Virus record (IMG/VR): IMGVR_UViG_3300021376_000208
Coordinates: 1-33,029 of that record
DNA length: 33,029 nucleotides
Direction: 5' to 3' (one strand)
Source: a virus
Both the position numbers and the translations under genes were made by a program. This document shows positions 1-33,029 of this stretch, piece after piece. The notes below the pieces were generated by a model that saw only the letters and a list, made by a program, of their open reading frames with translations, searched no databases and was not told the DNA's origin. Position 1 is the stretch's first letter. Every line of letters starts with the position of its first letter.

Positions 1-766
1 AATTTGCAAACTGATCGTGTAAGTGACCTAATATTTCTTTACTATCATCTTTTACAGGCTTTATTTCTGGACGGATAGTATGAAGATCAGTAAACCCGTG
101 TTCGGCATCATTTTCTTTTGTGTATTGAGGTATATTATTAAAATCATGGTTATAATATTCTTTAGCTAAAAATCTATATACCCCTTGTATAACCCGTTTA
201 GGGGTTTGAGTCAATTCATCAAAATCTACAAAGTGAAATTTATCTCGGTGTCCCCGCATGACTGCATCTCGGATAGTATTAAATGTACTACCTACCAATC
301 CCTCTTGACTGGTCCAGGTGTTAATACGACCTTCTAACGTGCCTAAATTTGGCCCCGTTTCCATAGGACTGTTGATGAGTTTAATTTCTTTACGGTATAG
401 TTTTTCTAAAGAAGAAAGAATACAGGTAATTTTCCTAGTAGTAGTTAGAATCTTGATAGGATGGCCCAGGACATTCTCAACCAATTCAACTAAAGTACTC
501 CACCCCCTGCTTTTATTAAACACTGTAGGACGGTCCGTGTCTGAGTGGTAACTTTGAAAAAGATCTTTAATAATTTGTAATTGTTTTTCAGGGGTTTCAG
601 ATGCTTTGATAACTGGGTTCTGTTTCCAAAATTGATGAATACCCCGGACTAATTCACTTAAACCACTAGTCGGTGTTACATGGAAGTCTGGATTTTGTGC
701 TAATATATTACAAAGCAACGTACTCCCCGAACGAGGCATACCATTGATAAAATATATCTCTTTCAC
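1..766 (-). CDS. Sulfotransferase-like P-loop protein, C-terminus cut by window edge
   Basis: A continuous minus-strand reading frame of 255 codons runs off the left edge. The predicted N-terminus VKEIYFINGMPRSGST contains the 5'-phosphosulfate-binding loop of PAPS-dependent sulfotransferases (GMPRSGST, residues 9-16), and the rest reads as a normal sulfotransferase alpha/beta fold. The family moves a sulfuryl group from PAPS to a hydroxyl or amine; the acceptor cannot be told from sequence. GTG at 764-766 is chosen because the only nearby ATG lies inside the P-loop. A box TATAAATT lies just upstream, similar to the late boxes of this window but only 3 nt from GTG. Divergent from the gene at 825. 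Phages of aquatic bacteria often carry such genes. Confidence 0.8.
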   Translation of the reverse strand, partial: MKEIYFINGMPRSGSTLLCNILAQNPDFHVTPTSGLSELVRGIHQFWKQNPVIKASETPEKQLQIIKDLFQSYHSDTDRPTVFNKSRGWSTLVELVENVLGHPIKILTTTRKITCILSSLEKLYRKEIKLINSPMETGPNLGTLEGRINTWTSQEGLVGSTFNTIRDAVMRGHRDKFHFVDFDELTQTPKRVIQGVYRFLAKEYYNHDFNNIPQYTKENDAEHGFTDLHTIRPEIKPVKDDSKEILGHLHDQFAN

Positions 767-813
767 TATAATTTATATTAACTTATAAAAACATATAATC
801 AACTTATAAAGAA

Positions 814-819
814 TAAATA
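814..819 (+). promoter_or_regulatory. Late-type promoter box, TAAATA-N5-ATG
   Basis: TAAATA lies 5 nt before the ATG at 825. T4 late promoters (TATAAATA) start about this far downstream, so transcription would begin at the start codon. Confidence 0.6.
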
Positions 820-824
820 ATAAG

Positions 825-1943
825 ATGGAAGTACAAACGGCTACTCGACCAAAATACTCTACAATTTTTGGTTTTGACACTTCCCATAAAGTATCAGCAA
901 AAGCCACTGATATAATCTATTGGATTATAATAGGGGCTGCTTACGCTTTTGCATATCATGCATTAGATCTTGTCTTATATTCATGGAATTGGTTTTTAGT
1001 AGCCATGACAGCTCTGGGTGTAGTTGGGCTTCCTTATTGTGTTAAAATTATATTGTTTGGAAGAGATGAATTTCCGAAAAAAGCTGCAATTTTGTGTGTA
1101 TTCTTAAGCTTACTCCCTACTATTTTTGATTTTACCGGTCTTTATTCTGAAACCGGATTACAGGATAGTCTTAAAACCAGTAAAGTTCAAATACTAGAGC
1201 AAGTTAATAATTTTGAGGCATCTAGTAAAAAAGCAGCTCAATTATTAGAAGATCAGATTAAAGAAAATGAAAGGAATAGGTTAGCTGAAATTGATGCTTC
1301 ACATTCAAGAAAGCTAGATGATATTAACAGACAGATTAATGAGGCAAATCAAAAGGTAATAGATGAGAAGTCTGGAGTGAGAGCCGACTTTACTACAGGT
1401 AAGCCTGGAGAAGGCCCGAGAACTAAAGAGCTTCAATCTGCAGTGAGAAGATTACAAAGTGAGGCTGAAATTGAAAAAGATGCATCACGTCAAAAAATTG
1501 AAAGGGAAGCTAATCTCGCCCGTCAGCAAACTAAGGATGAGGTTAAAAAACTACAAGAAGCAAACAAGATGATTGAAGAGAGATTTGTAGATATTAAAAA
1601 AGAGGTAAACAAAGCTAGAAATTTCGGTGAGCTTGAATTAGCTAATATTCAAGTAAACGGGTTAATATCTTCCGTTGCTTCTAAAGTTAATGTAGAGTTT
1701 AAAGCAACAGAGATTACTGGTTCTGATAATATTATAAGGCTTGCTTTTGATGCTCTTTTAAAGTTTGAAGTAACAGCGTTGGTGTGTTTTCTTCTAGCAT
1801 TACTTATGGAGATAGGTGATATTGTTATAGTTTATGTAATTCGTCATAAAAAAGAGAAAAAAGAACAAAATATTGATTTACATAAAGATGTTGCTTTTCC
1901 TGTAAGAGTAGCTATGTTTAAGAAGACATATGAAGGTTATTAG
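825..1943 (+). CDS. Coiled-coil membrane protein of unknown function
   Basis: 372 aa. Three hydrophobic segments near the N-terminus (about residues 30-50, 55-77 and 86-108) are followed by a long charged, Lys/Glu/Gln-rich coiled coil (about 115-290), a fourth membrane segment (about 315-340) and a basic tail. This layout resembles DUF4407-type membrane proteins, but I do not see a diagnostic motif. It probably sits in the host inner membrane with the coiled coil on one face. The late-type box TAAATA 5 nt before ATG suggests late expression. The downstream gene overlaps its 3' end by 14 nt. Confidence 0.75.
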   Translation: MEVQTATRPKYSTIFGFDTSHKVSAKATDIIYWIIIGAAYAFAYHALDLVLYSWNWFLVAMTALGVVGLPYCVKIILFGRDEFPKKAAILCVFLSLLPTIFDFTGLYSETGLQDSLKTSKVQILEQVNNFEASSKKAAQLLEDQIKENERNRLAEIDASHSRKLDDINRQINEANQKVIDEKSGVRADFTTGKPGEGPRTKELQSAVRRLQSEAEIEKDASRQKIEREANLARQQTKDEVKKLQEANKMIEERFVDIKKEVNKARNFGELELANIQVNGLISSVASKVNVEFKATEITGSDNIIRLAFDALLKFEVTALVCFLLALLMEIGDIVIVYVIRHKKEKKEQNIDLHKDVAFPVRVAMFKKTYEGY

Positions 1944-2184
1944 AAAATTTATAACCTGCTCTTGTGAGTCAGAAGCTATTTTGTTAGAAAGATATAAAGG
2001 CGAAGAAGAGATATACCTTTCTATTTTTGGAAGAGGACTTAATATTAAAAGATATAATATAAAAGACAGATTAAGACATATCTGGCAAATTATAGTAAAG
2101 GGATTTCCGTATACTGATGAAATCGTTTTAAAGAAAGAGAAAGCTAGAGAATTAGCTCAAATGCTCTTAAATCTTTCAAAATGA
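1930..2184 (+). CDS. Small phage protein with RHIW motif
   Basis: 84 aa, overlapping the previous gene by 14 nt and the next by 4 nt (ATGA), so it is translated from the same message. The central stretch RLRHIWQIIVKGFPYTDEI followed by a Lys/Glu-rich helix with a conserved-looking LAQMLL end resembles a family of small phage proteins of unknown function that I recall from other phages. No membrane segment. No Shine-Dalgarno is visible; translational coupling is likely. Confidence 0.65.
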   Translation: MKVIRKFITCSCESEAILLERYKGEEEIYLSIFGRGLNIKRYNIKDRLRHIWQIIVKGFPYTDEIVLKKEKARELAQMLLNLSK

Positions 2185-2390
2185 AAATCAATCTTCTTAA
2201 TAAAAGTAATATATTTGTCGAAATAACCACACCTTCAATTATTTTACATAGAAAAGAAGAACAAGAAATAGAATGTGGCCCTTATATTACAGAGTTAAAT
2301 ACAGGAATTTTTTATAGTAAATATGATTACGGTTATATGTTAAAGATTCAATTTTTAGGTTTTGGATTAGATATTTGGTGGATGCTTTAA
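2181..2390 (+). CDS. Small hypothetical protein
   Basis: 69 aa; starts in the ATGA overlap with the preceding gene. Predicted mostly beta-strand, ending in an aromatic tail GFGLDIWWML. Its similar size and placement suggest it works with the preceding gene. The stop codon shares the palindrome TTAA with the convergent gene at 2387-2653. Function unknown. Confidence 0.6.
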   Translation: MKINLLNKSNIFVEITTPSIILHRKEEQEIECGPYITELNTGIFYSKYDYGYMLKIQFLGFGLDIWWML

Positions 2391-2653
2391 ATGGGCAAAA
2401 CCATAGTGTAAGGTGAAATAGTATATCCCTGAGGAATTTGTGCCCAAACTTCTTTGTCATTAATTCTTAGCATTCTTTCTCCAGCTATAACTGCCGAACA
2501 GTCGTTACTTCTAACAAGTCTAGTATTTCTATAAGAAACTAAACCATTAATAACAAATTTCTGACCATAATTTAACCAACCAAGGGGTATTTCTTTTTTG
2601 TCCATAACATTATTATAGGTGTTAAAAAACATAATACAAGCTTTTCTTGACAT
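2387..2653 (-). CDS. Small hypothetical protein, lone minus-strand gene
   Basis: 88 aa on the minus strand inside a plus-strand cluster. The composition is protein-like, with a C-terminal beta-rich part containing AQIPQGYTISPY, and no clear family. Its start codon lies inside the promoter of the divergent gene at 2681, and its stop overlaps the stop of the gene at 2181 by exactly 4 nt. I see no clear promoter of its own. Moderate confidence that it is expressed. Confidence 0.5.
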   Translation of the reverse strand: MSRKACIMFFNTYNNVMDKKEIPLGWLNYGQKFVINGLVSYRNTRLVRSNDCSAVIAGERMLRINDKEVWAQIPQGYTISPYTMVLPI

Positions 2654-2674
2654 TAATTAAAAATAATATAAAAT
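2647..2674 (+). promoter_or_regulatory. Sigma70-like promoter TTGACA-N16-TAAAAT
   Basis: Perfect -35 box TTGACA (2647-2652), 16-bp spacer, TAAAAT (2669-2674), then 6 nt to the ATG at 2681. Predicted to give a leaderless mRNA. Confidence 0.7.
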
Positions 2675-2680
2675 AATTTT

Positions 2681-2998
2681 ATGGAGTTAGAAGATATAGC
2701 CAAAGAGTTGGAAAAACTAGCTACATTAAATGGAGTTGAGCTTTATATTGACGACACCACTCTTCAATATTCATTTATTCCTGTAATTAATGATAAAGGA
2801 GTTGTAGGTGCTGTAGGTCAATATCTTGAAAAAAATAAAGTTAAAATAGGATTTTTTATATTAAATGATTCAGTGGTAAGATATGCGTTAAGCGAGGGGT
2901 TTGAAAAGGATCAAATTTATAATTGTTTCAAGAAAAAGCTCTTTAAAGAAACTGATAAAAGCGAGTTTTTTAAAATAATGGTAGAAAAGAATAATTGA
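2681..2998 (+). CDS. Hypothetical protein, leaderless early gene
   Basis: 105 aa, acidic and mixed alpha/beta, with no recognised domain. It begins MELEDIAKELEKLATLNGVE, a helix followed by strands. The start is fixed by a well-formed promoter whose -10 box ends 6 nt before ATG. The TGA stop at 2996-2998 lies inside the -35 box of the next gene (TTGATT, 2995-3000), so the two genes are packed promoter-to-stop. Function unknown. Confidence 0.65.
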   Translation: MELEDIAKELEKLATLNGVELYIDDTTLQYSFIPVINDKGVVGAVGQYLEKNKVKIGFFILNDSVVRYALSEGFEKDQIYNCFKKKLFKETDKSEFFKIMVEKNN

Positions 2999-3022
2999 TT
3001 TTATTTTTTTTTATAGTATAAT
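2995..3022 (+). promoter_or_regulatory. Sigma70-like promoter TTGATT-N16-TATAAT
   Basis: TTGATT (2995-3000), 16 bp, consensus TATAAT (3017-3022), 6 nt, ATG at 3029. Confidence 0.75.
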
Positions 3023-3028
3023 TTTTAT

Positions 3029-3229
3029 ATGGCTAAATTATCACCAAGCAAATTACAAAAACTAATCGCAAAGGGAAGAGTAACTCCTGTCATTCAATCC
3101 TCACAAGACGGTAAAAATTATTTATTGGGGTACAGGCGTTCAAGTAAGCGTAGCTCTAAGATTAATGAAAATTATATGTTTGCTGAACCTATACCTTTAG
3201 AAAAAACAGTTGATTCTTCTAAACAATAG
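3029..3229 (+). CDS. Small basic protein
   Basis: 66 aa, Lys/Arg-rich, starting MAKLSPSKLQKLIAKGRVTP, which suggests a helix-turn followed by a strand pair. It carries the RRSSKRSSK basic patch near the middle. Leaderless start placed by the preceding promoter. A nucleic-acid-binding role is possible from its charge only; there is no recognisable motif. Confidence 0.6.
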   Translation: MAKLSPSKLQKLIAKGRVTPVIQSSQDGKNYLLGYRRSSKRSSKINENYMFAEPIPLEKTVDSSKQ

Positions 3230-3237
3230 TTTATTAT
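3210..3237 (+). promoter_or_regulatory. Sigma70-like promoter TTGATT-N16-TATTAT
   Basis: TTGATT (3210-3215), 16 bp, TATTAT (3232-3237). The predicted start of transcription is near 3244-3245, where there is an ATG; a Shine-Dalgarno-led ATG follows at 3263. The -35 box lies in the end of the upstream gene. Confidence 0.55.
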
Positions 3238-3262
3238 TAAAAGAATGAAAGGGGGTAATACA

Positions 3263-3460
3263 ATGATCGATTATAACAGCCGCGATCTTCAGCCGAAGAC
3301 ATTCTTCGTCAAGATCGAGCGTAGCCGCAATGGCTCGTTCACCGTTAAGCGTGCGAAGCTTCTTGAACAGAAGAACCAGTTCGCCCGTTCCATCCGTCGT
3401 GTTGATGCCCGCGATCTAACTCGCGCTATCAACCGTACTGGTGGTCTTAACGTTGCTTAA
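3263..3460 (+). CDS. Small, very basic, probably abundant protein
   Basis: 65 aa from ATG 3263 (71 aa if ATG 3245 is used). The start at 3263 is preceded by AAAGGGGGT, the best Shine-Dalgarno in the window, but the upstream ATG sits 7 nt after the -10 box and fits the leaderless pattern. The protein is Arg/Lys-rich (FARSIRRVDARDLTRAINR). Codons are markedly GC-rich (CGC, CGT, AAG, TTC, ATC) compared with AT-rich neighbours, as in strongly expressed genes. A strong intrinsic terminator follows. Nucleic-acid binding is plausible from charge; I recognise no family. Confidence 0.75.
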   Translation: MIDYNSRDLQPKTFFVKIERSRNGSFTVKRAKLLEQKNQFARSIRRVDARDLTRAINRTGGLNVA

Positions 3461-3478
3461 TTTTCAACGTTGCAAATT

Positions 3479-3517
3479 GAGCGCCGTTTCCTAATAAGAG
3501 CGGCGTTCTTTTTTTTC
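3479..3517 (+). terminator. Strong rho-independent terminator
   Basis: GAGCGCCG (3479-3486) pairs with CGGCGTTC (3501-3508): 8 pairs including one G-T, 14-nt loop, followed by a T run. Confidence 0.9.
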
Positions 3518-3530
3518 TAAAAAAATTTAC

Positions 3531-3558
3531 TTGTCTATTATAAAAATTCAACTATAAT
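3531..3558 (+). promoter_or_regulatory. Sigma70-like promoter TTGTCT-N16-TATAAT
   Basis: TTGTCT (3531-3536), 16 bp, TATAAT (3553-3558), 6 nt, ATG at 3565. It lies directly after the terminator and should drive the five-gene operon 3565-4875. Confidence 0.75.
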
Positions 3559-3564
3559 AGTTGT

Positions 3565-3864
3565 ATGCTTAATAAAGATGAAATTAATGCAAGGCTCAAG
3601 AAAAGCTTACAAGGGAAAACACCTAAACTTAAATGCCTTATATCTGGTGCAGAGCGTATTACAAGTATAGATTACCTTAAAACAAAAGAGGAAAAATTCG
3701 GTTCTATAGATAATTTTATAAAAAATTATATTTCAAGTAGTGCTATTAAATTATATAAACAAGGTAAATCGGTAGAAGAAATTAAGCTTGAGCTTAATCC
3801 TAATGGCAATCATAATATAGATATTAACAACATATCTGAAGCTATTAAGTACTATGAAATTTAA
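3565..3864 (+). CDS. Small protein, paralogue of the 10360 gene
   Basis: 99 aa. The segment TPKLKCLISGAERIT ... NYISSSAIKLYKQGK ... LELN aligns with the gene at 10360 (TPRLVCIITGKSRLT ... NYISRPALKLLRTGK ... ELG). The two are paralogues sharing a Cys, a Gly, an Arg-(Ile/Leu)-Thr triplet and the NYIS motif. Basic and mostly helical; function not recognised. Leaderless first gene of an operon. Unlike its paralogue it uses the AT-rich codons typical of the window, so expression is probably lower. Confidence 0.7.
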   Translation: MLNKDEINARLKKSLQGKTPKLKCLISGAERITSIDYLKTKEEKFGSIDNFIKNYISSSAIKLYKQGKSVEEIKLELNPNGNHNIDINNISEAIKYYEI

Positions 3865-4072
3865 TAATCCTCCTTTTCCTATAGGGTTAAAGAGACCAAA
3901 AGCAGATTTACCTCCTGAAAAATTGCGAAACCGATTCGGTAGAATGGTTTATGGGCACAAGACCGCAGGAGCTATTGAAATAATGACTAAAGATTGTTGG
4001 GATAATAATAAAAAATATTTTATTCCGAATGGTGCCAGAAGCTGTGTTAAAAACTTTTCAAAAATAACCTGA
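3854..4072 (+). CDS. Hypothetical protein in 3565 operon
   Basis: 72 aa, overlapping the preceding gene by 11 nt. Pro-rich basic N-terminus (NPPFPIGLKRPKADLPPEKL), then a short mixed region containing two Cys. No family recognised. No Shine-Dalgarno seen; probably coupled to the upstream gene. Confidence 0.55.
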   Translation: MKFNNPPFPIGLKRPKADLPPEKLRNRFGRMVYGHKTAGAIEIMTKDCWDNNKKYFIPNGARSCVKNFSKIT

Positions 4073-4387
4073 ATGAGACGCTGGAGAATCACTACTGGTA
4101 CAATTGATATAATTGGAGTAGAAGCGGACTCTCCTATGGAAGCTGCTACTAAAGTATTCGAAATGATTCATAAAGAAGGTAAAATAGAAAAATATAATAG
4201 AATGTATAATGTTGGGCTTCTTACTGAATGCACAGACATAGATAACTATAAGAAAAACCCAGATAATAACATTTTTTATGTATTATCTTCAAAGGTATTA
4301 GCGAATGCTGGCTTGCACAATATTAGTAAAGAGCTAGAATTAGCGGAAAGGAAGATGAAAAATGGTAAAAAGAAAAGACATAGATAA
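4073..4387 (+). CDS. Hypothetical protein in 3565 operon
   Basis: 104 aa, starting immediately after the upstream stop codon. The N-terminal half (RRWRITTGTIDIIGVEADSP then EAATKVFEMI) reads as a beta-hairpin plus helix, as in small phage proteins that handle nucleic acid, but no diagnostic motif is present. The C-terminus is strongly basic (KMKNGKKKRHR). It overlaps the next gene by 26 nt. Confidence 0.6.
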   Translation: MRRWRITTGTIDIIGVEADSPMEAATKVFEMIHKEGKIEKYNRMYNVGLLTECTDIDNYKKNPDNNIFYVLSSKVLANAGLHNISKELELAERKMKNGKKKRHR

Positions 4388-4634
4388 TGTTACTAATAAA
4401 ATAGTTAATATTACTCAAGTTATAGGTAGAGGTCAACGAGTACCTTTAATCGAATTAGAATTTAAGGCAAACGGTTTTACAAAAAATAATGGGCATAAAG
4501 TATATATAGATTATAATTGTGCTAAAGAGCTTTTGAACAAAATTAATAATAATATTGATATTATGCAATCAAAATACTTTGTAAATGAATATTATGAAAA
4601 ACTCACAAAGCCCAAGACTGAGAAATTTTTCTGA
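4362..4634 (+). CDS. Hypothetical protein in 3565 operon
   Basis: 90 aa. A purine-rich AAAGGAAG about 15 nt upstream could help ribosome binding. Composition is lysine- and asparagine-rich with no recognised domain. It overlaps both neighbours (26 nt upstream, 50 nt downstream), so the five genes probably form one transcript. Confidence 0.55.
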   Translation: MVKRKDIDNVTNKIVNITQVIGRGQRVPLIELEFKANGFTKNNGHKVYIDYNCAKELLNKINNNIDIMQSKYFVNEYYEKLTKPKTEKFF

Positions 4635-4875
4635 GGAAGTAAAAGAGCTCGAATTAGATAAACTAATTGAGCGCAAAAGAGATATCGATACTGCTCTTGA
4701 ATACGGTTTATTTCCTGATTGGGCTATATATTCTTCTTCTACAGCAAGTTCTAAATGGGAATTAAATTACTGGGATATTAGTGATATTTTGAGATATAGA
4801 AAAAATGTGTTGATGGAAATGCTTGATAGATGTAAAGATTTTGAATTATACCCTAAGCTTAAATTTTATTTTTGA
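4585..4875 (+). CDS. Hypothetical protein, last gene of 3565 operon
   Basis: 96 aa; ATG 4585 or ATG 4594 are both possible starts because of the 50-nt overlap with the upstream gene. An N-terminal acidic helix (EEVKELELDKLIERKRDID) precedes a Trp- and Tyr-rich part (WAIYSSS, WELNYWDISDILRYR). No family recognised. The stop is followed at once by the promoter for the RadA-like ATPase. Confidence 0.55.
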   Translation: MNIMKNSQSPRLRNFSEEVKELELDKLIERKRDIDTALEYGLFPDWAIYSSSTASSKWELNYWDISDILRYRKNVLMEMLDRCKDFELYPKLKFYF

Positions 4876-4876
4876 C

Positions 4877-4904
4877 TTGACCGATTTTATATTTCCATTA
4901 TACT
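4877..4904 (+). promoter_or_regulatory. Sigma70-like promoter TTGACC-N16-TATACT
   Basis: TTGACC (4877-4882), 16 bp, TATACT (4899-4904), 6 nt, ATG at 4911. Confidence 0.75.
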
Positions 4905-4910
4905 AAACGT

Positions 4911-5840
4911 ATGAACATTAAGATGACCTCAACGAAGTTTCAGCCGGTTAATTCGGTTGTAATCCCTGAAGTATTTAACCGTCGTATGAAGACAGGTAAT
5001 GAGAAGATTGATGCCGCATTCGGTAACGGTATTCTTCCTGGTAGTGCTATTACTCTAACTGCACGTGCAGGCATGGGTAAAACTACCTTTGTATTACAAT
5101 TGATTGAGAGCCTTCATAATAACGGATATAAAGTAGGGTACTGTTCTTCAGAGGAGAGTATTGCACAACTTGCAATGACTTGTAAGCGTTTGCAGGTCAA
5201 GAATATCCAGGTTTGTAACGAATCTGATGTAGATGTAATTTCTAAGTACATGGAAAATATGGATGTTATTGTTGTAGATTCATTTCAAGGTCTTGTAAAG
5301 GGTAATAAGCGTGGACGTGATTTAGAGAAATATTGTATTGAAAAGCTTGTCGTACGTGCTAAGGAAACTGAATGTGCAGTTATTCTTATCTGTCATAATA
5401 CTAAAGCAGGTGGTATTAAGGGTAGCTCTCTTATTATTCATGCCGTAGACGTTAATATTAGTATTAACCTTATTAAGGATGCTGAAATGAACGCCCGGTG
5501 CATTCGTTTTGATAAGAACCGATTTGGACCTGCAACCGATATTGAATGCTTTATCGAGTATAGTGGTTATGACTTTGAAACAGAGGTGGTTGTCGATAAG
5601 AAAGAGAAAGATGATCGCCCTTCCAAAGCTGATCGTAAGAAAGAACAGAGAGAGGCAATTCTTAAGCTAGATAAAATTACTCTTCCTGAAGTTTGTCAAA
5701 AGCTGGGTATTGATTCTACTCGCGCTGGATTTTTAATTCGTGAGCTTCAAAACGAAGGTAAGCTTGTTAAGAATGGACGAGGCGCAGAAGCGTTCTGGAC
5801 TAGATCTAATCTACATATTACAGTTGTAGAGTCTAAATAA
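4911..5840 (+). CDS. RadA/RecA-like ATPase with C-terminal winged-helix-like region
   Basis: 309 aa. The N-terminal part has the RecA-superfamily layout KTGNEKIDAAFGNGILPGS, Walker A ARAGMGKTT (about residues 47-55), then a hydrophobic Walker B strand ending in Asp (MDVIVVDSF, about 116-124) and an ICHNTKAGG strand-turn resembling the sensor region of RadA/Sms and KaiC-like ATPases. Residues about 235-309 carry a basic linker and a helix-turn-helix-like unit (LPEVCQKLGIDSTRAGFLIR). Likely a DNA recombination, repair or replication ATPase; it is not a clear UvsX or DnaB. Codons are more GC-rich than most neighbours, suggesting strong expression. Leaderless promoter start. Confidence 0.85.
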   Translation: MNIKMTSTKFQPVNSVVIPEVFNRRMKTGNEKIDAAFGNGILPGSAITLTARAGMGKTTFVLQLIESLHNNGYKVGYCSSEESIAQLAMTCKRLQVKNIQVCNESDVDVISKYMENMDVIVVDSFQGLVKGNKRGRDLEKYCIEKLVVRAKETECAVILICHNTKAGGIKGSSLIIHAVDVNISINLIKDAEMNARCIRFDKNRFGPATDIECFIEYSGYDFETEVVVDKKEKDDRPSKADRKKEQREAILKLDKITLPEVCQKLGIDSTRAGFLIRELQNEGKLVKNGRGAEAFWTRSNLHITVVESK

Positions 5841-7854
5841 TAGTATGTGTAATTTTTTGATCTGTAATACTATCTATATTGAGAGTAGTACCTAAGGCAT
5901 TTACTGTAGTATTGGAATTTCTTAGTACAGCTTTTCTTAAAGGAAATGCTTGCGCTATTAAATTATTAGTTCCAAAGAATCTATTACAAAATAATAAATC
6001 ACTAATGTTAGCGGTATTGTATGTAACGTCCCCGTTTTGTAACCTATAATTTGAATTTGTTTGCATACTAGAAGAATTTGATCCAAAAGGTAAGTTATGT
6101 ACAGTTGTGGTTGTACCGTTATAAGACGATACTGCAACTGTAGTCATTTCTGTTTGCATTATGTTACCTGAAACAGCATTAGACAACAACCAAGATTTAG
6201 CAGATGCGGGGGATGAAGAGGGAAACTCAGACAAATAAGTAGCTAATATCCCGGCTGCAATTGGACAAGCAGAAGAAGTTCCATTAAAAAATTGATATTT
6301 GTTATTGTTACTTACTGTAAAAAATTCACCAACACCCGGGTTTGCAGCTTGATTACTAAGTGCAGCCCATGCACCATTACCTGGAGTATATATATCAACA
6401 TCAGGACCAAAACTGCTATAAGCAGATTTTATAAAAAATGGACCTGATAGTGTGTTATATCTTGTAGAATTGTTTATTAAAATTCTAGATTCAGAATTAG
6501 TACCGGATAATACTGTATAAGCTGCTAATGCGTTGCCAGCTGTCCATATTTGATTTGCAGCTGCATCATTAAAACCAATAGGTATAATATCACCAACATA
6601 AATTATTGGGTAGGTTGCTTTACCGCCCGATACATTATAGCCTATATTTGGAGAGCCATACCAACTGACTGTACCATACAATAATCCAGTTGTGCTACCT
6701 GCTAAGTAACTACCGTATTCAGTATTGAGAGTATAACTTGTATTATTTGTTAAAGTTCTTAAAATTACAAAATTAGATCCGAATTTTCTAAAATTTATGC
6801 AATTAAAGGCAGATACTGAATTGTTGGTTAAGTATATATTATTATTTCCTGCTGCAACTAATGTATGTATTCCGTTAGATATTGCTGATCTAAAATAACT
6901 ATCAGCTGAAGAATTTTCACCTTGTAGACGGTTATAATTAAAAAACCCTGTAGTTTTACCCCCGCCAATAGAGTAATAAAAATCTAATGTATTTTGTTCT
7001 ACTCCTGTTACGTCGTTAGATATATAAGACCCAACATACCCCCAACTGTTAGTCCATATTGTTGATCTTGTACTACTTAAACCATGAAGGTTATTTTGTT
7101 TTGCTAATTGAAAAGCTATAGCCAATCTCATACATTGAGTAATAGAAAATCCGTCTGCTGTTGCACCTAGCTCATTTGACCTTAAAGCATAAATTTTTGC
7201 ATTTTTAGCAAACCCACATCTCTTACCTGCTACTAAACTTGCACATGCTGTGCCGTGCCCATCTGAATCTTGATAATAATTTGCAGATTGTGTAGTAACG
7301 ATTTGAGTTCCAGAAACAGGATTACCTTCTCTTAATAATGTCCAATTAAAATTTACAACAGTGCTTGTATCATTACTATCTGTTAAATCAGGGTGAGTAG
7401 CATCTACTCCACTATCTAATACTAATATATCTACATTACTGCAGTCAATAGAAGATAAAGATACAAACATACCACTAGTAATACCGGTTTGGGTATAATT
7501 TAAATTATAATCTTGACAATAAAGAAGATGATTTGGAATACAATCGGTAACACTTAATCCGTTGAATGAAGTAGTTTTAGAAGCTAATCTAGGTATTCCA
7601 TTTTGAGATGTCTTGGTATACCAATGTGTAACTTCTTGACTATCTTCATTAATTCTTATTATCTTATCGTTTTTATTTAATGTGTCAATCTCTTTCTGCG
7701 TCAAATCAAATTCCATTACATCAGGTAAAATTTCATGTGAATCAATGCAAGTTTTTTCACCTGATAATACAGAACAACCACTTAAAGGATTAGTCAATAA
7801 GTCATATATAAAGTCAGAATCTTCTCTATCTTTACATAATATAGATACTCTCAT
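5833..7854 (-). CDS. Subtilisin-like serine protease, probably virion-associated
   Basis: 673 aa, peptidase family S8. The catalytic triad is visible: Asp147 in VDILVLDSGVDATHPDL, His200 in DSDGHGTACASLVAG and Ser527 in NGTSSACPIAAG. The oxyanion-hole Asn337 is in LVAAGNNN. The first ~115 residues look like an I9-type or other pro-region and there is no signal peptide, which fits a protein carried in the particle or active in the cytoplasm. The C-terminal ~110 residues are Asn/Thr-rich like virion proteins. It is the distal gene of a late minus-strand cluster with a Thr/Pro stalk protein, and has its own late-type box. It may process structural proteins or degrade host surface proteins. Confidence 0.9.
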   Translation of the reverse strand: MRVSILCKDREDSDFIYDLLTNPLSGCSVLSGEKTCIDSHEILPDVMEFDLTQKEIDTLNKNDKIIRINEDSQEVTHWYTKTSQNGIPRLASKTTSFNGLSVTDCIPNHLLYCQDYNLNYTQTGITSGMFVSLSSIDCSNVDILVLDSGVDATHPDLTDSNDTSTVVNFNWTLLREGNPVSGTQIVTTQSANYYQDSDGHGTACASLVAGKRCGFAKNAKIYALRSNELGATADGFSITQCMRLAIAFQLAKQNNLHGLSSTRSTIWTNSWGYVGSYISNDVTGVEQNTLDFYYSIGGGKTTGFFNYNRLQGENSSADSYFRSAISNGIHTLVAAGNNNIYLTNNSVSAFNCINFRKFGSNFVILRTLTNNTSYTLNTEYGSYLAGSTTGLLYGTVSWYGSPNIGYNVSGGKATYPIIYVGDIIPIGFNDAAANQIWTAGNALAAYTVLSGTNSESRILINNSTRYNTLSGPFFIKSAYSSFGPDVDIYTPGNGAWAALSNQAANPGVGEFFTVSNNNKYQFFNGTSSACPIAAGILATYLSEFPSSSPASAKSWLLSNAVSGNIMQTEMTTVAVSSYNGTTTTVHNLPFGSNSSSMQTNSNYRLQNGDVTYNTANISDLLFCNRFFGTNNLIAQAFPLRKAVLRNSNTTVNALGTTLNIDSITDQKITHTII

Positions 7855-7859
7855 AATAT

Positions 7860-7865
7860 TATTTA
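7860..7865 (-). promoter_or_regulatory. Late-type promoter box for subtilase
   Basis: TAAATA on the minus strand, 5 nt before the ATG at 7854. Confidence 0.6.
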
Positions 7866-8573
7866 ATTAAAAAACTGGTTGTTGATAAAAATGTAGTTTG
7901 CAGGAGTAGCAGTAGGAGTTTGCGTCGATGTTGGTGTGGGTGTAGGTGTTAATGTTGTTGTGGGTGTTGGTGTCGGTGCAGGTGTGCTAGTGGCTGTTCT
8001 AGTAGGTGTATTTGTTGGTGTTGGTGTGTTTGTAGGTGTCTCAGTAGGTGTACTAGTGTTTGTTGGGGTTATAGAAATTGTAGGGGTTAATGAAATTGTT
8101 GGTGTGTTTGTGGGTGTTTCTGTTATTGTATAAGTAGGGGTATATGTAGGGGTTCTTGTGATAGTAACTGAAGGGGTGTTAGTACGCGTTAAAGTCGGTG
8201 TATTAATGGGTGTTCTCGTGGGTGTAACCGTAGGAAATGGGGTCTTTGTAGGGGTCTTTGTGGGAGTAATGGTTACGTTTGGTGTATTAGTTATAGTAAA
8301 AGAGGGGGTAAGAGTTAAGGTCTGAGTAAAAGAAGGTGTTATTGTTATTGTTTCTGTAGGGGTTGTAGTTGTAGAAGGAGTAAACGTTATAGAGGGAGTA
8401 ATAGTAGGTGTAATAGTAATAGAGGGAGTAACTTTAGGAGCTCCAGAGTTATTATTATTTTTTCTAGCAACAAAGCTACCAAAAGATAATGCCCCTATTG
8501 CATTTAACTTATTTAAAGATGAGAAATTGGTAGAATTAACGTATCTCTTCTTATTGGGATTACTACCTGCCAT
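7863..8573 (-). CDS. Thr/Pro-repeat stalk protein
   Basis: 236 aa. Residues 1-45 form a basic leader ([11 protein letters not shown]), and about 46-224 are low-complexity TPT, TPS, TNTP and ITPT units resembling mucin-like or fibre-stalk sequence. The last ~12 residues ([10 protein letters not shown]) are a short hydrophobic tip. Such stretches probably form an extended spacer in a phage fibre or neck whisker. The gene shares its ISITPT-type units with the protein at 23471-24943. Late-type box 5 nt before ATG. Confidence 0.8.
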
Positions 8574-8578
8574 TTAGA

Positions 8579-8586
8579 TATTTATA
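8579..8586 (-). promoter_or_regulatory. Late promoter box, full TATAAATA
   Basis: Minus-strand TATAAATA, identical to the T4 late consensus, followed by 5 nt and the ATG at 8573. Confidence 0.75.
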
Positions 8587-8587
8587 C

Positions 8588-8899
8588 CTATAAAACTTTA
8601 ATTAAATAGCCCTTATCTGATAGTTTTGCAAATCCTGCTATATTATACACTATAATATCATATAAGCCGGGGTTATTTAAATTAGCTAAATATACATTTA
8701 ACCGGTTCTCATCAATAATATTATAATTATAATACCAAGTACCAGAAAATGCTCCAAATTTAGTATTGTTAATAGATGTAATAGGCTGCATATTAGTAAG
8801 AGAATTTGCGCTTAAAAATACATTAGTCGTCCAATTAAAACTATACCCCTCAAACGCAATTGTTGTTGACACCGCTGGTACATAGGTAATGTAGTTCAT
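8588..8899 (-). CDS. Small virion-type beta protein
   Basis: 103 aa, rich in Asn, Thr, Ser, Tyr and Phe with alternating hydrophobic residues, typical of beta-sandwich structural proteins. It reads as one immunoglobulin-like domain (strand segment PGLYDIIVYNIAGFAKLS near the C-terminus). No named family recognised. First gene of the minus-strand cluster ending with the subtilase, preceded by a late-type box. Confidence 0.65.
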   Translation of the reverse strand: MNYITYVPAVSTTIAFEGYSFNWTTNVFLSANSLTNMQPITSINNTKFGAFSGTWYYNYNIIDENRLNVYLANLNNPGLYDIIVYNIAGFAKLSDKGYLIKVL

Positions 8900-8904
8900 T
8901 ATAG

Positions 8905-8910
8905 TATTTA
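8905..8910 (-). promoter_or_regulatory. Late-type promoter box, back-to-back with an early promoter
   Basis: Minus-strand TAAATA 5 nt before the ATG at 8899. It directly abuts the plus-strand -35 box TTGATT at 8911. Confidence 0.6.
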
Positions 8911-8938
8911 TTGATTTTTTACATTACTAAAATAGAAT
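8911..8938 (+). promoter_or_regulatory. Sigma70-like promoter TTGATT-N16-TAGAAT
   Basis: TTGATT (8911-8916), 16 bp, TAGAAT (8933-8938), 5 nt, ATG at 8944. Confidence 0.7.
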
Positions 8939-8943
8939 AAAGT

Positions 8944-9096
8944 ATGAGCGCAGGTAAAGGAAGTAAGCCAAGAAATTGTTTTAGTAAAAATTTTAAACAG
9001 AATTACGAAAACATTAACTGGATTAATAAAGAAGAAAATAAAGAAATTAAAAATTATACAGTAAAAAAAAGCAAAAAAATATACAAATATCCTTGA
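8944..9096 (+). CDS. Small GKGSKPR-type phage protein
   Basis: 50 aa, starting MSAGKGSKPRNCFSKNF and then a Lys/Asn-rich helix. The start GKGSxPR followed by a short aromatic/Asn region matches a family of very small phage proteins of unknown function that I recall from many phages. The promoter 5 nt upstream of ATG supports a leaderless gene. Its TGA stop lies inside the -35 box of the next gene. Confidence 0.7.
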   Translation: MSAGKGSKPRNCFSKNFKQNYENINWINKEENKEIKNYTVKKSKKIYKYP

Positions 9097-9120
9097 CTAA
9101 AAAATAATTTCCTTTATTTT
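9093..9120 (+). promoter_or_regulatory. Sigma70-like promoter TTGACT-N16-TATTTT
   Basis: TTGACT (9093-9098), 16 bp, weak -10 TATTTT (9115-9120), 6 nt, ATG at 9127. The geometry matches the other early promoters despite the weak -10. Confidence 0.55.
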
Positions 9121-9126
9121 TTTTTC

Positions 9127-9438
9127 ATGCCTTATAAAAGAATAAAAAAAGGTGAACCTTTTGTATTTCAAGAACTTGTTTTCTTCTCTCCTCGACAGTT
9201 TGATCAACCTCTAGAAATACAAGATAAAGAATTTATTTTTAGACTTAAAGTATGTGTAAATTCTAGTCGCTGTTTTACCGGACCTTTTTATGATGAGGTT
9301 ATTGGAGAAGAAGAATTAACCAAAGAAGAAGTAGACAACGTTCTTGATATGGTCAATAAAACACCCGGTATTATTATTACCGGAAGAGAGTATACTAGGT
9401 TTGATGATTATGGGGGTCTAAAAAAGCTTTACTCTTAA
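9127..9438 (+). CDS. Hypothetical protein upstream of tRNA
   Basis: 103 aa, mixed alpha/beta. It contains FSPRQFDQPLEIQDKEFIF and an acidic helix EEELTKEEVDNVLDMV. No family recognised. tRNA-Leu starts 6 nt after its stop with no visible promoter, so this mRNA probably also carries the tRNA. Confidence 0.65.
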   Translation: MPYKRIKKGEPFVFQELVFFSPRQFDQPLEIQDKEFIFRLKVCVNSSRCFTGPFYDEVIGEEELTKEEVDNVLDMVNKTPGIIITGREYTRFDDYGGLKKLYS

Positions 9439-9444
9439 CTTATT

Positions 9445-9517
9445 CGCCTAGTAGTCCAATGGCAGAGACAAACGACTTAAAATCGTTCAAGTGTCAGTTC
9501 GAGTCTGACCTAGGCGA
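9445..9517 (+). tRNA. tRNA-Leu(UAA), short variable arm
   Basis: Acceptor stem CGCCTAG/CTAGGCG, 5-bp anticodon stem AACGA/TCGTT with loop CTTAAAA (anticodon TAA), T arm GTCAG-TTCGAGT-CTGAC, discriminator A, no encoded CCA. The variable region is only 5 nt (CAAGT), whereas bacterial tRNA-Leu normally has a long variable arm. The D stem is weak (3 pairs). Reads UUA, common in this AT-rich sequence, provided it is charged with leucine. Confidence 0.9.
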
Positions 9518-9525
9518 AGCAAATC

Positions 9526-9553
9526 TTGAACAAATTTAAAATTCCTTTATATT
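9526..9553 (+). promoter_or_regulatory. Sigma70-like promoter TTGAAC-N16-TATATT
   Basis: TTGAAC (9526-9531), 16 bp, TATATT (9548-9553), 6 nt, ATG at 9560. May also drive the five tRNAs at 9845-10282. Confidence 0.7.
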
Positions 9554-9559
9554 ACAATT

Positions 9560-9841
9560 ATGGACATTGATTATTATTTAGAACAGATTGAAATGCACAA
9601 TTCTAGCTATGAATGGATTGTAAGAGAATCTGAAAAAGTTGCTGTTGAACTTAAAGCTTTAGATAAGCAAGAAGAATTCGATTTTGATAAATATGAAAAG
9701 ATTACTAAGCGCTTTATGGAGTTAGAGGATCGTTTTAAGCGCAATAAAAAAGATTACGACGCTGTAGTAAGTCAAGTAAGAGCTTATTTTAGTGATAAGC
9801 ATGGTATTGATTTAATGGGCTTACTAGATGATCAAATATAA
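9560..9841 (+). CDS. Small acidic helical protein
   Basis: 93 aa, nearly all alpha-helical and charged, consistent with a coiled-coil hairpin (YLEQIEMHNSSYEWIVRESE ... RFMELEDRFKRNKKDYDAVV). It ends DLMGLLDDQI. No family recognised. Leaderless promoter start. The next tRNA begins 3 nt after the stop, so gene and tRNA array are probably cotranscribed. Confidence 0.65.
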   Translation: MDIDYYLEQIEMHNSSYEWIVRESEKVAVELKALDKQEEFDFDKYEKITKRFMELEDRFKRNKKDYDAVVSQVRAYFSDKHGIDLMGLLDDQI

Positions 9842-9844
9842 TTT

Positions 9845-9935
9845 ACCTCCGTCGTCTAACCGGTTAAGACCCTACACTTATAATGTAGTCGCTCTAGATT
9901 TGGGCAAAATGAAGGTTCGAATCCTTCCGGAGGTA
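9845..9935 (+). tRNA. tRNA with anticodon UAU (Ile?) and long variable arm
   Basis: Acceptor stem ACCTCCG/CGGAGGT, D stem GTCT/AGAC with GG in the loop, anticodon stem CTACA/TGTAG with loop CTTATAA (anticodon TAT), T arm GAAGG-TTCGAAT-CCTTC, discriminator A. The variable region is 22 nt with a GCTC/GGGC hairpin, so it is a class II tRNA. Class II is normal for Leu, Ser and Tyr, not Ile, so the charged amino acid is uncertain. It decodes AUA by anticodon. Confidence 0.85.
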
Positions 9936-9945
9936 CAATTTTACT

Positions 9946-10019
9946 GCACCTATAGCTCAACTGGATAGAGCAACGGATTTCTAATCCGTAGGTTTCAGGT
10001 TCGATTCCTGATGGGTGCG
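9946..10019 (+). tRNA. tRNA-Arg(UCU)
   Basis: Acceptor GCACCTA/TGGGTGC, D stem GCTC/GAGC, anticodon stem ACGGA/TCCGT with loop TTTCTAA, T arm CAGG-TTCGATT-CCTG, discriminator G. Reads AGA, the favoured Arg codon in AT-rich genomes. Confidence 0.93.
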
Positions 10020-10033
10020 GGATATATATTGAT

Positions 10034-10120
10034 GGACAGATGGCAGAGTGGTCTAATGCGTCTGACTTGAAATCAGAAGTACCAGCAATGGTACCGTGGG
10101 TTCGAATCCTACTCTGTCCG
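10034..10120 (+). tRNA. tRNA-Ser(UGA)
   Basis: Acceptor GGACAGA/TCTGTCC, anticodon stem TCTGA/TCAGA with loop CTTGAAA, long variable arm GTACC...GGTAC as expected for Ser, T loop TTCGAAT, discriminator G. Confidence 0.94.
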
Positions 10121-10125
10121 AATTT

Positions 10126-10197
10126 TGCTCAGTAGCTCAGCGGTGGAGCGGGGCACTGTTAATGCCTAGGTCGTAGGTTCGATCCCTACCTGAGCAG
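10126..10197 (+). tRNA. tRNA-Asn(GUU)
   Basis: Acceptor TGCTCAG/CTGAGCA, D stem GCTC/GAGC, anticodon loop CTGTTAA, T arm GTAGG-TTCGATC-CCTAC, discriminator G. Confidence 0.93.
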
Positions 10198-10199
10198 AT

Positions 10200-10282
10200 G
10201 GGTAGATACCGAAGTGGCCAAACGGGGGAGACTGTAAATCTCTTGGCTTACGCCTTCAGTGGTTCGAATCCACTTCTGCCCA
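10200..10282 (+). tRNA. tRNA-Tyr(GUA)
   Basis: Acceptor GGGTAGA/TCTGCCC, anticodon loop CTGTAAA, class II variable arm around GGCTTACGCC, T arm GTGG-TTCGAAT-CCAC, discriminator A. Starts 2 nt after tRNA-Asn. Confidence 0.93.
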
Positions 10283-10322
10283 ATATTGAATATCAATGAG
10301 TTAAAATTTACAAAAAAAACAG

Positions 10323-10350
10323 TTGACTGTTTCCTAGTTTCAGCCATAAT
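10323..10350 (+). promoter_or_regulatory. Sigma70-like promoter TTGACT-N16-CATAAT
   Basis: TTGACT (10323-10328), 16 bp, CATAAT (10345-10350), 9 nt to ATG 10360. The ATG 3 nt after the -10 box is followed by an early stop, so 10360 is the start; the leader would be about 3 nt. The sequence before the -10 (agtttcagcCATA) resembles that at 30443-30455. Confidence 0.65.
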
Positions 10351-10359
10351 ATATGAACA

Positions 10360-10683
10360 ATGAGCAATACATTGATTGAACCGACGGTTCGCAAGAACCC
10401 GGCTAACCGAGAGGGCGCCGCTAAGTCTTCTCGCCAGGTGACCCCTCGCCTGGTGTGCATTATCACCGGTAAGTCTCGTCTTACTAACGCCAAATATTTG
10501 GCTTCGAAGCCCCAGGGTTTCGTTACTAACTATATCAGCCGCCCAGCTCTTAAGCTTCTGCGGACTGGTAAAAACGCCCAGCAAGTTCGCTCTGAACTTG
10601 GTGTGACAGAGTCCCTTCCGACGATCTCGGATAGCGCTCTTGAGAACGCTATTAAGATCAACGGTAAGTGGTCTAAGAGCTAA
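10360..10683 (+). CDS. Abundant small basic protein, paralogue of 3565 gene
   Basis: 107 aa, Lys/Arg-rich, with the core TPRLVCIITGKSRLT ... NYISRPALKLLRTGKNAQQV shared with the 3565 protein. Codons are GC-rich and biased (CGC, AAC, GGT, AAG) against the AT-rich background, and the gene is monocistronic between its own promoter and the strongest terminator in the window; together these suggest very high expression. Function unknown; basic charge and the conserved Cys/Gly/Arg core would suit nucleic-acid or ribosome/RNA polymerase binding, which is inference only. Confidence 0.8.
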   Translation: MSNTLIEPTVRKNPANREGAAKSSRQVTPRLVCIITGKSRLTNAKYLASKPQGFVTNYISRPALKLLRTGKNAQQVRSELGVTESLPTISDSALENAIKINGKWSKS

Positions 10684-10726
10684 TTAATAGCTTAAGAAGG
10701 GCCTGAGTTAACTAAAAAAATATAAC

Positions 10727-10779
10727 GAAACCTCGTACCGAGTTTAGCTCTTCTTATCGGTACGAGGTTTCTTTTTTTA
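10727..10779 (+). terminator. Very strong rho-independent terminator
   Basis: A 15-bp perfect stem, GAAACCTCGTACCGA (10727-10741) with TCGGTACGAGGTTTC (10757-10771), 15-nt loop, followed by seven T. Confidence 0.95.
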
Positions 10780-10781
10780 CG

Positions 10782-10997
10782 ATGAAAAAAGAATTTAAAA
10801 ACGAAGAATTGCTAGATAGAAAAATCTTGTTTGCGAATGTCACAACAAATAGATTTCTAGTACAAGAAGGAAAAGTAAATGAATTTTCTCCTTCTGGTAG
10901 ATATATAAAAATTAATCATGAATGGTATTTTGTAGAGAAAATTGCTTTTTTAGAGGTATTTTCTAAAGAAGAACGCCCGAGTATGAAGTTTGCTTAA
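10782..10997 (+). CDS. Small hypothetical protein after terminator
   Basis: 71 aa, basic, with a beta-rich middle (SGRYIKINHEWYFVEKIAFL), suggestive of a small SH3-like or OB-like barrel, without a named family. Its ATG is 4 nt after the terminator T run and I see no promoter of the window's type, so it may depend on terminator read-through. Its stop overlaps the convergent gene's stop at TTAA. Confidence 0.6.
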   Translation: MKKEFKNEELLDRKILFANVTTNRFLVQEGKVNEFSPSGRYIKINHEWYFVEKIAFLEVFSKEERPSMKFA

Positions 10998-11605
10998 ACA
11001 GCTAAAGCGTCGCCTGCCTCTGTAGTAAGAAAGTCATTAGAGTCGGTTAAAAGTAAATCATTAAGTCTGGATGAAGTCAATGTCCAGGGAGCAGTTCTGT
11101 CAGATGCATATATATAATATGTCCTACCTGGTTCAAAGTTAACGAATGTAGGATCATTTAATGAGCTTCCGAATTGATAAGATTGAAATGTACCTGTACC
11201 TCCTGTAGTAAGTTGTTGACGAAATATTCTACTCGTTGTTCCTAGTATAGATTCAAATGGAGCAATAGGTATAGAAGGTCTATTCGAATCTAAAGATACA
11301 ATAGCCCAGGGAGCTGTGACATTAATTGATTGCGGAGGTGTAACAGGTGTGCCTGCTTCTGTATATGAAAAGGGTCGTTTTGCTACTACTAGATAGCTAG
11401 ATATAGAGGTAAACTGGGTTAACCATCTATTTAGTGCTGATCCAGGCAAATATGATTGAAGATTAAAATAAGGAGGAACTGAATCATATGCAGGGGTTTT
11501 AATAATTTCGATATTAACCGTTGGATTTAATGAAGAAAAAGCTATAGGCGTACTATAAGCATACTGAATTAAATTAATACCTTGAACCAAATTTATAGTA
11601 GCCAT
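10994..11605 (-). CDS. Tail-type structural protein
   Basis: 203 aa, Ser/Thr/Pro/Asn-rich and beta-rich. It starts MATINLVQGINLIQYAYSTP and has YLVVAKRPFSYTEAG in the middle, a layout I associate with virion-associated beta domains. It ends with acidic turns of the type LLTDSNDFLTTEAGDALAV, also common in phage tail proteins. Late-type box upstream. Confidence 0.65.
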   Translation of the reverse strand: MATINLVQGINLIQYAYSTPIAFSSLNPTVNIEIIKTPAYDSVPPYFNLQSYLPGSALNRWLTQFTSISSYLVVAKRPFSYTEAGTPVTPPQSINVTAPWAIVSLDSNRPSIPIAPFESILGTTSRIFRQQLTTGGTGTFQSYQFGSSLNDPTFVNFEPGRTYYIYASDRTAPWTLTSSRLNDLLLTDSNDFLTTEAGDALAV

Positions 11606-11612
11606 ATAATGT

Positions 11613-11618
11613 TATTTA
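11613..11618 (-). promoter_or_regulatory. Late-type promoter box, N7 spacing
   Basis: Minus-strand TAAATA with 7 nt to the ATG at 11605; slightly longer spacing than the usual 5. Confidence 0.5.
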
Positions 11619-11638
11619 TTCATAAACGAAACAAAATA

Positions 11639-11929
11639 CTAAATAGTATTTAATTTGTTTAGAACGAGTTCAAAATTAAACGGCTTTACATTATTTCCTC
11701 TGTCAAAGCTTTTAACAAACGTATTTGCCTCTTTAGCTAATGGTGCTTTATATTGAGCTGTTTTTTTACCTCTCTTTATTCCTACAAAAGCATAATCAGC
11801 TAAAACACTTACGTAAATTAATCCACGAACTTTATCCTTTATAGAATTAGCTATAGGACAGTTACTAGGATCAGCTATTGTACCGTTTTTAATATTTGAT
11901 TTAGTTATATTTAGTTTAACCTTTTTCAT
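11639..11929 (-). CDS. Small phage protein of the NCPIA type
   Basis: 96 aa. It contains PSNCPIANSIKDK followed by VSVLADYAFV and ends FVKSFDRGNNVKPFNFELVL. This order (Cys-Pro-Ile-Ala helix, beta strand, then Phe-Asp-x-Gly and PF-F-L end) matches a widespread family of small phage proteins of unknown function, from memory. Late-type box 5 nt before ATG. Confidence 0.7.
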   Translation of the reverse strand: MKKVKLNITKSNIKNGTIADPSNCPIANSIKDKVRGLIYVSVLADYAFVGIKRGKKTAQYKAPLAKEANTFVKSFDRGNNVKPFNFELVLNKLNTI

Positions 11930-11934
11930 ATAAA

Positions 11935-11940
11935 TATTTA
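11935..11940 (-). promoter_or_regulatory. Late-type promoter box
   Basis: Minus-strand TAAATA, 5 nt before the ATG at 11929. Confidence 0.6.
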
Positions 11941-11984
11941 GTCGAATTAACCTAAAAACTCATGTTTTTTAACCTATATTTGAA

Positions 11985-11990
11985 TAAATA
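11985..11990 (+). promoter_or_regulatory. Late-type promoter box
   Basis: TAAATA, 5 nt before the ATG at 11996. Confidence 0.55.
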
Positions 11991-11995
11991 ATTTT

Positions 11996-12331
11996 ATGAA
12001 TTTAGATGATCGTATTTTGTTTGAAAAGTATTATACGTCTAAAAAAATGGTTTCTGAGAAAAATAAATCAGAAGAGACAGAAGTTATTGTTAAACCTAAG
12101 AGCGAAGAGACAGAAGAAGAATATCTTGCTCGTAGAGATGCGGCTATAAAGGCGTCTATTGCAGCTAAAGAAGAATCTGAAGAACAACATGCTGTAAAGT
12201 CACATTATAATGTAAGTCATCATGCTCTAGATTTAGTAGATTCTCTATTAAGTCACCCTCATAAGTATTCTAAAGCTGATGTAATTAAAATCTTACAAAT
12301 AGCTAGCGATAAATTACAAAACAAAGTTTAA
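11996..12331 (+). CDS. Hypothetical acidic protein
   Basis: 111 aa. Residues about 20-65 are Glu/Lys/Ser-rich and probably disordered (SEETEEEYLARRDAAIK); the C-terminal ~45 residues form helices (NVSHHALDLVDSLLSHPHKY, then ADVIKILQIASDKL). No family recognised. A hairpin with a short T run overlaps its end. Confidence 0.6.
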   Translation: MNLDDRILFEKYYTSKKMVSEKNKSEETEVIVKPKSEETEEEYLARRDAAIKASIAAKEESEEQHAVKSHYNVSHHALDLVDSLLSHPHKYSKADVIKILQIASDKLQNKV

Positions 12332-12350
12332 CTTGCATTAAGCAAGTTTT
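12330..12350 (+). terminator. Possible weak terminator or operator hairpin over a promoter
   Basis: AACTTGC (12330-12336), loop ATTAA, GCAAGTT (12342-12348), then TT. The hairpin contains the -35 box TTGCAT (12333-12338) of the next gene, so it may terminate the upstream message, act as a protein-binding site, or both. Confidence 0.4.
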
Positions 12351-12360
12351 ATAATATTAT
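12333..12360 (+). promoter_or_regulatory. Sigma70-like promoter TTGCAT-N16-TATTAT
   Basis: TTGCAT (12333-12338), 16 bp, TATTAT (12355-12360), 6 nt, ATG at 12367. Confidence 0.65.
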
Positions 12361-12366
12361 TAATAT

Positions 12367-12525
12367 ATGTCTAACGAAAAACCTATCGTACGTAAATTAA
12401 AATGCGGTGGTCACGGTGTCTACACTATAGACTCTAAGACCAAGCAACTAGCTCAAACCGGCTATATCGGTCCAAATCTTTCCCTCGAAGCTTTCCTTCC
12501 CAAGGACGCAGTTATAGAAAAGTGA
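12367..12525 (+). CDS. Small protein with GGHG motif
   Basis: 52 aa: basic start (VRKLKCGGHGVYTID) with one Cys and one His, then a Gly/Pro-containing part ending in AFLPKDAVIEK. Codons are richer in C and G than in the neighbours. The leaderless promoter geometry fixes the start. It overlaps the next gene's GTG by 4 nt (GTGA). Function unknown. Confidence 0.65.
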   Translation: MSNEKPIVRKLKCGGHGVYTIDSKTKQLAQTGYIGPNLSLEAFLPKDAVIEK

Positions 12526-12833
12526 AGACTAAATGCCCTCTTATTAATAAGGAATGTATACAACATCAATGTGAATGGTACATTCAGATAATGGGTAAAA
12601 ACCCTAACACTGGAGAGGATTTAAATAAGTTTGGATGCGCTATATCTTGGCTTCCAGTACTACTAATCGAAAATGCAAAAGAAGTAAGACAAGGTGCAGC
12701 AGCAGTAGAAAGTTTTAGGAACGAAATGGTAAATGATAATGCAATTTTCAATAAACTTCTTATGACAAAAGTTCAAGAAAATAAGAAATTAGAAAATACT
12801 AACGGTGGAATAGATAATTTATTAGAAAATTAA
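12522..12833 (+). CDS. Cys-rich phage/bacterial small protein
   Basis: 103 aa from GTG at 12522. The first 40 residues hold four Cys (about 5, 12, 17 and 39) in the pattern CPL...ECIQHQCEWY...FGCAISWLP, a possible metal site. The middle helix VRQGAAAVESFRNEMV is typical of a small conserved protein family of unknown function that I have seen in phages and proteobacteria. GTGA overlap with the upstream gene. Its stop shares TTAA with the convergent tail gene. Confidence 0.7.
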   Translation: MKTKCPLINKECIQHQCEWYIQIMGKNPNTGEDLNKFGCAISWLPVLLIENAKEVRQGAAAVESFRNEMVNDNAIFNKLLMTKVQENKKLENTNGGIDNLLEN

Positions 12834-13372
12834 TTTTTTGTAGCAATAATTAAATCAACGTAGCTAACGTTAAAATCTAACGTATTAAAAGATAAAGTAT
12901 GACTATGTGCTGAGGATGCATTAAACGGCCCCGCTGTTCCTGTAGTCTGACTTCCATCGCGGCTCCTAGCACTTCTATTACCATCACATCCTCCTCTCGA
13001 TCTCCAGCAACCTCCACAAGTTTGTCCGTGGGTATGATCTCTTAGCCCACTTTGATTTGCAGTCAATACTGTTCCGCCTGCGAATCCAGTAAATGTAACG
13101 TTACCGAAAGGTAAATTCACTGTTCCTCCGCTCGTTACACTACCGCTTACCAATCTTAAAGAATTACCATTAAAAGTAGTTACTTTTGTCCACCCTGTAG
13201 GAGCAGAGGTTTGTTGAAATAACCATCTTGTTCCTACTGGAAACCCTGCTATACTATTTACAGAATCTAAAGATGCTTTATAAGTAAGATTAGTGTTATT
13301 AGTTAACACTAGAGAATCTGTTCCTAGTGGAGTAACTGTCGATAATCCAGAACCTATGCTTATAAAGCTCAT
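12830..13372 (-). CDS. Tail-fibre tip protein, paralogue 3 of 3
   Basis: 180 aa. Collar-like layout: PVGTRWLFQQTSAPTGWTKV, then LRLVSGS...GG, an HTH metal-site motif (DHTHGQ), a Gly/Cys insert CGGCWRSRGGCDGN, a second His motif (AHSHTLSF) and the closing FNVSYVDLIIATKN. HxH motifs in tail-fibre tips (T4 gp12/gp37 type) bind metal and hold trimers. Last gene of a tandem of three paralogues, joined to the upstream gene by an ATGA overlap. Likely a receptor-binding tip or head/tail decoration. Confidence 0.8.
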   Translation of the reverse strand: MSFISIGSGLSTVTPLGTDSLVLTNNTNLTYKASLDSVNSIAGFPVGTRWLFQQTSAPTGWTKVTTFNGNSLRLVSGSVTSGGTVNLPFGNVTFTGFAGGTVLTANQSGLRDHTHGQTCGGCWRSRGGCDGNRSARSRDGSQTTGTAGPFNASSAHSHTLSFNTLDFNVSYVDLIIATKN

Positions 13373-13923
13373 GTTTTTGTTGCAAGAATTACATCTACAT
13401 ATGTTGCTCTAAAATCATAATTATTTAGAGACAATGGATGTGTGTGTGCTTCTGATGCATTTCTTGCACCTCCATTTACACCAGAAGTTTCTTGTGCGTA
13501 AGACCCACCATTTCCGCTTGTATTACCGTCACATCCTCCTCTCGACCTTAAGCACCCTCCCCAATAAATGAGATGTGTATGCGATACCAATCCGCTTTGA
13601 TTTGCTGTTAATACAGTTCCTCCAATTGATCCCGAACCATCAGAGGGCTGTCTTACATTAAAAATTGAAGAGAAGGACGATACTCCACCAGTACCTGCAT
13701 TACCACTTACTACCCTTAGGGCAACGTCGTTAAATGTTGTGTTTTTTGTCCATCCAGTTGGAGCAGCAGTTTGCTGAAAAACTGTTTGCGTCCCTGAAGG
13801 TAATCCACCTATGTTTGCTAATGAAGTGATTTGTGTTCTATTATTAGCATTACTATAGTAAAGTAGACTATGAGCTAATGAAGGTGTTCCTGTAGGAAGA
13901 GATGAAATTTTAATATTAGACAT
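13369..13923 (-). CDS. Tail-fibre tip protein, paralogue 2 of 3
   Basis: 184 aa with the same order as its neighbours: PSGTQTVFQQTAAPTGWTKN, LRVVSGNAGTGG, SHTHLIYW, insert GGCLRSRGGCDGN, AHTHPLSL and closing FRATYVDVILATKT. The segment before the first His motif differs most from the paralogues. A TAAAAA box 5 nt before ATG may be a weak late promoter, or translation may be coupled to the gene upstream, which ends 1 nt away. Confidence 0.8.
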   Translation of the reverse strand: MSNIKISSLPTGTPSLAHSLLYYSNANNRTQITSLANIGGLPSGTQTVFQQTAAPTGWTKNTTFNDVALRVVSGNAGTGGVSSFSSIFNVRQPSDGSGSIGGTVLTANQSGLVSHTHLIYWGGCLRSRGGCDGNTSGNGGSYAQETSGVNGGARNASEAHTHPLSLNNYDFRATYVDVILATKT

Positions 13924-13924
13924 A

Positions 13925-14464
13925 TTAATTTTTACTTGCTATTATTGTATCAACGTATGATACAGAGAAGTTCATAGGGCTCATTGCTATGGTGTGTGTA
14001 TGTGCTTCTGCAGCATTTAATGCTGAATTTGCATATGAATTTTGTGCACCAGAATAACCTTGAGCGTTATTATTTCCACCTTCACATCCTCCTCTAGACC
14101 TTCCGCATCCTCCAAAATATTGTTGATGGCTGTGAGCTGGCATACCGGTTTGTGTAGATGTTAAAAATACACCTGCAACAGAAGCCGATACTGGTCTTGA
14201 AGTAAAAGCTGATGAAAAAGGAAGCGATCCTCCAGAAGAAGCTACTCCATTTACAACGCGTAATACTGCATCATTAAATGATGTTATTTTAGTCCATCCA
14301 GTAGGGGCACTGTTTTGTCTGAATAATGCTCTGGTGCCTGAACTAACACCTCCTAAATTTGACATCGATGCTTTAAAGGTGTCAGTGGAACCTCTAGAAA
14401 TAGGAAATACATCAGTACTTGCAGGAGCTGCAACCGGTCTAGTTTTTATGATACTATCTGGCAT
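13925..14464 (-). CDS. Tail-fibre tip protein, paralogue 1 of 3
   Basis: 179 aa. SSGTRALFRQNSAPTGWTKI, LRVVNGVASSGG, PAHSHQQYF, insert GGCGRSRGGCEGG, AHTHTIAM and closing FSVSYVDTIIASKN. First of the tandem trio; late-type box TAAATA overlaps the stop codon of the small gene upstream and ends 5 nt before ATG. Confidence 0.8.
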   Translation of the reverse strand: MPDSIIKTRPVAAPASTDVFPISRGSTDTFKASMSNLGGVSSGTRALFRQNSAPTGWTKITSFNDAVLRVVNGVASSGGSLPFSSAFTSRPVSASVAGVFLTSTQTGMPAHSHQQYFGGCGRSRGGCEGGNNNAQGYSGAQNSYANSALNAAEAHTHTIAMSPMNFSVSYVDTIIASKN

Positions 14465-14469
14465 AGTAT

Positions 14470-14475
14470 TATTTA
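14470..14475 (-). promoter_or_regulatory. Late-type promoter box for tail-fibre trio
   Basis: Minus-strand TAAATA (in CATAAATA), 5 nt before the ATG at 14464; its first three bases are the stop codon of the preceding gene. Confidence 0.6.
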
Positions 14476-14631
14476 TGATAAACTAGGTTGAGATACTCCT
14501 GTTGGTGTAGGTAATTGCTGTGTAGGGGGGATATCGGCGCTTGTAATTAAATTTGATTTATCTGATTGAGGCAAAGGGCTTTTTTTCTTTTTATTCTTAA
14601 GAATATTAAGCATATATTGCTTAAATGTCAT
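14473..14631 (-). CDS. Small basic/Pro-rich protein
   Basis: 52 aa: MTFKQYMLNILKNKKKKSP followed by a Pro/Ser/Thr/Gln-rich tail (DIPPTQQLPTPTGVSQPSLS). The helix-plus-lysine start and disordered tail suggest a minor virion or assembly peptide. A late-type box lies 5 nt before ATG and the next late box overlaps its stop. Confidence 0.65.
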   Translation of the reverse strand: MTFKQYMLNILKNKKKKSPLPQSDKSNLITSADIPPTQQLPTPTGVSQPSLS

Positions 14632-14636
14632 AGAAT

Positions 14637-14642
14637 TATTTA
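14637..14642 (-). promoter_or_regulatory. Late-type promoter box
   Basis: Minus-strand TAAATA, 5 nt before the ATG at 14631, abutting a 10-bp hairpin. Confidence 0.55.
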
Positions 14643-14674
14643 TCTGAGCTAAGGAATAGAACCCTAGCTCAGAT
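14642..14674 (-). repeat. 10-bp inverted repeat after exported-protein gene
   Basis: ATCTGAGCTA (14642-14651) and TAGCTCAGAT (14665-14674) form a perfect 10-bp stem with a 13-nt loop, 10 nt past the stop of the minus-strand gene at 14685. There is no T run, so it may stabilise or process the mRNA 3' end rather than act as a classic terminator. Confidence 0.6.
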
Positions 14675-14684
14675 TAGGGAACTA

Positions 14685-14999
14685 TTACTTAGAGAAGTCG
14701 CCCAGGTCTCTCTCGAACGTATATTCGCCCGGATTCTTAACCAGGGTGTCGAATACTTCGTCGGTAGCACCAGCCATAGCTGCAAAAGGAGATGCAACTG
14801 CGAAGATTCCAAAGCCACCAACTGTACCAACGGCTCCTAGAGGTCTTACAACAAGTACATCACCGATAGCGGCGAACACACTCTCAGCAGTTACATCGTC
14901 ATCATCATTGCAAGGACTGCAATTTGACGACCCTGAATCTGCCAAGGACATGCTAGCTAAGGCAAAGCCTGCTACTAGCGGAGTAATGAATTTATTCAT
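14685..14999 (-). CDS. Exported small protein, bacterial-like
   Basis: 104 aa. Signal peptide MNKFITPLVAGFALASMSLA, then two Cys (SNCSPC) and an Asp run, then VLVVRPLGAVGTVGGFGIFA and ASPFAAMAGATDEVFDTLV, ending GEYTFERDLGDF. The RPLG...PF-A-GG/AT...TLV...P...F-R-LGDF pattern resembles a common bacterial exported protein family of unknown function, so this is likely host-derived. The start is ATG 14999, not the longer upstream frame, because the full late box TATAAATA ends 5 nt before it. Codons are more GC-rich than nearby genes. Confidence 0.75.
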   Translation of the reverse strand: MNKFITPLVAGFALASMSLADSGSSNCSPCNDDDDVTAESVFAAIGDVLVVRPLGAVGTVGGFGIFAVASPFAAMAGATDEVFDTLVKNPGEYTFERDLGDFSK

Positions 15000-15004
15000 G
15001 TATC

Positions 15005-15012
15005 TATTTATA
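15005..15012 (-). promoter_or_regulatory. Late promoter box, full TATAAATA
   Basis: Minus-strand TATAAATA, 5 nt before the ATG at 14999. Confidence 0.75.
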
Positions 15013-15041
15013 AATGAAAAGTAGAAAAAATCAAGAAATAT

Positions 15042-15049
15042 TATAAATA
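15042..15049 (+). promoter_or_regulatory. Late promoter box, full TATAAATA
   Basis: TATAAATA, 6 nt before the GTG at 15056; it supports that GTG as the start. Confidence 0.7.
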
Positions 15050-15055
15050 ATTGAA

Positions 15056-15622
15056 GTGTATATAGTTTGCTCATTACCTCGCACTGGTACCTTGTCAATG
15101 ACTAGCATGGCAAATACTGTTGGGTTAAAACCAAAACATATAGGAAGCACTGCAACATTTGATTTTATTACAGGTGGAAAATATAACTTTTTTTCAGATA
15201 CTCCTTTTTATTCACCTACATTTTTACACATAATAAAAAATGTAAATTTTAAATTAATCTATATTGAAAAAGATCCTAAGGCTATTTATGAATCATGGAA
15301 AAAAATAAATTTATTAGTCAATTTTAAAAAAGGAGAAACTTTAGTAAAGAATAACAACTACGTTGAAGCACAATTTTTAGATTATGCATGTTATCTAGAA
15401 TTATTTAAAACAGTAGAAGTTACAGAAGAAATTTTTATAAAAGCAGTAAATGATCATAAGCAAAAAATTAAAGATTTTGTAAATTTTACCAATAAGCCCA
15501 TTTTATATTATAACTTTAATATGGGGTGGGAGCCATTTTGTCAATTTACTAATACACAAGTTCCCGCTGAAACAGATATTCCAAAATTAAACGTAAATAC
15601 AATGTTTGATAAGATTGTCTAA
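15056..15622 (+). CDS. Sulfotransferase-family P-loop protein
   Basis: 188 aa from GTG. The N-terminal strand and loop MYIVCSLPRTGTLSMTSM match the P-loop of the small sulfotransferase family (Sulfotransfer_4 type), and the closing motif WEPFCQFTNTQVPAETDIP with a following Asn matches that family's typical W-PLC-FLG-PVP-PFP-N end. It is shorter than most members. The substrate is unknown; such enzymes are frequent in aquatic phages and might modify host or virion surface sugars. Under a late promoter, divergent from the exported protein. Confidence 0.8.
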   Translation: MYIVCSLPRTGTLSMTSMANTVGLKPKHIGSTATFDFITGGKYNFFSDTPFYSPTFLHIIKNVNFKLIYIEKDPKAIYESWKKINLLVNFKKGETLVKNNNYVEAQFLDYACYLELFKTVEVTEEIFIKAVNDHKQKIKDFVNFTNKPILYYNFNMGWEPFCQFTNTQVPAETDIPKLNVNTMFDKIV

Positions 15623-15628
15623 TAAATA
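15623..15628 (+). promoter_or_regulatory. Orphan late-type box before a short frame without ATG
   Basis: TAAATA-N5-GTG, but the GTG is followed directly by TAG. A frame from ATT 15629 would encode a 26-residue hydrophobic peptide with a basic tail (ITIIGTSILSFLGIKRKSKR) ending at 15709. Whether anything is made is unknown. Confidence 0.3.
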
Positions 15629-15706
15629 ATTAAGTGTAGCTTTATAATAACAATAATAGGAACGTCAATTTTAAGCTTTTTAGGTATAAAAAGAAAAAGC
15701 AAGAGA

Positions 15707-15712
15707 TAAATA
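15707..15712 (+). promoter_or_regulatory. Late-type promoter box
   Basis: TAAATA, 5 nt before the ATG at 15718. Confidence 0.6.
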
Positions 15713-15717
15713 GTTTT

Positions 15718-16440
15718 ATGAAAAAATTGTTGGCATATTTACTAGTCTCGTTGTTGGCAGCATCATCTTATGCAGCGAATTTAGCCGTATCAACAGATGC
15801 TGACTATTATATGTATTACGGTACGTTTAATAGTACAAGAACACCTTTATATATTGGTGTAAACGAGCAAACCGCTGGTAATCCGTATCAATATCATTTT
15901 AATGTTGCAGGTATTGAGATAAATGATATTTCTGGCTTTAATACCGGTAATACCGGTTTACTTAAATTAAATCTTCAGCGTTTTAGAGTCCCTGGAACTG
16001 TAGTTCCAGGGTATATGGGGCCCCCTACTTATTCCTATCAAACATCCGGGGTATCCTTTACTATAAAGGCTGTAGCGTTAACAGATAGTTTTTCTAATAT
16101 TGAGATAGCATCAGATCCTTTAGCTTGGTACAATACAAATCTTTTAAATAGACCTGCATTAGATATAGTAACCTTTAATCAAGCGGGAGAAGTTCACTTT
16201 AATATTACATCTGCATTAAATGAATGGAAGGTAGATCCTTTAAAGAATTTTGGTATAGGGCTTATAGGAACATATTCTTCAGTGACAGGAACAACAGCGC
16301 AGTTTTATTCATTAGAATATACTACAGATCTTTCAAAACTCCCAACAGTAGGTGTCATCCCTGAGCCTAGAATAATTGAATTTCTTTTAGCAACAGCTTT
16401 TATATTACTACTCTTTAAAACAGTTTTTAGACATAAGTGA
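15718..16440 (+). CDS. PEP-CTERM exported protein
   Basis: 240 aa. Signal peptide MKKLLAYLLVSLLAASSYA (cleavage near 19-20), a beta-rich body with a DNRLRE-like pattern (LLKLNLQRF ... VHFNITSALNEWKVDPLKNF ... GIGLIG), and a C-terminal sorting signal: VIPEPR, a hydrophobic segment and a basic end (FKTVFRHK). The PEP motif, membrane helix and basic tail are the three parts of a PEP-CTERM signal processed by exosortase in some Gram-negative hosts. It overlaps the pseudopilin gene by 4 nt, so the two are translated together. PEP-CTERM proteins are a bacterial surface/EPS feature and unusual on a phage. Confidence 0.8.
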   Translation: MKKLLAYLLVSLLAASSYAANLAVSTDADYYMYYGTFNSTRTPLYIGVNEQTAGNPYQYHFNVAGIEINDISGFNTGNTGLLKLNLQRFRVPGTVVPGYMGPPTYSYQTSGVSFTIKAVALTDSFSNIEIASDPLAWYNTNLLNRPALDIVTFNQAGEVHFNITSALNEWKVDPLKNFGIGLIGTYSSVTGTTAQFYSLEYTTDLSKLPTVGVIPEPRIIEFLLATAFILLLFKTVFRHK

Positions 16441-17162
16441 AAGCGTTTACTATTGTCGAGCTCTTAGTAGCAATAACCATTATAGGTTTATTAGCAGGCC
16501 TGGGGTTACCCACTTTAAATAGCGCATTACAAGCAGGTAAAAAAGCAAAAGAAATCGCTGCATTAAAAAATCTTATAGTTGCGTATAATACATATACAGT
16601 TGATAACAATAATATCTTAATGAAAAGTTATGATAGAACAGGAACTGCTAATGATATAAATGGTAACCCTATAGGAGGAGAAGACAGCCATGAAGCGCAC
16701 CGCTGGCCATGGCGCTTAGCTCCATATTTTAATTATGGATTTTATGGAACTACACATGTTAATGATATAGAATCATATATAATGAGCCAAGGCGGATTAT
16801 CACAAACCTATCTGGTAAGTGTAATACCCTCCTTTGGTTTAAGCCTATATTGTGGAGGCAATGACTATGAAGGTAAAGCTCAACACCCAGTAGCTAAAAA
16901 TATAAATCAAGTTCAAAAGCCTGGTCAATTTATTGCTTTTGTATCTTCTAGAAGCGTTGCAATCGGCAAAAGATATGAGGGGTTTTATTATGTAGATATA
17001 CCTCGTTCACAGAAATATGATAGTAAAGGCAATCCTAAGAGTTCGGGTAATATATCTGCCCGGTATAGCGAACATGCAGTAGTAGCATTTTTAGGCGGAA
17101 ATGTGTCTGTCTTGCAATATAAAGATTTAGCTTCAAACAAGACGTTTTGGTCTCCCGAATAG
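16437..17162 (+). CDS. Type II secretion/type IV pilin-like pseudopilin
   Basis: 241 aa from GTG 16437 (GTGA overlap). The start MKAFTIVELLVAITIIGLL is a class III prepilin signal: short basic leader, F at +1, E at +5 and a hydrophobic helix. Cleavage and N-methylation would occur before Phe4 if Ala3 serves at -1. The body has the Trp/Gly-rich pattern (EDSHEAHRWPWRLAPYFNYG) and a final strand motif SEHAVVAFLGGNVSVL, matching the H-G-x-FxDGxV end of the many pseudopilins in Verrucomicrobiota, Planctomycetota and Lentisphaerota. Lacks the usual Gly at -1. May alter or plug a host secretion or pilus system; this is inference. Confidence 0.85.
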   Translation: MKAFTIVELLVAITIIGLLAGLGLPTLNSALQAGKKAKEIAALKNLIVAYNTYTVDNNNILMKSYDRTGTANDINGNPIGGEDSHEAHRWPWRLAPYFNYGFYGTTHVNDIESYIMSQGGLSQTYLVSVIPSFGLSLYCGGNDYEGKAQHPVAKNINQVQKPGQFIAFVSSRSVAIGKRYEGFYYVDIPRSQKYDSKGNPKSSGNISARYSEHAVVAFLGGNVSVLQYKDLASNKTFWSPE

Positions 17163-17171
17163 TATTGATAA

Positions 17172-17294
17172 TTTTCTATATACCGTAAATATACACATGG
17201 TTATAGATTATTTCTTTCTGAATTTAATTTTAAAAGAGAAGATACTAATTGGTCAGGTGGGACGTGGGGTAATGCTATTTACATAAAGAGGTAA
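17172..17294 (+). pseudogene. Possible 5'-truncated gene fragment
   Basis: An open stretch without a start codon reads YRKYTHGYRLFLSEFNFKRE then TNWSGGTWGNAIYIKR and stop; the composition is protein-like. A late-type TAAATA (17186-17191) sits 5 nt before an ATG at 17197, but that ATG is in another frame and would give a 29-aa hydrophobic peptide (17197-17286). I favour a gene remnant, but the 29-aa peptide cannot be excluded. Confidence 0.35.
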
Positions 17295-17306
17295 AACTGG
17301 TTTAGT

Positions 17307-17546
17307 ATGAAATTTTGTAAAAGAATTACTCATACCTATAAAGGTATTAATAATATTGAGACTACAGTAGATTATATTAGAGAAGATAATGTTCTAACTT
17401 TTCACGGAAAAGAGTTTCTCTCTTTATGGCTTAATTTTATAAAAAACAAACCTACATTTTATATTGATCAATGTAAATGTTATTATTATATTGATTATGC
17501 TTTTGCAGCTAGACAAACAGATAGCTTTCTTAACCCTATAGGATAA
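17307..17546 (+). CDS. Hypothetical protein upstream of heme oxygenase
   Basis: 79 aa with two central Cys in DQCKCYYYIDYAF and several His/Tyr residues; no family recognised. It lies 8 nt before the heme oxygenase gene in the same direction and may be part of the same unit. No clear promoter or Shine-Dalgarno of the types used elsewhere in the window, other than a purine tract AGAGG about 15 nt upstream. Confidence 0.55.
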   Translation: MKFCKRITHTYKGINNIETTVDYIREDNVLTFHGKEFLSLWLNFIKNKPTFYIDQCKCYYYIDYAFAARQTDSFLNPIG

Positions 17547-17549
17547 AAT
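17544..17549 (+). promoter_or_regulatory. Late-like box variant TAAAAT
   Basis: TAAAAT, one change from TAAATA-type boxes, 5 nt before the ATG at 17555 (heme oxygenase). Confidence 0.35.
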
Positions 17550-17554
17550 ATTTT

Positions 17555-18163
17555 ATGATTTGGCATCTAATAAAAGTTCTTACAGCTTATCGGCCTAATA
17601 AGCTATCTAAAAAAATTAAAGCAGAAACAAAAATAAAGCATGATTTAATTGAGAAGCATCCTTTTATTAAATCTATGATAGATGGCTCGCTGTCTGATAC
17701 AAAATATGCTATATATTTAAATAACTTACTCCCAATTTATAAATCTGTTGAAATGTTATTGTTTAATAAACGCTTTAATAATTTAGACATCTTTCAATCT
17801 AAAAAAATTTTTAAAGATATTAATGAATACAAAAAAACACTTAATATTGATTTAGATGATACTAATTTACAATTTAATGAAGAATGGTTAAATCATTTCT
17901 ATACCAAGTCAGAGTTTTTAAAGAAAACAGATTTATATATAAGATGGTTAGCAGATATGTATGGAGGGCAAATAATAAAAAGAAATATTAAGTACAATAC
18001 AAAATATAATTTTAAGAATTTAAGAGAATGTATTATAGCAGTAAGGAAGTACATAGAAATGGATTTAACAGAAAACAATGTAAATGATTTCATCAATGAA
18101 GTTAACATATGTTATGACTTTCATTATGATATTGTCGAAAAAATAGAGAAGCTTGATATTTAA
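17555..18163 (+). CDS. ho1: Heme oxygenase, biliverdin-forming
   Basis: 202 aa, a normal length for HO1-type enzymes. The proximal heme-ligand region reads KIKAETKIKHDLIEKHPF, with His29 as the likely iron ligand. The distal helix YIRWLADMYGGQII (about residues 128-141) matches the family motif R-YLGDLSGGQ with its flexible Gly-Gly. The enzyme opens heme to biliverdin, Fe and CO using reduced ferredoxin. The bilin reductase gene follows after 21 nt, so heme can be turned into a reduced bilin by two phage enzymes. Such genes are known from cyanophages and from some non-cyanobacterial marine phages. The C-terminal half is divergent, so activity is not certain. Confidence 0.82.
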   Translation: MIWHLIKVLTAYRPNKLSKKIKAETKIKHDLIEKHPFIKSMIDGSLSDTKYAIYLNNLLPIYKSVEMLLFNKRFNNLDIFQSKKIFKDINEYKKTLNIDLDDTNLQFNEEWLNHFYTKSEFLKKTDLYIRWLADMYGGQIIKRNIKYNTKYNFKNLRECIIAVRKYIEMDLTENNVNDFINEVNICYDFHYDIVEKIEKLDI

Positions 18164-18184
18164 ATTTTCGTAATAATTTTTTAT

Positions 18185-18874
18185 ATGGAAGCCGAAAAAA
18201 TAATTCCTTCAGTCTACTCTTCTTTATTTACAAGACTTAATAACAACTTACAACAATTAGAAGTAGGTCTTAATGAATCTAAAGAAGAATTTACATGGAT
18301 AAACAATATTTTCTATAGCCCGTCTATAAGATATGGTCATCTAGAATATTTTAAAGGGAGAGAAGATAAAATTGAAGTAGTTCATTGTGTTTTATGGCCT
18401 TCCTATTTTAAAGGTATTCCTATTTTTGGGTTTGATATTATAAGACTCGGAGAAAAGGTTACAGGTGTATTTTGTGATTACACCCCATCCCCCTTTAAAG
18501 TAAAAGAATTATCAGACGTTTTGGGTGATGTGTTTTCTAAGCTTAATAAATATAATAGAGGCCTTCCTGAGCAGGCTAAGTTCTTTTCATCTCATTTTAT
18601 AGCTGTACAGCCGCAATGTGAAGAAAGCTATAACGATATTGAAAATGGTTGCTTTGATTTGCTTGATAAATATTTATCCTATATAAAAAAGGCTGATAAA
18701 GATAATTTCTATTTAAGAGGAGATGATATTATCAATCATATAGAAGGTCAGAACAACTATAGTTTAAATCAAAGAAAGAATACCAAGACACAAAAAGCAT
18801 TAGCAAAATATGTAGGTAAAGAAAAAGCAGAAAGTTTTATTAATAATATTCTTTTTCCAGCTTACAAAGCTTAA
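18185..18874 (+). CDS. Ferredoxin-dependent bilin reductase (PcyA/PebS/PcyX type)
   Basis: 229 aa, close to phage PebS/PcyX length. The substrate-pocket motif VVHCVLWP...GIPIFGFDIIRLG has His67 and Asp84, 17 residues apart as in PcyA His88/Asp105; Glu54 may match PcyA Glu76. The C-terminal helix NQRKNTKTQKALAKYVGKE and ILFP match the family's Q-x-x-x-N-D-x-T...LF end, but the usual Asp is Thr200 here, which may change which double bond is reduced. The product (phycoerythrobilin, phycocyanobilin or other) cannot be told by eye. Works after the adjacent heme oxygenase. The stop shares TTAA with a minus-strand fragment. Confidence 0.85.
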   Translation: MEAEKIIPSVYSSLFTRLNNNLQQLEVGLNESKEEFTWINNIFYSPSIRYGHLEYFKGREDKIEVVHCVLWPSYFKGIPIFGFDIIRLGEKVTGVFCDYTPSPFKVKELSDVLGDVFSKLNKYNRGLPEQAKFFSSHFIAVQPQCEESYNDIENGCFDLLDKYLSYIKKADKDNFYLRGDDIINHIEGQNNYSLNQRKNTKTQKALAKYVGKEKAESFINNILFPAYKA

Positions 18875-19036
18875 GAGGCCACTATTACATTATAAGCTAC
18901 AGGCTTAAGAGTCTCATCAAATATAGCAGTAGCGTGTCCGACTTCTTTTACAACAATCAAGCTTCACTAAATTACCAGCTGCTGTGTTTATGTCTAACCC
19001 TGCCACTAAAGCAGGACCTAATGTGGGGTTGCTAAA
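18871..19036 (-). pseudogene. Frameshifted, 5'-truncated structural gene remnant
   Basis: On the minus strand one frame reads SNPTLGPALVAGLDINTAAG then NLVKL, and a second frame continues VVKEVGHATAIFDETLKPVA then YNVIVAS and stop. Joining the two gives a smooth protein-like sequence, so a one-base shift near 18961-18966 is likely. No start codon is found upstream. The stop overlaps the bilin reductase stop by TTAA, as for intact convergent pairs here. A sequencing error or a decayed virion gene are both possible. Confidence 0.5.
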
Positions 19037-19053
19037 TAAAAAAATTAATATGA

Positions 19054-19794
19054 TTATTGAATAACAAATCCATTCTCAAAGACCAAATCTCTGTCTTCAA
19101 AATCTTCACCTGTTTTTATGGCATACACTAACAAATCTTCTAAGAATGTGCATTTGTAAATTTTTCTTTTTTCTCTATTAACTAATCTCTTAAAATTATA
19201 GAAATTATTGACATCTGCAACCAAGAAAGAATCCTCTAGTCTTGCAGAAGTTATTATAATTGAGTTTTCCATTTCAAACACTGGTATGACTCTGAACATG
19301 GGTACACCTCCTACCACATTTGTAATATCAACACCAGATGTGTTGTTGCTTTGCTTATGAGTTATACTTAAGAATATTCTACTTCCTTGTAGGAAAGAAT
19401 AAATCAAAAGTTTATGATTTTCAAAACCTGTGTATGCACCAGGTGCAATCAATCTGTGTTCACCTATAACATTAAAATCATTATCTATTTCAACTCTGTA
19501 CAGAGAAAAATCTGTCAATGGATTGTAATTATCTAATGTTTCTTCTGTTAATTCTGGGCTTTTAATATAAGAAATAAATTTTTTATCTCCTTCTTCTGAA
19601 TAAACTGGATTGCATTCGATTTGATTTGCGAAGTTAAATAACTTTTTATCTTCATTGGTTGTCAAGTCTCTTGCATATATTGATTCAAAGGAGATTTTTC
19701 TGTTGTTGCTAAACACAGTTGGTTCACCTCCTTTGGTAAGCAGTAAAAATTTATTGTCATTTTTTTTAAACAAATAAGGTTGATGGTTTTTCAT
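19054..19794 (-). CDS. Virion-operon protein of unknown function
   Basis: 246 aa, beta-rich with repeated strand-turn units (NHQPYLFKKNDNKFLLLTKG, SFLVADVNNFYNFKRLVNRE, DLLVYAIKTGEDFEDRDLVF), suggestive of a small propeller or solenoid fold; no family named. It follows the 965-aa protein by 4 nt and has a late-type box overlapping that gene's stop, 5 nt before ATG. Probably a structural or accessory tail protein. Confidence 0.65.
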   Translation of the reverse strand: MKNHQPYLFKKNDNKFLLLTKGGEPTVFSNNRKISFESIYARDLTTNEDKKLFNFANQIECNPVYSEEGDKKFISYIKSPELTEETLDNYNPLTDFSLYRVEIDNDFNVIGEHRLIAPGAYTGFENHKLLIYSFLQGSRIFLSITHKQSNNTSGVDITNVVGGVPMFRVIPVFEMENSIIITSARLEDSFLVADVNNFYNFKRLVNREKRKIYKCTFLEDLLVYAIKTGEDFEDRDLVFENGFVIQ

Positions 19795-19798
19795 ATGT

Positions 19799-22696
19799 TT
19801 ATTTAAAGAAAAACATGGTGGTTGCTCCCATGCTTGGAGCAGAAGCTTGCACGGTTCCTACAATTTCAGGTTCATTGCCTCCATTGAAGTTTATTCCTAT
19901 TCTGCTTCCAACCAGATTGGAATTTACAAAAAATCTGCCAATGATGGGTGGTACCTTGCCCCCCACGTAAAAATCTCTGATCATTTTATAATTGCCCAAT
20001 TCATTAGAAGCAGTTGCAGTTTTAACAAAAAACTTAACATTGGGGTATGATTTTCTGTAGCTGTTGGGATCATGATCTCTCTCATAATCAAAATCATACC
20101 CCACACCATTGGCACCCCATGTACCCACACTATCCCACCATCTGGTAGAACTCTGAACTCTTTGTGCTGGTCTTATTTTTAATGAAAAATCTTCTCTATA
20201 AGATAATGGTACTGAATTTATATCATAACCAATACAAAAATTTTGATCTGTAAATTGGCCTGCCATCTGCACAGCGCTGGTAGCTTGAAGGGCATTTAAA
20301 TTTAAGTCTGTTTTAAATTTATTAAAGTATCTTAAGTTACAAAACCCCATGGGAGCTGTCCACCCATAAGTAGCATCAGGCACAGGAGCTGTTGCAGAAA
20401 TAGGGAAATTACCGGTACTAGATAATGGTTTCCCTAATGCTACTCCTAAAGAGCATGCACTGTGAACTCCAAAGGTAGTATGATAAAATTTAATTAATTG
20501 AAAATCATTACTTCCAGGGCCTCCAGCTCCTGCAGCAGTTTGCCAATTAATAATACCATAATCTGTATATGTAGCAGATATAGGCCAAGTTCCTATTGCA
20601 TTATAAGCTGCTGCAAAACAATTGTAAGGGAACATCCAGTTTGGTCTTGCACAGTAAGTGCCTGAATCAAGGCTATCATAATTAGGTATAACTGTTCCTT
20701 TTCTATAAATGTCTCCCAAATTTGGATCCATGATAAATTCAGAGAATCCCTTAGATACTCCTCCAACATAAAGCGCATCCGAGGGTGGTATATTGGTTAA
20801 TATAAAAGTATAGGTAAATGCTGAAAGCATTATTGTATTTGCACCAAAATCTGCACTGTAAGAAAGCATTAATTTATTTGTATTTGTAGGGATAAACCAC
20901 GACTTCATTTCGTCTTTACTAATAGCGTATTTCTTATACTCCACATTATTTGCAGATACAGTTGTTAGAGTAACATAGAATGTGTTACTAGGATCATCTT
21001 TTGGAATAAAAATAATTTTACCTGAGATGGCAGGATTGTTTGTGCATTTATAAAACCAAACAGCCTTGTGATCATGAGAAGGACCTGCTTTAAATCCTGG
21101 ATAGTTTGGGTTAAGATGATTATAAACACAACCATATCTCATGGTCCAGTTGGCATTTACATTTCTTAAATAAGAAGATATGTCCATGTATATGCTTGAG
21201 TTATAAACACCAGTGTAAGGATTGTTATTAAACATAATAACATGGCTTCTGTAATAATCGCCAAAATCAAAAATATAATCTTCTTGATACCAGAAGCTGT
21301 TGTCATAATCAAAAGAGGGCATTGCAGGTATACTTGGTGTAGTAACTTTATAGATAGCAATAGCATTTTTTCTGGATAATTTTGTGCAGTCAAACTTTAC
21401 AGCTTTTCCATGTTCAAATTTTACTAAAATATCTTCAGATCTGATTCCGTTTATATACAGATTTACTCCATCATGATCATCGAAAAATATAGTGTCTGAT
21501 ATAGCTTGATTATTTCTGTATGTGGATGGTTCGCTAGAAGGAGATGTTGTGAAGGTGCGGTTATAAGGGTTTACTTTTAAAAACCAGTTTCCTCCTCCAA
21601 TGTTTCCTGGTAAAAAATTATAATATTGTTCACCATTGTTAAACAATAGATTGCTTGGCTTATAGTTTACTACTGAAGGGGCTGCTCCTCTGGAAGGTAC
21701 TGCAGGTGCCAGGGGAACCAGAGGATTTGGATCACCAGCTACTGGTGTATACGGGTTAGGGGTTACATAGTCATTTTGCGTTGATTGTGACATGTTAACA
21801 TCACCTTCTGCACGATCTGGAGGTCTACCTAACAAGCTAAATAATGGGGCATCTCCGTAATTTTCATTTGGCCAAGCATTGAATCTAGCAACGTTGGCCA
21901 GATTGCTGGTATTAAAATTCTTGTTATGATTATTCCATACGTTTGTAAAAGTTGTAGAACCAGTTTGAAGCCCTAGCAGTGTGCTAAATTTTGTAAGTAA
22001 ATTTTTTACACTTTCTTGTGCAGCTTGCCACAATCCCCAAGCAAACCTTGCAGGAGCAGTTCCTGACCAGCCGCCCCCTCCTCCACAGCCTCCTCTGGTA
22101 CTACTTGTTCCCATTTGTGGTTGTAGTGGTGAGCCTGGGCTATTGAGATCTACCATAGGTGATAATCCAGTTTCTGGATAAACAGACTTACCATTGTCTT
22201 CTGTGGCAGTGGGATCATAATTGGATGCATCTTTATCTGGTGACCCTTTATTATCATTAGCATTTTTAGCAAGAAAATATTGACGGGCACTTTCCTTACC
22301 ATCCAATAAATCTTGAGTTTGTTGAAGTAATTCTTGTTCACTCTTGTTAAGATTTTGATAACCTACCCAGATATTAAAAGCTTCTATTAATCTGCCTATT
22401 TTTTTCAAAAGCGAATCATTTTGATTTACAGCTCCCGGAGGAATTACAGGACTATTTTGTGACAAGATTTGATTTTTTTGAACTTGAAGGGTATCTATCT
22501 GATTTTGAAAATTAGTAACTTGCTGACTGGCCCATCCATATTGTTGTCCAGCAGAAATCATTTGTTGGTTTAAAACTGAGATTTGTTCTTCAATGGTCCT
22601 TGCATTTTCTGGTGTTAAGGGATTTCTCATACGGGCAACCACTCTTAAACCTGTGGTCACATATGATTCTTGGGCTTGTTGAGGAAAATCACTCAT
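19799..22696 (-). CDS. Large virion structural protein, 965 aa
   Basis: The N-terminal ~145 residues are Gln/Asn-rich and coiled-coil-like (ARTIEEQISVLNQQMISAGQ ... LNKSEQELLQQTQDLL). A Pro/Ser/Gly linker carries TSSTRGGCGGGGGWSG (about 200-215), recalling the RGGC insert in the tail-fibre paralogues. The remainder (~310-965) is Tyr/Asn/Pro/Phe-rich beta-type sequence like large tail or baseplate appendage proteins. No enzymatic motif. Late-type box 5 nt before ATG. Third gene of the operon from 24943 down to 19054. Confidence 0.75.
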   Translation of the reverse strand: MSDFPQQAQESYVTTGLRVVARMRNPLTPENARTIEEQISVLNQQMISAGQQYGWASQQVTNFQNQIDTLQVQKNQILSQNSPVIPPGAVNQNDSLLKKIGRLIEAFNIWVGYQNLNKSEQELLQQTQDLLDGKESARQYFLAKNANDNKGSPDKDASNYDPTATEDNGKSVYPETGLSPMVDLNSPGSPLQPQMGTSSTRGGCGGGGGWSGTAPARFAWGLWQAAQESVKNLLTKFSTLLGLQTGSTTFTNVWNNHNKNFNTSNLANVARFNAWPNENYGDAPLFSLLGRPPDRAEGDVNMSQSTQNDYVTPNPYTPVAGDPNPLVPLAPAVPSRGAAPSVVNYKPSNLLFNNGEQYYNFLPGNIGGGNWFLKVNPYNRTFTTSPSSEPSTYRNNQAISDTIFFDDHDGVNLYINGIRSEDILVKFEHGKAVKFDCTKLSRKNAIAIYKVTTPSIPAMPSFDYDNSFWYQEDYIFDFGDYYRSHVIMFNNNPYTGVYNSSIYMDISSYLRNVNANWTMRYGCVYNHLNPNYPGFKAGPSHDHKAVWFYKCTNNPAISGKIIFIPKDDPSNTFYVTLTTVSANNVEYKKYAISKDEMKSWFIPTNTNKLMLSYSADFGANTIMLSAFTYTFILTNIPPSDALYVGGVSKGFSEFIMDPNLGDIYRKGTVIPNYDSLDSGTYCARPNWMFPYNCFAAAYNAIGTWPISATYTDYGIINWQTAAGAGGPGSNDFQLIKFYHTTFGVHSACSLGVALGKPLSSTGNFPISATAPVPDATYGWTAPMGFCNLRYFNKFKTDLNLNALQATSAVQMAGQFTDQNFCIGYDINSVPLSYREDFSLKIRPAQRVQSSTRWWDSVGTWGANGVGYDFDYERDHDPNSYRKSYPNVKFFVKTATASNELGNYKMIRDFYVGGKVPPIIGRFFVNSNLVGSRIGINFNGGNEPEIVGTVQASAPSMGATTMFFFK
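19800..19805 (-). promoter_or_regulatory. Late-type promoter box inside operon
   Basis: Minus-strand TAAATA overlapping the upstream stop codon, 5 nt before the ATG at 19794. Confidence 0.5.
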
Positions 22697-22697
22697 G

Positions 22698-23471
22698 TTA
22701 ATATTTAGCTAGAGTTACGAAAGAAGAACATAGTGTAGGAAAATTTAGGTTATATTTTAAAAGATATATATTTTGATTATCAATTGATGGAAGTATTAGA
22801 TGTGAACTAAGAGGCAATCTCCAGCTTGTAACAGGTGGTAAAGATTCAGATGTGCCCAGATATTCTGATCTGCAATTCACAAGCAGTTCTTGATTTCTGT
22901 ATCTGCCTATAAAAAATTCATAATCTCCACATGAAACAACCATAAATCCTGTTGAACTAGTAAGTACAAAATTAGTTACATTTTCAGTTGCAAGAACTGT
23001 AATTGTATTTCCAGAATTCAATACGCCTGGAACAAAGTAATGTACAGCTGTAGCGGGGATTTTGTAGGTGCATTTAAATTTTATATATGTTAATTCTGAA
23101 GGAACAAATTTTTGAGAATATTCACTATAATTATCTACTTGTGATCCTGATACATAATATGTAAGAAAGCTGCTTAATGAATTGTTATTTACATCTTTTG
23201 TAAGACTAAGATTTATTGGTACGCTATTAAATGCACTTTGAATAAAATATGCAGTACAATGCTCAAGAGATAGTGATGGTTTTAATACATTATTTAAATA
23301 TATTCCTCTTTGGCCCACAACTGTAAAAAAATCTATATCAGTATAATGGGGATCAACAATTAAAAAAGGGTTGTTAAAAGGCTCCATAGGATGATCATAG
23401 AAATAATGTTGACCAGCTACACCGGCATATCCTGAAGGTAGCCCCGTATGTATTAAAATAGGGTCAGGCAT
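22698..23471 (-). CDS. Virion structural protein, beta-rich
   Basis: 257 aa, Ser/Asn/Tyr/Phe-rich with alternating strands and no helix-rich part. It starts [20 protein letters not shown] and ends with SSHLILPSIDNQNIYLLKYN, then LNFPTLCSSFVTLAKY. No family recognised. Its ATG overlaps the stop of the upstream stalk protein and has a Shine-Dalgarno (GAGGTGA, 8 nt before ATG), in contrast to the leaderless first genes. Likely a tail or fibre component. Confidence 0.65.
   Translation of the reverse strand: MPDPILIHTGLPSGYAGVAGQHYFYDHPMEPFNNPFLIVDPHYTDIDFFTVVGQRGIYLNNVLKPSLSLEHCTAYFIQSAFNSVPINLSLTKDVNNNSLSSFLTYYVSGSQVDNYSEYSQKFVPSELTYIKFKCTYKIPATAVHYFVPGVLNSGNTITVLATENVTNFVLTSSTGFMVVSCGDYEFFIGRYRNQELLVNCRSEYLGTSESLPPVTSWRLPLSSHLILPSIDNQNIYLLKYNLNFPTLCSSFVTLAKY
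22702..22707 (-). promoter_or_regulatory. Late-type promoter box
   Basis: Minus-strand TAAATA, 5 nt before the ATG at 22696. Confidence 0.6.
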
Positions 23472-24943
23472 TAGCTTATCACCTCATTGTTAGAACTATT
23501 TATAATGGATACTATTTCATTATACTCTGTTTCAGTAAACACAAACCCTGGATCTATAGAATCTATAGAAGGTGTTGGAGAAGGAGTAGGTGTTATAGTG
23601 GGTGTGGGAGTGATGGTGGGAGTAGGTGTAGCAGAAGCATTAGGAGTAGGAGATACCTCAAATATATCTGTTAAAAAAACATTGCCCGGAGCAAACGTTC
23701 TATTAAAACGAGGTGATAAAGGATTACTTACATCAGGAATAAAAGTATAGGGTTGACCGTTACGCGAAGGGCTTAATGTTACTAAAGCTATTAAAACACC
23801 GTTATAGTATAAAAACATATCAAATGGTGTTGGGCTACCGCTAGCAGTTCCATTGAAGAACAAGCCACAATTATTTTCAGTTTGAAATCCTACCCCTTGT
23901 GTATAAAGATTACCAGGACCTATAAGCTGATTTAAAAATCCTGTAGGAGTAGGAGGAGGGGCGGCCACAACCTGAAATTCTAATGTATAATTGGTATTAG
24001 ACCCTAGCTGCTGTACTCTCACTGTATAATTGCCAGAATTGTAAGGTGCTGCAACTGATAAAACTTCTTGATTTATATTTCCGGGTCCAAAATGTTGATT
24101 AGCTAACATTAAATTAGGATCAATTCCTGCAGTCCATGCAGAACCAGATTGAATGCCCAACCAAGCAACATTGTCAGAAGAACTGTAACTTCTAAGAAGA
24201 ATTTTATTTAATATTTGATTATTCCCTACAGTGAACTTAAAGTAATCACTATTTCCAGCTACAGAAGCAATAACTAAGCCGTTACCGTTATTTAAAGTTA
24301 CAGCAGTTGGTAAACCTGCAGAATTAGAAAGAGATCCATTTATGCTTTCATTCCAAATAGTATATGCTGTATTTGTAGATGTGGGTGTAACGGTCGGCGT
24401 TTTAGTAGGCGTTTCAGTAGGTGTTCTAGTATTTGTAGGTGTTGCGGGAGGTGTTCTAGTATTTGTAGGTGTATGGGTAGGGGTAATAGAAATTGTTGGA
24501 GTATTACTAGGTGTAATAGAAATTGTTGGAGTATTACTAGGTGTAATAGAAATTGTTGGAGTCTGGGTAGGGGTCTCTGAGGGAGTGGGGGTAATAGTTT
24601 TAGTAATTGTATTAGTAATTGTATATGTAGGTGTTTGAGTGTGTGAAGGAGTAATAGTAGTTGTAATAGTATTAGTAATGGTATATGAAGGTGTATTTGT
24701 AGGCGTAATGGTGAATGTAGGTGTAAATGTAGGTGTAGGATTATTCGAAGGAGTTATAGAAATTGAAGGAGTTACAGATATGGTAGGCGAAGGTGTAGGT
24801 GTTTGTGATGCAAAAAATGGCATTCCGGGTAATCCTCCGGAACCCGGTCCAGATTTAGCTTTAGCTTCTAATGATAAAAGCTTTTGAACTTCTCTTGTTT
24901 TTCTTCGCTTAAGATCGTCAAATGAAGGGTATATAACTGCCAT
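23471..24943 (-). CDS. Thr/Pro stalk protein with PPC-like and beta domains
   Basis: 490 aa. Residues about 1-45 form a basic leader. About 50-195 are Thr/Pro repeats, including three exact [10 protein letters not shown] units. About 200-330 resemble a pre-peptidase C-terminal (PPC) beta-domain ([13 protein letters not shown] ... [20 protein letters not shown]). A second beta part (about 335-430) follows, then another TPT stretch and a short helical end. This reads as an extended fibre carrying small beta domains. First gene of the minus-strand operon, with a late-type box 6 nt before ATG. Confidence 0.78.
24484..24569 (-). repeat. 30-bp tandem repeat, about 3 copies
   Basis: The unit beginning AATAGAAATTGTTGGAGT recurs every 30 bp at 24485, 24515 and 24545, the first two copies being identical over the full unit. 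It encodes the decapeptide [10 protein letters not shown] in the stalk region. A likely site of copy-number change by slippage or recombination. Confidence 0.85.
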
Positions 24944-24949
24944 ATTAGA

Positions 24950-24955
24950 TATTTA
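24950..24955 (-). promoter_or_regulatory. Late-type promoter box
   Basis: Minus-strand TAAATA, 6 nt before the ATG at 24943; it directly abuts the -35 box of the tRNA-Met promoter on the other strand. Confidence 0.55.
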
Positions 24956-24983
24956 TTGATATATTTTATATTTCATGTATATT
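24956..24983 (+). promoter_or_regulatory. tRNA promoter TTGATA-N16-TATATT
   Basis: TTGATA (24956-24961), 16 bp, TATATT (24978-24983), 5 nt, then the first G of mature tRNA-Met at 24989. The transcript would start at or within 1-2 nt of the tRNA 5' end. Confidence 0.7.
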
Positions 24984-24988
24984 AATGA

Positions 24989-25061
24989 GGGCCTATAGCT
25001 CAGCGGTCAGAGCAGGGCACTCATAATGCCTTGGTCGGGGGTTCAAATCCCTCTGGGCCCA
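24989..25061 (+). tRNA. tRNA-Met(CAU) or tRNA-Ile2 after lysidine modification
   Basis: Acceptor GGGCCTA/TGGGCCC, D stem GCTC/GAGC, anticodon stem GGGCA/TGCCT with loop CTCATAA (anticodon CAT), T arm GGGGG-TTCAAAT-CCCTC, discriminator A, no CCA. CAT could be elongator Met, or Ile if modified; initiator features (an unpaired first base, three G-C pairs at the base of the anticodon stem) are not seen. A lipoprotein start codon follows 10 nt later. Confidence 0.92.
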
Positions 25062-25071
25062 AAAAAAATAT

Positions 25072-25278
25072 ATGAAATATATACTCTTATTAGTAATAGC
25101 AGTTATTTTGACGAACTGTTCATCAGTTAGGTATCAATCTCCTGAAGACTATTACAGAAAAAGAACGGCAGAAGATTCTATAGATTGGGGTCCTAATTCA
25201 AACAACAATATTCTTGATTCACAAGACGGAAGTACTTATTATAATAGAAGAGTTGAAATCTTTGGAGCTACATATTAA
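25072..25278 (+). CDS. Small lipoprotein
   Basis: 68 aa. Signal and lipobox MKYILLLVIAVILTNCSS with Cys16 as the lipidated residue, then a Tyr/Asp/Ser-rich polar region (YQSPEDYYRKRTAEDSIDWG). It is probably anchored in a host membrane. The start lies 10 nt after tRNA-Met with only an A-rich leader, so its mRNA 5' end may come from tRNA 3' processing. Small phage lipoproteins often act in superinfection exclusion or spanin-like lysis, but nothing here decides. Confidence 0.7.
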   Translation: MKYILLLVIAVILTNCSSVRYQSPEDYYRKRTAEDSIDWGPNSNNNILDSQDGSTYYNRRVEIFGATY

Positions 25279-25281
25279 ATA
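25276..25281 (+). promoter_or_regulatory. Late-type promoter box
   Basis: TAAATA overlapping the upstream stop, 5 nt before the ATG at 25287. Confidence 0.5.
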
Positions 25282-25286
25282 GTGTT

Positions 25287-25967
25287 ATGGGAATGTTTGA
25301 CACAGTTATAGTAGAAGGATTAAAGCTTAAAGCTCCAAAAGAGGTTACTAGCTTTTTAAAAGATAATAACGTTAATTTTCCTACTGAATATCAAACTAAA
25401 GATTTAGTCTGCGCACTTCATGTTTATAAGATTAAAGATAACGGTGATATATTTGAAGAGGTAAGAAAGTCAACTGGTAAAAAAATTCCTTATAAACCGC
25501 CTTTTTTAGGATGGAATAATAATAGACCATACTTAGAAAAAATTTATTGGTATTTTAAAAACAAGAAATATTCGACTCCTCTTCCTGAGTTTGTTGATGA
25601 AACAAAAGCTGTTTATGTAAAAACAAAACTTACTGATACTTTTGCAATGCTCTCATATGATGAAGTAGGGGGAAGATATATTTCTCTAGATTATGAAGTT
25701 AAAGCTGTGGAGGGTAAAGTCAAATCTATTAAGCTATTAGAATGGTCTATAGAATCTGAAAAGGAATCTTTAAATAGACATAAAGAAAATAAAATGTTTA
25801 ATGAAAAAAGAGATGCATCTTTTGCTAAAAGAAAAGCTTTTCAATCTAAATGGTATTACCCTATTTTAAAAGAAGTATATAATCCATTTCTATTTTTTTC
25901 CAAATTAGTAGTTCAAAACATCTGTAATATTCTCGTTCGCTGGAGTTATAGATGGACAGGTGTCTAA
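25287..25967 (+). CDS. MGMFD-type phage protein
   Basis: 226 aa. The start MGMFDTVIVEG is characteristic of a widespread phage protein family of unknown function whose members begin MGMFD. Paired strands follow, then a charged helix (KSIKLLEWSIESEKESLNRH) and an amphipathic aromatic C-terminus (WYYPILKEVYNPFLFFSKLV) that may bind membrane or protein. It overlaps the next small gene at TAATG. Confidence 0.7.
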   Translation: MGMFDTVIVEGLKLKAPKEVTSFLKDNNVNFPTEYQTKDLVCALHVYKIKDNGDIFEEVRKSTGKKIPYKPPFLGWNNNRPYLEKIYWYFKNKKYSTPLPEFVDETKAVYVKTKLTDTFAMLSYDEVGGRYISLDYEVKAVEGKVKSIKLLEWSIESEKESLNRHKENKMFNEKRDASFAKRKAFQSKWYYPILKEVYNPFLFFSKLVVQNICNILVRWSYRWTGV

Positions 25968-26128
25968 TGAGTTACACATTAAAAGTCGAGCGTAATGAAA
26001 ATACAGATGAGTACTATATTATTCTTCCAGAAAAACTTTTAAAAGAAATAAATTGGAAGGCAGGGGATAATATTAAGTGGACTCTTAAGAAAGATGGGTC
26101 TATTCTCTTAAAGAAAGTCAATGAGTGA
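25967..26128 (+). CDS. AbrB/MazE-like swapped-hairpin small protein
   Basis: 53 aa starting in a TAATG overlap. The pattern MSYTLKVERN ... DEYYIILPEKLLKEINWKAG then DNIKWTLKKDGSILLKKV is that of the SpoVT/AbrB DNA-binding fold: two beta-hairpins around P-E-x-L-L and W-x-x-G-D. Members are dimeric DNA-binding regulators or antitoxins; no toxin gene is evident alongside. Overlaps the next gene by 8 nt. Confidence 0.75.
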   Translation: MSYTLKVERNENTDEYYIILPEKLLKEINWKAGDNIKWTLKKDGSILLKKVNE

Positions 26129-26723
26129 TACATTTACGTCCGGAGCACAAAAAACTCATACTATAGATTATGATTTTTCTAAGTATGATAAAAAAATTGA
26201 AAAGCGAATTTTAGAAATAAAATCACGATTTGGAGGAGAGCCTGTATATTCTAAATATCCCATTATAGAATCAATTTGCTTATTTTTTTCTAAATGGTAC
26301 TATACTCTTACTAGTGAGCTTTTCTTTAAATTAAAGCATTTTTTTCAAAGACAAATTAGAGGCTATGATGATTTAGATAAATGGAACGCAGCTTGGTATA
26401 TATCTAGAAAAGCTATTCCTGTTTTAACCGCATGGCGAAATGGTAAAATTATGGGAACCTCTATTAAGAGGCATTATGAGAATAGACATGGTGAGGTTGT
26501 TGAATTTCCAGATAATTTAACATCAAATAGCGAAATCCCAGAATCGTTTACTGAAGAAGAGTGGATCAACATTATAGATGATATTATCTTTGCATTTAAA
26601 TTTGTGTTAGACGATGACACAATAAACTTTGACTATAGCTCAGAGCAATATAATAAAAACTACAAACGATATAAAAGGGGAATGAAACTTTTAAGCATCT
26701 ACTTCCTCTCTTTATGGGATTAA
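26121..26723 (+). CDS. Conserved phage hypothetical protein (RGYDDLDKW)
   Basis: 200 aa. The central stretch KHFFQRQIRGYDDLDKWNAA then WYISRKAIPVLTAWR resembles a common phage family of unknown function with an F-x-R-x-x-RG-DD-W motif and a following Pro-Leu helix; the C-terminal part has the usual EEEWINIIDDIIFAF acidic helix. Related phages often carry it near DNA metabolism or tRNA genes. Function unknown. Confidence 0.7.
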   Translation: MSDTFTSGAQKTHTIDYDFSKYDKKIEKRILEIKSRFGGEPVYSKYPIIESICLFFSKWYYTLTSELFFKLKHFFQRQIRGYDDLDKWNAAWYISRKAIPVLTAWRNGKIMGTSIKRHYENRHGEVVEFPDNLTSNSEIPESFTEEEWINIIDDIIFAFKFVLDDDTINFDYSSEQYNKNYKRYKRGMKLLSIYFLSLWD

Positions 26724-26831
26724 AGAAACTTATCTTGCGCACAGCCCATTAGTAGTGCCAAAAACAAGCGTTGAATTAATTAGTTTAGTGTTTATTAATT
26801 TAGAATATGTTAAATCGAGAGAATTTTCACA
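26724..26831. other. Short gap without identified gene
   Basis: 108 bp, AT-rich. I see no terminator, tRNA or protein-like frame; only very short open frames. The promoter for the gene at 26868 starts right after it. Confidence 0.4.
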
Positions 26832-26859
26832 TTGCATATTACTTAAATACCTTTATTAT
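26832..26859 (+). promoter_or_regulatory. Sigma70-like promoter TTGCAT-N16-TATTAT
   Basis: TTGCAT (26832-26837), 16 bp, TATTAT (26854-26859), 8 nt, ATG at 26868. Confidence 0.6.
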
Positions 26860-26867
26860 AATTATTT

Positions 26868-27086
26868 ATGACTAGAAATGAAAGAATGGTGTTGTGTCAT
26901 GTAGACTCACTGACATCTAACTATGATTCAAATCTTTTAAAACTTTTCAGTAAGCCGGTATTAGAGGGTGACAGCATAACATCGACTATTGAAAATAAGA
27001 AAATAGCTTTTATAACAAGACATTTGCTTACAGGAGAAAGTACTCATTCTCTTAAATTAGAAGGAGAGTTTTATGACAGACTCTGA
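26868..27086 (+). CDS. Small hypothetical protein
   Basis: 72 aa, mixed composition (RNERMVLCHVDSLTSNYDSN ... KKIAFITRHLLTGESTHSLK), no recognised domain. First gene of a run of overlapping small genes to 27983. It overlaps the next gene by 14 nt, and its own 3' end supplies that gene's Shine-Dalgarno. Confidence 0.6.
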   Translation: MTRNERMVLCHVDSLTSNYDSNLLKLFSKPVLEGDSITSTIENKKIAFITRHLLTGESTHSLKLEGEFYDRL

Positions 27087-27309
27087 ATATAATAAATGGT
27101 TAAAAGAAAGTAAAATTTTTGTCAGCCGTCCTCTGTTAAAATTTTTTTTAGGCAGCTGGGGATTTTATATAATAAACTCTTATAGAAAATTGTTTTTTCC
27201 TAAATTTTTTTTTATGAAGACTAAATATTTTATAGAGTTAGGATTTAGCTTTGCTGGGTTCTTATTCGAAATACAAAACAACAAAATTGAAAAGATTCAA
27301 AAGAGTTGA
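27073..27309 (+). CDS. Small aromatic/hydrophobic protein
   Basis: 78 aa. It has a good Shine-Dalgarno (AAGGAGAG, 4 nt before ATG). Aromatic, partly hydrophobic stretches (LLKFFLGSWGFYIINSYRKL and FFMKTKYFIELGFSFAGFLF) suggest membrane contact. No family recognised. The following gene starts inside it. Confidence 0.6.
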   Translation: MTDSEYNKWLKESKIFVSRPLLKFFLGSWGFYIINSYRKLFFPKFFFMKTKYFIELGFSFAGFLFEIQNNKIEKIQKS

Positions 27310-27550
27310 GTTTGCAGATCAAGATATAGTCTTAAAGTTTATACCACAGTTGTCCGAGATCGTAGAAATGTTTGACCTGGATCTCGAAGAGTGTTTTATA
27401 TCTGATGAATCTTTATATAGTGATTTCGAGGAACTTAAGCCTTCTAAAGAAAAACTTAAAGAATTCAAAGAAAAATATGGATTTCTTCCCGAAAGCAGCC
27501 AATATCTTTATGAGATAGCCCAAAAAATGGTATGCAAACGGAAACATTAG
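27251..27550 (+). CDS. Hypothetical acidic protein, TTG start
   Basis: 99 aa from TTG 27251, which has AGGA 7 nt upstream; TTG 27287 is an alternative. The protein has a basic start, then an acidic helical body (VEMFDLDLEECFISDESLYS and KPSKEKLKEFKEKYGFLPES). It overlaps the upstream gene by 59 nt and the next by 19 nt. Function unknown; the exact start is uncertain. Confidence 0.55.
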   Translation: MLGSYSKYKTTKLKRFKRVEFADQDIVLKFIPQLSEIVEMFDLDLEECFISDESLYSDFEELKPSKEKLKEFKEKYGFLPESSQYLYEIAQKMVCKRKH

Positions 27551-27822
27551 AATATAAGCTTAATTTTGATAAGTTTGGCCAACCTAGAAAATATAAGTTA
27601 AATAAAAAAAGACGATTAAAGTTAACTGATTTTTCTACATGGTTAGAATCTGATACAAAAAATCAATGGTACTTCAAGGATTACAATTGCTTTTATATAG
27701 TTATAAGTATGTTTAATGAGGGTGAATATACTGTGAGCTGTTCAGGTTATACTCTAGATTTGAAATATAATAATCTAGATGAGGCCAAACAAGCAGCTTT
27801 TAATTTTTGTAATGAACGATAA
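27532..27822 (+). CDS. Hypothetical protein
   Basis: 96 aa, basic N-terminus (FGQPRKYKLNKKRRLKLTDF), then a beta-rich middle with Trp/Tyr/Cys (NQWYFKDYNCFYIVISMFNE) and a final helix (LDEAKQAAFNFCNER). The strand-plus-helix ending is like many small phage proteins of unknown function. Overlaps its neighbours by 19 and 11 nt. Confidence 0.6.
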   Translation: MQTETLEYKLNFDKFGQPRKYKLNKKRRLKLTDFSTWLESDTKNQWYFKDYNCFYIVISMFNEGEYTVSCSGYTLDLKYNNLDEAKQAAFNFCNER

Positions 27823-27901
27823 GCAATTAATTGAGCTTTATAAAGATTTACCTGATGAATATTATGGTGACTTGCAAAAGCAATTTAAAATTATAAAATA
27901 A
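27812..27901 (+). CDS. 29-aa small protein
   Basis: MNDKQLIELYKDLPDEYYGD then LQKQFKIIK. It overlaps the end of the preceding gene by 11 nt, in line with the dense packing here, and its charged helical composition is plausible. Too short to assign. Confidence 0.4.
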   Translation: MNDKQLIELYKDLPDEYYGDLQKQFKIIK

Positions 27902-27905
27902 ATAA

Positions 27906-27983
27906 ATGAGTGTAGCATCTGTATTAGTTTGTGTCGCAGTATTGCTCTATATTTTATATCTTCGTGAGCGATTTAAAGATTAA
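27906..27983 (+). CDS. 25-aa single-span membrane peptide
   Basis: MSVASVLVCVAVLLYILYLR then ERFKD: one hydrophobic helix with a charged end. It starts 4 nt after the previous stop. It overlaps the 3' end of the minus-strand gene at 27954. Its form is that of a phage micro-membrane protein; function unknown. Confidence 0.4.
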   Translation: MSVASVLVCVAVLLYILYLRERFKD

Positions 27984-28247
27984 CGTTCCAGATACTCTTG
28001 TATCTTTTGTTTTAGTTGCTCTCTCCTTCGTCGCTGTCTTCTTTCTCGATGTTACAAGTAGGGCAACTGATATGGGGAAAAAGAAACGAAGAAAAAATTG
28101 TAAGTGATCCTGTTTTGTTAAAAGATCAAAAAATGTTGTGTATAGTTCATGAATACCGAGTAAAATCCAGATCATAGCTGGAGCAAAAAGCACCCAAAAT
28201 ACTAGGTTATAACTCTTATTAAAATGGGTCTTAATTTTACTAAGCAT
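27954..28247 (-). CDS. Two-span membrane protein
   Basis: 97 aa from ATG 28247 (an upstream TTG would add 5 residues). Two hydrophobic segments, about residues 14-34 (YNLVFWVLFAPAMIWILLGI) and 50-67 (LQFFLRFFFPISVALLVTS), then a basic Lys/Thr tail. The box TAAGTA, one base from TAAATA, lies 5 nt before ATG. A holin-like or other inner-membrane role is possible; there is no diagnostic motif. Confidence 0.55.
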   Translation of the reverse strand: MLSKIKTHFNKSYNLVFWVLFAPAMIWILLGIHELYTTFFDLLTKQDHLQFFLRFFFPISVALLVTSRKKTATKERATKTKDTRVSGTLIFKSLTKI

Positions 28248-28252
28248 ATAAT

Positions 28253-28258
28253 TACTTA
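28253..28258 (-). promoter_or_regulatory. Late-like box variant TAAGTA
   Basis: Minus-strand TAAGTA, 5 nt before the ATG at 28247. Confidence 0.35.
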
Positions 28259-28288
28259 GCAATATTAATTTTTTTTTATATAAAATAG

Positions 28289-28316
28289 TTGCTTTCTAGA
28301 AAAAATATATTACACT
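28289..28316 (+). promoter_or_regulatory. ncRNA promoter TTGCTT-N16-TACACT
   Basis: TTGCTT (28289-28294), 16 bp, TACACT (28311-28316); predicted RNA start near 28323. Confidence 0.6.
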
Positions 28317-28322
28317 AATGTT

Positions 28323-28427
28323 AGATCATATTGATTGTTTGGTGGCTAGAGTTTAGCTATTGTGATCTAGCGACTCTCATATCCAAACAAACGTTTTGCC
28401 AGGTTCGTTGAAACCTGGCTTTTTTTT
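28323..28427 (+). ncRNA. Structured small RNA, ~105 nt, unrecognised
   Basis: Bounded by a promoter of the window's standard geometry and an intrinsic terminator. TTGTTTGG (28335-28342) pairs perfectly with CCAAACAA (28383-28390), closing an inner helix GCTAGA (28345-28350)/TCTAGC (28366-28371). No start codon gives a meaningful peptide. It is not a tRNA or any RNA family I recognise. Likely an abundant phage small RNA; the target is unknown. Confidence 0.7.
28398..28427 (+). terminator. Rho-independent terminator of small RNA
   Basis: GCCAGGTT (28398-28405), 6-nt loop, AACCTGGC (28412-28419), then seven T. Confidence 0.92.
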
Positions 28428-28448
28428 GGTTTTTTTAATTCTAGGTAT

Positions 28449-28454
28449 TAAATA
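28449..28454 (+). promoter_or_regulatory. Late-type promoter box
   Basis: TAAATA, 5 nt before the ATG at 28460. Confidence 0.6.
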
Positions 28455-28459
28455 TCTTT

Positions 28460-28672
28460 ATGAGCAAATTATCTGATTTAGTCGGCAGTATTAAATTCGC
28501 ATTGGAAGACGTAGTTTATTCTATTCAGAATAAAGTATTAAACATATACGAATATGTAAAATATGATATTCTTAAAAAAGATTATGATCTTCCAGAATTT
28601 AAAATTGAAGATGATATAATTGAAGAAGCTCCTAAAAAGAAAAAAAAGACAAAGAAAAAAAAGAAGAAGTAA
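28460..28672 (+). CDS. Small protein with poly-lysine tail
   Basis: 70 aa: a helical part (LSDLVGSIKFALEDVVYSIQ), an acidic stretch (EFKIEDDIIEEAP) and a C-terminal run of Lys with few Thr. The Lys tail could bind DNA or RNA, or the packaged genome, since the late-type promoter suggests a virion or late role. The beginning of a gene at 32998 has a similar start (MSKLSSLID). No family recognised. Confidence 0.65.
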   Translation: MSKLSDLVGSIKFALEDVVYSIQNKVLNIYEYVKYDILKKDYDLPEFKIEDDIIEEAPKKKKKTKKKKKK

Positions 28673-28693
28673 TTGCTTTTTTTTTCTTTAAGC

Positions 28694-28701
28694 TATAAGT
28701 T
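28694..28701 (+). promoter_or_regulatory. Late-like box variant TATAAGTT
   Basis: TATAAGTT, two bases off TATAAATA, 5 nt before the ATG at 28707. Confidence 0.3.
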
Positions 28702-28706
28702 TCTTT

Positions 28707-28781
28707 ATGCTTTTAACAGTAATAGGTCTTCTAGCTATATGTTCTATAGGTATGTTGGCCGATTTAATTAAAATAAATTAA
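28707..28781 (+). CDS. 24-aa single-span membrane peptide
   Basis: MLLTVIGLLAICSIGMLADL then IKIN: one hydrophobic helix. The variant late box at N5 spacing is the main support beyond composition. Function unknown. Confidence 0.4.
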   Translation: MLLTVIGLLAICSIGMLADLIKIN

Positions 28782-28783
28782 AA

Positions 28784-28803
28784 AAACTAGTTGCATCTAG
28801 TTT
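28784..28803. repeat. Inverted repeat around a -35 box
   Basis: AAACTAG (28784-28790), TTGCAT, CTAGTTT (28797-28803). The -35 box of the large RNA promoter is exactly the loop. On the minus strand it also ends in a T run and could stop antisense transcription; as dyad DNA it could be an operator. Confidence 0.6.
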
Positions 28804-28818
28804 AAAAGCACGTATAAT
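28791..28818 (+). promoter_or_regulatory. ncRNA promoter TTGCAT-N16-TATAAT
   Basis: TTGCAT (28791-28796), 16 bp, consensus TATAAT (28813-28818); predicted RNA start near 28825. Confidence 0.7.
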
Positions 28819-28824
28819 CATTAT

Positions 28825-29231
28825 TAGTTCTTTGATAGCAAATCTGTAGGAAGTAGAGGTTGGGACCTCGAAGGTAAATCCTGAATAGTCCAACGCCATG
28901 TCCCATAGGCGAATATGTGCAGATATGTGCATAAATGAGTGAGAATATGATTGATGGCAGTATTGAGTTGTTAAAAACGCTTTACTTAAGCCCATCTAAA
29001 CTAGAAATCATATATAATAAAGTCTCCGGCTAGTATTACAGGTCTTAAGGCTTAGATGTGAGAAGAATCAACACGTCAAACTTATAAGGCTAATTACACT
29101 TAACTTTGATCGTAAGTTAGATCAATATTAATATCGATAACGGTGTAGTTGACCTGGCAGATTGCTAGTTTCTTTCCGCGAACCGTGACGCGATAAATGA
29201 ACGTATATAGCAATATATACGTTCTTTTTTT
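28825..29231 (+). ncRNA. Large structured RNA, ~400 nt, unrecognised
   Basis: It runs from a standard-geometry promoter to an intrinsic terminator. A closing helix joins TAGCAAATCTG (28836-28846) with CAGATTGCTA (29158-29167), 10 pairs with one bulge across ~310 nt. Nested inside are CAGGTC (29039-29044)/GACCTG (29151-29156), TACAC (29095-29099)/GTGTA (29143-29147) and a TAACTT/AAGTTA hairpin (29101-29119). The 5' part has hairpins GAGGT-TGGG-ACCTC (28856-28869) and CGCC/GGCG (28894-28911) whose loops are complementary (TGGGA with TCCCA). It lacks the conserved cores of RNase P RNA, tmRNA, 6S RNA and group I/II introns as far as I can see. Function unknown. Confidence 0.72.
29199..29231 (+). 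terminator. Rho-independent terminator of large RNA
   Basis: GAACGTATAT (29199-29208), 6-nt loop, ATATACGTTC (29215-29224), then a T run. Confidence 0.9.
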
Positions 29232-29252
29232 ATATATAAACGTAAAAAAAGC

Positions 29253-29279
29253 TTGACTATATTCTAACGTTCGTATAAC
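29253..29279 (+). promoter_or_regulatory. Sigma70-like promoter TTGACT-N15-TATAAC
   Basis: TTGACT (29253-29258), 15 bp, TATAAC (29274-29279), 9 nt to ATG 29289. It deviates from the 16-bp, 6-nt rule, and a short AGG before ATG may allow ribosome binding. Confidence 0.5.
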
Positions 29280-29288
29280 ATATAGGTA

Positions 29289-30437
29289 ATGAACATAAAA
29301 CTGCCGGTGTTACAAAAAGTAACTCTGGAATCAGGAACAAGATATTACGTCACTCCTGACGGAATTAAATATCCTTCCGTTACAACCGTTATTTCTAAAC
29401 GAAAGAAAGAACAGTTAAAGAAATGGCGAGAAAAGGTTGGAGAGGAAGTAGCTAAAGAAATTAGTAAAAAAGCTACTATTCGAGGTAATATATTTCATAA
29501 TAATTGCGAACAATATTTAAAGAAAGAACCGATAACAGAGAGTATTGGTTCTATGTTTGATAGATTTATACCTCTTCTTGATAGTATTAGTGATATTATA
29601 TGTTTGGAGCAGCATCTCTATTCGAATGAATTAAGAGTAGCAGGACAAGTAGATTGTGTCGGTAAGTTTGACGGTAACCCTTGTATTATAGACTTTAAGA
29701 CAAGCTCAAAATTTAAGAAGAAAGAGTTTATCTGGGATTACTTTATGCAAGCGACTGCTTATAGTTATATGTTCGAAGAACGAACTGGTATTAAAATTTC
29801 AGATTTAACTATTCTTATCACTTGTGAGACCGGAGAGGTTCAAGTATTTCAAGATATTAGAGAAAACTGGATTGAGAAATTTAAGGAATTAAGAGAAGAG
29901 TATGAAAAAACTGTTGAACAATCATCTTCTTGCAGCAATAATAATAATGTGAGCGAGAGAATTACTTCAAAATGGACAGAATCTGTTTTAGATGCTTTTG
30001 GCGATAAACCTAATGTAACAAAGGGTGTTAAAGCAGAAGAGCTAATTCATAACTATCTTAAAGGAGTATACAATAAGGTTACATGGTTTCATAATAAACG
30101 AGATAAACAAGTTAAAGGTATTGACTTTGAGTTTAAGAAAGATTCTTGGAAAAACAGTTATACTGCAGATGTTAAAGGTAATTTAAAGAATGGTAAATTT
30201 TTCGTTTATATTGATGAAATTAGAAACAAATCTAATCATCGTATGATACATGTAGATACAGAGACCGGATGGGCTGTAGAATATGATAGAGAGTCTATGA
30301 TTAATTACCTAGACAGTAAGCCTGAGCTTATTAAAATAGATAAAAATAATAATAGATTTGCTTTACTTGAATCTTATAGCTTTCTTCTTAAAAGGCGTAT
30401 TAATCATTTTAGACCATTCAAAATAAAGCTTGCTTAA
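29289..30437 (+). CDS. PD-(D/E)XK nuclease with second nuclease-like C-terminal domain
   Basis: 382 aa. Domain 1 (about 1-215) is a RecB/Cas4-like exonuclease: a His in RGNIFHNNCEQYL (motif I-type), VAGQVDCVGKFDG then IIDFKTSSK (the D...DxK active site) and QATAYSYMFEE (the Q-x-x-x-Y motif). Domain 2 (about 225-382) again has a PD-(D/E)XK-like pattern: KAEELIHNYLKG, then KGIDFEFKKDSW...YTADVKGNL and a strand FFVYIDEI, as in restriction-endonuclease-like folds. Both domains keep Asp and Lys candidates. Likely acts in phage DNA processing or host DNA breakdown. Confidence 0.85.
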   Translation: MNIKLPVLQKVTLESGTRYYVTPDGIKYPSVTTVISKRKKEQLKKWREKVGEEVAKEISKKATIRGNIFHNNCEQYLKKEPITESIGSMFDRFIPLLDSISDIICLEQHLYSNELRVAGQVDCVGKFDGNPCIIDFKTSSKFKKKEFIWDYFMQATAYSYMFEERTGIKISDLTILITCETGEVQVFQDIRENWIEKFKELREEYEKTVEQSSSCSNNNNVSERITSKWTESVLDAFGDKPNVTKGVKAEELIHNYLKGVYNKVTWFHNKRDKQVKGIDFEFKKDSWKNSYTADVKGNLKNGKFFVYIDEIRNKSNHRMIHVDTETGWAVEYDRESMINYLDSKPELIKIDKNNNRFALLESYSFLLKRRINHFRPFKIKLA

Positions 30438-30457
30438 AAATCTAGTTCAGCCATACT
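30430..30457 (+). promoter_or_regulatory. Sigma70-like promoter TTGCTT-N16-CATACT
   Basis: TTGCTT (30430-30435), 16 bp, CATACT (30452-30457), 6 nt, ATG at 30464. The -35 box overlaps the stop of the nuclease gene. Confidence 0.65.
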
Positions 30458-30463
30458 ATATGT

Positions 30464-30841
30464 ATGAAGATTAAAGCTACAAACGAACCAGAAGTTAAAC
30501 CTTTTATAGGTCAGCACGTTACCGAATTTCATTATACAGATCGTGATGCGTGGGAGGTAATTGAGGTTATTAGCCCTCGTCGTATCAAGATTCGTGAACT
30601 AGATTCAGAATGTACGAAGAAGCCTAAGGATTTTCATCCTGGAGGTTTTTGCGGTCATTTTGCTGACAACTACGATCAAGAGTATAAGCTTTCTAGTAAT
30701 CCTAATAATAAGGTTAAAGTTTTAAGCTGGAGGTCTAAAGCCCAGCGGTGGTGCGAGGTTGGTCAACAAACCCGTTATAGTAAATTCGGTCTTCATCAAA
30801 AAGGCGAGCAAGCCCAGAAATTTTATGATTACAACTTCTAA
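30464..30841 (+). CDS. Conserved phage hypothetical protein
   Basis: 125 aa. The N-terminal pattern GQHVTEFHYTDRDAWEVIEV then ISPRRIKIRELDSE (a Thr-Glu...Asp-Arg...Tyr/Trp-Glu-Val-Ile beta unit followed by a basic strand) is typical of a small phage family seen in many myophages, from memory. The C-terminal part is basic and aromatic (LSWRSKAQRWCEVGQQTRYS). Function unknown. Overlaps the next gene by 17 nt. Confidence 0.7.
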   Translation: MKIKATNEPEVKPFIGQHVTEFHYTDRDAWEVIEVISPRRIKIRELDSECTKKPKDFHPGGFCGHFADNYDQEYKLSSNPNNKVKVLSWRSKAQRWCEVGQQTRYSKFGLHQKGEQAQKFYDYNF

Positions 30842-31103
30842 AGTACAAAGCTATATTGATGCAGGTCACGATAATTATGAGGTGGCCAGATGGCTTATTA
30901 ATCTTGAAATCTCTAAGCACTGCCCTCTGGGCTTGGACGATCTTCCTGATACTGCTACCGTTGCCAGTGAAGTAGAAGCTATTGTAGAATGTCTCGAGCA
31001 AGGAGATATTCAAGATGCAATTGATATTGCTTGTGAAGGAGCGCAGCTAATATTAGAAGATGAAGGGTTTGAACTAAATAATAATAGTGAGAAAAATTAC
31101 TGA
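30825..31103 (+). CDS. Acidic hypothetical protein
   Basis: 92 aa from ATG 30825, chosen over upstream TTG/GTG options because those lie deep in the previous gene. All-helical and acidic: SYIDAGHDNYEVARWLINLE ... EVEAIVECLEQGDIQDAIDI. Possibly a small helical adaptor or anti-host protein; no family recognised. Overlaps both neighbours by 17 nt. Confidence 0.6.
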   Translation: MITTSKVQSYIDAGHDNYEVARWLINLEISKHCPLGLDDLPDTATVASEVEAIVECLEQGDIQDAIDIACEGAQLILEDEGFELNNNSEKNY

Positions 31104-31245
31104 AATTTTAGTAAGTATATTTTTTCTCTTACCTATTATTATTGTTCTTAAAATCTTTAATAAATACAAAGATTATAAATTTGAAAGAGAATACAAAACA
31201 AGATATTCAAGACGTTGTAGAAGGATGTCTTCTAACAAGATATAG
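31087..31245 (+). CDS. Small membrane protein, GTG start
   Basis: 52 aa: basic start (MRKITEI), one membrane helix (LVSIFFLLPIIIVLKIF) and a strongly basic tail (YKTRYSRRCRRMSSNK). It overlaps the previous gene by 17 nt and the next by 65 nt. The positive-inside layout suggests the tail is cytoplasmic. The large overlap lowers confidence. Confidence 0.4.
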   Translation: MRKITEILVSIFFLLPIIIVLKIFNKYKDYKFEREYKTRYSRRCRRMSSNKI

Positions 31246-31414
31246 CAACCTTTTTAGTTCATACTTACAAAAATTATCTCCTTCAACAAGAGAGACAATA
31301 AGGCATAATAAAGAATTAAATGAGTTATATGATTTATTTTTAGATTTTACTATTGATGCATCTCAGCATTTAGATTACATATATGCTAAGAAAACAGAGA
31401 AGGAAATTGAATAA
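31181..31414 (+). CDS. Helical hypothetical protein, uncertain start
   Basis: 77 aa from TTG 31181 (90 aa if TTG 31142). Helical and polar: ENTKQDIQDVVEGCLLTRYS and STRETIRHNKELNELYDLFL, ending in a Lys/Glu tail. No family recognised and no Shine-Dalgarno or promoter at either start. The C-terminal two-thirds are not overlapped by another frame, supporting that it is a gene. Confidence 0.5.
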   Translation: MKENTKQDIQDVVEGCLLTRYSNLFSSYLQKLSPSTRETIRHNKELNELYDLFLDFTIDASQHLDYIYAKKTEKEIE

Positions 31415-31417
31415 ATA
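31412..31417 (+). promoter_or_regulatory. Late-type box, N7 spacing
   Basis: TAAATA overlapping the upstream stop, 7 nt before the ATG at 31425. Confidence 0.4.
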
Positions 31418-31424
31418 TAATTAA

Positions 31425-31628
31425 ATGATGTGGAGAATATACGATATTCAATATGTTATTCCGCGGGGAGACCTTCCTTCCGAAATCCATGTAAATATAA
31501 ACAAGTTCGAATGGTTTGATGATATACCTATAGGATTAGGTAACCTTAACTGTAAATTAGGTAGAATAATAAAGGAAGTAACAGGATCAGAATCTATTAG
31601 CTGTAAGTATGAATCTCTTAAAAAATAA
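31425..31628 (+). CDS. Small hypothetical protein
   Basis: 67 aa; two in-frame ATG codons in a row (31425, 31428). Sequence: MMWRIYDIQYVIPRGDLPSE then a beta-rich part with WFDDIPIGLGNLNCKLGRII. No family recognised. A promoter for the next gene starts 2 nt after its stop. Confidence 0.55.
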   Translation: MMWRIYDIQYVIPRGDLPSEIHVNINKFEWFDDIPIGLGNLNCKLGRIIKEVTGSESISCKYESLKK

Positions 31629-31630
31629 TA

Positions 31631-31658
31631 TTGCCTAAAAAATATTTTCATTTATAAT
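31631..31658 (+). promoter_or_regulatory. Sigma70-like promoter TTGCCT-N16-TATAAT
   Basis: TTGCCT (31631-31636), 16 bp, TATAAT (31653-31658), 7 nt, ATG at 31666. Confidence 0.7.
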
Positions 31659-31665
31659 AATAATA

Positions 31666-31923
31666 ATGAAGAACAAATTTAGTCATAGCGTGTTAGTTTA
31701 TATTAAAAAGAAGTATGCCTATTCAAAGCGTGAAGAACAGATTGGTCACCTAGCATACAGCTTAAAAGGTAAGTTTATTGGAGGCGGTACTAATCTATCT
31801 AACGGTAAAAGAGATCAGCAATATCATTTTAAAAGCTTAGAAGATGTTAAGGCTTTTCTTGATTACCCTACAGTTAGAGAGGCAATTTTATCTGAGGTGG
31901 ATATTGTTCCAGTGGAGAGTTAA
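31666..31923 (+). CDS. Small basic hypothetical protein
   Basis: 85 aa: basic start (KNKFSHSVLVYIKKKYAYSK), Gly-rich turn (LKGKFIGGGTNLSNGKRDQQ), then a helix (SLEDVKAFLDYPTVREAIL). The layout is strand-turn-strand-helix, as in small nucleic-acid-binding phage proteins; no family is named. The next gene starts immediately after the stop. Confidence 0.6.
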   Translation: MKNKFSHSVLVYIKKKYAYSKREEQIGHLAYSLKGKFIGGGTNLSNGKRDQQYHFKSLEDVKAFLDYPTVREAILSEVDIVPVES

Positions 31924-32118
31924 ATGACATACTCCAGACTTAGAGATGTTTTAAATATGCTTGATAAAGGTCAATTAGACCAACAAGCTGTATTCTTAAT
32001 TAACGGTAAATTAGAGAAAATAGACTATGTAGATTCATTTAGAGGTAATGAAGAATTCGCTAAGAAGTTTAGTTCAACACCTCACCAAGTCTTTATTACT
32101 AATACTAAAGAGCTTTAA
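31924..32118 (+). CDS. Small hypothetical protein
   Basis: 64 aa, starting directly after the upstream stop (TAAATG). A helix (SRLRDVLNMLDKGQLDQQAV) precedes a strand (FLINGKLEKIDYVDSF) and a polar end. The pattern LRDVLN-L...GQLDQ-A resembles small conserved phage proteins, but I cannot name one. Cotranscribed with the preceding gene. Confidence 0.6.
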   Translation: MTYSRLRDVLNMLDKGQLDQQAVFLINGKLEKIDYVDSFRGNEEFAKKFSSTPHQVFITNTKEL

Positions 32119-32124
32119 AATAGC

Positions 32125-32152
32125 TTGATAGTTGTGTAAATTCATATATTAT
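32125..32152 (+). promoter_or_regulatory. ncRNA promoter TTGATA-N16-TATTAT
   Basis: TTGATA (32125-32130), 16 bp, TATTAT (32147-32152), 6 nt, then GGAGG at 32159, the 5' strand of the RNA's closing helix. Confidence 0.65.
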
Positions 32153-32158
32153 AAATTT

Positions 32159-32253
32159 GGAGGCAGACACTGTAGCTGTGGCTGAATAGGTTAGACCTCA
32201 GCGCGCCAGGCACATAGCTTGGAAAGCGAGACTAAGTTTCTAATCGTTCCTCC
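32159..32253 (+). ncRNA. Cloverleaf-like small RNA, ~95 nt
   Basis: GGAGG (32159-32163) pairs with CCTCC (32249-32253). Three hairpins lie inside: GCTGA-ATA-GGT-TAG-ACC-TCAGC (32181-32202), CCAGG-CACATAG-CTTGG (32206-32222) with a 7-nt loop and CAT at the anticodon position, and GAGAC-TAA-GTTTC (32228-32240). This is a tRNA-like outline, but there is no TTCRA T loop, no U33 and only a 5-bp acceptor stem, so it is not a standard tRNA. No T-run terminator is seen. Possibly a degenerate tRNA, a tRNA mimic or an unrelated RNA. Confidence 0.55.
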
Positions 32254-32257
32254 TCTC

Positions 32258-32285
32258 TTGATTTATTACAAATTTCCTGTACAAT
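32258..32285 (+). promoter_or_regulatory. Sigma70-like promoter TTGATT-N16-TACAAT
   Basis: TTGATT (32258-32263), 16 bp, TACAAT (32280-32285), 6 nt, ATG at 32292. Confidence 0.7.
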
Positions 32286-32291
32286 AATATT

Positions 32292-32543
32292 ATGAGCAAA
32301 AGCAAAAAACTAGATGTAAAGCTAAGTGCTGACACCATTCATGTTGGCCCTTTTAAAGCTGTTAAGTATTATGAAGCTCAAATTGAGGGCCCCGATAAGT
32401 GGATGCAGACATTTGTAGATATCGGCCGTCAAGTAATAACAGAAGACCAATATCGTAATATTGGCTTTATTCATGTTATAGAGAATGCAGTTAAGAACGA
32501 ATTTAAGCTTGAGTCTTTGAAGAAAAATAAGAAAAAGAAGTGA
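32292..32543 (+). CDS. Small hypothetical protein with basic tail
   Basis: 83 aa: KLDVKLSADTIHVGPFKAVK then a strand region (YYEAQIEGPDKWMQTFVDIG), a helix and a Lys-rich end (LKKNKKKK). No family recognised. Leaderless first gene of an operon; its stop overlaps the next gene's GTG by 4 nt (GTGA). Confidence 0.6.
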   Translation: MSKSKKLDVKLSADTIHVGPFKAVKYYEAQIEGPDKWMQTFVDIGRQVITEDQYRNIGFIHVIENAVKNEFKLESLKKNKKKK

Positions 32544-33001
32544 GCAAGTATACCTTTACATCTTATTTTACTCCTGATCAGCTTGATAGAAGCAATAGAG
32601 CTATTAAGGTTACCCATGAATTTGAAGCTGATACTATAGAAGAAGTTTGTACGCAGTTTGAAGACTTTCTTAGAGGTGCAGGGTTTCACTTTGATGGTCA
32701 TATAGACCTTGTAGATGATTATCCAGTTGATAAGGATATTGAAGAGAAGGAAGAATGGCCTTTAACAGATACAGATACTAAAGATATTCCTGCTCCTGCT
32801 AATCTAGAGGTAAAAGGTAAGTTTTATGTTGACCCTCCTAGTGGTTGGCAGTATGGATTTCCTGCTGTATATGATCAAACTAAGAATGGATCTTTAGAAG
32901 AATTTTTCCGAAGCAAAGGTTATCCAGAAAAAGATATAAAGTTTGCCCTGCAGCATACTAGAAGCTGGTATGAAACTGATAATAAAGGAATAGAACATTG
33001 A
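32540..33001 (+). CDS. Hypothetical acidic protein, GTG start
   Basis: 153 aa from GTG 32540. The N-terminal part has a strand-helix pattern (RAIKVTHEFEADTIEEVCTQ then FEDFLRGAGFHFDG), like small phage proteins with an alpha/beta sandwich. The central linker is acidic (DIEEKEEWPLTDTDTKDIPA). The C-terminus (LEEFFRSKGYPEKDIKFALQ) is helical. No family recognised. GTGA overlap upstream and TTGA overlap with the next start. Confidence 0.65.
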   Translation: MSKYTFTSYFTPDQLDRSNRAIKVTHEFEADTIEEVCTQFEDFLRGAGFHFDGHIDLVDDYPVDKDIEEKEEWPLTDTDTKDIPAPANLEVKGKFYVDPPSGWQYGFPAVYDQTKNGSLEEFFRSKGYPEKDIKFALQHTRSWYETDNKGIEH

Positions 33002-33029
33002 GCAAATTAAGCAGTTTAATTGACATTTG
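32998..33029 (+). CDS. Start of a gene cut by window edge
   Basis: TTG 32998 overlaps the preceding stop (TTGA) and reads MSKLSSLIDI to the edge, like the beginning of the 28460 protein (MSKLSDLVGSI). Only ten residues are visible, so this is tentative. Confidence 0.4.
   Translation, partial: MSKLSSLIDI

Follow-up and report, generated by a model that had tools for sequence, protein, structure and literature searches.

The closest described systems are the large RNAs GOLLD, ROOL and OLE. Letter-switching palindromes in OLE and GOLLD have been argued to reflect pairing between copies, the half-shells of the GOLLD 14-mer are joined by two self-interacting kissing loops, the strand-to-loop pair J6/8-L8 of ROOL is intermolecular, and Kretsch and colleagues raise, in closing, the question whether large natural RNAs commonly form cages (PMC12286853). 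The present work concerns a locus in 33,029 nt of an uncultured virus (IMG/VR record IMGVR_UViG_3300021376_000208), the analysed stretch as a whole being referred to as the window. Positions 28825-29231 on its plus strand, which have a small lysine-tailed open reading frame (28460-28672) on one side and an exonuclease gene (29289-30437) on the other and contain no convincing gene, almost certainly form a structured RNA gene, judged from the comparative evidence below. A stand-alone non-coding RNA gene of an uncultured T4-like phage lineage is the best explanation of this locus, with a predicted RNA of about 345 nt, or about 405 nt including the 3' tail and terminator in the window.

With GOLLD this RNA shares a phage-encoded, stand-alone gene near tRNA genes, many covarying helices, a variable linker, and two self-interacting sites in the 3' region, here predicted from sequence (sites A and B below). 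GOLLD exceeds 800 nt, in contrast to about 345 nt here, and the present RNA has other helices and lacks a separate divergent 5' domain. ROOL is likewise a phage RNA found near tRNA islands with a closed multibranched fold, and its J6/8-L8 strand-to-loop bridge is comparable to the UAACU strand and P15 loop described below, whereas its 659 nt and 19 stems make it about twice the size of this RNA, which has 15. GOLLD is a closed 14-mer cage and ROOL an octameric cage with D4 symmetry, whereas for the RNA reported here any oligomer is a prediction. In OLE, a symmetric contact was deduced in a similar way from a switching palindrome (GGCC to GAUC or AGCU), but OLE is a bacterial extremophile RNA with membrane protein partners, and there is no Rfam match here. 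The phi29 pRNA, a phage RNA that forms rings through loop-loop pairing, resembles the assembly proposed below; it differs in its length of about 120-170 nt, in serving the phi29 packaging motor and in bringing two different loops into contact, and no T4-like phage is known to rely on a pRNA-type RNA.

Homologues were found by nhmmer, covariance model and BLAST searches in at least 12 other viral contigs, giving 10 distinct sequences, one of them partial, with identities from 91% down to about 67%. Two close relatives reached via the exonuclease gene have RNA identities of 91% and 86%, and their flanks are not alignable to those of the window beyond the RNA and its promoter. Further members came from scanning viral contigs for patterns of the conserved 5' domain and then running a profile search; among the matches listed, L034 (= L043), L036 (= L038, L045), L025, L027, L069 (= L090, L130), L166 and the partial L143 carry the RNA. 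Each member record searched contains one copy. Scanning for an independent 3' motif gave 11 stretches, of which all but two chance matches were known members, so the family looks small in the collection scanned; further members are possible. Two sets of candidates were rejected as chance matches, namely L012, where an exact 18-mer lies within unrelated sequence and the RNA is absent, and L393-L396.

The best-assembled member phage is the 229.7-kb T4-like contig of L090. Its major capsid protein is of T4 type (Gp23, E 7.8e-91) and, among cultured phages, ranks closest to those of cyanophages, with about 32-34% identity. BLAST of cultured phages with the window RNA and two distant members produced only short chance matches, and pattern scans of bacterial and archaeal genomes returned none and then two chance matches in which the remainder of the RNA was absent. 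In four cultured T4-like phages, the syntenic loci leave no room for the RNA, and their whole genomes yielded nothing convincing with R1, a covariance model built here from the family. With R1, every full member searched scored at least 325 bits, and 41 non-member control loci gave nothing convincing.

The single-sequence fold of the window RNA was more stable than 100 of 100 dinucleotide shuffles at a modest z of -2.9, and the case for a structured RNA therefore rests on the homologues. Nine distinct full members were aligned with MAFFT without structural guidance and analyzed with RNAalifold, which predicted 62 pairs, 30 of them with compensatory change; none of 500 shuffles reached as many. 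The consensus energy was -61.3 kcal/mol, compared with -11.4 (sd 3.2) in 200 column-shuffled alignments (z -15), and 96.9% of paired cells could pair, compared with 84.0% (sd 0.9) in shuffles. When the partner strand was offset by 1-3 columns, this proportion fell from 97% to about 31-35%. A hand model, in which P3, P7, P8 and P9 were added where the automatic alignment failed and P13 was re-registered, comprises 15 helix segments and 78 pairs, with 694 of 702 cells paired (98.9% canonical) and 41 pairs compensated, against a shuffle mean of 23.5 (sd 2.5) and maximum of 32. The unguided alignment provides the fairer test, because the hand alignment is biased towards structure.

The resulting fold is a closed multibranched one. 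P1 closes it, P2-P6 make up a 5' domain, P7-P9 form a central arm whose tip varies, and P11-P15 constitute a 3' domain. The two strands of P1 are 311 nt apart in the window and are re-paired with other letters in the four most distant homologues; the helix reads AUUUUAUCUG/CAGAUAAAAU in L166. The central arm occurs as GAGA/UCUC, GGGA/UCCC, GAGU/GCUC and AGGU/GCCU, as AUAUGAU/AUCAUAU and others, and as GAUGG/CCAUC, AGUAG/CUGCU and GGUAG/CUACC; the GAUA tetraloop of P6 (28922-28925) is invariant. Two other pairings were discarded: the helix GUUGGGAC/GUCCAAC, preferred by the window's single-sequence fold, is broken in L166, and P2 and P3 covary; a T-arm reading of UUCGAAUCC fails because the motif is lost in the window clade. 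No conserved reading frame was found, with stops in all six frames, and the longest stop-free stretches lie in differing frames, mostly on the minus strand.

A sequence-only reading of the window had proposed an unrecognised structured RNA gene in a region without a convincing protein, bounded by a helix with strands some 310 nt apart and containing nested long-range helices. The homologues and their covariation support this reading. That reading had named pairs that fail to co-vary, or a conserved protein frame, as what would count against it; the pairs co-vary and no frame is conserved. All the features it named, among them its -10 promoter and perfect-stem terminator, were found where it had placed them (Table 1), the terminator being confined to the window clade.

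We infer that the RNA is transcribed as a stand-alone unit from its own sigma-70-type promoter, with a predicted 5' start near 28825 in the window. The sequence AGTTGC(A/T)(T/C)C is kept 5' of the RNA in aligned members, the distant L025 and L027 included, and an AGTTGC(A/T)TC...TATAAT element is kept even in L027; the window contains no other promoter site of this type. At the 3' end, the separate 11-bp terminator is restricted to the window clade, where its stem is compensated (GAACG/CGTTC in the window, GAGCG/CGCTC in relatives). Distant homologues have a U-rich tract directly 3' of P1, and downstream of this tract the exonuclease gene of the distant clades has its own promoter-like sequence.

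Table 1. Features of the RNA gene in the window (helices and sites as in the nine-member alignment)
Feature	Positions	Strand	Sequence and evidence
Promoter CTAGTTGCATC...TATAAT	28787..28818	+	TTGCAT 28791-28796, spacer 16 nt, TATAAT 28813-28818
RNA gene	28825..29231	+	Predicted start to terminator; homologues by nhmmer, CM, BLAST
Conserved core of RNA	28827-29169	+	Homologues by nhmmer, CM, BLAST
P1, 5' strand	28836..28846	+	UAGC-A-AAUCUG (TAGCAAATCTG); covaries: UAGC/GCUA, CAUC/GAUG, AUUU/AAAU, others
P3, 5' strand	28848..28851	+	AGGA; pairs with 28879-28882; AGGA/UCCU, AAGA/UCUU, AGC/GCU
P2 hairpin	28856..28869	+	GAGGU-UGGG-ACCUC; GAGGU/ACCUC to AGGGU/ACCCU
P3, 3' strand	28879..28882	+	UCCU; partner of 28848-28851
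P4, 5' strand	28886..28890	+	Pairs with 29028-29032; single-sided changes only
P5 hairpin	28894..28911	+	CGCC...GGCG, CCCA in loop; stem invariant
P6 hairpin	28914..28933	+	8 bp; 7/8 pairs with compensatory change
P7, P8, P9, 5' strands (central arm)	28941..28957	+	Covariation
P9, P8, P7, P4, 3' strands	28992..29032	+	Alignment pairing
P11, 5' strand	29039..29044	+	Pairs with 29151-29156; six versions, all paired
P12, enclosing P13	29049..29091	+	29049-29051/29089-29091; alignment
P13 hairpin	within 29049..29091	+	29055-29059/29073-29077; 8 versions; 5/5 pairs compensated
Palindromic site A (J13/12)	29082..29087	+	UUAUAA; palindrome in 9/9; three states: UUAUAA, UAUAUA, UACGUA
P14, 5' strand	29092..29099	+	Pairs with 29143-29150
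UAACU and P15 hairpin	29101..29123	+	UAACU 29101-29105; P15 29108-29111/29120-29123: GAUC/GAUC, GGUC/GACC, GCUA/UAGC, GCUG/CAGC
Palindromic site B (J15/14)	29132..29139	+	UAUCGAUA; 8-nt palindrome in 9/9; two states
P14 and P11, 3' strands	29143..29156	+	Pairing with 29092-29099 and 29039-29044
P1, 3' strand	29158..29167	+	CAGAUU-GCUA (CAGATTGCTA; CAGAUUGCUA); covariation with 28836-28846
Small hairpin	29178..29193	+	CGCG-AACCGTGA-CGCG; window clade only; alignment
Intrinsic terminator, perfect stem	29199..29231	+	Stem 29199-29224, then T7

All unpaired columns of the nine-member alignment were scanned for complementarity, and two sites were self-complementary. Site A always lies 1 nt 5' of the P12 3' strand; site B, whose segment was right-aligned, always lies 3 nt 5' of the P14 3' strand and reads UAUCGAUA in the window and AUUCGAAU in other clades. 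Since both stand at a fixed distance from a helix, there is little alignment freedom at either. When the order of the 150 unpaired columns was randomised 20,000 times, a variable 6-nt palindrome present in nine of nine members arose with p = 0.0005, rising to 0.003 when columns were swapped only within classes of variability and A+U content; two separate palindromes, or a variable 8-nt one, arose in 0 of 20,000. Under the consensus fold both sites are mostly unpaired (mean unpaired probability 0.68-0.98). Unpaired self-complementary sites that switch letters, taken here as the mark of a self-assembling RNA, are thus present as A and B in all nine members.

Pairing at A and B would have to take place between two copies, since pairing among adjacent bases of a single strand is impossible. 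The statistical evidence suggests, at about even odds, that copies of the RNA pair with each other at these sites to form a homo-oligomer. The self-duplex of site A, which is rich in A+U, has little stability in some members (-0.6 to -4.3 kcal/mol), the letter changes at A and B amount to few evolutionary events among nine full sequences in about five lineages, and the evidence at site B is one switch between clades.

Two other candidate contacts link loops and strands. TGGGA (28861-28865) and TCCCA (28901-28905) lie on hairpins P2 and P5, and the P2 loop (28861-28864) is complementary to the P5 loop. GGG/CCC is invariant, so this pair gives no covariation signal, and UGGG/CCC(A/G) is present in eight of nine members; a kissing contact between P2 loop UGGG and P5 loop CCCA is possible and compatible with these data. 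The P15 loop AGUUA (29115-29119) is complementary to UAACU, and as both are invariant in nine of nine members they too give no covariation signal. A full-length H-type pseudoknot of UAACU and the P15 loop in cis, alongside P15, was rejected because no linker is left over; a 3-bp version in cis is possible.

Transfer RNA genes adjoin the RNA in four members, as in GOLLD and ROOL. Same-strand tRNAs Thr-Gln-Arg end 68 nt before it in L027, same-strand Leu-Met-Glu and Ile-Glu-Arg tRNAs stand a few hundred nt 5' of it in L090 and L166, respectively, and a same-strand tRNA-Met lies directly 3' of it in L025. The tRNA gene closest to the RNA in the window is 3.8 kb distant; a cluster of six (Leu, Ile, Arg, Ser, Asn, Tyr) occupies 9444-10283 and a seventh (Met) 24989-25061. 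The window exonuclease matches PHROG 298 (E 2.6e-70) up to about residue 217 only; the part beyond it, apparently a second conserved domain fused to the exonuclease, is similar to a sequence that forms a separate gene (7603-8172) elsewhere in the L090 locus. In L001/L002 the RNA lies 3-4 kb further upstream of the exonuclease gene.

Immediately 5' of the RNA, the window (28460-28672) and L045 (4662-4913) encode a small protein of 70-83 aa with a C-terminal lysine tail; the window protein has no Pfam or PHROG match and possibly binds nucleic acid. L006 (375-1487, 2648-3184) and L045 (4935-5477, 6021-6569) carry genes of tail-collar or tail-fibre-like type with a common N-terminus, MADV(T/A)IS; these genes flank the RNA and differ between close relatives, marking a gene-swapping hotspot around it. 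Sugar-nucleotide genes are found near the RNA in distant members (L027 7197-8006, L025 3897-4937; UDP-glucose dehydrogenase-like, nucleotide-sugar epimerase). Elsewhere in the window, 15056-15622 encodes a sulfotransferase-domain protein (PF17784, E 2.1e-16), unusual in a phage, and four consecutive minus-strand genes at 19054-24943 encode proteins of 246, 965, 257 and 490 aa; none has a Pfam match above cut-off, and those compared with PHROG gave at most one weak match, of unknown function.

We propose that the RNA, once transcribed from its own promoter, would fold into the closed P1-P15 structure, and that site A would pair with site A, and site B with site B, of a second copy in symmetric contacts. 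The loop-strand contacts (P2 with P5 loops; UAACU with the P15 loop) could add bridges within or between copies, giving a dimer, larger ring or cage. For this self-assembly mechanism as a whole we estimate a probability of roughly 0.5; that a dimer or larger assembly takes the form of a cage or ring is a more tentative suggestion. During infection, an assembled RNA might serve as a scaffold or container made of RNA alone, with tRNAs or components of translation as possible contents; this cargo or scaffold role is a guess.

The main competing account, to which we assign a substantial minority of the probability, is a monomeric structured RNA that binds a host or phage protein or the ribosome as a decoy, sponge or regulator, comparable to 6S RNA, with A and B being chance or protein-binding palindromes. 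The strongly conserved 5' domain (AGGUUGGGACCUCGAAGG...GAAUAGUCCAACGCC..ACCCA..GGCGA) and the P6 tetraloop look like a binding surface, HEARO, of similar length, requires its protein for folding, and the lysine-tailed protein gene is at hand in the window and L045. This account, however, leaves two position-locked, letter-switching palindromes unexplained, and the exonuclease aside, no conserved protein gene accompanies the RNA in all clades; the exonuclease itself is common in phages where the RNA is not found. A new ribozyme or self-processing RNA would fit the invariant single-stranded segments (CUAGUAUUAC, GAAUAG) and compact multibranched fold, but it is very unlikely, given no flanking exon pattern, cargo gene or match to a known ribozyme model.

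Location and style recall GOLLD and ROOL, yet it is highly improbable that the RNA is a divergent representative of a class already described (GOLLD, ROOL, OLE, HEARO, group I/II intron, tmRNA or RNase P): Rfam 15 gave no match to these families in the RNA up to E 10, and its scan of the window and eight member loci returned only tRNAs and weak chance matches, with no intron catalytic core. Dedicated GOLLD (RF02032) and ROOL (RF03087) models had no match at E<=10 in nine whole records, nor by cmscan, the ROOL model giving none in control genomes either, in agreement with the sequence-only reading, which could place the RNA in neither class; ARAGORN and Rfam found no tmRNA, either as tRNA-like domain or tag frame. 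The open-access literature searched contained no description of the family, which is very probably new and absent from Rfam. Least probable of all is a cis-acting leader or attenuator of the exonuclease gene, although that gene lies directly 3' of the RNA in the window, L090 and L027. A terminator or post-P1 U-rich tract and a separate promoter-like sequence intervene, and the RNA is not always directly upstream for co-transcription: at least one tail-fibre gene separates the two in the L045, L034 and L001/L002 contigs, and in L025 the RNA is followed by the tRNA-Met and an epimerase gene. Because tail-fibre genes have been inserted or lost beside it, at least one in each of several members, the RNA cannot be regarded as a fixed exonuclease leader.

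Under the self-assembly reading, the family might represent a new class of unusually small self-assembling phage RNAs, with about 345 nt per chain, two different symmetric self-contacts in each chain that could close it into RNA-only rings or cages, and an origin in T4-like phages separate from GOLLD and ROOL, a view we hold tentatively. The family provides an independent test case for the cage question, being easily synthesised, with named contact sites and natural compensatory variants. If the RNA is monomeric, it is still a well-supported family that Rfam lacks; should it assemble, quaternary structure made of RNA alone would be seen to recur in a phage lineage that is unrelated, in an RNA half as large as ROOL.
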